Positions 1 to 64,000 of a stretch of 64,000 bases of DNA are shown here, one piece after another. Made by a program: the position numbers and the translations under genes. Position 1 is the first letter of the stretch. Each line of letters begins with the position of its first letter. Source of the stretch: Adineta ricciae (taxonomy: Eukaryota; Rotifera; Eurotatoria; Adinetida; Adinetidae); NCBI GenBank assembly GCA_905250025.1, contig CAJNOJ010000165.1, positions 62,001 to 126,000 on the forward strand, read 5' to 3'. The notes under the pieces are model-generated. The model worked only from the letters and a program-made list of their open reading frames with translations. It searched no databases and was not told the DNA's origin.

Positions 1-2266
1 CGCAATATGGAAATACATTACCTGTTCTTCAGGCGTTACGGACATACATTGATGAACATAAAAAGCTGAAAGAAGAACACGAAAAACTACTTGAACGCGA
101 ACCGGATATTCGTCAAGAAGAAAGACAATTATGTAATGAATTGAACGAACGTTCATTACAGATTGACAATCAAACTTTTCTGTCGAAACAACTAGTCGCA
201 CAAATGAGTCTTTTATCTGAACATATTGCGAAGTTACGTGAGGAAAGAGTACGTATGAATTTGGTCTCTTACGAATGATAATTTTTATGTTCTTTTAGAC
301 AAAACGTATTGATCATTTATCGGAAATCATTCGTATGTTACATGAATTCGAAGAAGTTTATGGATGGAAGCGACCACTTGCTGATACGATGGTTGGCCGA
401 TTATTAGCCCTCGGACCAATTGAAGTCGATAAATTTACGTTGACCAAAGAAGCTATTGAGCTTGTGGACAAAGAATTTGCTCAGGTAGATGAATATTTTC
501 TTTCGTTGAATCTTCTGCACATTCACGAAATTTAGATCAACGAAAAAATACAAAAAGCAGAAGCTTGTTTTGAACAATCACATAAACAATTGACAGCATT
601 AATGCGTAAACATCAATCGTTAATTCCCAATAGTAAAGCATTAGCTGCTACCAAAGTCAAACATTGTCGAATGTCCAAATTACCTGACGTATGTTCCGTT
701 TCTTCGTTATCAACTGATACTTGACTATTGAAGTTTCCTTTGTTTAGTTAGTTGCAGAAGTTGATCGATACACTGAACATGCTTTAGATAAACTAACCAA
801 AGATATAATCAAAGCACGTGAACAAATTCATGTCATATTGAACAAACTCTCCGTTGGTGACGTGTCGAATGATTCGAAATATGCGATTTTATATACGAGT
901 AAGTATTGAAATTCTGAAATGATTTCTTTTGAACGAATTCTGTTTGGTTTTATAGATGATTTTACAGAAGATATCTATTTCATGCACGAAGAACTTTTGC
1001 AGGAACTTGAAGCACAATACGAAGTGAATAAGACAATGTATGAACAAATTGAAGTGTGGAATGAACTGTTTCTTGAATTTCAAGAATTCGAAGTGCGTTC
1101 GAATGAATTTCAGTGTAAATATACCATGCTTGTTCTTTCTATCTAGAAAAATGCAAGCGACCCTCAGCGTTTCCATCGTCGTGGTTATAGTGCATTAGCA
1201 GAAGAAAAAACTCGTCGAAAATTAGAGGCGACTTTACGCGAGTGTGAATCTCGTCTCGAAAATCTTGCTGAAGATTACATGAAGAAAAATAATGGACAAG
1301 TATTCATTATGAATGCTAATGGAAAAGAAATTCCTGAGTATATTCGACAACGAAAAGAAGATTACGCAAAATCAAAAGAACGTGAACGAGAAGCAGCGAA
1401 GGTAAAGATATAAAATACTTCTATTCAAATAGAATTCATGTATCCTTCAAATTAGACACCGGCTTCGAAGAAAAAAGCTCGTACAGACACTATAGTACGC
1501 GCTCGCCCTGCTCCTCTGCAATCTGTACCTGGTGGCGATGATAATACTAACATTAGTGATGATAATCAATGTGCTACAACTCTTTGTGTACCTGTTTCTA
1601 AAAAGAAAAAAGCTCCTTTGTAAATACTCTTTTTATTATCAATCGAAATTCTTTCTTTTTAAAATAAAAACCATGCAAGTCAATCTATTTATCTCATTGT
1701 TCACTTTCTTCTAACAAATCTCGTCCTTTTCTAGGCAGCACCCAAAGGTACATTAGTTGGCCGGACCCCATTGAAGACAAAGCAATTTCCAAGTAACACG
1801 TCAAGTGCTATATCGAAACGCGTAAGTTTCTCTTTCATCACGTAGCTTTCTTTCAAATGAGATCTTTAGACTGAATCGACGGCGAATCTTCGAACTCCAT
1901 TAACAACGGCTCGCCGTGCTGGAATGCCACAACTACCAACAGGTAAAACCCCTCTACACAATTCAACAATGCAACTTCGAACGACGAAACGCACGAACAT
2001 CGATACAACATCATCAACGATCGTTACACCTGCTAAGCAACGTCGTTTAATCAATCAAATGCACGAAACAATGAAAATTCCAAATACAACGGAGAACATG
2101 TCCTCGCATAGCATTTTAACCACTACTTTGAAAACATCGACCATAGTAAGACGAGCATTTTACTGTTTCTCTCTTACAATTTCTCTCTCTTCAGGCAACA
2201 CCGGGAAAACGTGAAATACCTAAACGAGCAATTCCAACACCGATTCGTACGCACAAAGCAAAATAA
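1..2266 (+). CDS. PRC1: PRC1/Ase1/MAP65 family microtubule bundler (5' partial)
   Basis: Antiparallel-microtubule crosslinker of the spindle midzone and cytokinesis. The gene enters from the left edge, so the N-terminal dimerisation part is missing. Exons read: 1-248, 299-484, 536-688, 748-898, 956-1092, 1147-1401, 1456-~1587 (donor uncertain), 1735-1821, 1870-2145 and 2195-2266 (TAA). Most phases match across junctions. The first exons are coiled coil. Exon 1147-1401 has the family's spectrin-like core, with RGYSALAEEKTRRKL and then GQVFIMNANGKEIPEYI, which aligns with the microtubule-binding helix region of human PRC1. The last exons form a basic, Ser/Thr/Pro-rich tail with SKKKAR and KRTN-type patches, as expected for a Cdk-regulated C-terminus and nuclear signal. 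The next gene converges on it, with its stop 124 bp away. Family assignment is firm; the exact end of the seventh exon is not. Confidence 0.85.
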
Positions 2267-2390
2267 AAGAATCTTGTAAATCATAGAAATATCGCTGTAT
2301 ATTTATTCGATATTGTTGTTTATTTTATTTGAATGTACAAATAACAAAATAGAAAAAGAGAAATATAAATACATTTATGACTATATCTGA

Positions 2391-3058
2391 CTAAACGAGA
2401 ATAGATGTGGATAGATTTTTCTCTTTCTCATCATTTAATATGGGAATCTCGATATAATTTGGATTACTAAATGCTGGTGGAGGTTTTTCGATTGGCTTAA
2501 CAATCGTTGTCGTAGTTGACTTTGTTTGTCGTCGTCGTAGTTTCACACGTTCGACACGATCGATCTCTCGTGCTATAAATTGATCAATCTCATCGATTGG
2601 CTCCAGTGATGAAAGGACAGTTGCCACTGGTAATGTCGTGCTGACAAGTTGTGCTCGTTCAGGTTGAATTGAGTTCTAAGAGAAAATGGAAATTTTTTAG
2701 TTTATGAGAAAAAAAAATATTCATTTTTTCTTCGTACCAATGAGAATCGACTTGTTTTGGGTGGAATTATCACCGGATCATCTTGTAATGTTACACAACG
2801 TTTTCTCGGTTTGGCATATAACGGATCGAAATTTCGTTCGTCACCACCAATGCGCTGATTGACATAATTATGTTGATTCAAAGACGAAGGAGGCGGCAAG
2901 CAATTCGCTAAAAGCAGAAGAGGGATCTGCGTTGTATTGGTATTGGAATAAGAGCATGTGGGTTCAATATCGATTATCAATGGTCGAGAGAAGGATAAAT
3001 TCGATTGATCGATGATATCATAGATTGGATTGGAATAGGAACGTATATTTGACGACAT
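2391..3058 (-). CDS. Unknown 201-aa protein with NPxY-like tyrosine motifs
   Basis: Two exons, 3058-2738 and 2675-2391, join in phase 0 to give 201 aa. A clear splice acceptor (polypyrimidine then CAG) ends six bases before the ATG, so the transcript has a 5' untranslated intron or is trans-spliced. I do not recognise the family and see no membrane span or globular domain. The protein is low in predicted order. It carries tyrosine motifs of the kind used in receptor tails: SNPIYDII near residue 14, FDPLYAKP near 82, and SNPNYIEIP close to the C-terminus. A basic Arg/Lys stretch (VERVKLRRRQTK) lies before the last one. NPxY is the usual PTB-domain docking motif, so an adaptor role is possible, but this is inference only. 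It ends tail-to-tail against PRC1. Confidence 0.6.
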
Positions 3059-3363
3059 AGAAAACTGCAAAACAATATCAACATGAATCTAAAAGAAGTC
3101 AATATTGTTCAATTTCTAATGTTCACGTTTTTTTTCTCTTCCGTTGAGCTCTGTTTACATAAAACAACAACAAAAAGTCTGAATGAAAGACTATCTACGC
3201 ATATACAAAAACGCCTATTGAAAGATATATATGTTACAGAAAAAAAGAAAACACAACAAGATTTTCAACTGATCTATGTGGTGTAGAAAATTAAAACAAT
3301 GTTTACAATCAATGGAGAATTTCAACAAAAACAAAATTCGTTGCTTTTCATCTGACAAGTTAT

Positions 3364-5064
3364 CTATTGAAGTTTATACGATTTCTCCCAGAAAGATAGA
3401 TCGTCTTTAGCTTCAGCTAATCGTGCTCGATCCAATAATTCATAAAGATTTTCATGTGTACATTCACACATCTGCAAAAGTTTTCGAATACAATCGATTG
3501 AGTATAAATGAATCTGACTCGGTGTAAAAGATTTTGTTACTAATTTCAGTAATTGTGAATAGAGTCCCGGGTGTGAAAAGAGTTCGATAGTGATCGGCTT
3601 AAAACCTAGTTTATTTGCCTAAATTGCATAGAATTAAATGTTTGAAATTACATCGAAAAAATTCAACTTACGAATCGCTTGATTTTCTCGTCATCAAGTT
3701 CATTGAGAAGATTTGAAATAGTAAAACCTGGTATCATTATATAAGAATTGTATCTTGCAAAAATGAATTGTTCATATGAATTGATCATAACAATTTTAGT
3801 TAATGGAAGATTAGATAGAGAATATTTCGTTTGAGATGAGTCGCTCGATATTGATGAACGTTGATCAACATTGATGGGTTTCGCACAAATTTCATTTTCA
3901 CGCATTGTTCTACAATTCAAATTCGAATTCATACATTCATATTCACTTTTTTTCTCTTTACATACTCTCCAGCTTTCCAATACAACGCAATCATCGAATG
4001 CATCGGTTGACCATGTTCATCCAACACATAGACCTTGACAATCATACACATGTTTTTCTTGAACGTTGAAAATTGTCTTCTTACTTGATTTTTCTCCTTG
4101 GATATATCGTCGATTGGTCGAGCCATTTTGCAGTGTATCAAAAAATCATTAATGCAAACATACGCTTCATCATGGGCAGCAAATAAATTCACGTAAAACG
4201 TATTATCCCGTCCTTTGTACAACGGTTCAACATCGCATTGACAATTGTCAACAACGTTTTGAAACGTTTTCAATACAACATTATTCCACTCATGACCATT
4301 CAAAGGAGTGATCGCTGCTAGACGACATGTCAACAAACGAACGGGTCGTTTGGAATATTTAGTTAAGATGAAACGTAAACGTGACCGTGGCACGTGCTCT
4401 TCCCAAGAATTCAGATCAACGAAGAAGACATTGACTGTATCGTCAACTAGATCGTATTCCATAATTTGAGAACGGTTCCAAGCTGATGCAGTTGGGTCCC
4501 AAGTGACGCAAAGTAAGTTTTTACGCAGATATTCTCGTGGAATATGTAAATCATCGATTGAATTATAATAATCGCTGAAAATATTCATTAGAAGTCAAAC
4601 AAATCTACGAAGGTAAATCAATACTTCACAGTTTTGAAAAAAGCGTCACATTCAACCAGATCTCGAGTTAATTGAATTGTAAATGCATAAGGTGAAATGA
4701 TGGATACAATACAACATTGTTGAATAACATTTAGTTTCAATGATGATGTTTCATATTTATATCCATTGGATGTTACATCGGCGATTAAAACTTCCTCGTT
4801 AGATGTCTTTTTCTAAACAGAAATTCTTGAAAAAAAAGAGACGTTTTTCGAAGAGTTATTTACAACTGATGAATTCCGAATATTCATTTGATCAATTCCG
4901 TTTTGACAAAAGAGAATTTGTTCAGTGATATAGTCATCACCATGTTTCGCTGGTTTATTTATCGGCGTTGAAGAAGTTTTTGGAAACATGCATCGATTAT
5001 ACGATTCCGCTTGTTGAAGAAAACGCCGTAGAAGTTGAGTGCCATGACTTGGATTTCGATGCAT
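3364..5064 (-). CDS. Tudor-domain protein, TDRD5/TDRD7-like
   Basis: Five exons (5064-4864, 4812-4625, 4574-3966, 3909-3672, 3618-3364) join in frame to 496 aa. The start has an in-frame TAA just upstream. Residues ~85-240 form an extended Tudor domain. IISPYAFTIQL matches the SPxxFyiQL entry strand. VNVFFVDLNSWEEHVPRSRL matches the core strand pair around the usual VFFVDYG motif, followed by LLTCRLAAITPL. The SN-like half follows (DNTFYVNLFAAHDEAYVCINDFLI). Such proteins bind symmetrically dimethylated arginine, typically on PIWI proteins in germ granules. The usual YG of VDYG is LN here, so part of the aromatic cage may be lost and ligand binding is uncertain. No LOTUS or RNA-binding domain is visible. 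The C-terminal ~160 residues are helical and unrecognised. Assignment to a specific TDRD is not possible. Confidence 0.75.
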
Positions 5065-5306
5065 TTACTCATATACACACGTGAATCTTTCTGGAACAAG
5101 AAATGTGACTTTCTTTATTTGATAATGTGCTTATTGAAACAAGTGCGTGAAAAAAAGACGACGAAAAATTTGTCTGGTTAATACTGTAATTCTTCTTTTT
5201 TTCAACATAACAAAGTACAATATAGTAATAAAGAAAAGAAAAAAACACACACTATTGAAAATAATGCAAAAAAAGAGCGAATATCAACAGAAGAATCCGT
5301 TTCTGT

Positions 5307-8300
5307 TCAAAAGAATTCATTTGTTGTTGTTTGATTGTTCCTCTTGTTTTCATTGACCAATACATGTTCAGGAGGTTTCTCTTCTTCGGAAGGTGTGGCA
5401 AGTATAGGTGGCCAATCAGGTGTTAGTCGAAGAATATTTTCGATGTGTAGATGATGTGTACCTATTCGTGAACGTTCGTTTCGAGATGTTGATGATAGAG
5501 GTGCACGTTTGAAACTAATATTATCATTTTCAATGACATATTCCTTGAAAACAAACAATTAGATGAAAATGAGAACAGCTGAAACATTTACTTCGAACAT
5601 GAACATGACAACAAAGTTAAGCATGGCCATTGCAAGAATGATTAATTTAAATTTTATATCCGGGATGAATCGTAGCTGAAAAGAAAGAAAACATTCATAT
5701 CAGGCATCGCTTGAAAACACTGACATCTATTTCTAGACATTCTCTACTATGTTTATTTCTCGGTACATCAAATTATCAGTTTGACTTGCTTATATACAAA
5801 ATCATCCGTCCGTTATTCGTAACGAAGAAAACTTTCCGATTGACTTCGCTCTGTTATTTTTAGTTAATTGAAATGAAAGTAGACTAATGTATATGTCTCC
5901 GTTAGGCATTCGGTTGTTAAGTAAACATTACTAGTATACAAACCTCAAAGAAGTTGTAGAGCGATTTGACAGGAACGAAAAGAAGAACTAAACTGAATCC
6001 AAATGTGAGTACGATCGAAAGAAGAAACAACCCTAGAAGATAATAAATGATGAAAACGTCAATCGTTATGAAGTGTTCATTTACAATTCGAAAATATCGA
6101 TCGACGGTAAGGAGCACCGCGAGAGAAGACAATCGATTCCCAAATGTATTGAAATGTCGATTGAAGAAATATAGCCGTATTGATATGCGATACATAGATT
6201 TTATCCGTATTGAACTCAAACGGCTCATACCTAAGTGAAAATAGAAAGAAAGAACGATTTTTCTCTTTGGCAGAAGAGCACAGCTATTTTAATAACCATG
6301 GTTGTCTTTTAACAAATTCGAAGGTAAACGCTTGAAAACCAGCACAGATTGATAGATGACCGATGAGTGAAAAGAGTGGTCGCCTAGAATAGATACTCCT
6401 TTTGATTAGAAATTGATTGGATTTATTATATACCAGGAAATCAACTTTGTTCGAGGTGGTTTGGGATCCAAATATGGGTATGATACCGTTCGACTGACTA
6501 AAATTTTCCAATGATCATAGCTATTCAAAGATTTTCATCGAACTCACAAAGCAATACAAGCAATGTAATAAGACCCAAATCAATAAACAAAAATTCATAA
6601 TCAGTTAAATTGTTTCCAATCTAATCAACAAAAGTAGTAATGTAATTAATCTTCTCACAATTGATTTCTTGAATCATACCGTATATAACATAATAACTGT
6701 CAAGAATTGAGTCAAACTGTACGCAACCATATACTTCACGACTCCAAACGAAGTTACTAATGCTGTACCACGAGATACAATAAAATTACTTCAATGCAAA
6801 TAAATTTTTACCTGCGCGTCCTTCCCTAAAAAAAAAATTTCGAATATACATGAGTATATTGAATGTAAATTTCTCCTACCGAATAATAGTGGGTACACAT
6901 TCGATTGTTGGTGTTCGAGATGTAAACGGACTTGCGATTGACGCATCAGCTGTTGATAATGATATTCCTGCATGTGCTGCTTTTAATGCTCCAACATCAT
7001 TAGCACCATCGCCACACATCGACACATAGTAACTAGAAATATGATGATATAATGATAAAATCAATCATATGACAAAGTATCGTTCTATTGTTTAACAAAA
7101 AAAAAATGTCATCTGTCATTACTAATCAATCGTGTCAGAAGAGCTGATCGAGAAGTCGAAGTGAAAAAGAGTTCTATAGATTTGTTTACAAATGATTGAT
7201 AGTGCAGCAAGTTTGATTTAATGGATAGAACGGAAGTTTTTTTGTATTGACATTGACATACAATGAGAAAACGACAGTGAGTATCAGAGAGAAAATAAAA
7301 TAGAATAAAACAATTTATAACACATTTCTATGAATAGATTTCGTAAAAGTACATCAATTAGATATATATTTACTAGTAATTATCATTCAGAAAAGCAAAT
7401 AAATCAACATCTTCTCATACACAGTACATTGTAAACTGCTTCTTCTTTTTCTTTTCCAGTTCTGTGACTAGTACCATCAAGTCGTTACTTAAGGACTTAT
7501 CATATCTATATTCGTGAGTGCATTCTTATGTTGTTTCTTTTCCTCGTCTGATTTCAACATCTAGATCTCATGGGATAAACAGAATAAATGATCAAACACA
7601 TGTGTTTGAATTAAATTGTCAAAAAATCTTATATTAGATTGTAACATTTATAGAATGACAAGTCTTCAATTCACATTTCATTCATATTGCATAGGAGAAA
7701 AATGACTAGAGCAATCAGTTTCCTATATTTAACAACGACATTTTTTTTTGAAACATTTCACACATTCAAACTAATGATTATTTGATTTCTTTTTGTTCTG
7801 TTCGTACATTAGAAGATTTTCTTTTTCTCGTCCAGATCAAACCTTCGTTTTGTGATGTACTCAAGCGGATTTTTATTGACTCATTAAATAATAAAGAAAA
7901 TCCGTCTAGATCTCTTTATTCATTCCAAAGACATTATCTCTCTATTCTTCGTGTTTTTTCATCCTACACGTCGAATAATGTCTGCAATATATTTGAAAGG
8001 AAACAAAAGGAAAACTACGACTAGAAATCGAGACATCCATGTCACACCTTTTATTATATCAACCCATCGGTATATCTATGTGTGACTATAGGTTTTAATT
8101 AGAAGGGAAGACAACAACGAGTGGAAAAGAAGGAGAGAAATAAATTAAGAAGAATAATTGAGCTTATTCTTGTCTCTTATTTATGGGAAAAGTAATAGCG
8201 TTGGTTACGAATGATTTCGAGAATGTGAGGAAAAATATCTTTTTTTTTTGTCTCAACTATGTACGATAATCACGCTATTTTGACATTGCTAGGTAAGTAC

Positions 8301-11300
8301 AAGGAAATTTGCTTCTGATATCATTGAAAAGTCATAGAGGAAATTTCTTTGTGTTCTAGAATTTCAGTGAAAGGCGAGACGATTTGTGTGGAAGAAATCA
8401 TCGAAGCGATTAAGCACGCAGAGTAACTGGATTATTTCATCTTCTCTCCTTGTATTTATCGAATGAAAATCCATTTATATTCGATTATTTTTATTTGAAA
8501 AAAACCACACTGAATATGATTAATTCGTCATCAATCACACATTATTATATCTTGGTAAGTTTCATTTCTTCTCTTTCTCTCTCGGTTACATTTCTTTCTA
8601 AGCTCGTAATAATACTGATTGGAACTAATAGATTTCGGAAATGAAATGACTTACACCGTGAAATAAACATTTCTGCTCATGTCAATCGTCTCAGGTTAGG
8701 AAGTAAAAGACATTACACTACATCAGACTTGAAGTTTTGTAAAGTGCTTGGAAAATCTACTTTTGACATGAAGTGTACCTGTCGATGTTGAAAATGAAAT
8801 TCATTTAGTGACAAGTGTTTCTTTCAGAATTTGCCACTTGTTACATCCGAGCTGTGGAGTTTTCTTGTACTTTTTGAAAGTAAGTTAAACTTTTGATGAG
8901 TCTCAGGAGATTTTCTTTCTGTATTAGGAGTTTTTCTGAACTAATTAGTTGTCATCTGTTATTGATTATTCATGATATGAAATCAAAGAGTTAAAGTATG
9001 TACGAGAAGAGAAGAGAAGTGATTGAAAGAGAACTTCTTTTGTTATATATATATATATATATATCCATGGAATAGAAAAAGAAAGAATTCGAGAAAATTT
9101 GTTTGACGTTGTATTAATAATAATCATAATAGGATGAAAATATCTAACGTACAATGCACAAGAAAGTCCCGGCTATCAAGAGAGCGAGCGAAAAGGCGAT
9201 GAAGGAGAAAAAAAGAGCGGCAAGAAAACGAGACATTCGCCGTCTCTGTTATTATGAATCGTCAGAATGAAGAGGAAAACTGGGAGGAGAAGAAATATTC
9301 TAGACGCCGCCTTCAGTCAATGGTCGATCGACTATACACGATAAACTTGTCTTGTTTTTTATTGTAATTCCGTTCAAATGGCAAAGCAAAAGATTTCTTT
9401 CTTTGCTTCTTGCAAGCGCATTTAAGGAGAGAAATCTAGTCGAATACATTTTCAAGTGTTACTTCTGTCAAATCGGACGTTTCTTCTGTTTTATTTTCAT
9501 AATATCCAGGCAACATCAACCTCGTCGACAACTGCCATTTGGATAGTTAACGAACAAGATTCTACAACAACAAATCTTGATGTTTATCAAGCGTCAGTTC
9601 GAACAATGTGGTATCGTTTTCTCTTAATTATCAGTAAGTAGATCTTGTTGATACGAGCTTTGTTTTTATTCCAATAAATATAAACCTTCGAAACGAACAA
9701 AAAAAGGAAATTGGTTAGCCGGAAAGATGGCTATTTACATGTTCGCTTAATTCTATCAGCTAACCAGAGAGAGGGAGAAAGAGAGAGAGAGACGTGATTT
9801 TAACTCAAGGATACTCAAGCGGAGCACGATGTTCAAGTCGAATTCGGCAAAGAAATTCTGTTATGATTAAAAATGAACAAATTTGTTTCACTTTTTCTTT
9901 TACAATTTTAGTCATTTTCGTTACGGCTGCCGGCAACGTTCTCGTTTGTTTGGCGATAGCACGAGAACGAAAATTACAAAACACAACCAATTATTTTCTT
10001 ATGTCATTAGCAATCGCTGATTGTCTTGTTGCAATACTCGTCATGCCGATGGGAATGATTTCTGAAATTATCGGTAAGTTTTTCTGCAACTAACTCGATC
10101 GATTTTGACTAATGAATTCTTTTCATTAGGTTACTTTCCGTTGTCACATTACGCGTGTATTATTTTTGCTACATTGGACGTTCTATGTTGTACATCGTCA
10201 ATATGGCATATGAGTACGATGTCTATGGACCGATATTTTACAATTCGTTTTCCATTTCGTTATGGAAGAAACAAAACACGTCGTATCATGCTACTGAAAA
10301 TTGTTGCCGTTTGGGCAATAAGCGCCGCTGTATCATCTCCAGTGTTCGTCTTAGGTATTGTGGATAAGCAGAATGTCCTATCCAACGGTGTTTGTGCACC
10401 AAACAATGCCTCATTCAAATTGTACGGTTCTGTATTTGCATTCTATATTCCATTCATTATTATGATAACGACATATGCATTGACGATGCGTTCATTGCGA
10501 AATGTTTTAGTTCATAAACGAAAATATAATCGTGAACGACGATTAAAACAAACTTTCCGACCATTGGCACAGATAATCAATCAATATGCGGAAATAGCTC
10601 ATAACATTCGACGAACATCCTCATCAACAAACAATCCGACAACTTCATTACTATCGAATACAAACACGACCAGTAATAATAACAATCCTAATTCTATTTT
10701 ATCTCGAACTTCCTATGCAATTATTACTACAACGACAACATCACCACCAACAACGGACAGTCGAACACAGTTTTTCCCTTTGCATAGCTCCGATATGAAT
10801 GTGAAACAAGATTCAAATAATATTCAATATGGTTCTATTAAACTAACAAGTGGCACAAACATATCGAATGAATTACTCCATAGTAATCAACATTTAACTA
10901 TTAGTTATATTAAATCGAGTGGAAGTAAGAAACGCCGTGCCCAGCAACAGTTACAGCAACAACAACAACAAAATCTAAGTACATCAAGCAACCGTTCGAA
11001 AACCGACGGCGATATGAGTACTGTATATGAGATAACGGAATGTTCGAAATCAACATCCGATTCTCATGATTTAACGTCAATTACTGGAAATAGTGTAATT
11101 GGAAGATCAATTGTTACTATTGAAGAACAAGATCAACCATTGACTATGTTAGAGCAAGAACAACAAACTTCTCCGACGATAACAACATCAACTATCAACG
11201 CAATATCAACACTCAAAGAAGAAGAAGAAGCTTGTTTGACGACAGATGTAGATAGTCGAAGTAGGTCTTGTTTCTCTCGATTGATTGTCAAAGAAGAAAA

Positions 11301-14300
11301 CCCGTCAAACTTCATTAATTCTTCCTCATTTATCGAGTTTTGTTATGCTTTGAAACCAACTAACAGAATATTGATTATCTAAGATACATGTTTCTATCCG
11401 ACCGAGATAAATCATCTTTATATTCTTTTGACATTATCGATCGGAAAGAATTCAAAGGAACGGAGATTTTGGTATAGACCTCTGATACGATTATTGAATT
11501 AATATTCGATTATTCATTTAACAACATGATAATCAACAAATCTTTGTCTTGCTAAACAAAAACAAAGATTCGATTCGATTAGATTATACGATTGATTAAT
11601 CATGTTTTCTATCTATTTTAGTTGAAGAAGATGAACCAACATACATGCAAATCGTTCCATCGTCATCAACTCATTCGAATCTACCTGAATCAATTTCTCT
11701 TTCATTACCATGGGAATCCTATCTTCCTTTCATGCAAGCGATTCTTCACTACTATCTGCTAGTTTTCCCCTATCGACTTCGCCCATTGCCCATCGAACCG
11801 CCCGAAAGTACGGATGAAGAAAAGCCTGTAACAGTAAAGTTACATCAATCGACATCGACAACTTCATTGAGTCAACGTTTGATAAAAACTTCTCGAACAG
11901 TCTCGACGCAAACCTTTTCAATCCCATCATTGGATTTAACCAATATTCATCCGGCAGACACCAATGAAACTTGTACACTTAATTCAGTTAAACGACGCCG
12001 ATTTCCTTTCAATCACCCACTTTTATCTTCCTCATCTCTATTCACAAATTTTTTTCGTCAATCATCACGAAACGTACTTTCACATTCACGTCAGAATTCC
12101 GATAAATCATCTGCTTCACTTTGGCAGCGTTCCTCGCCTGCATCATCTACATATCCATTTCGACATCAACGTTCACCTCCGTACCATTCATCAACTGTTT
12201 TTCGTCAAATCGAATCGGAAATGGACAACATTCTCTCCGTCGAACATCGTCCGCGTGCATCATCATCGTCGGCTAGTCTTCTTCATACGACCTATGGGCA
12301 AGGTAATCAAATACCCTCACATTGGCATCGGCCGTTGAAACACCGGCATCCTTATCAATCTCATTCATCGTATTTATTAACCAATCCACACCCGTACAAT
12401 CCTCGTAACCACCACGCATTAACTTCGACAACAAATACAATCTCATCTGATTCGTCGTCTGTTTTTCATCGATTTAATCCTCGAGTATTAAGTTCCATTT
12501 CTCATTCTCATCATACATCGTCTCAACGCCTAAATGACGAACATATCGTCGCTGCTAACGAACGCAAAGCTCTTCGAGTTCTCATGATCATCTTTTGTGT
12601 CTTTGTTACTCTATGGACACCGTTTTTTATATGTACATTTATATCAGCTGTATGTGAACAATGTCGTGAACGTATCTCATCGACAATCTGGTTTTCAATA
12701 ACATGGCTTGGTTATAGTTCCTCAATGGCTAATCCTTTTATCTATACGATATTTAGTGATGTTTTTCGACGTGCATTTACAAATATCATTTTCTGTCGGT
12801 CAAATGAGTCAGTATTCTCGCGACAATTTTCAACAAAATCGTCTCGACAGAAAGGTGCTCCTACCGCTGCTCATCAGACGAATAATCATCAACTCTCTTT
12901 TCGGCGAAGTCCAAACCCTGATTATTCGAATCCATCGACACCAATACAATTGAACTCTCCTCCGATCCCGCTGGGCGAAAGTGATGGCACGATTTATATC
13001 AATCGGTGCGCGTCAGATTTATTACGTTAATTGAATAAAGCATCATGATTTGTAGCATGTTTCTTTTCTTTTGCTCGATTTTCAACTTACCCAAGTTCTT
13101 GAAGCGTTTCAATCAGTTGTTGTTTTTGTTCAGGTAGCATTCGTGCGAAAACAGTACCACGAACGCACAACTAAAGCGAATAGAAATGTTGAAAAATGCA
13201 CAAACAAAAGATAAACTTACCCGACGTAATAATTCAGGATGTTTCTCACGTACAACTTGGAAAGATTTGCCAGATATAGCAAAATGATACGGTGTTCGAC
13301 GATCAAGTTCAATCAAACGATGCGACTAGAAAATATTAGATTTGACATTCACCGTTTTCACTTTTCATAATCAAAAGTATTTATTGTTATGTTTTTGTTT
13401 TGTTACTTCGCCATTGACATATGAAAACATGATCAAATAACTGTAATCCGGTCTGTCAATATTCCGATTAGTTTTCTTCTCGGCACGAACGACATCAGAA
13501 ATAGATATGATTATTTAAGAGAGTAATAGATTCTTTCATTAGAAATATTTATCTAGTAATTAGTTATAGAGTGACTTCAAAGAAAGATAATGACACATCT
13601 GCATCGAATTTTTCTTTCTTGAAAGAGATTTTTGTATTTATGATTTATACGTACACTTTGATCATAACGAACTTCTTTCACTCTTCGATTATAAACTTGA
13701 GCATAAGTGAAAGTCGGTGTATCGTCCGATTCAGTTGCTTCAATAGCGATAATTTTTGCATCATCCGGGATCATATCACAATCACGAGCAACACTTAACG
13801 CTGTCAACATGTTATCACCTAGACATGATTATTTCGAAGTTAAGTCATTGAACGTGACAAGTCCTACGCACCAGTGCACATAATTGTTCGAATATTTGCA
13901 TTTGAAAGAACTTTTAATACTCCTAGAAGAAATACAAGCTATTTGCTGAGAGAAATAAGAATAGATTTACCTTCCGTTTGCGGCTTTAGTCGATTCTCCA
14001 TAATGACAAGACCGAGAAAGATTAGACTATGTTCAATTTTCTCTCTAATAATCGTTACAATTAATTAGATACACTAATGTGTACAAAAACAAACAACTAA
14101 CCGTTCAATTCGTTGAATTTTCACGTAGTTCAATTCTAATGGTTTATAAGCCATTGCTAATACCCGATAGCCTTGTTTAGCGTATGTGGAAAGAACTTCA
14201 TTGAAGTTTTTCGGAACTAATCGAAGAAGATTGTTCGATTATCTTTAGCAAAGTACCAAGTCTTACTTGTCTCAGGTCTTGAAAGTTCGGCAATTTTTTC

Positions 14301-17300
14301 CGGTGAACCTTTGGTTAATAAATCAAATGAATCTTTGGCAAGAATTCGTACAATTACACTTGTTCGTTGTAATGATGAACTGAATGGCAATTGTCGAACA
14401 ATACCAATCTCAAATGGAATATTCTACGAAGGAAAGACGAACATGAGGATTTTTTTATTTGCGATTTTTTTTCATTGACTTACTCCAGCAATTAATGAGC
14501 TGACAGAGCCGGAAAGACGACCCGGCGGTGGTGCGATATTGTTTGGCGAGTTAATAGGTCGAACAATCGTAGGAAAAAGCATATCAAAGTTAGCTTGTTC
14601 ATTTTCAGCTGGTTCATATAATTCATATTGAGTAAATGAAAGCATTTTTAAATCAAGTGGATCACCAGCAAGTTCACCGTTGATTCTTGTTAAAGTATGA
14701 CAAGCTGAATTGAATGAGATATATCGAAATGAAGTTCTCTATAGAATAATCAACACTACGTACCAGCCATACAGACAATGATCATACTGTGTGTTTCCTC
14801 ATCACGCCAATTTAAATCTGTCACTTCAGTTGTTTGAGAGCCAAATTCAATTTTTTCCATCGTATTGCTTGCATCATATGAGTGGGTAATAGGCACGACA
14901 CATTGAAGATCAAGTCCATCTTCTGTCAATGTGCCTGTCTAAATAATCAGATGTGCTTGATGAGAATACAACAGTGTGATCAATGAGCACGAACTTTATC
15001 GAAGACAACGGTGTTCACTGATCCACATATGTTGATGGAACGAGGACTAATACAAAAAATATTCATTTTTTTCAAACGATTTTGGGCATAGACGAGGCCC
15101 GCTGAAAGAGCGGCAGGAAGGGCAGGCGGAACAGCGATAGTAGTCACATCAATGGTACGTTTGATAATGACACCAGGTGGTTCACCGCGTATAATTCGCA
15201 TGACTAACGAAAAGATCATGCCACCAAGTGCAATTATTGCCATACCACCAACATATTTGTATGTATCGGTGTTGAATTTAAAATCAACCGGTTTTGGATA
15301 AAGAATCGATCGGATTAATTCACCTTTCGCCGTGTTGAATGCTACAGAAAACTTCTCGTAGATACAACCCTGGTTTCTTTGCGTCAATTTACCTGTCCGA
15401 ATGACCACACCACGTACTTCACCAGCGCCATAGTAACGCGTTTGAATAACAGATGTTCCACTAAATAAAATGAATCGATTGTGCTCAGAAATACTGAATG
15501 GTTCGTCAAGTCCTGGATGATCAGCTGATGATTGATAATAAGGAATTTGAACTTTCGTCACAGGAATACTTTCACCAGTTAACATAGATTCATTGACAAT
15601 AACGTTTCCATTCAATAGGACAGCATCACATTGCATCATTGACGAACTTCGGATAACGATAACATCACCTGGAACGAGATCTTCGCTAATTATATCACGT
15701 TGTTCTTCTAGAATAGGCCAAAGAAGTTTTTCCTCAGTTGAACAAGTTCCTTCTCATCCATCAAACCTTCGTGTGTTTCGGGATTATATATAATCACAGT
15801 GTTTACTTCTGATTGATGGACTGTATCACGTAAAGCTCGTTCATTCTAGTGGAATACAGTTATTCGTGGGTCATATTGTTTAGTTTGAAATTTCAAAGAA
15901 CTTACTTTTCGAACTTCACGTAATGTTAGTATGACCGAAACAACAGTTATAAAGACAATGCATGATGCATAGGTAACATATTCATCGGCAAACCAGAGAA
16001 TGCAGGAAAATAGTTGAAAGATATAGAATGGAGAAAGAACCTATTGATTTTATATGAAAGAAAAGAAGAAAAAATCGTTTTTGTTGGAAATTTGTTCAAA
16101 TGATCTTCATTTACTTCTTGAATAAGCAAGCGAAAGATAGGAGTCAGACGAAGACCAATGCTGTTTTCACCATATATAATTTTTCTTGAAAAAAAAATTG
16201 ATCGAATTAGATCAACAACAATATTCATTCAATCAATTACTTTTGTGCACGTTCTTCGACTGTAAGTGGACGAATCTGACTAAAATAATCACATTTGACA
16301 TTGTTTTCAACACCCCTAATCGAAATAGAGCATCTCCTCAATAGATTTTCTAATCCAACTGATTCCTATATTTACAAAAGTTTAGTAAATTTATATTCTG
16401 CTTCGTGCCAAACATAATGCCATCGTTTGTTAACGAAATATCGATGAACAGCTCTCTAAACAATCATGAAAAAGATTCCCAACAACGAACAAATAACATT
16501 ATGCTTTCTTCGTATTTAGAATCACTATCACCATCGTTGTGTCAAGATGCATTCAAATACGCATACACTACAAAATGATTTTCTCCTTCAAAGATTCTTA
16601 GTCTTTGCATCAATTGCATAGCAACTCGTGATAGTCGATTGACACCGAGCCAAATGAAACTACCGATATTCACATAAAAAGCACATATGAAAAAAAAGGT
16701 AACGGTAATAAATAGCGGGAAGAAGTAAAGGGTTGACAAATGGCGATAGACAAACGAAGGATTAATATGAGTAGAAATGTTGATGTTAAATGTTGTGCGG
16801 GTATATTTTAGTATAGGTCAGACTAGATATAGAAATATTATTACGTTTTCGGTTTCACACAAAATCATTTCTTGACAATGACGATGATGATAGATCCATT
16901 TCCGAAGAAAAAACTAGACACAAATAAAAGAGTGAGAGAAAAATATCGTTGATATGCGTTGGACAACATGCGTTATTGACGAACATTCATTTACAAAAGA
17001 ACATGTCACCAATGCAAAGCCAAACAAATCTACCTACCGTTCGTCGATATTTGTTCCTTGTACGCAGCGTAGCAGAATTGCTGCTGAGAAAAGGTTCACC
17101 TGTAGACTAAAGACTCTCGATCGTTTTATAGAATTCTTTTTGTTATGGAAGAAAATCGAGTGAATTATATGATGATGAGGATGATACGAAGAAGAAGAGT
17201 TTTCCTATCGCTTCACTTACATCATCTGTCTGTTGTTGATCAGAAAAATGATCATAACGTGAACGATTTGCAGGCGTGAAGTTTCTGTAAAATGAAACAT

Positions 17301-17874
17301 AGAATGAAGTTTATAAACAGATCGAATTTCAGTACCGAGAATCATTTGGATCATTCGGATTTAAATTTGGATCGACTTTCAGCACAGTTTCAACATACCA
17401 TTGTTGATATCGATCCTAATCAACATAAAATGACTATGGAGATTTTTCTAAACTGCCATTTTTACTTTCAATAATACATATTGAGCAACAGCAAGATCAG
17501 CTCGCGTACAATAGCATCGTACAAACCAATGAGGCTTCCAATAGAATACCAAACGAAGAAATCCAACTGTTAGAAAAATAAATATCCAGGTTATAATTGT
17601 TCGTGCTATCGACCGATTATATCCATATAAGACCTAGAAAAGGTTGACATTTCTTCGCAGAAAAACGTCTTTCAAGTACATACAAATTGGTCATCTGTTC
17701 CATCGTTTACAATCTGGTAGGATCGAATGCCACTGGATTGAGGCATATCATTGGATGAACCAATCTGAAAAGAAAGAAAGAAAAAAAAACCAGAAGTTTA
17801 TTTGAGATGATTTCTCAATTAGCAAATACTTGGTGAAGTTCAAACGATTTCCCATTATCCTGATGATTAGTCAT
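5307..17874 (-). CDS. P5B-type transport ATPase (ATP13A2/3-like)
   Basis: Endolysosomal P5B ATPase; known members export polyamines from lysosomes. I read 33 exons, from ATG 17874 (exon 17874-17830) to TGA 5307. All phases close, for 1,287 aa (family usually ~1,180-1,230). Visible marks: P5B N-terminal hairpin ending in FYWKPHW; A-domain [12 protein letters not shown]4 signature [12 protein letters not shown]; phosphorylation site [13 protein letters not shown], with an intron between K (14995) and T (14938); N-domain [10 protein letters not shown]-domain FARMLPEQK; hinge [18 protein letters not shown]; six C-terminal membrane segments. Introns are mostly 45-80 nt. Two are exceptional: the 6,058-nt intron 13090-7033 between ...ETLQELG and YYVSMCGDG, which contains the GPCR gene on the opposite strand, and the one preceding a 14-nt micro-exon (6825-6812). 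The apparent frame break near 15740 is a normal 59-nt intron. ATP13A2 and ATP13A3 cannot be told apart here. Confidence 0.92.
6812..6825 (-). other. 14-nt micro-exon of the P5B ATPase gene
   Basis: The exon lies between AG at 6827-6826 and GT at 6811-6810 and codes for the EGRA part of the conserved IREGRAAL stretch right after the last P-domain motif. It is needed to keep frame: the upstream exon ends in phase 2 (CG at 6880) and the downstream exon starts with CA at 6762. Without it, four conserved residues and the frame are lost. Confidence 0.85.
7033..9509. other. Intron/intergenic stretch without a gene
   Basis: First part of the giant ATPase intron, upstream of the nested receptor gene. 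I see only AT-rich sequence, short purine/pyrimidine runs and a (TA)n tract; no open frame shows protein-like composition. The receptor's promoter and 5' exon(s) must lie here. An ATG at 9254 opens a short frame but does not join the receptor in phase. Confidence 0.6.
9043..9064. repeat. (TA)n microsatellite
   Basis: About eleven TA units within the large ATPase intron, upstream of the nested receptor gene. Confidence 0.9.
9510..13030 (+). CDS. 5-HT2-like aminergic GPCR, nested in the ATPase intron
   Basis: Class A amine receptor, closest by eye to 5-HT2 serotonin receptors (usually Gq-coupled, plasma membrane). Exons 9510-9633, 9912-10073, 10130-~11260 and 11622-13030 close in frame. The true 5' end is unresolved; a splice acceptor precedes 9510, and ATG 9606 would begin inside TM1. 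Hallmarks: TM1 GNVLV; TM2 SLAIADCL (D2.50); TM3 [15 protein letters not shown] with the amine-binding Asp (D3.32); SMDRYFTIR (DRY); TM6 LWTPFF (W6.48, P6.50); TM7 [10 protein letters not shown] (NPxxY). Cysteines for the TM3-ECL2 bridge are present (HYACI, NGVCAP). The third intracellular loop is exceptional: some 660 residues of Ser/Thr/Asn-rich sequence including a glutamine run (10941-10971), itself interrupted by a 361-nt intron. The C-tail is also long. The gene is wholly inside the ATPase intron on the opposite strand. Confidence 0.88.
10941..10971 (+). repeat. CAA/CAG repeat coding a glutamine run in the receptor ICL3
   Basis: Mostly CAA and CAG codons, giving a run of Gln with single Leu interruptions, in the low-complexity third intracellular loop of the nested receptor. 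Confidence 0.85.
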
Positions 17875-18769
17875 CGAAAACGATACGATTTTTTTATGAT
17901 GTATCGCGTCTTCAACCTTCACCAATATATTGTCTTAGATGCTGCTATGAATGTGGAGACATGTCCTTAACCTTTTCGTAAATCCGTTTGAAAAATATGA
18001 ATTGTTTTTCTTTTGTGTTCTTTTATAGACTAGAGAAACAAGATCTATGATTTTTCTTCGTTCGTTACAATCAATCTATCTTCTAAGGATTTAACTAAAT
18101 ATACAATATATTGTCGAAAGAAAAATATTAACTCAGGGCTTCGAGTCTGATCAAATACATTTCTTTAACAAATGTTTCCCTCGCCATGTTTACCTGTACA
18201 ACAGTGATTAAATACCAGATATTGAATGCAAAATATGAGTGTAGCTCATGAAAAAACGACAAGTATTTCGTTAATCAGCGAAAGAACGCATGTTAAATAT
18301 CGCAGTACAAATCTTTCTGATAAGGAACATGTATATTTCACCATTTTCGTTACAGAGCCACGTGGAATATCGAGTAAATATAAGCTTTTACTGTGTTTTG
18401 GTCGAAAATAGGGGTAGGTCCGAGAAGAACAAAAGAGCACAGAAACGAACGAAATAATAGCATGGATAGAAAAAGAAATGAAATATAGAAATAATAAACA
18501 AAACAATAAAATCTATCATATTGGATAGCAAATCTAACCAACGAGAAAGAAGCAAAAAAAATACTATGGTTATGTATAGTATTATTATTCCGTTTGCTCC
18601 TGAAAACTCTATTTGTAGAAAAGAACAGCGTGAGAAATTGAGTTTATTAATCTGTCTTGAGAATTCTCTGACGTCATTAATAAAGATATGACGAAAAGAA
18701 TTCTATTTTGTTAAAATCGATGAGAAAAAAAGGAAGAAGCCCTATACGATACTGTTTTTGGAATAATTC
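17875..18769. other. Intergenic region, no gene seen
   Basis: Between the ATPase start codon and the tRNA-Sec gene. The part next to 17874 should hold the ATPase promoter and 5' UTR. No reading frame here has protein-like composition. A run of seven T on the minus strand at about 18725-18731 could terminate Pol III transcription of the tRNA, some 40 nt past its 3' end. Confidence 0.5.
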
Positions 18770-18855
18770 GCTCGGTAGGCAGAATCGAACTGCTACGCCG
18801 CGAAGCGTCCCTAGGTTTGAAGCCTAGCCCCGGCACCAGCCGAACTCAACCGAGC
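18770..18855 (-). tRNA. Selenocysteine tRNA, anticodon TCA
   Basis: An 86-nt tRNA on the minus strand. The anticodon arm is CTAGG-CTTCAAA-CCTAG, reading TCA. The acceptor arm pairs GCTCGGTTG with the 3' end over 9 bp (one mismatch). The T arm is short (GCAG/CTGC around TTCGATT), giving the 9/4 fold typical of eukaryotic tRNA-Sec. The D stem is long (TCGGC/GCCGG around TGGT) and there is an extended variable arm (ACGC..GCGT). These points exclude an ordinary Ser or suppressor tRNA. It implies that this organism makes selenoproteins. Confidence 0.92.
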
Positions 18856-19221
18856 ATTTAGACGATCATCTCAGACCTTTATATATTGAAATACAACAAA
18901 ACAGTTCTGAAAAGAAATGCGGTGAATTGATTTGCAACAAATTTTGTCAGTTAGTGACACCTGTTTGCATTTGAAATTAAAATTCAATTACAATTTGAAA
19001 CGAAGTCTTTGAAGTGTAAAAATATGAGAAGAAAACATTTTGAAACAAATCGAAATTTCAAGTGCGCATCTATTGACATCTATGACGAAATTTTTATGCC
19101 ATTGGATTCGATGATCAGCGAACAAATGAGTGTGTCATCCAAAACTATGTCAATTTGAAGTACTTGCTTGCAAAAGCAGAGAAAACGATAATCATATAGT
19201 GAGAACCTAATTTTATTCAAA
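18856..19221. other. Divergent spacer between tRNA-Sec (-) and ARMH3 (+)
   Basis: 366 bp with no open frame of interest. It should contain the external promoter of the tRNA and the ARMH3 promoter/5' UTR. Confidence 0.5.
18879..18886 (-). promoter_or_regulatory. Putative upstream TATA element of the tRNA-Sec gene
   Basis: TATATA-type element 24-31 nt upstream of the tRNA 5' end (minus strand). Animal tRNA-Sec genes are known to use an external, U6-like Pol III promoter with a TATA box near -30, so the spacing fits. No proximal sequence element was identified. Confidence 0.5.
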
Positions 19222-22200
19222 ATGTCAGCAGATAGTAATAGTGGTAATAAATCATTCTGGCCGGTCAAAACAGCGTTCAAAGAGAAAATTGTCGTCCTCT
19301 ATGACGCTCTCTTAAGTGTAAGTCTAGTATTTGTTTCTTCAATGTGTTGAATGATAAGAGAATCATTATCCCCAGGGTGATCAGCCATGGCTAGATAATG
19401 GACATTATTGGGATGACTTTTTCCTTTTGAAAGTCAATGCAAAATATCTATTAGAAGAGCTCGATCGAAATTATGTTGAAAAACCAGCCATTCTAAAAGT
19501 ATGATTCCATTTTGATTGATCATTGTTGAGAATATATCCGTTTTCTAGCCTCAATTGAATACTATTTTTGATCAATGTCTTGTTTTTGTCAATTCTGCAC
19601 ATCGCATTCGACAATTGAATGCTTATTATGTAAGTAAAGAGACTTGTGATCTTAACAGGAGACCTGACATTTTTCTCTATAGACAATTTGTGTTCTGATA
19701 CATGCAGTCAGCCGAGTCAATCAACGAAATGGTTTTGGTCATCCGGCATTGGATTTTCTTTGCGGTAGTGAAGGTGCCGAGAACAAATTCGAAGTAAATC
19801 TTTCCTCCTACACACGATTTAATTCATCAAATGTTATGTTTTGTCTTGTTAGATTCTAATTGAATCAGTTAACCATACATTTCTCATCGATGACAGTTTA
19901 TCTGGAAGTACCTTATTAAAAAACGCTGCCTTCGACGTCATTCTTACTTGTTGTACAACAATGCTGAATATTAATGAAAATATGCTGATGGATTACATGA
20001 TGGCAAATGCTAATCTGTTCGATTCAATTACACAATTAATCATTCGCTCACCTGCAAGTCATGGTTACGATATTTGTCTTCTGTTAGCGTTGCTTTTACA
20101 ATATCATAAATATGATGTAAGCGAAATCTAATTGGGAAGATTCTCTTCGATGTTATTTTCTTGTTATTAGACATCTAATACATATATTGTGCGATTTTCT
20201 GTTTTTGATGATGAAGTAGCCTTGACGGTAAGTTGATGAAGCTGATGGTTTGAAAATACAGGTATTTCTTGTGATTTGTAGAGTTTAGCACAAGTAATTG
20301 GCTCATCTCTTTGTGAATATAATAAGTAAAATGATTGATATGTGTTTGTTGGCGGAAAAAGGAGTGACGAATGACAATTTTATCTAGAGCTTATGATATC
20401 GAACGAACAGCCAATGAGTCCTCATCCTGGTGGAGTTCATTAACAACATTCGTAAGTTTTGTATTCTAATTCCATGGAAAATCTGTTCGTTGTTGTCAAT
20501 AATCTCTGATAGGTACTTAGTAAAGTCTTTGATACTTTATTCTAGGTTGGTTCAGCCATTCAGTCTACTGGCGGCAATCGCCGAATGAAAAAGTAAAGTG
20601 TTTTTTCCTCTATTCTCAGTTTTTCAATCTTTTCTCGTGTAGAGTTGATGATTGCCTTCTACTTGCATTCTATGAAGCTGTTCATTTAAATCGGAACTTT
20701 ATTTCTGCATTAACACATGTAACTATTTCATAGCATCGAAAAACACAATTGAAATTATTTGGTTTTTAGACAGCTACTAATTCATGGGGCACGAAAAGCT
20801 CGTCTTCTAGTGATATTTTGCCGCCATCTTTACCAGCTATGGCTACACCAGCTACATTGATGAGTAAATAGATCACTGATTATTTCCTGAGGCTAACAAT
20901 ATCATTTTTTTTTTGCTCTACAGCACAAGAACAAACAGATTTTTCTGATATGGATGATTTTTCTGGATCAAATAATCTTCTCTCTGTATTTCTCGAATAT
21001 TGTTCAATTATCCAACAGTTCTCCAAAAGTAATTTGATTGATTGTTCTTCTTTTTTTTAATCTCATGTCACTCATTTCAGATGAAGATATGTGTAATACA
21101 ACCAAATTATGCTATTTGATTCTCCTCTGTATAACAGAAGATGAATTCGCTAATGCGACAATGCACGATGAAAATGTTATATTCAGTGTTTACCTTCACA
21201 AAGCCGTATGAATCTTCCATCTCTTGATGTTCCAAACTGACTTTTCTTTCTCTTTCCAGCCTATGCGCCATCGTAAACAAAACAATGAGAAGAATTCTCC
21301 ATCACGTCCTTTAGCCGTTGCCTTATTAGATCTCACGATGGAATTTATCTGGAGTCATATGATGCGTAATTTTCCCTATGATCTGTATACGTAAGTTTCG
21401 TTTTCTCGTACATAAGTAAACACCCAACTGCTCAATAGGAAATGTATTGGAATCATTCAACGTATACTTTCTTTTCAAAAACGTACACGAACACGATTAT
21501 CATATTCTTGGCGACCACTGTGGAATGGTAAGTTTATCATTTCGAAATTTCATTTCGGAAACATTCTTCTACTTAGCATTGATCACTCTTTTAAAATTTC
21601 TTCAAAATTGTGAGTCACAATTAGCCAAACATCGTGATTTGTTTCAACTCGCATCTAAAATCATTAATATCTTCAATTTGTTCATTACGTTCGGTGACAC
21701 ATTTCTACGCACTCCTGAAGCTTACGATGAAGTCTTTTATGAAACAGTACGATGCTATCATATATTTGATAACCTCTTTGCATTTGGTAAGTTTTCACGT
21801 TCACTAGTCAATCGACTATTTAACATTTCTCTTAGCTTGTCGGTATGCAAACAATGATAATGAATTCAAAGAATCAGCGTTGAAACTGATGGTGAATTTA
21901 ACAAATATTAAGTAAGAATAAATATGTCTCAACGGAAACATCTTATGCATTTCTTTATTAGATTGATCACACATCATTTCAACACGAAGATTGAAGCTAT
22001 TTCAAATAATCAAAACAATCCATTAACGGAGAATCAAGTAAAATTTGAAAGGCGACTAAACGTGTTGCTTTCACCTTTTGATCTTTTAGGTTTTAGAAAT
22101 CATTCGAAATAATTACGACACATTAGCACTGAAACTTCATGACGATCTCGATCAATATGATATCTATTCCGAAAAAGCCACCGAAGCTTCGTTTTTGGCC

Positions 22201-22366
22201 AATATCGTAAATAGATACAAGGATTTTCTTCGGAACCATTTTCATTGAATGTCTCTCCTAGACACGCAATATAATCGGCAACTATCGTCGTCAATATTCA
22301 CTGGACACAAATAGTACAGTTCAACTGTCGAGTATACTTCTCAATGAAGTTCCAACAATCAGTTAA
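19222..22366 (+). CDS. ARMH3: ARMH3 (C10orf76-like) armadillo-like helical protein
   Basis: Golgi-associated helical protein; in mammals ARMH3 binds PI4KB and GBF1 and supports PI4P production. The start ATG 19222 begins [30 protein letters not shown], matching the family's TPLKEKIVVIYES opening. First exons are 19222-19317 and 19376-19498; many short introns follow. Diagnostic matches run to the C-terminus: [84 protein letters not shown]. The end, [13 protein letters not shown] at 22366, mirrors the vertebrate EFSTIS end. Length, near 690 aa, fits the family. LAS1 starts 191 bp downstream on the same strand. Confidence 0.9.
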
Positions 22367-22556
22367 ATCGGTCAATTAGCATTTGACTCTCAACTAGTGA
22401 CTTATATATTTCTTTTCATGTTGAATGTTTCTGTGATAGTCACTAAACATTTTCAGACTTCGTTCGTTCCTTCTTTTTTTGTCTTCTCGTCATTTCCAAA
22501 GAAAATAGCAAATTTTACCTGTACATACGAAGTCTTTATGATGATTATTATTATAG

Positions 22557-24609
22557 ATGTCAACTGTTACATTAACGGTCACTCCATTTCGGAACGAGTA
22601 AGGACATTTGAGTAGATGGAAGATTTTCATTGAATTGTTGTAGCCAAGAAATACGAAATTTAATCGATTTGGCTTATTCAAATGATATTGATGATAAACG
22701 AGAAGCAATTAACAAATTAAATGAATTAGAAGCAAGGTAAATGTCAGTTTTTTTACTTAGTAATCTAAACAAGAGCGTGTTTTTCATGTATGTCTAGACT
22801 TAGCCAATTACCGATGGGTCTTGGTTCACTAAAACATATCCTTAAAGTAGAAATAATCCGAGCCGAACAACGAGAACAGAATAAATTCGATGAGAACAGT
22901 TCATTGCAATACGCCTGTGCTGTTGCTGTACTCAAGTATGTTCACATCGTCGAACTCTTTCATCGATTTTTTCACACAAATTGTCTTCATAGATTCGTCG
23001 ATGCTGTTAGTGTACCTTATCGTGCACATCATTCTCGTCTTTCATATCGAAATATTGCTAAACAGGTAAAACTGCCTTTTTCAATGTTTCATATGATTTG
23101 ATCGTATATGGGTTTTAGGTGGATTTACCCGGTAATATTATCAGTTTACGTCATGACATTGCCCATCATCATGAATTACCGTCATTGAACGATTTGCTTG
23201 CAGCAGTGGATTTTAGTAAACAATGGCTTCGAGTAAACGATTGAAATTGATATAAAAGGTTGAAATCTATTTGAGATGTTTTCAGAAAAACTGCCTGGAT
23301 GAATTAGTTGAAACAATGGCGTTATTCAGTCAGGGTTCCTATAGTGAATTATTAGGAATTATCGCTCGAGAAACAGTTCAAGCTTTTGTCGAAGCACGTT
23401 TGAATGTATGTTCGGGTATATTGTTGTTAGAATTCTTGTAGGAAATACTTTATTTAGTTTTTGACAAAACGAAGTAAAAAACGATTACGAATTGTTGACG
23501 AACGTGTGGAAGAGATTCGTAAAGCCTTGCAAATGTGTAATGGAAAGTAAGAATTACTTTTTGGAAAAGTTTGAATGTATTGAAAAATTGTTTCAGAGAG
23601 ATTATGGCAGAGACTTTTGTTCTATGCGGACATTTTATCATGGTACCTAATCAACTAAATCGGCTCGGCTATGATTCTGGTGAATAATCGATTGTTGAGT
23701 AACAACATATCTGACTGTTTTGTTTCATTGAAGATTCATCTGATCTTCTTCCGACGTGTGTTACTCAATTCTGGAAGCCGATTCTTCATTTAATTTCGAA
23801 TGATACTAGTCTCATTTTGATTCTTATCGATAAAATCTTGATATTCATCAGCGATTATTATCGTTTGCCGTCGAATGATTATTCCATCATTGATCAACAA
23901 CGAATCGGTTGGATATTCTATTTAATTGATCAATCAGCAACGAAACTTGATCTTTGTGCACTCTTTCTACGTTTGGCTCGTATTCTTCAACCATGGTTTG
24001 CTGATTCTCTTTCTCAAATGGTTATTCGTATGGCTGATAATCATAATGGAACTCGCAAAGCTGTTATCAGTGAAGACAAACGTGACGCGCTTCTTCGTAC
24101 GATATCCATGTTTGCAAATCCATTTGAGAAAATCGATGATAATCAGATCACGACGTCATTGTCTATAGAGTCTTTTCCACGAAATCGATTGTATCAAGAA
24201 GAGCTAAACCTGTTCAGAAAGCGTAAAATGATGCAAATTATCGAACTATTTTCTGTAGAACAAATTCCATTTTTCTAGGTACAAAATTAGCTGAAGTGCC
24301 AGCTGGATTAGTCGATAGTGAAGATGAGCAAAACCTCGAAATGAATATTGATCTTTCAAAAACAGACCGAAATTGTAAATTCAGATCATTTTCCATCATG
24401 TTCATAGACATCTTCCTCTTCTTGTAGTTCTTGGATGTCCATCTAAACAAAAACCATTGAATACATCACCGGTGAAACGCAAAAGGACAAGTTCACGTAT
24501 GTTCATTTCCATATTCATTATTTCGATCATTTCTCTTCCTTCTGTAGCAACCATCGATTCGAAACTCTTTCAAGATCTGCTCTATCCTCGACATTCCTAT
24601 CGATATTAG
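22557..24609 (+). CDS. LAS1L: LAS1 (LAS1L-like) pre-rRNA processing HEPN endonuclease
   Basis: Nucleolar endonuclease that cuts ITS2 of pre-rRNA in complex with the Grc3/NOL9 kinase. Exon 1 (22557-22597) encodes MSTVTLTVTPFRN, like the VTPWRN opening of Las1 proteins. The next exons give LEARLSQLPMGLGSL, then FVDAVSVPYR, then VDLPGNIISLRHDIAHHHELPSL, the Las1 core. RHDIAH is the HEPN catalytic motif (R-x4-H) and appears intact. A helical C-terminal half (exon ~23731-24228) and a basic tail (KRKRTSS) follow; stop TAG at 24609. About 500 aa, shorter than human LAS1L (734), which has a long acidic insert absent here. The 50-nt segment 24229-24278, which would introduce a stop, reads as an intron ending at TTCTAG. 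Confidence 0.85.
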
Positions 24610-24747
24610 ACAATGTGTGTTTTTTTTTGTGTAGTCAGATGTATTGTTATTCATTATAAAATTATCTTCTTCCTGCATACCATCAGATTTTTATCTCATA
24701 TATGAATAGACTGTAATAACAAAGAATATTGGAATAAACCAAAAGAT

Positions 24748-25846
24748 TCATTGAAAGAAACGTGTAAGCCAACTAGATAATTGTTCATATATCGATGTGG
24801 AGATATAAACAATGTTATTTTGATGTTCAATTCGAAAGAATGATTGTCCGATGAATTTAATCATCCGTTCGACGATTGAGAAAGACGAATGTTTAGATTG
24901 ATTATTCTCATTGCTAGAAGTCGCCTGTTGAGAAATAGATATTACATGACATATATAAAACGATCCTATGAGAAGATTAGTGAGTAATAAGAGAGAAAGC
25001 CAGTGTCTTGTAATGTTGAAGGTTTTGTTAGATTCAGTTATATGTATTCTTTTGATTCGTTTAATCTGTCGATGAAAAATCGATGATTCCTCATCGATGG
25101 ACGAAATGATATTCGTTTTTGACAGATTTGCATTCTGTGTATATCTATTGAATGTCAATGATCGTTTAGCACGAACGATTTTCTTTCGTTCAGTTGGATG
25201 AACTCGAGATGTTTTATTTTCAAAAAATGCACTAATATCTTTGAATGTTGTTGGACTAACAAGACCATTTTCATCGACATCTGTTTCCACAGATATTGAC
25301 TAAATGGAAGATGATGCAAACGAACGACACATGTAACAAAAGAAACTTCTTTTCCACTTATTTTGCTAATTGGCAAGCAAAAGCAAACATGATTTCACAT
25401 ACTTTCCTTTGTCGATTCGATTCGAATAAGTGGTTAATTGTAAATCCATTCGATAGATTCGTACTCGTTGCTTGTACTGTATACGTGTCACGTTTCTCAT
25501 CGGTGAAAGCATTGGTGTTGGATATGGCACTCTCATTAAGCATTTCCTGAGATTCAATAATTGTTGGGAGATTGAATCGATGTTTGTTCATTGATTGATA
25601 AGCAGTTTGTTTGGGTAGGAAAGTTTTCGTGACGAACTTTGAACATGGATGATCGATTTCTTCTTCTTCCATGAGACTTTCGAGATTCGGTATTGATGAT
25701 GATGACGGCCGTTGAATAGCGCTTGGAGAGTCTTCCCGAACACGCGGTACTGTTGGTGATAGTTGTGAAGATGAAGAGAGAAGAGTTCGATGACGGTCGA
25801 AGTTCGAGTTGTTCTTCGTGCTCATTTCAAATCGAGTCTTCCACAT
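24748..25846 (-). CDS. Unknown single-pass membrane protein, 331 aa
   Basis: Two exons (25846-25403, 25299-24748) join in phase 0. A splice acceptor lies ~30 nt upstream of the ATG, so a 5' exon exists; an internal Met at 25825 is an alternative start. The first ~230 residues are polar, Ser/Pro/Glu-rich and likely disordered (IPNLESLMEEEEIDHP). A basic stretch (ERKKIVRAKRSL) follows, then one hydrophobic segment (HWLSLLLLTNLLIGSFYICHV) about 85 residues from the end. The topology resembles nuclear-envelope or ER proteins with a large cytosolic or nuclear N-terminus. I do not recognise the family, so no function is proposed. It converges on LAS1, with 138 bp between stops. Confidence 0.6.
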
Positions 25847-26315
25847 TCGTGACCAGTACACACGTGAGGAAAGACTGAAGTGAAAAATAAATAGTTTTGA
25901 CAGACAAGATCGAAAATGAGCAACAAAGTAGCGGGCAAATTCACAGCTTTTTATAAACGAATAGATTTTCAATGAATCATTAGTTTAGATTGTGTTTATT
26001 TCGAAACATAGCATCACGTTCGATGTAGATAGATTACTCTAACGATTAAGAATGTACATTATTTATCGAACCATTCTTCAAGATTCAATATTGAGACTAT
26101 TATTTTTCCAAATTGAAAAAGTATGTTGTTTTTTTTAGAAGATTAGAATTTTTATTCGAAAAACATTGATCAATCATTTCCGATTTTCTATCTTATATGA
26201 TTCGTTGTATTCACAGCGATGTGCAAATTTTATAAACAGAAATTTTCTTTGCATTCGCTTTTTGAATAATTCGAACGAATATTTCCTATGATATCAATTC
26301 GATTTCCATACACGT
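25847..26315. other. Intergenic, no gene seen
   Basis: AT-rich spacer between two minus-strand membrane-protein genes. It includes the acceptor and 5' UTR exon of the gene starting at 25846. Confidence 0.4.
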
Positions 26316-27042
26316 TCAAGGTCGCATTTTTTGCAAAATTATATGCAAAACCAAGATAATCGTCCATGTTAACAACACAAGAATTCCACCGGCGAATGTA
26401 TAACTCGAACTATGAAACATCACATGATCTTTTGTTTTCAAAACAATTCAGCAAGTATCACTTACAGTAGATTTGTATAAGTGTACCGACAATCGGTGAC
26501 GATGAGAAACCAGTTGAAGTAGATCGATGGTGTACAAACTGTTGTTAAACATAACTGACATGTATATCCAAAGAGAAGTAAACTGGAAACAAGGAATTTA
26601 GTAACAACAATGGATGACACATTTGGATTGTGTTCTTGATGAATACCGATCGGTAACCTATCAATAAAATTTAGCATAGAGGTGAAAGAATATAATAGAC
26701 TTACCATGTCAGATCCGATTTGAACAGAGATGCGCCTAATCGCTGTGCGTAATGAAGAATAAGAAGAAGAAATAAAACGACTAGACCTATTTCCCACGGA
26801 AGAATTTTATTATAAGCAAGTACGAAGATAAAATGAATAATCGTGAAAACAATCGTGGAAATGTAATGATAACAAAGACGAGAAGATTTTCGTGAATCTT
26901 TATATTGCCTATATAATCCAATAGAATAAGTAATAAATATTATGCAGAGTAACAACCAATGAATGGACGAGAGAGCAGTTAATGTCAATTGTACAGCTAA
27001 ATGGAAGAAGACGGATGATATAAATTGTCGATTTATTATCAT
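26316..27042 (-). CDS. Unknown multi-pass membrane protein, 207 aa
   Basis: Three exons (27042-26705, 26657-26466, 26409-26316) join in frame, with phase 2 at both junctions. The protein starts MIINRQFISSVFF and is almost entirely hydrophobic, with about six helices. Examples are LAVQLTLTALSSIHWLLLCII, VFTIIHFIFVLAYNKIL, FLVSSLLLFGYTCQL and GILVLLTWTIILVLHII. Short polar turns contain RQYKDSRKSS and IGIHQEHNPN. It resembles small TMEM proteins in size and layout, but I cannot place it in a named family. It stands between the previous unknown membrane protein and the galactosyltransferase, all on the minus strand; 27043-27112 is too short to hold more than a promoter. Confidence 0.65.
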
Positions 27043-27112
27043 CTACAAAATGGTTAATGATAATGAATAGAGATATACTGAAACACATTTATCAAAAATA
27101 TATGCAATATTT

Positions 27113-28577
27113 TTATTTAGCATTTGGAATGTCTTCTAACAGATGATCAATCGTTTTTGTCGCTGAACGAGTAAAATTGACTAAGATATGAGTGTACAAC
27201 GGACGTGTTTCAACGCTGGCAACAGAATAATCCAAAACGCTGAGTTGCCGAACGCCATCGTAAGAATAACGGAGCCATTTACTTAGTGTACCATAGCTAA
27301 AAATTAAAATGAGTGCTATTCAGCAGAGGGATTCGAGATAACCAAGTACCGGTTTGTTGCAGGTGTTTGCTTTTTATGACGAATCATTTTATAACGACCA
27401 ATACGATTCGGTGGTCGACTTATACGATATCCTGCATGACGCAATCTAATTTAAATGAGTCAAAAAAACATAAACGAAGACAGAACCGTCATATACAAAC
27501 CTATGATTCATGTCTAAAATGAATAGAAATCGAATTAGAAGCATTTATTCTGTTTCAACTTACCATCATCTTCGAACTATGATGTGAAAAAGAGGATAAA
27601 TTGATATTGCGAACTATAGAATATAATTGACTTACACCCCAACCCCAATACAAGTTTGACCACCCGTTTGCTTTGAAGAACTGTTCCTTAGTCAAGGCGA
27701 GAACGCCACCGATCAAATCGTTGTACATTAAACTAAATAAAAACACCATCGAATATTCATAGATTTCGATTCTTATGCGGATTCAACTAACAAGTAACGT
27801 AATTCATCAACAGCTGGTGCTAAATGCCGTGGTCCCTGTTGTTCACATTCGTAAACATTATAATCATTTTCTGGTATCAGATCAACATCATGAAAGATGA
27901 AACAATCAAACAGTGGTGAAATTATTTTCGAAGCATAATTAAATGCCACGTTCATAATTAAACCCTTATTAAAAGTGCCATTGCCATACTAAAGTCATAA
28001 GATAAAAACAGTTTATTTCGATTTGGAATGCTCAAAACCAACCTGTTCAACAACGAACACTCGATAGGCTCGCTTTTGCCGTTGTAAAAATGGATGAAGA
28101 TGTCGTAAAAGCATCTGAAGTTGTTTTTCACGATAACGAAATGGAATAATGACGGCAAGTTGCTGCCGACTAGTACAATCACTAGGAGTGTAAATGCCGC
28201 CTAAACACTATTTTACAAACAAAGGAATAATCAGTTTTTAAAATTCGTACCTTTCTCTACATTTTTTACTTCGTTTTCCACATCTGTCCACGTTAATTCC
28301 GATGACATATCGATTGGAACATTATCTTAAATGAAAAGCAAAAACATACAATAACGAATGAGAACAACAGATTCTACATTATACTTAAAAGTGTCGATGG
28401 ATACAATTCACATGATCCCGAACTTCTCTTTCCATCATCTTTGATTATATATTGATTCGCCGTTTTCTCATCGCGCATATTACATAGCTGAATAACTATA
28501 ATAACACTAACTGCCAGAACAAGCACCGGCAAATTTTCGCTGGTTTTCAATCGAGTAAATTTCCGAGAAGAAATCAT
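27113..28577 (-). CDS. Beta-1,4-galactosyltransferase (B4GALT family)
   Basis: Golgi type II glycosyltransferase (GT7) transferring galactose from UDP-Gal to GlcNAc or xylose acceptors. From ATG 28577: a short cytosolic basic part (MISSRKFTRLK), then a signal anchor (LPVLVLAVSVIIVIQLC). The catalytic domain starts at the exon with YTPSDCTSRQQLAVIIPFRYREKQL. The key motifs follow: LRHLHPFLQRQKRAYRVFVVEQ, then DCFIFHDVDLIPENDYN (DVD metal site), then GGVLALTKEQF, then NLYWGWG. The next exon starts FEDDDMNHR. The usual WGWGGEDDD therefore reads WGWG-F-EDDD, an uncommon substitution at the acceptor-specificity position. The C-terminus keeps ISRPPNRIGRYKMIRH. Seven or so short introns; stop TAA at 27113. 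Confidence 0.88.
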
Positions 28578-30077
28578 CGATCTACAAATAAAAGTGAACA
28601 TGATTTGAACCATATTACATCTATTCGAGGAAATGTTACAAAAGACCATATGGGTGAAGGCAATGAGACATAACCGTCATGCTTCAATTCATCACATTTC
28701 TTTTCTATATACTACACGTGCATGTTTTTGCATTCTATTACGTAAAATCGTTTTTATGATGGAGTAGAAATTAAAAAGAGAAAAGTTGGAACATGTTCTT
28801 TGACTATGACCGATCGAATATCTGTAGTAATGCCGAGTATTCAAAGGAAATAAGCTGCTCTTTCGTGTATTCAAATTTATAGTCTATGTACTGTGTTCTT
28901 TATGAATAATACCTATTCTTTTTTGCAATGTGTATCGCACAGTTTGATAAGGTTAACAACGATTCATGAAAACAATAAAAGAATCGTAAAACTTAATTTT
29001 TTTCGCATGTAGCAATAGAAAAATCGACATCAATTCTCAAATATCTTTTTAAGAAGTCCGATAAACGATTGATTATCACAACTTTGCAATGTAACTTACT
29101 TTCACATAACCATCGCGACATATATTTGCTTTTTTATTCTAATGAATGACTTCTATGGAAAAGAAAACTCTAATTAACTCACGCTTAATGAATTTCTATC
29201 GACTTTTCTTTCTCACACAGTATAAATCATTGAAAAAAATGCACATATTCTGCATCCAGCAGGAAAACGACGATGTTTGTTGATTGTGTTTATTAACTCT
29301 CGGTTGTTTTATCATTTCTTATGTCAACAATCTTATTTAATCAATTTTGCCTTGTCCTTTGTTACTAGTTTCATTTCTTCTATCATTATACATTCAAGTA
29401 CTGGTAACCATAAACGTAGGACATCGAATTTCTGCTTATCTTTCACTTCTGACAAAACGTGTATTTTTTATACGTACCACACGGCAAAGATTAGTTTCAG
29501 CAACTGAAAGAAAAATAGTTGAACTTGCACACGAAACAGTCACGGAAAAGATTTTGTTGCGTGATAATTGATGCGAGGGTGCAGTGAAGTCTGAAAATAT
29601 TCATCTGTAAGGAGGAAAGCATTGTCTGAATTGTTAATCTCGTTCGTTTGAAGAAATGGCAACGCGCAGAATTTTATTTACTCAAAAGAAAAAGAAAAAA
29701 GACGAGAAAAAGAAACGTGTAACCTTCACATGCATAAAAACTAAAAAGAACGCTGAAGTTGTTATTATTAAAGAAAGAGGAGCGACAAATTCAAGAAAAT
29801 GACATTGAGTATACGACAATGAGGAAAAGAAAGAGAAACAGTTCTTATCGGGGCTTTTTTTCTATGGAACTGAAGGTCATTAGCAGAAGAAGACTTTGAA
29901 AAATTTTCTTTTTTCCTAAAAAACGATAGCAAATGCGATGACTGTCGTCTACAAAAAACGATTGAAAATAAATATCTATGGAAGATATAAGAAAAGAAAA
30001 ATCAATAGTGTAATCTTTCGTATTGTACTTGTTCTACATGCAAGTAATCATATATTCTGTGATAATATTCATCGATC
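28578..30077. other. Intergenic, no gene seen
   Basis: 1.5 kb between the galactosyltransferase start and the Penelope-like element. A few hydrophobic short frames occur (e.g. around 29277-29570), but they lack splice context, family motifs or an ATG start. The region near 28600 should contain the galactosyltransferase promoter and 5' UTR. Confidence 0.5.
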
Positions 30078-30090
30078 AGCCGATTTATTT
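30078..30090 (+). repeat. Target-site duplication, left copy (13 bp)
   Basis: AGCCGATTTATTT, repeated exactly at 34602-34614, immediately outside the terminal repeats of the Penelope-like element. Confidence 0.8.
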
Positions 30091-30289
30091 TACTGTAAAT
30101 TTCCAGTAAAACAAATCAGATGAATCATCAAAGTGTTACACAAAGTGTAATGACTCACATCGTTCTAAAATCGTTTTTTCAATATGTTTTTATCAATTGT
30201 AAAATCTGAAGATGAAATAAATTTTCGAAACGCGTAATAATTAAAACTTACAATGAAATTTAAAGTTGCTGTTAAAATTGTCATCATTT
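30091..30289 (+). repeat. Left terminal direct repeat of the Penelope-like element
   Basis: About 199 bp, repeated at the right end. It opens with a small hairpin (arms TTTTACTG / CAGTAAAA, from 30088). It includes the ORF's first codons from ATG 30253, so translation starts inside the repeat. Confidence 0.8.
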
Positions 30290-33175
30290 GCTTACGTCTC
30301 TTTCCGGTCAACACACACAATTATCTTGTTTATATAAGGCAACATAATGGGCCGTTCTACGCCATCACTGCATTCCAGTATGGCAAAATACAATTGAAAT
30401 TCACCAAAACATATTTAGATGTGAAATTCCTTAAGAAATGCAAACAACATAAACTACTTCCAAATTTTGTTCGATTTCGAATAGCTCAAGTTTATTCTCG
30501 CCATCGACCCGTCGTCGAAAATTGTTATCATCAAATCTTATCAAACGAAATAAAATTAAAAAAGAAAGAACTCTCATATTTCCATCGACACTCAAATAGA
30601 TTAAAAAATGATCTAATGACCACACTTGATCCTTTGCTTTACTCACGTACAATAACCATTATTCAAAATTTGGTACAGTACAAAAAACGACAATGGATCT
30701 ACACACATAACAATAAATTTAACCTTTTATGTACCAATGATTTAAAAAAGAAACAACCACAATCGATAACTTCAAATAAATATCCAATATCACCTGTTCA
30801 TAACTTATCGGAGCGACATTTAACACAAGATGAATTAGAAGCACTCAGTGCAGGTTTGAATTTTGTACCAATTCCTACACAACTCGATGAAGAAACATTC
30901 GTAAGCAATATTGAAAATTGTTTTGTACAATTACTTGGACGAACGACAGACACATATGATTATGAAAACAAACTAGAAGACGAACCTACTCAATACAACT
31001 TAACAACTGAACAAATAACTACAGCTCAAAACATTCGTTCAGCATGTGACAAATTCACTGATTCTACCTATAGATCTTTGAAAAGTCACCCTAGCAGCAA
31101 AAAACTCGAACGTACATTACAAAATCTTGCAAAAGACAAGAATATCTACATTACAAAAGCTGACAAAGGCAACGCTGTGGTAGTTATGAATAAAACCGAC
31201 TATATCGCAAAGATGAACACCATTATCAACGATAAGAAGACATTCCAATTATTAGAAACAGATCCAACGCTGAAACAAGAAGATAGACTACTTCGAAAGT
31301 TGAAAACTCTCAAAGAATCTGGCTTCATAAACGAAAATCAATACAATTAATGTCGACCTGTAGGTTCGCAACCTGGTCGTATTTATGGACTACCTAAAGT
31401 CCACAAAAACGGAACACCATTACGACCAATACTATCAGCAAACGGCACTTTTAATTATAAACTAGCGAAATGGCTAGTTACACAATTATCACATCTCAAA
31501 GAACATGAAACAATAATACAAGATAGATTTTCATTTGTTAAAAATTTACATCAATTAGATATTGATATGAATGAACACAAGTTATTATCTTACGATGCAA
31601 TTAGTCTTTTTACGAACGTTCCTTTACAGAAAACAATCGATTTTATTTTACAAGCAAAATATGGTGATCACTGTGAATGCACGATTGCTGAAACAACACA
31701 CAAAAGAAGGAAGAAGAAAAAACAGAAATGCAAAAGTTGCATAGATAAAACTAATCTCAAATGGCTATTAGAAGTTGCGACAGCTCAAACCCATTTTCAT
31801 TTCAATGGGAATATTTATCTACAACACAATGGTGTCAGCATGGGATCTCCACTTGGACCACTCATGGCCGATATTTTTCTCGTAAATCTAGAGAAAAAAA
31901 TTAATGGATGAACTCAAGGCCAACGGTGTTAAGTATTATCGTCGATTTGTTGATGATACTTTTATCATTGCAAAAAGAGACGCCAATGAAGAGAGAATAC
32001 AGACCATCCTCAATTCTTTTGACGAAGCTGTTCAGTTCACCTTCGAGTCTGCAAATGAAGTGGATCACTCTATATCCTTTCTGGATGTTAAAATTACACC
32101 TAGATCAAGGAAAACGCCATCATGGTTCGATACAAACGTATATCGAAAAGATACGTTAACAGGTTCAATATTAAAATATTCTTCTTTTGTACCGATTGAA
32201 TACAAACAAAATGCAATCTCATCTATGGCGTATCGTGCTATACAGATATGCTCAAACTATCATCTGATGGATCAAGAATTATCAACAATAATGGAAATAA
32301 GTGTTGCAAATGGTTATCCAACCTCATTTGTAAACAACATCATTGGAAAAACACTTAATCGTTTCTTTGAAAATCAAAAGAAACATTCAAACGTAACAGA
32401 TGAAACTAATAAATCAATCAACATATCCATCAATAAAGTAAAACAAAAACGTTCACCACCACTCATTGATATTCCTTACACAGGTCAACCAACACTCACA
32501 TTAGGAAAAAAATTGATTAATATTGTCAAACAAGTGAGACCAGATATTGTTCTTCAACCTATTCCAAGACCAGCTCCGAAAATTCAAACAATATTTCCTC
32601 GTAAGGATTCACTCGACAAAAATCTACAAGCAAATATAGTTTATAAAATTGCTTGTAAAAATTGTTCTGACGAATACATCGGAAAAACATATCGACAAGC
32701 CATTCGTAGACATATTGAACATGGCGCATCACCAACCCTAATTCGATCGCGTCAACAAATACCGAATATTCCATTATCACAACCAAAACTACTTCATAAC
32801 GAAGAAACAAATCTACGACGTTCCGAACGAAATACTAAAAAAATTATCAATTATCAAGATAAAAACACATCATCCTCTGATGAAACAATCATTGATGGTA
32901 GACAGACAACTACCACCGTCACCACTGAAAAAAATTCTGCTCTCCACAAACATCAAACAGACACGGGCCACCAACTAGATTGGGAAATTTGGAAGATTAT
33001 CAGCAAAGATTCACACAAATATCGCCTACTCGTTCGTGAATCTCTTGCCATCTTGAAGCATAAACCAACATTGAATCGCACGGTACAGAGCGCACCGTTG
33101 ATCATCTACTCATCTGGAAGAATACAGAAGAAAGTCAAAATGAAGTACCAACATGGTAGACGCATACCCGGGTGA
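30253..33175 (+). pseudogene. Penelope-like RT/GIY-YIG endonuclease ORF, disrupted
   Basis: One polyprotein of about 970 codons, reading MKFKVAVKIVII at the start and RRIPG at the end. The N-terminal region has the family motif ITKADKGNAVVVM (~31157). RT motifs follow in order: YGLPKVHKNGTPLRPILS, LSYDAISLFTNVP, GVSMGSPLGPLMADIF, RRFVDDTFII (catalytic VDD) and SISFLDVKI. The C-terminal part has ANIVYKIACKNC..YIGKTYRQAIRRHIEHG (~32633-32735), the GIY-YIG nuclease. Two lesions: an in-frame TAA at 31348-31350, just before the RT core, and a +1 shift in a run of seven A at 31894-31900, after RT motif 4. No intron signal removes either. The catalytic motifs themselves are intact, so the insertion is probably young or the lesions are partly sequence errors. 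Confidence 0.88.
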
Positions 33176-33182
33176 TATTTGT

Positions 33183-33272
33183 TTTACTGTAAATTTCCAG
33201 TAAAACAAATCAGATGAATCATCAAAGTGTTACACAAAGTGTAATGACTCACATCGTTCTAAAATCGTTTTT
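33183..33272 (+). repeat. Right terminal repeat of the Penelope-like element, first part
   Basis: Copy of 30091-30180 directly after the ORF. It is interrupted at its T-run by the nested insertion; the rest resumes at ~34490. Confidence 0.82.
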
Positions 33273-33405
33273 AATACGGTGCGACCTTAAGGAGCATCGT
33301 ATTATTGAGTTTCTTCGCGTCTTTTTGCGTCTTTTTATTATTATTAATACGGTGCGCTAGCACCGTGTTATTGAGTTTCTTCGCGTCTTTTTATTATTAT
33401 TATTA

Positions 33406-33966
33406 TCTTTTCTCTTTCTCGACAAGGCGTCCAAAGTCCATTTTTAGTGACGTGCTGATCAAGGGATCGGGGCGTCGTTGAACTGTAGGTTAAACGCTGT
33501 CGACCAGTCAGCTAGGTGAAGATGAGATATTTTTTTCTCAGAATTTCATAAACTGTTGCCGTTTGCCCAAAATAAAACACGGACTCTGTGGTAAACTGTG
33601 GCGAAGATCTTTTAAGCAGTGGAGATAATTAAAAGACGAGTAGGCGCGAAAAGATTTGTCAGAAGTGCGCTCTGGTTAGTTGAAAAGACAATTAATGAAT
33701 GCGGCGACCTCACGTTTCTCTAGATTTTAGTTCATAGAGGCTTTGATTTGAGTACTTTCTTTATGACTTGTGTCAAATCAAATTTGCTACCATTAAATAC
33801 AGTCTTAGTGAGCAATTCATTTTCAACTATGTCAACTAGAGAAGTTCTAACTTCAAACTACATGGTTGCACAAATAAACTATCCATTCAGCTAAATAGAA
33901 TGAAGGTACAGGCGAAATTCCGCGCACCGTATTTCGCGGTCGGGCGAAGCCTGACAGCCCATCTAG
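33406..33966 (+). mobile_element. Non-autonomous Helitron-like unit, copy 1 (561 bp)
   Basis: Begins TCTTTTCTCTTTCTCGACAA after an A and ends CCCATCTAG before a T. This is the 5'-A|TC...CTAG|T-3' arrangement known for Helitrons. The last 40 bp contain short hairpins (GGGC..GCCC). It shares ends and internal blocks with copy 2 (e.g. GTTTGCCCAAAATAAAACACGGA). The interiors are diverged, so the copies are not a recent duplication. Confidence 0.6.
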
Positions 33967-33969
33967 TTA

Positions 33970-34489
33970 TCTTTTCTCTTTCTCGACAAGGCGTCCAAAG
34001 TCCATTTTAAGCGATTCGATGATCTAGAGAACGGAGCGTCATTAGCCTTCCGAACAAACGCTGTTAAGGAGCTATGACTTTGTAGATGCTCATTTTTTTA
34101 TTCGAATTCTACTATTACCATTAGTTTGCCCAAAATAAAACACGGATGTAACGGTAAATCATGGCACATGCATTTTACATTGTTAAGATAATTAAAATCA
34201 GAGTAGGCGCCAAAAGGATAGTCTGTTTGTATTTTATGATTAGTTGTTGATAAAACGATGATTTAATGCAGCGACATCATTATACAGCGTTTTACGCGAA
34301 TCTTTTATTTAATTTTCTCCTATAAAAAGCTCTCTGTATTAGCTGAAAAATATTTCCAACGATCTCGGGAACTATCGACTTATACACTAACTGGAAAATA
34401 AACGTTCAATAGCATACACTTCCTCCTATGTTCCCGAAAACTCGTCGCACCGTATTTCGCGGTCGGGCGAAGCCTGACAGCCCATCTAG
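33970..34489 (+). mobile_element. Non-autonomous Helitron-like unit, copy 2 (520 bp)
   Basis: Same TC start and CATCTAG end as copy 1, again with A before and T after. It lies head-to-tail with copy 1, only three bases (TTA) away. Its final ~45 bp repeat those of copy 1 nearly exactly (CACCGTATTTCGCGGTCGGG). Confidence 0.6.
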
Positions 34490-34601
34490 TTTCAATATGT
34501 TTTTATCAATTGTAAAATCTGAAGATGAAATAAATTTTCGAAACGCGTAATAATTAAAACTTACAATGAAATTTAAAGTTGCTGTTAAAATTGTTATCAT
34601 T
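34490..34601 (+). repeat. Right terminal repeat of the Penelope-like element, second part
   Basis: Copy of ~30178-30289, resuming after the nested insertion and ending at the right target duplication. Confidence 0.82.
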
Positions 34602-34614
34602 AGCCGATTTATTT
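34602..34614 (+). repeat. Target-site duplication, right copy (13 bp)
   Basis: AGCCGATTTATTT, identical to 30078-30090. Confidence 0.8.
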
Positions 34615-35523
34615 ATTCATTGTTACAATGTGACGAGAGAAATGCGCGATATTTGACATGTAATGCAGAAATTCAACTTTTATTTGACAAAATTCTAATT
34701 TAAAATGCATTACCAGTAGACTAGTCTTGCCTCATTCGTGTATATATCTCTAATCTTCACGGAGAAGCTATGAATATGTCATCTCGCCGATTTATGTTCT
34801 TGTGCACCTGCGAAAATATGATTTTTTTTACACATAACAAAATGACTTGATAAGTGAAGGATGATATGTTCCACACACACAAATATTTATCAAATCTTTA
34901 AAGGTTTACAACAGATTATTCGTTTTTCATGGAAAGAAAGTGTGACATGTAACGCACACAGTTCTTCATTTGCTAACTGAAAGTAAAAGAGATAATCGAT
35001 GTTTCGATCGATGCTCTATTTCTGTGACCATGATTTACCTTCGCTTTCTTGTTTTGAGTCACATTTTGTATGATAACAACCTACGTTTCTTGTTTACACT
35101 TTGTTATTGGTGTTTTGAATGCTATTTACATATCGTTCTCCTTTCCTACGGACATTGATTATACTTGAAATCGACCCAGGTCACTAGAATATGTAATTGC
35201 ACATAAAGCGAAAAAAAAAGGAAAAATAATCAATGACGTGCGACAGTAATGACAAATGTTTTGAGCAATCTTGCCAAAAAACCATGATACTTTGCATTAA
35301 AAGGTACATTATTTAGCATGCATCTAATTATCTGTAGCATAGCCTCACATGTCGTTCACTATAAATACTTGTTCTATTTTCTCATATTGAAAACGTTTTT
35401 TTCGGCAGACAATCATCACACAATGATGTCTACCATCTCCATAAAATTTTTACTTACTAAACAAAATCTTCAATTATTCTTTCTATTCTAGTTACTTTCT
35501 GATTCTTGAATTTCATAAAATCA
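34615..35523. other. Intergenic, no gene seen
   Basis: AT-rich sequence between the retroelement and the first YHYH gene. No coding-like frame; it presumably includes that gene's promoter. Confidence 0.5.
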
Positions 35524-36805
35524 ATGGTTGTGGGAAAAATTGTCATCGCGATTGTCGCAATCGTCGCTGCCATGGTCGCTATTTCAGCAGCAATTGTTCT
35601 AAGTCTTATATCGGTTTATATACCCGATCAAAGTACTTCGGTGACAGGTATGACATGCATCCATGCTTTTCTTTTGAAGAATTGCTTATAATCGTCTATT
35701 CATGGTATTTCAGTTGATGATAAAAATTTCTTCATCATTGTTTACTCTGAATGGTATCATAATTGCAAAGCTTTTACTTCATCTCCACCAGTGATTTATT
35801 TATAATTCAATCTACTTTTTAGCGTATCAGAAGTGCCTAACAGTGGCGTCTAAATTCGCAACAACGGTCACTGGACCAGTTTCAAACATTACAACAACAA
35901 CAGGTGTCACTGTGACATGTTCACAACTAGGATCAACTTCATGTCCAGGTTCCATGGTAAATGGAATATGTACTTGGCAACGCAAATTGGCTGTGACATG
36001 CATTGATGGAACAACTGTTCGTATTCGAGTGCAATCCAATGGTCTACCTGGAAGATGCATGGATGTTCCATCAACTACTTCTATTTCGGAACAAAATGTC
36101 GATTTCGCAGTCAACTTCAATCCGACAGTTAGTGTTAATTCACCGATATTCTCACCAACCACTCAAACACAACTGGACGCTATATCCTGTAACATTACAA
36201 GTCAAAGCTCAGCTCCGTCATGGTCAAATTTAGTTACCTACTCAACAACTTCGTTGGATACCTTAGTTGGAGTAAGTATTGATAATGTCGCCATTCTCAA
36301 TGTCAACAGCGCCAATATGGTTGATCCATTCTATCCATCAGGTAGCTATAGCGCAGAATCAGTCGATAGCTGTTTGGCACATCCTCAGACGAGTGGTGTG
36401 TATCACTACCATGCTGCTAGTGGATGCTCTGTCTCACCTCCAACAGGCAACATTTCGCTGTGTAGTACGTCAAATGGATGTTCAACAAATGTCGCTGGTT
36501 GGATCACATCGACATGGCCTTCATCAGCCAAAAAACTAACTGTTATCGGTATCGCCAAAGATGGTCATGTCATTTATGGACCATACCTTAATGGTGGTAA
36601 ATTAGTTACCACCGGTATCGATATTTGCAATGGAATGTTCTATGATAGCAGTGGTGACTATGGTTATTTTGCCACAACAAAATATCCATATATTACTGGC
36701 TGTTTTGGACCTTCGAACTATCCGTCGGTTGGCCCTAGTTGCACGACAAATGGTCAACAATCGTACACAATGTCAAGCTATGCAGCTGCGAGATATACTG
36801 GATAA
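35524..36805 (+). CDS. YHYH-domain membrane-anchored protein, copy 1
   Basis: Two exons (35524-35647, 35823-36805) give 368 aa. An N-terminal hydrophobic segment (VVGKIVIAIVAIVAAMVAISAAIVL) acts as signal anchor or uncleaved signal. The secreted part is Cys-rich (CPGSMVNGICTW, TCIDGTTVRIRVQ) and leads into the YHYH domain. There SGVYHYHAASGC is followed by LTVIGIAKDGHVIYGP, DICNGMFYDSSGDYGYFAT and YITGCFGPSNY. YHYH domains are widespread in bacteria and scattered in marine eukaryotes; the His pair is thought to bind metal, but no reaction is established. The exon break lies directly after the membrane anchor. It is paralogous to the copy at 53241, with the intron in the same position. Confidence 0.85.
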
Positions 36806-38725
36806 ATAGACAATCAGTAAATGTTGTTTTTTTTTGCCATCGAACTTTCTATCCCTAGATCATTCTAGAAAATTTTTCCTGTAGCACATCACTTGAATGT
36901 ATTTTTCTTACTGCGTACTAACATACCTTCGTTTTACAATAACCTGGTTTTTTTCAAGGACCTAATTATACTTGTCAAAATGCATACTCTTTGTATTTAT
37001 CATATTGATTGATTTCAGTCATGTTGATTGCGTGTGTTTATTCATGCAGTTATAGCTGTACACACATCCTGTCTATTCCCCGACATTAATCCTACATATC
37101 ACGTTGCTCAGATATTAGAGATAAAGTAGACTCTGTAGAAATTGCCTTTCTCTCTGTCGGGTGCAAACGCACGTTTCGTGTCATATATTGTGAATCGCAA
37201 TTTATTCGAATTAATCATGAAACAGAAGAAATGGAAGTGTTTATTTCGAAAGTATCAACATTAGAAATTTTCTCTCTATTTCATACATATTTGCGCAGGT
37301 TAATTTTCGTTCTTTAGCGTCGCAAAAAATATTCACATGTCATCTATTGCTTGTTTTTCCTACCGTTGCGCTCTTGATCATAGTTTCAAGTAAACATCAT
37401 ATGTCTACACCTTTATGTTTTTAATCATACGGGGCGTATCAAGATTGTTATTTCTTCGTCGATTTTGATCTAGCTTTAATTTTATGGCAAACAGTTTCGC
37501 TCCTGATCTGACAGGCACAACGTCAATAGATATAGGTGTATCTAGCGAACTAAAAATCGAAAAATTAATGAAAGAAAAGTTGTTATCAAGACCATCGCAT
37601 ATTGGTAAGGACAATGATGTCTGATTATATTGACGAAAACGATAACAAGTGACTCTTAAAGGTATAGTATTTGTCATGCTATACATGATATTTCATCGCA
37701 CAGTATCTCTGACGATTTGGGTGAATAATCAATATGATTTGTCAGAGTGAGAGGCATGCTAATGTAGAACGAGTATTCAATATATTTGTGATTCTACTGT
37801 ACATATTTCAGTACAGCCGTATGATCTTCTGGAAAAACGTTCCAGTATACATATTACCGACAATTTTGAAAGAGGAAAATGTTGATTTCAGTTATATTTA
37901 AATTTCATCGGCATGTTTAGAAACGATGAAACTCATTCATATCTTCAATTAAACATATGATCAATCTAAAAACTATTCTGATATACTTTTTTTTATAGAA
38001 AAATCTAAGAAATTCATACTATATTCAATCAAGAATCATAGCATCTTGCATTAAATTCGACATCTAGGAACAACAACGAAGAAGACGTATATTTTGGATT
38101 TTAAAAAGTTCATTGATCGGAATATTTCAACTAGTTATATAATTTTGTTTGTAATTTAATAGTGTCGCAAACATTACAATCTCGAAACATGACGTCATGA
38201 TTAAATGAATCTCACTTGTCCACATGTTATCAATCGTAATTATTAGTTAACCATAACGAAATATTTTGAAAGAGGAATTTACCACCCATAATAGATTTTA
38301 ATTCGTTAGAAAAACAATTAGAAAGGATTTTCTTCCGGTATATATACCCACAAGCCTTCACGCACTCTTATCTTATTAGTCTTTCTCTCAACCAAAGAAG
38401 TCTTGGTGACGAGTTTCATGACGTTAACTATTTGAGGAACTCAATGAATAACGAACAGACAGACTGATAAATAACATTTCTTCGCTATATATATATATAT
38501 ATATAAAGATGAATTCACTTTATACTATCTTGCTATCGTTTGCTCTGCTTTGGTGTCATAAGTTTATCAGACAAATAGCAAGAGATACGCAGGGAAAGAT
38601 CCACGGAATATGTTGGAAATAGATAAAACAATTATCTTGAAATTTATCGTGCGAGACAAAATATATTTTCATTACTGGATTAAAAGTCAAGATATTACTA
38701 CGATAAATCAAATAATATACTACTG
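36806..38725. other. Intergenic, no gene seen
   Basis: 1.9 kb of AT-rich sequence. A 93-codon minus-strand frame near 37405-37686 has no recognisable motif and no splice partner. A (TA)n tract lies at ~38489-38507, and the promoter of the giant gene should be just downstream. Confidence 0.5.
38489..38507. repeat. (TA)n microsatellite
   Basis: About nine TA units some 220 bp upstream of the giant gene's start codon. Confidence 0.85.
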
Positions 38726-41700
38726 ATGAGCTCATCTTCGTCAGCCAACGGTAAGACTTTAGGAACTAGTAGATCGACAGTCGGTATATGTCTAACGGTT
38801 TTTTCTGTAATTTCACTTAGCGACCGATAAAGTGAGAATAACAAGTTGAACAAACGGATTTTCATTACAGCTATTTCATCTCTATCTAGTTGATCGTAAT
38901 AGTATAAAAGTGACGATTTGTTAAACGTTTTAGTGCTTACTTATCTCTCCAATCCGGTTGAACATATGACCGCAAGTGAGAATGATAATCGTCTCGCTGC
39001 TCACATGATCAGCGTTGCTTTGGATGCAGCAAAAGGACAAGAAATATCCACCGAATATCTGGATCAGATTCGTAACACAGCTGACAATAGTTCCAGCCAA
39101 TCGATCTCACTTGCGGCCAAATATATTCTTTGTGTACATGCTGCTCAACACTGTGGATTTGTGGAACCGAATTATTTTGTCAGTTTACCTGAACTTTTAT
39201 CGACTGACAATGTAATAATTCGTTCATGTGTTATGTGGACATTTGCAATGATATTACCATGTGAGAATATTCTGAATTCATCTTTAATTCAACTATTATT
39301 CGATTCATTGAAAAATGAAACACTCGGTTGGAGTGTTGCTTATCTTTTTCGGAAGATGTCGGAAAATGGTAAATACATACCGATGATGCCTGATGCCAAA
39401 TGGATCTCTATGGCAAAGCTGTTGTTCGACGAAAAACTGAGTGAACAGGTTCGCACAGCGATCGTCCACACATTATGTCAAGTGCTCAAGGTTCGACAGA
39501 CAACTGCGCCAGTAATCAAACATGAATTAGAAGAACTAGTGATACTTGAAAAGATTCCCATACAACTCTTTGTTGCAACAGTGAATGCTTTACATTTAAT
39601 GATCATCGATGGTGCTATTCTTGAAGATAAAACAGTGAACAAATTACGCCACTTAGCAAAGAACACTGATCGTACATGTATAGAATGTATTCACGAATTA
39701 CTGGATTTCGTTGATCATAAACGAATTTTGTCTAATGCAGTCCTGTTTACAGGTGATAGCCATGTGAAAAAAGAATTAACCATTAGTCAGAGTACATCAA
39801 TCTCTCGTTGTGAAGAAGAATCGATCGAGCCAACATCGAAAGAGTTAGATCTCGATCATTTACTAGGTACGATTGGTTATCTCGATCGAACATTTAATAT
39901 CGAAGCGCAACCAAAAACTGTCTCATCGGGCAGTAATCGGGCTTGGTATCGATCGAATCTTCAGGAAATTGAGAATTTAGGAATGTTAGCTACAAAAGGA
40001 CAATTGAAAGACCGAGATTTTGATTATCTTTTAACCCAGTTCAAAAGTGCGGTTTATGTCGGTTGGACTAAACTGAAAACTCGATCGTCCATACATAAAA
40101 TGATCGCTACTATCTTTCGAGATGCAGCGAGAGTCGAACAAGCCATTCCATTAGGCATCATTGATGAAATGATTGGTCGATTGATAGATGACGAACAAGG
40201 TGTATCTGGTTTATGCGGTGAAACTCTTTTAATCATCGTCCAGAACAAACATGACTTAAACGATGAACAAATGAAAAAAATTAAAGAAGCCTTAATCAAA
40301 ACAAGCGATTCTGCAGTGAAACAAAACTTGATCGAAATCTACGCCCTGTACATTTTGAAAGGCTATCATTTAACACTAGATTTAAGTTCCGTTGAAAAAA
40401 ATTTACAAAATCCTGATACGTGCTTAACTGCCAGTTATCTGTTTTTTAAAGCAGCTGCTATCGAAAAACTCACATTTACTGATCAAACATTACGAATTCT
40501 GAGTCAAGTCAGCATGAACGATAAATATGATATCAAGGCACGAAACAATTGTTTATGGGCGATAGCGTACAGTATCCGAGAGAGCAAAGCGAAGCAGTCG
40601 ATCTCTGCAGAATTAATCAATGATCTTGCTAAAATGCTGACCAATCTAGATACGAGTATCAAACAAACAGCAGCAGTAGCACTTTGTTATTATGGTAAGG
40701 ACGAAAAGATTGTCTTATCTGTACAAGTTCTTGAACGATTAGCTATTATACTCGTCGCAAAAGATCAAGCGCTATTAGATAATCTTGTCTCTCTCTATCT
40801 GAAAGTGTCACAAAGTGATCAAATTATTCCTGCTTTGGCGTTGGACAACCTTGCGCATATTCTTCAACATCCGGACTTTTCCCTTCGTCAAAAAGTTATT
40901 TGGATATTCAATCATGTCGTGACTAAAGGAAGAGAACTATCTGCAGTCAGTCTCGATAAAATCGATCTTTGTTTAGATGATCAAGAATTCCATATTCGAA
41001 ATCCAGCAGGTCAAACGTTTATTACCTACTGGCAAAGTCAACTGCAGAAAGGTGATAATGAGCGAATTCGCCATATATCAGCTCGATTAGAGAAACTATT
41101 GATTCTATTTCAGCATCCATACGAATCAACGGTAAGAATTTCGGCATTGAAATTTCTTCAACAACTGGTAGAAAAACATATTGATTTGCCCGAAACAATT
41201 CTTCAATTAATTGAAATGTGTCTTTATGAACATGAAGCAAAGATTTCTAAGGAAGCCATCGCCGTTGTTCAATCTTACTCCCAACGGCGTTCGCTGCGAA
41301 AGACTACTGTTGTTTGTTTAGAACATTTATTAACCACTGAAACACCAATTCTGTCTGATATCATCGTCATTTTGAAATCTATCGTTGAATCTGGTCATGT
41401 TCTATCGAAAAAAATTGTCGATATTCTTGGTCAATTGATTTTAACGAAAAGCGATCCTAACAATATCGTCATTCTTCTCACGTTCGCTGATCGCCATCAA
41501 CCATTATCAAAATTGGCCGACGAATTACTTCGTCAAATTCATTTTGCTAAAGCGTTAAAATACTCGACACATCAAATGACAATCGACAAAGCTGTTGAAG
41601 GACTACTTCAATTGACGCAGAAAGGTCAACAGTTATCATTATTTGCTCTCAATATATTATTCGAATTGCTGAAATCAGTCAAATTCCAGTCTTTATTAAT

Positions 41701-44700
41701 GCCAATTATCCTTACTGTTATCTGCAATGGACAACATATAAAAGATGACGAACATCGTTCTTTTGTTAGATCAAATCTTTCTTCAAAGTGGTAGTCATCC
41801 GACACATGATTTAGTATTGATCTTTACTGAATTGAGTCGACAAAATCAAATAATTTCTGATAGTGCTGTACATCATTTGGAAAAACTTCTTGACGATCGA
41901 TCGATTAATATATTCATCATCGAGATCTATCAACATTTGCTCGAACGACGAAAATCTCTCGATCCATCCATTGTTCAACGAATTCTCAAATCGTTTGATG
42001 TGAATGTCTGGAAAGATCTATCTACGGATTTCCGATATCGATTAACATCATTCTTCAATGCTTTAGCCAACAATCAACCTATCGATGCAGATCAAACTTG
42101 TTTACCTTCGTTTCTTCGACTGCAACAACCAGTTACGATACTTCGAGAAATCTGTTCGGCTATTCATACTCTCGCAGTCTATCGCCCATATCTTCAGCCA
42201 AGAATGATCGATGCTCTTTTTCAACTATTGGACAGTGAAATCGATACAGACATTCAAGAAATCATTTTGAAAACATTAAGTTTAGTTCGAACGAATTTTC
42301 CTGATGGCTACAATGATCTAAAAGAATGTCTGCATCTGTTCGATCATGCTTCAAATCTCGATGATCAATCATTGCTTATACAATTAAGACGTACGGTGAA
42401 AAGTAACAAGAAATTACCAGAAGCTTATTTAATACGATTATCACATATGCTCTATAGTTGTGATCCCAAACTGAAGGCAGAAGCCGCTGTGCTTCTCGCT
42501 TCGACTCTTCCGGCATGTTCAAGTCTTCCGAAGAAGGTACTTGATGCTATCTATTTAACTTTGTTGGATGATTCAATTAATATGCACACATTACCATTGC
42601 TGTTCGATTTAAAATCAACATAGACACCATCGGTGACTGATGCTCTCCTTCATCTTGTCTGTTACTCGAAACAAGCATCGATTCAACAGCAAGCTCAGAG
42701 ATTATTGATCACTCAGAAGAATAGCAACGTCAAAGTACGCGAATTTCTTGACAATCAAGATCTTGTGCTATCAGAAAAGCAGCACGCACATGTTCAAACA
42801 ATGTTCCTATCATCGGATACCAATGATGTTCATCGAGCATTGAAGATCATTCGTGCCATGATCATTCTCGATAAGCATGTACCACATAAACTTCTCTCTG
42901 CTGTTGTTGCCCAATTGACCCAACATCCGGATGAAATTATCGATTTATTGATTCTTGCATTCAAGCATGGCATTCAGTTCGATGAAATACTCTTTCGGTC
43001 GATTAAAAATGATCTCTGCTTATGCCAAACTGAACATATGTTCGCCCTCATTCGAATCTTGACCGAAAAAGCTGTTCCTTTCCATGAAAAAACACTGGAA
43101 CTTATTTTGTCTCAAGTGAATNTCCGGATGAAATTATCGATTTATTGATTCTTGCATTCAAGCATGGCATTCAGTTCGATGAAATACTCTTTCGGTCGAT
43201 TAAAAATGATCTCTGCTTATGCCAAACTGAACATATGTTCGCCCTCATTCGAATCTTGACCGAAAAAGCTGTTCCTTTCCATGAAAAAACACTGGAACTT
43301 ATTTTGTCTCAAGTGAATTCAAATGCAGTGAACGAACCACTAAATTGTTTAGAAAACATTGCCCGATATCAGCATCTACCGGATCGTCTCATTTCGTATT
43401 TCGTCAAACAGCTCTTTGAAGATTCGGACGATATCGTCAAAAAATCTTTCAGTATCCTTCGTCTTCAAATCTCACGAAGTTACATTAAATTTTCCCATGA
43501 GTTGTTTCAATCTATTCCATTACCGTCTATCATCGATCGAGATCGACTGACTAAAGAAACAACCGCTCAACAATATCTTGGGACACTCCAAACGCTTTTA
43601 TTTGTTGAATATTTTGAACCAACGACATTCGAACTTCCAGTTACTCAATGGTCTCGGCAATGTTTATGCATTGATTTATTGACGAGCTGTTCCGATCAAA
43701 CTCCTGATCGAATTCTGACATTTTATCATCATTTAACAAAGTTCGAATTGTTCAAACAATACCAATTGTACGATGAGCAACGTGATGATTTTCTGCGAGT
43801 ATTAATTGAAAAACAACGCTCGTGTCATTTCAATTTAGACACCGTCAATCAAGTTCTTATCTTTTCAAGGACTTCAACGAATCAAACGATAAAAATTTTA
43901 CAATCGGAAGATGATGATTGGCTCTCCCGAATGCGTTTAGATTTTATTCGAGAGATAATTAGTCAAGGATCGCTCCATGCTCATTACTCTCAAACAGTCC
44001 TGAATCAGTTAATTGAGCGAATTTCCAAAGAATCAAATCTTTTGGCAGAATTGATTGAACCGTTTCTTCAACTTGCACAAACGCCGGATGAGATTTTGAC
44101 TATTCTTGATCTTGTGACAACATATCAAATTAATGGTGATCATTTATTCGATATATTTGTTAAACCTAAGAATCTCGATGGATTCAAATCATTTCAAAAA
44201 GAGCTTGAAGTGATAATTATCAACAAAACATTATCAGTTTGTGCCAATGGATCTGACGAACAGTTGAAAGTTGCTCATCATAACTTACATATCTTGCTTG
44301 ACCATGGTTGGCGATTAAGCAAAATCACTGATTTATTGGATAGTCTCAAGCAACATCAAGGGAACATCGATAGTTTGCCTCGATTTCTGGAATCTTTGCA
44401 GATTCTTGTAGATTATAAAATAAATGAAAACGTTCTGAATCTGTTAAGAGATATCTTATGTCATAAAGATGTTCAATCTTGGCCAGCAAGTATTCACAGT
44501 CTCGCCATCGAACACTGCTTTGGATCCATCAGTTCCGAGAAAAATGTAACCACTCTATTAGCTGAAATCAAAAGTGACAATCCAGATATTAATGTTGGCC
44601 ATTTCAAAAATATGTTTGCTGAAATCGATCAAGCCTATGAAAAAGATTCTTCCTGCTTTCCAGAGACTCTACCAGTCAAAAACTGGAACATCGTGCAAAT

Positions 44701-47700
44701 TCAAAATTGGGCTACTAAAGTTTATACGTTTCAATCGACTGCATCCAATCGCTGTCCTTTGTCAGAAATTCTTGCCGTAATCAAACGTGCTGTGTATCTT
44801 GATTCTCATTTTGAACCACGACCAATTCAAGTTTTGGCTGTTCTTATTATGCTTGATCGCAATCAGCAAGGAGGACGTCTTTTACAAATATTAACAGGTG
44901 AAGGTAAATCCACCGTTGTTTCGATCCTGGCTGTGATCAAAGGTTTACAAAATCAACACATTGATATTATTACAAGTTCAATGACTTTAGCAAAACGCGA
45001 CGCTCACGAACGTGAAAAATTCTATGAATATTTCAATCTAAGTGTGTCTCATAATAACGATGAGACTAGTTACGTTTCCGGGCAAAAACCTTGTTATGCA
45101 GCTAGTATCGTCTATGGCACTTCTAGTCAATTTCAATTCGATTTACTTCGTCATGAATTTAGCCTACTCGATACACGTTCAATTAATAATAACATCGGTG
45201 TAGCTCGTCGTCACGACGTGATAATCATCGATGAAGTTGATAGTATGCTTATTGATGAAAACAATACCATTGCTCGTTTAGCTGACCAGTTGCCTGGAAT
45301 GGAATGGCTTAGTTCATCACTCTATGGAGTTTGGCGAGCAGTTGAAGCTGACGCGGACGTCTTCTCCCATCGAAATTCAATCATAAAGGATCTCAAAACA
45401 CTTTTTCTCGATCCAAAATCACCATTACAATTTCCCAAGCATTTACGCCGATCCGTCATTGATTCTCTTCCCACGTGGATCGAGCATGCGATTCGTGCTA
45501 AAGTTGAATACCGTCTTGATCATCACTACATGATCAAAGATGACGAAACACGCACGAAACGAATTGTGCCTATCGATTTTTCCAATACAGGTGTCATTCA
45601 GACGAGTACAACATGGAGCGATGGTCTTCATCAATTTCTTCAAATCAAACACGGCCTCAAAATGACTCCGTTGACTGTAACTACTAATCACCTCTCAAAT
45701 GTCGGTCTATTTACTCGTTATGGTACTCAAATTTACGGTTTAACAGGTACCATCGGTTCGAAAGACGCTCAAAATCTGCTGCAGAAAATTTACAATGTCG
45801 ACACGGTCATTATTCCACCTTTCAAAGAGAAACGTCATATTGTATTCGATTCCATATTGACTATGAGCGATGATGAATGGTTGAACACTATCGTTTCTAC
45901 TAGTGTAAGTCATGCACAAAATCATCGAGCTGTTCTCATCATTTGCGAAACTCGATTGGATGCCAAAGCTATCAGCAAAGAGTTGCAACGTGCGAATCCA
46001 ACTTGTCTCATTCGTCGTTATACAGACAATACCGATGCAGTCGAATCCAATGCTGTGAATGATAAAATTCAACATGGTGAGATCATTGTGGCCACGAATT
46101 TGGCAGGCCGAGGGACAGACCTGAAAACCAGCCCAGAAGTGGAGAAACATGGTGGCCTTCATGTTTGTTTGACATTTTTACCTAGTAATTTACGTGTCGA
46201 AAAGCAAGCATTTGGACGTACATCTCGACAAGGCAATCGTGGCACATCACAAATGATTCTTTGTCACCATCGCACTTTACGTCAATTGGCGAACACTCAT
46301 CTCAATCTATCTGATACAGACCTAACTGATTCTTCTAATCCATTAACTTTGTTTAGTTGCTGGCGAGAGCAAGCCGAACGTGCGCATCTCGATCGTATTT
46401 GGACTGAAGAAATTAATGAAATTAAATTGAAAGATAATTTATTCAAGAAGTTTTGTCAACTGCTCGCTCAATTACGAAGTGTAAACAATGATCCTTACCG
46501 ATTGCTCAGTGTAAAGGAACAATGGGGTCTATGGCTGAAAGCAATGGATTGTGCCACTCAGAATCGGAAAAGGCTTGAACAGGCAGTCGAGGCAGATGGG
46601 TATGAATGCCATGAAGTGCCTCGCGGTGATGATAGTTTTTATCATGCTATATCACATCAACTAGCGGGAGAATTAGAGGTACGTGATATCAAACAGAAAG
46701 TTATGAAACATATCGATGACAATAAGGATCTTTACACTGAAATGAATGATGAACAACAATATCGCGCGACAAGCAGTGTGTTAAATGTGTCGATCATTAT
46801 TTACCGAAGTGATTATGGAGGTCCACACGTTTATAAACATGAAAATGCTTCAGTTGAATGCTTTCTTGGATATGAAGTTGATTCTTACTATGTTTCTCTT
46901 CAAAAGACCACCACAGAAAACAAAACATCCACCGCACAGCCCCGTAGCAGTGACGCAAAACCACGTCAGCAAAAGATATCGACCCGTGCTAAACTGTTCA
47001 ACGGTATGAAGTTTATGGCAAATAAAGTCAAAGATTTAGGTCAACATCTGATAAAACAATCTGAAACTCAAACGTTCAAATTGAATCTTGATGCTGACTT
47101 CGAAGTTTTCAAGAAGCAGATCGAGAAAGATTTCCAAACAGATGATATCATTCAAAATCCTTCCTATCTGATGTTAGAAGCTTCTACTAAGATGCAAAAA
47201 TTACTTTCATGGGCCAATAAGTTCCGATCTTGGTGTAGTTCTAATCATACTCCAGGAAAGAATATAGTGACTGTTGAACAAGTGATGAGTTTACTCGAGC
47301 GAGCAATCAAACTGGATTCAGTCTTTGCATTTGATGCTTTGACTAATTACGGCTTCTGTCTTCTTCATCAAAATAAATTAATGGGCGAACACAAAACAAA
47401 AGCAAAGTTATATTTAATTAAAGCACAGCAATGCGTTGGTGAATATATCTTGCCGCAATTATATAGCATGCAATTAAAATCCACGGAAAGTTCGGATGAG
47501 TTCGTTTTTGACGATTTTGCCCAACAAATTCAAATCAAAGTCGATATTCTTCAACTTTATCTTAGTCATGTGAGTAATGCGATTACAGTAATTGAAGAAT
47601 CACAAAAACTGATTGATATTATCGATACCACTAGTAAAGAACAGAGGATCAGCAAAAAATTGTATCATGATGAAGTGGGTAAATTTCTCGACACATGTTC

Positions 47701-50700
47701 AGGTTCCATAGATATCAGTTTTCATCACCTAGCTGTCCACAATGATACCGTAAGAAAAGATCAAGCTATTGAATTATTGAAGAAACTGACAAACGACGAG
47801 GGTGTTTCGATTCATTTTACAGATACTAATCTTGAAGCAATGAATAAAATCACATGCATTTCGGATTCTGTTAATACTAGAGTGAATGTTCGATATCTCG
47901 ATGTTCCTGAAGTGTTGAAGCTGTTAGAAAACATGTCGGCTGACCTGACATTAACGTCAACGACTGTTGAAAGCTATCTCGAGACCATCAAAATCATCAA
48001 TAAAGACATTAAACTTGCCACGGATTCGTCACTCACGATGATGTCGCCCTCCAAAGCTGAAGCTTACATTAATGCACCAAGCAGTTCGGTTAAATCGATT
48101 CTGTTCCCATCGATGACGCTAGAAGAGTTCAAGAAAATTCAAGACAAAATAGATAAAGCATCTTGCGAATTGACTTTTCAGAATTTACCTCTTTCAGAGA
48201 TGAAAAAGATGATCGGAACGCTCAACAAACCTTTTTCTGTTGAATTGCATTGCTTGGCCATTGAACAAGCCAAGCTCATCGCCGAAAAAGTCAATGATCG
48301 TCAAAACTTCGTCATTACTGTGCTCAATTTATCAAAACAACGTGCCCAAGCCATTGTTAAGTCGTTTGACTTGAAAGAACAAGATGTTAAGGCAAGTTTT
48401 AAGCATCTAGCAGATCAATTTCCGAAGACCGATCGACCGCATGAGGAACTCAATACTTACAATATGTTAGGTATCCACGTTTTGATCATCATCGATGAAC
48501 TTGGGCCACGGCCGTGGATTAGCATAAGCATGGTCGTTGCCTTAGGGGTAGGTCAAATGATCGGTGGTATCTGTCTTGCTGCTCTCACTGGTGGACTAGG
48601 GAGCAGTTTAGGTGTTGCCTTGATTTGTGAAGGTGTTAACGACATTGTTTATGGAATACGTGGTGCCATATGTCGGCAGTTCTCATGGAAAGACTATGGT
48701 ATTCAAAAAGGAGTGAGTCTGGCTATTTGTTTTGTTACACTCGGCTGTTCAGCAATCAAACAAGCAGCTCAAGCGGCCAAAGCAGCTGGAACAACCGGAG
48801 CATCATCTTTATTGAAGGCGACGGGTCGAGGAACACTTACCATAGTAAAAAATAGTTTTCGAACCGTCGGTTCTGGCGCCATCAAAGGTATATCATCGAC
48901 TAGTTGGAAACTAGCATGCCAGCAAGTTGCAGTAACTTGTCTCGAGACTGGCGTCCGACAGCTTACAAATTATGCAGTGGATACTTTGTCCAACAAAACT
49001 TTATCGGAATTTACCCGTCTCATTGAAAGCGAAATGGAACGCATTGTTTATGTTAAACAATCAAGTATCGAGTATCAGCGTGCCGTCAAGCGAGCGATCA
49101 ATGCAGATAAATTTAATGGAAACAGACTCTGGTGGCAGCAAATAGAACAAATAGCGTTGCAGCTGATGTCGAAACAGAAAAATGAGTACGTCGAAGCACT
49201 GAAATCTTTGTCTAGTGGTGTTGCTACTACTATTCCAAGTCATAGCAGACAATATCTACAAGGACAAAGCAGCTCAATTGATCAATGTCTCAAAATAGCC
49301 CAGCTAATAATGAAATTGGCACCAATGATCAAGAATTGCCGTCAGTTGATGGTCATTGGTGAAAAGTTCTTCGAAATATATCAGCGTGAATTAAATCTAC
49401 TCGCACAGAGAATGCCTGCTTTCGAAGATTTACTCATTTTGCAGTCCAACCAGTCGATTACTATGGAAGACGCCAAGAAAATTCATGAACTTCTGATTCG
49501 TAATAATATTCTATGCGATACCGATGGTTTCAATGATCAGTTTTTTACTCTAACGGAGCAGGCAGATTTCGTTGGGCAAGTCTCGCCTTCTCAATTCAAT
49601 GCAAGCCAACCAATAAAAAGTTTTCAAGACAAATTGCGTATTGAACTGGAAAAAGTTACCTTTGATTCTGATACGCAACGTGGCTATGTCATGGATCTTT
49701 TGAGCCAATTGTTAAAGCATGAACCAAACCCGCTGTCTGTTTCGCTAATGAATAAAAAAATCATAGACTTTCTTGTTCAGCAAGTGTGTGCGATCATGAA
49801 TGGAGCTTTCATTGCACCATTAACAAATTTTGTCATTTCAAATACTATTCAAAAGATGTCAACAAAAATCCAACTTGCTCTCGATCCCGATGGAACAGTA
49901 ACCGAGAAGTTGATGCAAGAAGGCTCAAAGCGATACTTGAATATTGTTGCCAATGATATGTTTGAAAAGATTCAAAGTGGAGAAATCGAAATAGATCCAC
50001 ATGCACGAAAGAAACTTGAAGAACTTCAAAAGCGGACCGAAAATGATCCAGAAAAAGCGATAAATTACTCCGAAAAAAAGGCTTTAGAAGTGATGAGCGG
50101 TGAACAAGGTGATAACATCACTCTATCCATCTTGGCAATGATAACCAAAACTCCAATCACTGTGCTTCAAAATTCGTCGGACAATTCCTCAAACCAAGAC
50201 TCCAATAGTCCAAACGTAGATTTGAAATACACACCACCAAACATCGATGAAATAACAGGAGCAGTGATTGATGGACATTATGAGGCAGCACAAGGTGTAA
50301 TAGCTACTGTTGATGTTGGACCTAATGATTGCTTATATTTTTCTGTTCTAAGTCGAATGCCCAATAAATTCCAATCGATTGATGATATGCGAGCTCAATG
50401 TGCTGCATTCATTTTAACTACTCCACATTTTATAGAAGGAATTTATCCGGCCGTCAGTGTCATGAGTCAAGCTCGAACGCCTTTACGACGGAAATTCTTG
50501 ATGGGGGAGGGTGCTGGGTGTAAGTGGCTCACTAGCTTTCATATGAAATTCCATGTTCGTCTTTCTTTTTATTCTAGCGTCGAGTCTGCCGAAAAATTTA
50601 ATCTATCGTATGCTCGATGAAATTGGAAACGTAGATGATGAGGATCGTGAAAATAAGATAAAACAAATCGTAGCGAAATATATGTGCGATAAAAACGCCA

Positions 50701-51188
50701 ACGGTCAATCGGAAGAGAACAAACCACAGAAAAGTAAACAAGGGGAGCATGTAATTAATAAAGGCATAAGGGATGTTGAAAAAAAAATTCTTGATGCGCT
50801 TGGCATAAAATATGATGAAAAAAGTGTTGGATTAGATGAAAAGATTCGGGAAGAAATCGACAATGTAAAAGGTTCAGCAGACTGGAAAAAGTATAAAAAT
50901 GAAAATGCATCTTGTTTTGGTAATGCAGCGACCATTTTGGTCAAACTTGCTGAAAAACACAAGACGCAAATGGAAAATTGTGCTTTAAGTGGTGAACAAG
51001 AGGTGAATAAGAACTATTATGACGCATTAAAAAGTGGTATCCGCATTATGATTGAGAAGAAAATTTATGTTGACAACGAGCTCAGCGTGGATAAGAGGGA
51101 TGAAAAAAAAGTACAAGACCTTCTAAACAAAATCCAGACACACCTAGAAAATTTGACAGAAAAATTAGAGAACAACAAATATAAATAG
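38726..51188 (+). CDS. Giant helical-repeat/SecA-motor/OTU-like protein (copy with lesions)
   Basis: About 4,000 aa. Only three exons: 38726-38750 (MSSSSSAN), 38934-50519 and 50578-51188; both introns keep phase. Residues 1 to ~1,900 are HEAT/ARM-like helical repeats. A full SecA-type motor follows (~44750-46500): Walker A TGEGKST, IIIDEVDSMLID, RTWSDGLHQ-like TTWSDGLHQ, YGLTGTIG, IVATNLAGRGTDLK, GGLHV and FGRTSRQGNRG. Next is an OTU-like domain (46590-46910) reading EVPRGDDSFYHAI; the catalytic Cys is Ser and the final His is Tyr, so it should be inactive. Then come helices, a Gly-rich hydrophobic segment (48510-48660), more helices, and a second partial OTU-like motif with its Cys (VGPNDCLYFSV, ~50310). 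The tail is highly charged and coiled. Lesions: a frameshift near 41745-41760, TAG at 42621-42623, and a duplicated block around an N at 43122. SecA is the bacterial preprotein translocase ATPase; its role here is unknown. Confidence 0.8.
42926..43318 (+). repeat. 196-bp exact direct duplication around a single N
   Basis: 42926-43121 and 43123-43318 appear identical from TCCGGATGAAATTATCG to CTCAAGTGAAT and are separated by the only N of the window (43122). Dropping one copy plus the N leaves the protein frame continuous, so this is an assembly join rather than a biological repeat. Confidence 0.92.
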
Positions 51189-53240
51189 ATTAAACATTAA
51201 GCCATTGGAATGTTTCAACAAAAGACTGAAATCACACCACTAATTACAGTTTTTGTTTTGCAGAAATCAACTTGTAATATGCTGAAGAATACTATTGTTG
51301 TGATGTACTTTTGAAATAAAATGATATAAAACACGAATAATTAGTTTGTCAACATATTTCATATGAACGATGCAAAAAAAAATTCGTTCGAGTTCTGTAC
51401 AATAAACACAAAAGGGAAATGTAGAAAAGAATATGTCTCTAGACATATTTGTCACAGTTGGCATGAGAATATAACCCCAGTTAGGAATAAATAAACAATG
51501 TCTTACACTATACCACGTACTTCAATGTTGAAACATACACGATATTTAATGTATCGATAAATGTTATTTTCATATTATCCTGATATATTTGGTTTAATAG
51601 CATTTGACAACTCTTGTAACATCGTTTTTTGTATTATTAAAAGATTTCGGTCAGTCATCCGCGTTCATATTAGAAACGTCATTTCTGTTCACGAAATGAT
51701 AACCATTGCGTGTTTTGTACCAATGAGAGAACTACGAGTAGTCATCGAAAATATTTCTTTTAACCACTATTGATGTAATATTTCGAAATAGTTGTCGTAC
51801 TTGCACACATTAGTTATATCGGACAGACTACACTAACAACACAGAAATCAGATCTGCTAATTGCGAAAATTTTTATGTTGGCCTGTCGGGATGTATGCTC
51901 ACCTTTTTAGGCGTTTTTCTTAACATGTGCTCTAAAGAAAGTTATACAAGAGGGTGCATTGAAGAATTCCATATCTCCCCCTGCTTTCCTCTTCAATTTG
52001 ATACGTTATTCTGAGAAGTCTTAATGATCAATTCACTAGTAGAACGACAGCATTCGTCTTTTGTTTTCAACTGGAACATGTTTTTATACAGCAATACAAT
52101 AATATCAATCAGGCGTACATCTCAAACTAATTTTATTTATACAATAATTTCAAATAATAATTGCGGTAGCATTTCTAGATATACCGAGTCGTTTGGAGTC
52201 TTCAGAGTATGATTTGTTTGATACAAGGTATATAACAGATAGTCAAATATTTTGAACGATGTTGACATATATCACTACAAAATGTACTGATTAGTTTGTC
52301 AGTTCTTCGCATACAGTCCGTTACTTGTCTCGTGATACTTTTTCCATACATATATATGACGAGATAACGTAATTTAAAAGCACCGTAGCTCAGTAATGTT
52401 ATTAAATATCGTTTGGTACAATTTCTTATCTGACCATAGCATTTTTACGATTCAGCTCTTATCTGCTCTGTTAGATTTCTCAGTATACTTCCTGATGATT
52501 GAGCACATAAATCTCAATCCAAATTCAAATCATGATAGTTACAGTATTGATACTTATTTTCACGCATTAAACTGAATATATCTTATTTGTATGCAAAAAA
52601 ACCATTTCTTCCTTTTCGAATGGACATGTCGTCAAAATGTGACTTCGTTCTATGATTAATAACGACCTTGCAGCGCATCTCGTTATGTATTGCAGAGATA
52701 TATATGAAAATATGACATTGATCGATTTTTTTATTAGTACAGCCCCGTATCGACATATTCTACCTACGCCTCTTTCTCGCTTCTCAGGTAGATTTGTCAC
52801 GACTACAGACTGATAACAACCATTTATCCGTAACGTCGACCTAAAAAACATTGAAAATTGCAAGCAGTACAGATACACTCGAGGACATGATATATTGATA
52901 GAAATATTTTTATTTGATTACATCAACAAAACTATGAGTGTTTATCAAAAACATTGCAATGGTTATCATGGATTTCACTGCACTCACTAAATACGACAGA
53001 AAAAAAAACTTTGTATATATAGTCAATATTATTTGATATTAAAACGAAGGCTTTTCCCATTAATCATTGAAAAATATGTACAATTGCGAAGTTATTTTTC
53101 ACCAATCAATCGTGCTTTCAGTGACTATGAATAAAATATATTCGCTCTATTTGTTGATGTGCATATGAGTGCAACATAAGCGTTATTTAGTATATTGTTT
53201 CATTACAGATACTGTATTATCTTAATTTTCAACTAGACCA
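51189..53240. other. Intergenic, no gene seen
   Basis: 2 kb of AT-rich sequence between the giant gene and the second YHYH gene. No frame here shows family motifs or spliced continuity. Confidence 0.5.
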
Positions 53241-54409
53241 ATGGTTGTCGGAAAAATAGCAATCGCAATCGCTGCCATTGTGTTTGCGACACTGGCCGCT
53301 GCAACTACTGTTGTATTGAGTCTTATATCAATTTATATTCCTAATCAAAGTAGTCCAGCGTCAGGTATGACCGTAGAGCACACATTCAATAATGAATTTG
53401 TGTATAATGTAACTAACGTTTAGATTACCAAAAATGCCTCACAGTAGCATCGAATTTTGCCACCACGGTCACTGGGCCAGTCGCAAACATCACAGCGACA
53501 ACTGGTGTCAGTGTGTCATGTCCTCAGGTGTCCACGTACTCATGTCCAGGCTCGTTAGTCAATGGAGTATGCACTTGGCAACGCAAACTAGCTATCACTT
53601 GCATTGATGGCTCAACAGTTCGTATTCGCATACAATCCAATGGTCTTCCATCACGATGTATGAATGTGCCGCTGACAGCACAAGTCAAAGAACACGATAT
53701 TGATTTCGAAGTGAATTTCAATCCCAAAGTGAGTGTCAATTCACCAACACAATCAGCAACAACTGCAACTCAGCTCAATAGTATCTCCTGCAATGTATCA
53801 AGTCAAAATACAGCACCAACATCCTCCAATATGGTTGCATATTCTCTACAACCATATCTATCAACGATGGCAGGTCTCAGCATCGATAATGTTGTCATCT
53901 TAAATGTAAACAGCGCTGACAACGTCGATCCATTTTATCCACCGGCTGGTTATGAACAAGAAGGTATCGATGAATGTTTGTCGCATCCTCAAGCCAGTGG
54001 TGTCTATCACTATCATGTTGGTAGCCATTGTGTTCTGTCGCCACCATCCGGTAATCTAACATCGTGTGGTAATACAAATAATTGTCTTGCCGATGTTATT
54101 TCATATATGATTGCACGTTGGCCATCATCTGCCAAGAAATTAACTGTAATTGGCATCGCCAATGATGGTCATGTTATCTATGGGCCATATTTGAACAATG
54201 GTCAACTAGTTACCAGCGGTACTGATATTTGTAACGGCATGTTCTATGACAGCAATGGAAACTACGCATATTTTGCAACAACAAAGTTTCCTTATATTAT
54301 GAGTTGCTTTGGACCTGGAAACTACCCATCATTTGGTCCTAATTGCACTAGCAATGGTGTATCATCTTATACGATGTCGCATTATGCTTCATTGAGATAT
54401 ACTGGATAA
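53241..54409 (+). CDS. YHYH-domain membrane-anchored protein, copy 2
   Basis: Two exons (53241-53364, 53424-54409) give 369 aa. The first exon is 124 nt, exactly as in copy 1. It starts MVVGKIAIAIAAIVFATLAAATT, the same signal anchor. The ectodomain is clearly homologous throughout (YQKCLTVAS.FATTVTGPV; TWQRKLA.TCIDG; SNGLPSRCM). It carries SGVYHYHVGSHC, LTVIGIANDGHVIYGPY and DICNGMFYDSNGNYAYFAT, and ends HYASLRYTG. Signal anchor, cysteines and YHYH core are all conserved between the copies, while their intron (59 nt here, 175 nt in copy 1) and flanks are not, so selection has kept the protein. Function is unknown. Confidence 0.85.
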
Positions 54410-55757
54410 GCGACGTATGAATAGACATTATTTTCATACTTTTTGACTTCACAATTTTTTGAAATATTCTTGAAGATAACTTTAAGAAATACATTTCTAT
54501 TTCATATATCTCTATTCAGAAACATGATAGAATGTTGATCTTTTTTTGTGAAAAGATGCGCTGTCAAATGTATTACAAATTTCTAAAGAATAATGTCTGT
54601 TGTTCCTTCATCCTTGGTTGTTATCAGCAAAGGTAATCATACGAAAGTGTAGAAGTCACTTGTTAAATTCCATTCAATCGAATAATTCGTTGTGTAAGTT
54701 GAATAAAAGACATAGATGAATGTCTGTCAGACAATTCATTTCAACGAAATTACTAAAATTGCTGTTGTTGAATTAATTTCATAGCAAAAACATTCATGGC
54801 AACTATTTGAATAATTAAAAAATGTTGATGCATTGTTGGATAAAGATAATGGAATATATATTCGAGAAGGTAATTGTCCAATTTTCACACCGGAATTCCA
54901 TCCAATGATATTGTAAAGGAGAACAATGACAATCAATTGTACTTGATGTATTTATCTTTCTTTTTCTTATGAAGTTTTCTAAATATATAACTAGAGTCGA
55001 AGTATTAGATGAACGGTGAATGAAAGTACAGACTATTTAAGATGACGGGACTCTTTTGTTTTCTGACATTCTATTCATAAGTATGAAAAATAGATGATAA
55101 TGTCAATCAAACTTTTATATAGAGAAATATGAAGTTTTCCAACAGAAGACCCTATTAGAAGTCATATTTGAGACACAAGATGAACAATATACGAACTGAC
55201 ATATAAAATCATTTTTATTTCATTCAACGAGAATTTAGAAGGAAGAACAAGGAACACTTTTTTTTAAAATATACTACATAAACCACTGTGTCATGATCAA
55301 ACAGACTCATAAATACGTGTAAAACGAAAGGTTATTTAATACCTAGGATCACTTTTGATCACAGTCAATAATTCAATATTTTCGACGACGACTAATGAGC
55401 AAAATAAATCTTTGCTCAAGGTCAAATTTCAAAATATTTTTTACCGAACTCATTTATATTCCACTGTCATGATCTTATTCCATCTTAATTTGAGTATAAA
55501 TATCTGAAGATATTTCTCACGCTGAACGAAAGTTTATTTGTTCACTTGACCTGACAAGTGAAAATCAGAGAAAGATAGAATGTGCACACTAACAACAGGA
55601 TCAAGTGACCATAGTTAGATAGGATTATTTTGTTGCACAATGGTGAGTAAAGTTCGAATATTTTCTTGCTATTTTGCTATAAGATATTTCATTGATAATA
55701 ACTCTCGAACACTAGTTCTGGATAATCTATGTGTGCATGAGCGGAACAAAATAATCG
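54410..55757. other. Intergenic, no gene seen
   Basis: AT-rich. A minus-strand frame at 54736-54936 has a few cysteines (SCHECFCYE), reminiscent of an extracellular protein fragment, but nothing can be assigned. Confidence 0.45.
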
Positions 55758-55991
55758 GTGTTATATCAAAGAGTATTCGTTGGTGCTCAAGATCAATTAA
55801 TAAATGCATATAACGATGGCAATTGTCTTGGTCCTCTCGTTCTGTTCATAAAGATTCTGTGGTGTCAGTCAGTCGATCAATCTAATTCTATTTTTTCCGG
55901 AAGTTTTACGAATGTAGGATATATTGGACACGAATTCGCACATGAGTGTATTCCAACTCTAATTTCGTTCGTTTCAAGTAGTTCTCGATGA
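55758..55991 (+). pseudogene. Possible relic of an M13 (neprilysin-like) metallopeptidase
   Basis: A short frame reads INAYNDGNCLGPLVLFIKILW, then VDQSNS, then TNVGYIGHEFAHEC. In neprilysins the order is VNAYY, IVFPAGILQPPFF, and then GMVIGHEITHGFD with the zinc-binding HExxH. Spacing and order fit a decayed fragment around the active site, and HEFAH keeps the HExxH form. No start codon, splice partner or second zinc-ligand motif is seen. The match is by eye and weak. Confidence 0.35.
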
Positions 55992-56705
55992 GATTCATCT
56001 ATTCCCAAATATATCTACGCTTATTTCTGAGAAACGCACGAAATTGAAAAAAAAACAGCTAAAAAACATGAATGAATTATCGATATATTTTTCAAATATC
56101 GACCACATGAATCACAGTTTAACATTCACTGTGTATATAGATGACATCGATCGATATTTCGTTTGCTTTCGTTTCATGTAAATGTGTTTTATCTATATGT
56201 TTTGACGACACGATTCTTCACTCATTGCCCATTCTAATTCATTTCGACTTTAATGAAAAATAATTATCATTGTTCTCCTTCTAAGTGTATTTGCCCATGC
56301 CGAAAGCTGCTAGATCTGTTATCGTATTCAATAATGCGCAGAATATGAAAACCGAGAATTAAAAAAATGATATGTTTATCAGGATACCGATGAATGATTA
56401 GACTTATGACGAGTTGCTCTAAAAAGTACCTTGATTATCACATATTTCATTGTATTTAGTAGAAGAGTATCTCAGTCACTCGATATAAATAGTCAATATA
56501 CTTTATCGTAAGGATAGCAGTCATTTGACAAAGCAATAGTGAGTTTCTTTGCGGTGTAAATGTACGTCATGTTTACGCGAACAAGTTCATTTTTTGTATT
56601 TCGATAAATCTACTTACCAGAAATAAAATTGTAAAGATCATATTGAGTGTGTCTTTATCTGTTCATTTCGATATCTGTTTTATTTAACTTTCCTATCCTC
56701 TATCA
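55992..56705. other. Intergenic, no gene seen
   Basis: AT-rich stretch between the metallopeptidase-like relic and the decayed YHYH copy. The signal-anchor exon expected upstream of the latter was not found here. Confidence 0.45.
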
Positions 56706-57178
56706 GAAGTATCTGTCAGACTGTTGCATCGCAATTTGCTACAACAGTTACAGAACTTGTGTCGAACGTCGTTCAAACAGTAGGCATTGCTGACTCATGT
56801 TTCCCGATAGAATTAATTGCATGTCTGGACACAATTATCAATGAAGTATGTACTGATGGCTCAGCAGTAGGTGGTGGTTCATCAATACACTTATTGCAAA
56901 CGGTATCTGAACTCCGCAATATTATTCGCAATGTATCGAATCAAAGTTCAACCCTAACATCATCAAAACTAGTGCCCTACTCGCTAGAGCCATATCTATC
57001 AACGATGAAAGGTCTCAATATTAATAATGTTGGTAATTCTCAGCGTCAACAAAGTTTCCTTATGGCATGAGTTGCTTTGGTCCATCAAACTACCCATCAT
57101 TTGATCCCTAAGTGCACAACAAATGGTTAATCATTACATACGGTCTTACACTATGCTGCACCAAGATATACTGTATAA
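56706..57178 (+). pseudogene. Decayed third copy of the YHYH protein gene
   Basis: Opens with VCQTVASQFATTVTELVSNV, matching the second exon of the intact paralogs. Matches continue through DGSAV, ISNVSNQSS-like and LVPYSLEPYLSTMKGLNINNV. At about 57040-57050 it jumps straight to the far C-terminal block (KFPYGMSCFGPSNYPSF), so the YHYH core itself has been deleted. The tail has a stop (TGA) and frame changes before the residual RYTV-stop. The first exon with the membrane anchor is missing. It is closer to copy 2 (EPYLSTM / QPYLSTM). Confidence 0.8.
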
Positions 57179-57591
57179 ATGACTTCTGACTGAAAATTCG
57201 TCTCACCTTCATTCCAGAGATCTTTTCTAAATAATGTTCTTGATTAATGTCCTACGTATACGTATTTAATTACTTATTTTATTATTAACGAATTTATTTT
57301 TATCTCTTTTGAAAACTTAATGATACTTTCTGTAGTTATATTGATTTATAGGTACACACTCATATTGAAACGACATCTGTCCATGATTTCATAGGTGAAT
57401 TTAGTAGTAACTATAACTACGTTGAATTCAACATTTATTGGTGAGAAGTTATATGTTCTGTCAATGATTCTGTTGTATCGCTTCATTATGCGATATTTAG
57501 CACGTTTTTGTCTGATAATGAAGCAATATATCAAGAAATCCATCTTCTGAAGAAAACTAGTTTATCTATTTATCTTTTATTTTTGTTAAAG
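57179..57591. other. Spacer without a gene
   Basis: 413 bp between the YHYH pseudogene and IFT25. It ends in a pyrimidine-rich stretch and AAAG directly before the IFT25 ATG. Confidence 0.45.
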
Positions 57592-58177
57592 ATGGCACTC
57601 ACCGATTCGAATGCATTTGTTTCCATGTCATCAAGTGCTGATCAAGACTATCCACCAAGTAACATTCTTGATCCGTGAGTAAAACTTCGATGAATTGAAA
57701 TACAATAATGCTTGTATCCACGTATATTAATTAGAAGCGAAAATATCTTTTGGATGACAACTGGTTTGTATCCGCAAGAATTTATCGTCACATTCAAAGA
57801 ACCAATTGATATTCGTGAAATTCGATTCGTCACGAGCAACGGTATGTTACGGCTTTTCTTCTACAGGTCGATTCATCTCCTCGTTTTAGTTAAACGTTTT
57901 GTTATGTTTTCAACGAGTAATCAAGAACCAAAAAATTTCGAAACTATTTTGGAAAAAAGTATGTTTGAAGTGCAATCAAGCATAGAAATAGATGGCATTC
58001 GTTGTTTTAGCATTATCAAATAGTGAAAATCGACTTCAGACAACTACTCACACGCTGGATCGCTCTTTGGAAGTTCGCCATTTTAAATGTGTTATCTTAG
58101 CTGGTTATGACAGTTTTGCAAGCGTACACGCATTGAAATTCGATGGAGGAAACAATCGATCGGGAAAGAAATACTAA
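57592..58177 (+). CDS. IFT25: Intraflagellar transport protein 25 (IFT25/HSPB11)
   Basis: Small jelly-roll subunit of the IFT-B complex, partner of IFT27. Exons 57592-57674, 57735-57841, 57890-57958 and 58011-58177 close in frame to 141 aa (human 144). Family matches: DQDYPPSNILDP, then FWMTTGLYPQEFIVTF (human FWTTTGMFPQEFIICF), then VRHFKCVILAGYDSFASVHAL (human LRFIIVSAFDHFASVHSV). The jelly-roll calcium-site region lies around SADQDYPP. A pyrimidine tract and AAAG abut the ATG, so the first coding exon may start at a splice acceptor. It heads a tightly spaced same-strand run. Confidence 0.9.
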
Positions 58178-58378
58178 ACTTTAATATAATGGAATCAAAT
58201 CGTTCTTTTTTTGTCGTTTGTGTGTCTGTTCAATAAAATTGCATTATCTATAAGTCTATTCATTTCACACGAGTGATAACTAGCGATACCTAGCGAAAAT
58301 ATATATTTGATTCGTGCTTTGCTCCTCAGTTATGTCCTCACTTCCTTTTGTTCCCTTCACAAGCGTAATTTCTGCACG

Positions 58379-59044
58379 ATGAGATCCATTCTGTGTTACG
58401 GTGATTCGAACACATGGGGTTTTGTTCCAGGTACATTTGGCACTCGAGAACGTTTTGATCGAAACACACGATGGACCGGTCGTTTACAGCAATTACTCGG
58501 TTTAACTGATTTCTATGTTATCGAAGAAGGTCTCAACGGTCGAACAACTAATTTAGATTATGGAGATAAACCCGACGGACGACGTGGAACGGAGTTTTTG
58601 TCTCCGATCCTATACACACACTCTCCGCTCGATCTTGTTATTGTTATGCTTGGAGTAAACGATTTAAAAAAAGAATTCAATCATCGAACAAGCCAACACA
58701 TTACGCAAGGCATCAAAGAAATCATCGATATCATTCGTTCAACTAACTTTGGACCAAAGATGCAAAAACCACCACCAATCTTGATTGTCAGTATGCCAAA
58801 AGTCGTCGATACGGATTGTGATAGTGTGCTAGAGATGTTTGCACATGCGAATGAACGTATCGAAAACTTAGCTACTGAATTGAAAACTCTGGTTGACCAA
58901 TACGATGATGATGTGTTTTTCGTTGATGCGTCACCACATATTCAACTGAGTCCAGTGGATGGAATTCATTTTGATAAAAGGGCTCATGAGCAGTTTGCTT
59001 TATTGATGAATGATACGATTCGAAAGATTTTTAATTTAGCTTAG
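58379..59044 (+). CDS. SGNH/GDSL hydrolase, bacterial type
   Basis: Intronless, 221 aa, chosen start ATG 58379 (MRSILCYGDSNTWG). Catalytic blocks: GDSNTWG (Ser nucleophile), EEGLNGRTT (block II Gly), VIVMLGVNDLK (block III Asn) and SPVDGIHFDKRAH (block V Asp..His). Its layout (RWTGRLQQLL, YVIEEGLNGRTTN, HSPLDLVIVMLGVNDLK) closely follows the bacterial arylesterase/acyltransferase group that includes the Mycobacterium smegmatis acyltransferase. It acts on small esters; the natural substrate is unknown. There is no signal peptide, so it is probably cytosolic. A splice acceptor (CTCCTCAG, 58328-58329) lies 49 nt before the ATG. The lack of introns in an intron-dense neighbourhood and the bacterial similarity suggest horizontal transfer. 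Confidence 0.88.
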   Translation: MRSILCYGDSNTWGFVPGTFGTRERFDRNTRWTGRLQQLLGLTDFYVIEEGLNGRTTNLDYGDKPDGRRGTEFLSPILYTHSPLDLVIVMLGVNDLKKEFNHRTSQHITQGIKEIIDIIRSTNFGPKMQKPPPILIVSMPKVVDTDCDSVLEMFAHANERIENLATELKTLVDQYDDDVFFVDASPHIQLSPVDGIHFDKRAHEQFALLMNDTIRKIFNLA

Positions 59045-59079
59045 AATGATAAACTTGTGATCTCTTCTTTTTTTCAGAT

Positions 59080-59563
59080 ATGTCTGAGAAGGTCGACGAA
59101 GAGAAAAAAGATGAAGCAACAACATTGAAAGAAGAAGAAGAAGAACAATTACCGCCCGAAGTCGATGCCTTTTTCAAAGGCAAAAACAAGTACAAACATC
59201 CATATGGCGATTGGAAACCTGTTGTTCGAGAGGAACAATTAAAACGGTACGTGAACCGAATCGATCGTTCTTTGCATTGATTTCATTCATTTTAGAAAAA
59301 CATTCGGTGATCAACTTGATCTGCCGGTCGATAATTGGCATTTGCCAGAAAATCAACCTGTGTCAGTTATAACTGAAACCAAGGATACTTCTCATGTAAA
59401 GTTGTTATTCAAAGAACGTGAAATTACCAGTTTACCATCAAGTTCATCATCAAAAGCAAACGAATCGGTCACATTCAAAAAGCGCAAAGTGACATCGAAT
59501 AGACAATTACGTGGTGCAAGTAATAAAGATCCACCGATGAAAAAAGAAGTCGATGAACAATAA
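59080..59563 (+). CDS. Small charged protein of unknown function, 144 aa
   Basis: Two exons (59080-59246, 59296-59563). A strong acceptor (TTTTTTTCAG) ends two bases before the ATG and only 33 nt after the SGNH stop codon, too short for a separate promoter. The N-terminus is acidic (KVDEEKKDEATTLKEEEEEQ). A conserved-looking patch follows (YKHPYGDWKPV, LDLPVDNWHLP), then a Ser-rich stretch and a basic VTFKKRKVTSNRQLRG. The YGxWxPV / FKKRK combination recalls the C-terminal part of the spliceosomal protein WBP4, but no zinc finger or WW domain is present, so I leave it unnamed. Confidence 0.7.
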
Positions 59564-59728
59564 TACCAAACTTATTTTTGTTCAATTTACTTTTTTGTAA
59601 ATAAATGCAAAGACAAACAGAGAAGTTTTTCTTCAAGGATAAAATAAACGCGGGTGGCTCGAATTCGTTTTACTCTCATTTATATTTTCCCGTTAAATCT
59701 TCTGTTCTATTATTCTTTATTGTTAACT

Positions 59729-60097
59729 ATGAGTGATACCAGTGTTGTGTCCGGTGACTACCCACAGAATGATTTTTCTCAACCAAGACCTGGCTGTTGG
59801 ACTACTATGGGAGCGAATATTTGTGTTATGGTTTTAGCTGTCATTACAATACTCCTCACAGCATTTTTGATATTTGTAATAGTTCAACATCCTAATGTGA
59901 AGAACAAAAAAAATGGTGGATTTCTCAGTATCCTTCCATTTGGCAACAAACTTGTGAAGAAGGGTTCAAATAAAATTCAATCTGGAGCACTAAATCACGA
60001 GGAAGAAGCTGGGGAAGCGTTCGTCGATCACAATGATGATGATAATGATGATGATGCTGATGATCTCGACGACTATATGGAGGATGCAGAGGAATAA
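59729..60097 (+). CDS. Small single-pass membrane protein with acidic tail, 122 aa
   Basis: A single exon from ATG 59729. It starts MSDTSVVSGDYPQND, followed by CWTTMGANICVMVLAVITI and LLTAFLIFVIVQ as one long membrane span (~residues 30-55). A basic patch (KNKKNGG, KLVKKGSNK) comes next, then a strongly acidic tail of Asp and Glu from GAT/GAA repeats, ending MEDAEE. The basic patch on one side suggests an N-out, C-in topology by the positive-inside rule. I do not recognise the family. Fourth gene of the same-strand run. Confidence 0.65.
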   Translation: MSDTSVVSGDYPQNDFSQPRPGCWTTMGANICVMVLAVITILLTAFLIFVIVQHPNVKNKKNGGFLSILPFGNKLVKKGSNKIQSGALNHEEEAGEAFVDHNDDDNDDDADDLDDYMEDAEE

Positions 60098-60341
60098 ATA
60101 ATAGACTTCGCTTCATTTTTTGGTTAATTGACTTTTCTTTTCACACTGATTCACATTTGATTCGTATTTGTTGTGTTTTACTTAGCTGGAAAAGTTATCA
60201 TTTCGAATATCTGTTCATTTTATTAATTGATAAAACAACACACATGTTCATATCGTGATAAACAGTTGCAAAAGAAAAAAAATTTCACTATTCGATTAAA
60301 AGTAAACGTATCGACTATGTCATAAAGAATAAATAATGGAA

Positions 60342-62899
60342 TTAATCGGATTCATCTACAGAAAACAAATGCATATAGAAAGTAAAGGTGAGGGTAGCAA
60401 GGAGTTTACCCATAGAATAATGCAGAGCAATCGATGACCGTTCGAGTTGAATAAAAACACGATTTAGTTCTTCATCATCTGCTGTACTTTCCTGTGTTTT
60501 CTAAACGGGAAAGAAATTCGAGATTCAAGAGGACATTCCTCAAACTATACTACTGATTGATTCGATGCAAATGTTTCTTCATCGTAATCTAATTGTTTCT
60601 TAGCTAAAGCGAAAAAAAAACACGTATTCTGAAAGGAACATTCGAATATCTACCTGATGCTTGATGTTGAAGTTTTTTCGTAACACTACGAAGAAGTCGA
60701 GGTGAATCAATATTCACTGGAAAGTCACTCGTATCCATCGATGTTTGATCCTCAATGCGATTACGACGACCTGTACGCGGTGTTTTTGGTGGTGTGCCGT
60801 GCTCTTAAGAAACGATGCATGAGAAACGGAAGCACAATCTAGAACGTAAGACTCACCGGCAATAAGATCGTCTTCGCCAGTTCGGTCTGTTGTTGGTCGT
60901 TTTCGTGCTGTCGGCGGTGTAAAGATGGATTCAGTATTTGAAGTAGACGATGAAATCGACTTTGAATTAGCGAAAAGTTAATCAGGTTCGATCGAAACAG
61001 GGTGTACTTACTGAAACATCGGACAAATTTTGGGTCTTTTTTGTTGGAACTACTGCTGCTGATTTTGATTTCTTTCTTCTTAACCGACTGAAAAGTTTCT
61101 TGAATTGTTCATCATCATCATCCTCATCTTCGTCATCTTTGTGGTTATAATCATCATCACGAACGTCATCATCGTGAATTTGCATTTCAGCAATCTTTTT
61201 CCGAGCAGTAGCCGCTTGACCACGTACTGTACTGCGACGTTCTACAGCGATCATTGGTGTTGCTGCTGATGAGATATCGGTTGCTGTGATTGTCGATGGT
61301 GTTGGTGAATTGATATTGACTGGTGGTCGAGTATCAGGTGTAGAATTTTCATAAATAGCCGAGAGTGCTGGTGCACCGTTACGGGGACCAACAGTGATAC
61401 GAGACGCTGTTTCGCCAGGTTTCGGTGTACTTGTATGTCGAATTAAGACGAGATCATCGGCATTTGGTGTTGAAGATGTAACTGGTGCTGGCGCTCGAGA
61501 TGGTGTAATCAGTGATTCTAAGCGAGTGAATCGAAATTGGTACTTAGTTGATAGTTAGTGAACTTACTGACGGCAGAGAAGAAACCATTTTTCTTTTTAC
61601 TTTTCGTTGTCGTAGACGATGATAAAGGTGCAGTGTCAGAAATACTCTTGTTTTGATCTAAATTTGAAAAACAAGAAGGTTTTCATTTGAAGAATAGAGG
61701 CGAGTTCGTACCGGATGATTTAACCAATCGTTTCGTCGCTTTTCGTAATTTCGGTGATGGAACAACAGGTGTATCTGGATCAATATGAAAAAACACATTG
61801 TTACATCTATCAACTGAGTTGATGATTTATACGAACCAACACTTGACTGGTCACTCTCTCGTGTTTTTCGTTTTTCGGCAAATAGATTTGCATGTGTTGG
61901 TAAGTCCTCTGAATTAATACTCGATCCCGACAATGAACGAGTCTAAAAATCAGGTCAAATATGAAGATCGAACTGGCAATTATCTGTCTTTCACTTGAGG
62001 TAAAAATTTCAACCAGAGTTTGCCATTTGGTGTTGCTAAACGACCCATCAAATGGTTTGCTTCGTTTTCCATATATACTTTCGTTACGTTTTCTTGAAGA
62101 AAATGAAATGGTGATGGAACAGGATTGATTTTATTTTCAACTAAAACAAACGAGAAGTAAATGTCTTGGTGAAATATTATCGAGTCGATGATTTACATTG
62201 ATCCAGTGCTGATGCAACAAAAGTCAATTCAACATCATTTGGTAAAGCATCGTTCCAATTGAAGACGTATTCAATTTGATGAAGTATATGGGCAATCATA
62301 TGAACTGATGTATTTTCTTCATTGTCAGTCAGTTTTAACGAGTAATCGAACACTAACGAGTAAGAATCATAGACCTAAATTCGACATTGACTGGTAAGAG
62401 AATGGAGCGATTGTTTTCCGTTTACTGTATTTATGTCGTTTTTCTTGTAGAAAATCATCGTTATATTCAGAATATGCTGTTTTCGAACGCCATCGATCAG
62501 AGGACGTAGAATTTCAGTTAATTTATACATTAGTGGTGGACTCGTTCGAGTAAGTGGTTTTAGTCCACAGATAGGAGTATCTGAATAAAGGAAAGTCAAC
62601 GAGGACGAAAAGGATCGAGATGAAATACAAACCACCAATGACAATTCGGTTAAAACATTGATTAGGTAGATATTTTAATTTCTGAAGCATTGTCGAAATC
62701 AATGTATAAGTCATCATTGGAAGTAAAATCAATTGTTTCGTTCCATCTGTTTGTACAATTGCTTCTTCGCCATCGATTGTCAACGATTGATTATAAAGAT
62801 TTTGCCACTAAGAAACGAGAAATTCGTGATAGAGATTTTCAAAATCGATTTAATTACTAGGGTTAAGTTATTAGGATGAAGCACATAAGCATCAGCCAT
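60342..62899 (-). CDS. HORMA-like domain protein with long disordered tail
   Basis: Starts at ATG 62899 (MADAYVLHPNNLTL) and runs through many short introns to TAA at about 60342. The first ~250 residues alternate helices and strands. YTLISTMLQKLKYLP, then LTEILRPLIDG, then LNITMIFYKKNDI, then SYSLVFDYSLKL, then VHMIAHILHQIEYVFNWNDALPNDVELTFV. This order resembles the HORMA fold of REV7/MAD2L2-type proteins (helix, helix, strand, strand, helix, extended strand), but key residues were not verified. The remaining ~350 residues are disordered, Ser/Thr/Pro-rich, with basic blocks (FSRLRRKKSKS), an acidic block at ~61120-61160 and many possible TP/SP sites. HORMA proteins act in spindle checkpoint, translesion repair or meiosis; which applies here is open. 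The last exon could end elsewhere, since GGTAAAC at ~60408 may be a donor. Confidence 0.5.
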
Positions 62900-63076
62900 A
62901 ATAAAACGATCGTTATGATGGAAATGAAGGTATCAAACTGACTAAGAGAATTCATTATGTGTGAACCGGACTATTCCTCTTTCTTCAGTCCGTTCTTCCT
63001 TTACGCGTAGTTATACATATTCTTTTGTTTCTTTTATTTATACAAAAACAAAACAGAGAAAACAAATCTAATCGAA
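62900..63076. other. Spacer between MRPL38 and the HORMA-like gene
   Basis: 177 bp; both genes are on the minus strand. It contains the 3' end of MRPL38 and the 5' region of the HORMA-like gene. No gene. Confidence 0.5.
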
Positions 63077-64000
63077 CTAAAACGGCATCATCTTCCATTT
63101 TCCTTGTCGTTTGTGATATTTCGCTAATTCGTATTTATACCAATCAGGGACCCATTTTTCATTTGGTATAGCTAATGGATACTTCGGTATATTCGGATAA
63201 CCATTGAATGGACATGTCATTGATAGATAGTGCTTAATAACTTCTTCGTTGACATCTTTTCGATCGCGATATTGCTCGAGATAAGTGTGAAATGGAGCCA
63301 TTTCAACACTGAATTGTTGTGGAGGGACATATCGTGGTTCAAAGTCGAATTCATATCGAGGTTCTTTCATTCCTGCAAAAGATTTTCAATGAAAATAAAA
63401 GGGAATCCATCCGATCATCTCTAGTTTACCTAATGTTTTATGAAAGATATCTTTGACACTGGCATCCCAGGCAACTTGAAAGAAAGCTAAACTGATTGGT
63501 CGTAGTTGTGAACAGAATTTATCGAAGAAATCATATGTATGAAAAGTACGTTTTTCGAGGCTAACACTAAGAAAACATTGAATGATGAATTCAGTTGAGA
63601 CAAGTCTTTTTATTTTACCTATTTCCTGGAAATGAGCCATAGATTTCGGAAAAGTTTATTCGTCCTCGTCGATGTTTGTATAGTAAAAATACGCATCGGT
63701 GCCATCCACTACCATTCGGTGGAAATGGTGGTAAATATGAACATAGAGTTTCACCCTGATCGATTTGATTTCCGGGAATATTTCCTCTGAAATGAAAACA
63801 TTCGCTTTTAGATGAATGAGTCTTGTTTGTTTTGCTTCTACTTACACAAACCAATGAAGCACTTCAGCACCATCCTCTTTCAAATGTCCATCCGGATTCG
63901 TAAAAACTAATGTATAAAATTCATCGCTTTTTCCGCTAGATTTCCATTCCACGTGAGGTTTTTCTCGTGCCTAAAAAAGATTTCATTCATCAGAAAGAGC
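63077..64000 (-). CDS. MRPL38: Mitochondrial ribosomal protein L38 (5' partial)
   Basis: Large-subunit mitoribosome protein with a PEBP-like fold. The gene continues beyond the right edge, so only the C-terminal part is present; TAG at 63077. Matches to human MRPL38: YTLVFTNPDGHL (human WTLLLTSLDGHL), EVLHWFV, GNIPGNQIDQGETLCSYLPPFPPNGSGWHR (human [26 protein letters not shown]), FLLYKH, INFSE, FHTYDFF, SLAFFQVAWDASVKDIFH and MKEPRYEF (human MREPVFEF). The C-terminus is longer than the human one (GYPNIPKYPLAIPNEKWVPDWYKYE). Introns are short. Confidence 0.9.

Follow-up and report, generated by a model that had tools for sequence, protein, structure and literature searches.

What a giant protein built around a SecA-type ATPase might do in the nuclear genome of an animal is the question raised by a gene of the bdelloid rotifer Adineta ricciae, found within a 64,000-nucleotide stretch of contig CAJNOJ010000165.1 (hereafter the window; features lie on the + strand unless stated). 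The initial annotation recognized SecA motor motifs in this gene, and profile searches bear this out: the main open frame (43145..50620, 2491 aa in the ORF listing) matches SecA_DEAD (E 4.2e-35), P-loop_SecA (2.8e-9), SecA_PP_bind (8.3e-6) and Helicase_C (2.8e-5). The DEAD domains of the motor span 44735..46264, with a clamp-type (SecA_PP_bind) stretch at approximately 45473-45640, and contain the motifs TGEGKST (44894), IDEVDSML (45227), GLHQF (45623), LTGTIGS (45740), ATNLAGRGTD (46091) and GRTSRQGNRG (46214). Two long, SecA scaffold-like helices lie at 46340..46594, alignments to B. subtilis SecA stopping at approximately residue 737-747 of that protein, and the predicted model of the motor can be superposed, over 584 residues at 3.4 A, on SecA engaged with a substrate. 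The likeness to housekeeping SecA and SecA2 extends to the ATPase motifs, the DEAD domains, the clamp-type stretch and the first long scaffold helices (the fold being that of the predicted model); unlike them, the window motor is fused to other domains, and it shares 20-21% identity with three SecAs across the aligned stretch. Its score against the best SecA model of NCBIfam is 203 bits, set against a cut-off of 862, and against the best equivalog (TIGR00963) 168 against 800.

The motor was then placed in a tree of 116 motors, obtained from 168 matches by removing 21 with <85% coverage and folding in 31 near-copies. In this quick tree, in which branches are long, 35 of the 113 inner ones are open and plastid SecA is not included, ordinary SecA forms one clade with a support of 100 on a long branch; the eight housekeeping SecAs group together on a branch of 2.7 changes per column, and the window motor falls outside this group, in a clade of 17 rows (support 100) in which every named member is a rotifer. 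Across the same tree, relatives from bacteria and from eukaryotes are intermixed. A housekeeping SecA was considered as an identity for the window gene and is ruled out by its position in this tree, from which plastid SecA is absent, together with its sub-cut-off score. The tree and NCBIfam scores set the motor outside the housekeeping SecA family; its bacterial kin are mostly intracellular, and the initial suggestion of a conflict-type architecture is supported.

At E <= 1e-3, 1208 of the 7168 candidate proteins matched the motor region; named sources among the best 120 include Rotaria, Adineta, Didymodactylos, Brachionus, Opisthorchis, Clonorchis, Hydra, Darwinula, Lutzomyia, Tetrahymena and Rickettsiales (Tisiphia); some of the animal records may themselves carry symbiont DNA. 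The premise that animals have no SecA is therefore untenable for motors of this type, given rotifers, flukes, Hydra and an ostracod among the best 120 of 1208, and 16 SecA_DEAD places in the A. ricciae genome itself, seven of them each within one open frame, 3112 to 5303 residues long. Several members of the family show architectures of their own. An A. ricciae open frame of 5303 aa (L018, in C451a) joins a SecA motor to an Agrobacterium VirD5-like C-terminus, and in two others (L021 and L023) the motor is followed by a von Willebrand A-like domain, with VWA_4 above cut-off in the former and below it in the latter. In the rotifer members P0108 and P0118 a Ulp1/RickCE-type peptidase lies N-terminal to the motor. 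The Rotaria gene model P0015 joins the SecA body to further Pfam domains, which we take to be of transposase type, and may be an artefact of gene prediction.

A scan of prokaryote genomes recovered at least 30 motor loci, those listed including Rickettsia, other Rickettsiales, Legionellaceae and Parachlamydiales, as well as several MAGs (Flavobacteriaceae, Neisseriaceae, Cytophagales and others), some of which may be wrongly binned. Eight of these loci resemble ordinary SecA, seven of the eight falling inside the ordinary SecA clade. Viral contigs contributed three motor loci, one of which falls among bacterial and other relatives in the tree; two IMG/VR contigs (L067 and L068) each encode a SecA-like giant (3555 and 3557 aa), and are either viral or misassigned bacterial sequence. 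As judged from sequence comparison, the bacterial kin of the giant motor are mainly intracellular bacteria, and the family is one of giant SecA-like proteins, apart from housekeeping SecA, in rotifers, flukes, Hydra, an ostracod, Tetrahymena and these bacteria.

The domain that follows the motor near the end of the body, here OTU-2 (49937..50518), was initially described as a partial and dead OTU-like motif, a reading dismissed once the order of its motifs was read. The half comprising strands and the His (GHYE, 50273) comes first, and the half with the Cys (NDCLY, 50324) second. A profile of 20 rows matched OTUD5 (E 3.5e-6) over two segments of swapped order, each weak alone; when the halves were rearranged to the ordinary order, matches to OTUD5, OTU1, OTUD3 and OTUD2 turned colinear, with better scores for OTU1 and OTUD3, no improvement for OTUD5 and a slightly worse score for OTUD2, unrelated chains starting at E 0.0082. 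The predicted model (pLDDT 86.7) had no match at E <= 1e-3 in a Foldseek search of the PDB, and its VIA structure list held no OTU, the handling of a changed chain order being shown for neither program. His and Cys are both kept in 50 of 54 non-redundant rows (His alone in two, neither in two), these rows being reduced from 62 among 170 sequences scanned, by means of a count profile built from motif-picked rows. A separate search with the OTU-2 domain of another member returned 18 proteins, all 18 with SecA_DEAD; the 13 that were new, all near kin of the query, invariably carry the His, the Cys and a Gly-Gly at +52. OTU-2 is thus predicted to be a whole, circularly permuted OTU-type cysteine peptidase domain, with the His before the Cys and the catalytic pair retained.

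The body/tip boundary lies at 50501..50518. Gly-Gly occurs at this point in 42 of the 54 non-redundant rows, all 42 falling among the 50 with both catalytic residues, and the window itself reads MGEGAG (Gly-Ala-Gly). Known members of the OTU fold cleave after the Gly-Gly of ubiquitin. At the boundary, a 58-bp intron (50520..50577, GTAAGT...TTCTAG), expected in the initial annotation (50519/50578), is used in the gene model of the deposited A. ricciae protein P0001 (3961 aa), whose motor is identical to that of the window; in the paralog C11 an intron lies 36 residues past its own boundary. Residues 1241-3762 of P0001 correspond to 43115-50530 (97.8% identical), and residues 3759-3961 to 50577-51185. 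The C-terminal tip (50578..51188, approximately 203 aa) occurs at one place in the A. ricciae genome, and P0001 was its sole match among protein database candidates of allowed length; it contains no Pfam domain above cut-off and no NCBIfam match at E 0.01.

For 17 of the 32 closest relatives, the alignment to P0001 ends at residues 3737-3767, right after OTU-2, these 17 including P0005, P0013 and P0026, whose own gene models end there or within seven residues; four align on to 3775-3834 and 11 end earlier. The boundary was located in 44 proteins and, after exclusion of nine tips of <90 residues, 35 tips resolved into 18 clusters (blastp, E 1e-4), or 47 tips into 19 clusters with the 13 new proteins added. 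Among 110 pairs of bodies with at least 45% identity, tips were dissimilar at E 1e-4 in 73 and similar in 37. Tips were similar in every pair above 80% body identity; the most similar bodies with tips of different clusters share 74% (P0040/P0058), and a pair at 79% (P0025/P0029) has tips that lack direct similarity yet fall in one loose cluster. In the tip regions, Endonuclea_NS_2 was found above cut-off in P0118 and below it in the A. ricciae paralog C11 (P0031), Agro_virD5 in the paralog C451a, an OTT_1508 deaminase in P0014 and DUF7587 in P0064; the gene models of the last two have no Gly-Gly boundary, so that they stand outside the clustering, with boundaries placed separately. Some relatives' tips, then, resemble nucleases or deaminases by profile, and the window tip has no such domain. 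OTU-2 was sought in 15 bacterial genomes, 11 of which gave no match and two partial matches only, and two Bacteroidota MAGs have the order His, Cys, Gly-Gly, tip (for one, L071, the OTU-2-to-tip part was read). Such comparisons describe a conserved body with swapped C-terminal tips, as in polymorphic toxins, and retention of the OTU-2 pair in 50 of 54 rows, together with its place directly before the swapped tip, points to processing or effector release.

On balance we favour, as a statement about the family with the window copy treated apart, a bdelloid member of a giant SecA-motor family built like polymorphic toxins, which would combine a motor, a hydrophobic segment, a self-cutting permuted OTU and a variable tip. 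The motor fold and motifs, the permuted His-Cys order, the conserved boundary Gly-Gly and the swapped tips all have computational support. The helical-repeat N-terminus would probably bind a partner or target, and the predicted ATPase with its clamp-type stretch would be in place for threading a protein chain. A hydrophobic, Gly-rich segment, correctly noted after the motor in the initial annotation (48482..48757, hydropathy 2.08 and 1.60 over 19 residues), may contact a membrane; a third peak (1.64) covers residues 2206-2224, and several rotifer and bacterial relatives have comparable peaks. OTU-2 probably self-cleaves, most likely cutting the chain in cis at or near the Gly-Gly, and the cut would free a variable tip with an activity that is nuclease-like, deaminase-like or of other kinds in relatives. 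In polymorphic toxins, releasing peptidases are thought to free tips in this way. The tips might be directed at parasites, competitors or the rotifer's own cells. We extend this only tentatively to a bolder proposal, possible rather than probable, that animals encode ATP-driven, self-processing modular toxins in which the SecA motor handles its own or a target chain, the permuted OTU cuts at a Gly-Gly of the protein itself and exchangeable effector tips are set free, and that genes have passed repeatedly between eukaryotes and intracellular bacteria.

The state of the window copy is a separate matter. The single protein of approximately 4,000 aa originally envisaged is not encoded by an uninterrupted gene. 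Its N-terminal helical region (38966..41629, residues 1-888 of P0001) is HEAT/ARM-like, and continues in a second frame (41745..43148) after a frame change between 41629 and 41794; this continuation contains an in-frame stop (42621-42623), in a region where the homologous copy C275 is one open frame, and runs into a tandem duplication (42926..43320; 2.0 copies of a 197-bp unit, 99% matches) that shifts the frame and is either real or an assembly artefact. All three breaks lie upstream of the motor, and the P0001 gene model bridges them. The proposal of ARM/HEAT helices before the motor holds insofar as HEAT/ARM Pfams are precomputed on some relatives, such as P0004 and P0033 (among the best 120 of 1208 matches), but the direct Pfam match is weak (HEAT, E 0.0093) and below cut-off. 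The copy C275, at 94-95% DNA identity to the window gene, loses homology at approximately 47169, just past the first OTU-like domain, so that the two copies are damaged at opposite ends. The C275 locus (L014, 1-412) has an end non-homologous to the window and an internal near-repeat, and lies near the end of its contig.

That the window gene is decaying debris without present function, which concerns this copy and is compatible with the preferred account of the family, has in our estimation only slightly less than an even chance. The frame change, stop and tandem duplication, the truncated homologous copy, the tip without relatives and the Gly-Ala-Gly boundary are all as expected of a copy that may be decaying. 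Set against these are the 2491-aa open frame, the intact splice-site consensus, and dN/dS between the window and C275, which by simple NG86 counts for this one pair and no significance test is 0.197 in the motor, 0.395 in the 38966..41629 helices and 0.52 in the first OTU-like domain, values by which the window motor appears to have evolved under constraint since its split from the C275 copy. Debris would, moreover, leave the family-wide conservation unexplained.

Less likely, though it addresses the family itself, is that the rotifer proteins are a domesticated intracellular defence or quality-control machine, in which the motor unfolds foreign or damaged protein, OTU-2 functions in trans, either as a deubiquitinase or on different substrates with a Gly-Gly, and the variable end serves in recognition and is no poison. 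This would suit the helical repeats, the cleavage after ubiquitin Gly-Gly by known members of the fold, the several long open frames in the A. ricciae genome (for example 3241, 3753 and 3435 aa) and the N-terminus, where hydropathy shows residues 1-187 of P0001 to be free of hydrophobic stretches; a bacterial relative (L050) does have one at its N-terminus. It is opposed by the nuclease-, deaminase- and VirD5-type domains in relatives' tip regions, the Gly-Gly in cis at the boundary and the equal order in Bacteroidota MAGs. PADLOC defence models at E 0.01 matched neither the 2491-aa frame nor the window tip. As for an immunity gene, no + strand ORF of at least 100 aa lies within 51189-53500, a scan that spliced small genes escape; the nearest genes encode YHYH proteins. 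Two such genes (35843-36802 and 53513-54406), 66% identical to each other, lie on the strand of the SecA gene, one to either side of it. Elsewhere in the window, two adjacent frames at 10105-13027 match the rhodopsin-type 7TM family, whose front and middle parts are covered by one frame and its back part by the other, and ARAGORN in bacterial mode called a selenocysteine tRNA on the - strand (18770-18853).

The initial annotation envisaged a motor recruited to a cytosolic role, in which dead OTU folds were retained as ubiquitin-like binders, a model that we now regard as very improbable. It fits OTU-1 (46553..46903), an OTU-like domain of ordinary order whose catalytic Cys is replaced by Ser: the OTU-1 profile aligns colinearly with OTUD3 (positions 7-116 of 117, E 9.5e-5), Pfam OTU is found in four of 11 members, and the Cys site is Ser in 10 of 11 aligned rows and Gly in one, Cys in none. 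The description of this domain as lacking both Cys and His is accurate for the window row, but the His is kept in five of 11 rows. OTU-1 is predicted to be a pseudo-enzyme, its fold being assigned from sequence because the structural matches (VIA) cover residues 1-647 of the second model only. OTU-2, which retains both catalytic residues in 50 of 54 rows, does not fit. Bacterial contamination or an endosymbiont contig, suggested by the occurrence of related motors among intracellular bacteria, Rickettsiales included, has a negligible probability and is set aside because of the GPCR-, Tudor- and lipase-type genes on the same contig, the similar GC and the intron, with the rotifer clade and the protein deposited from A. 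ricciae pointing the same way.

If the preferred account is correct, then animals, ciliates and intracellular bacteria harbour a bacterial-type protein-threading motor that is not part of the export pathway and is joined to an OTU predicted to cut its own chain, whose built-in Gly-Gly offers a testable cleavage site. It would link a ubiquitin-protease fold to toxin release, endow bdelloid rotifers with a polymorphic-toxin-like arsenal, and mean that animal proteins deposited as 'Protein translocase subunit SecA' are misnamed. What emerges seems to be a toxin-like family in animals that is as yet undescribed, of which the window copy looks partly broken.

A literature search, with subscription papers and preprints mostly outside its coverage, returned no report of rotifer SecA-like giants or of a SecA and permuted-OTU module. 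The initial view that nothing of the kind had been described was too strong, as related elements are in print. A permuted bacterial OTU is one of them: EschOTU of Escherichia albertii (PDB 6W9S) was solved with its His before its Cys, and its authors assign it a place close to the OTU family of clan CA, possibly intermediate between CA and CE (PMC7396840). OTU-2 resembles it as an OTU-type enzyme of the same chain order; EschOTU differs in being a deubiquitinase, with SecA unmentioned in the text available (PMC7396840), and in having Asn two residues after the His, where 37 of 54 OTU-2 rows have Glu or Thr and one bacterial row has Asn. 6W9S was not among the listed matches of the plain or rearranged OTU-2 profile searches. 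From clan CE peptidases and acetyltransferases (Ulp1, YopJ/HopZ), OTU-2 is distinguished by a sequence signal that goes to OTU proteins.

SecA-like effector or toxin domains are likewise in print. Giant actinobacterial toxins contain a SecA-like ATPase beside glycosyltransferase, transporter and other toxin domains, with a predicted role in secretion, and no permuted OTU is described in the text examined (PMC8195603). A SecA DEAD-like protein is listed for Legionella fallonii (PMC4256840). A further parallel is with polymorphic toxins and the effectors of intracellular bacteria, which share a long conserved body, a variable catalytic C-terminal tip and peptidase domains before the tips; those of Amoebophilus include SecA-like helicase-related domains, and OTU peptidases occur in positions suggesting processing and toxin roles (PMC3482391). 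Compared with these effectors, as far as the available text describes them, no secretion signal or immunity gene was seen for the window gene, the rotifer-type giants sit in animal nuclear genomes, and the SecA motor, permuted OTU and Gly-Gly boundary form a recurring module, a combination that, like its occurrence in animals, seems to be unreported in the literature covered.
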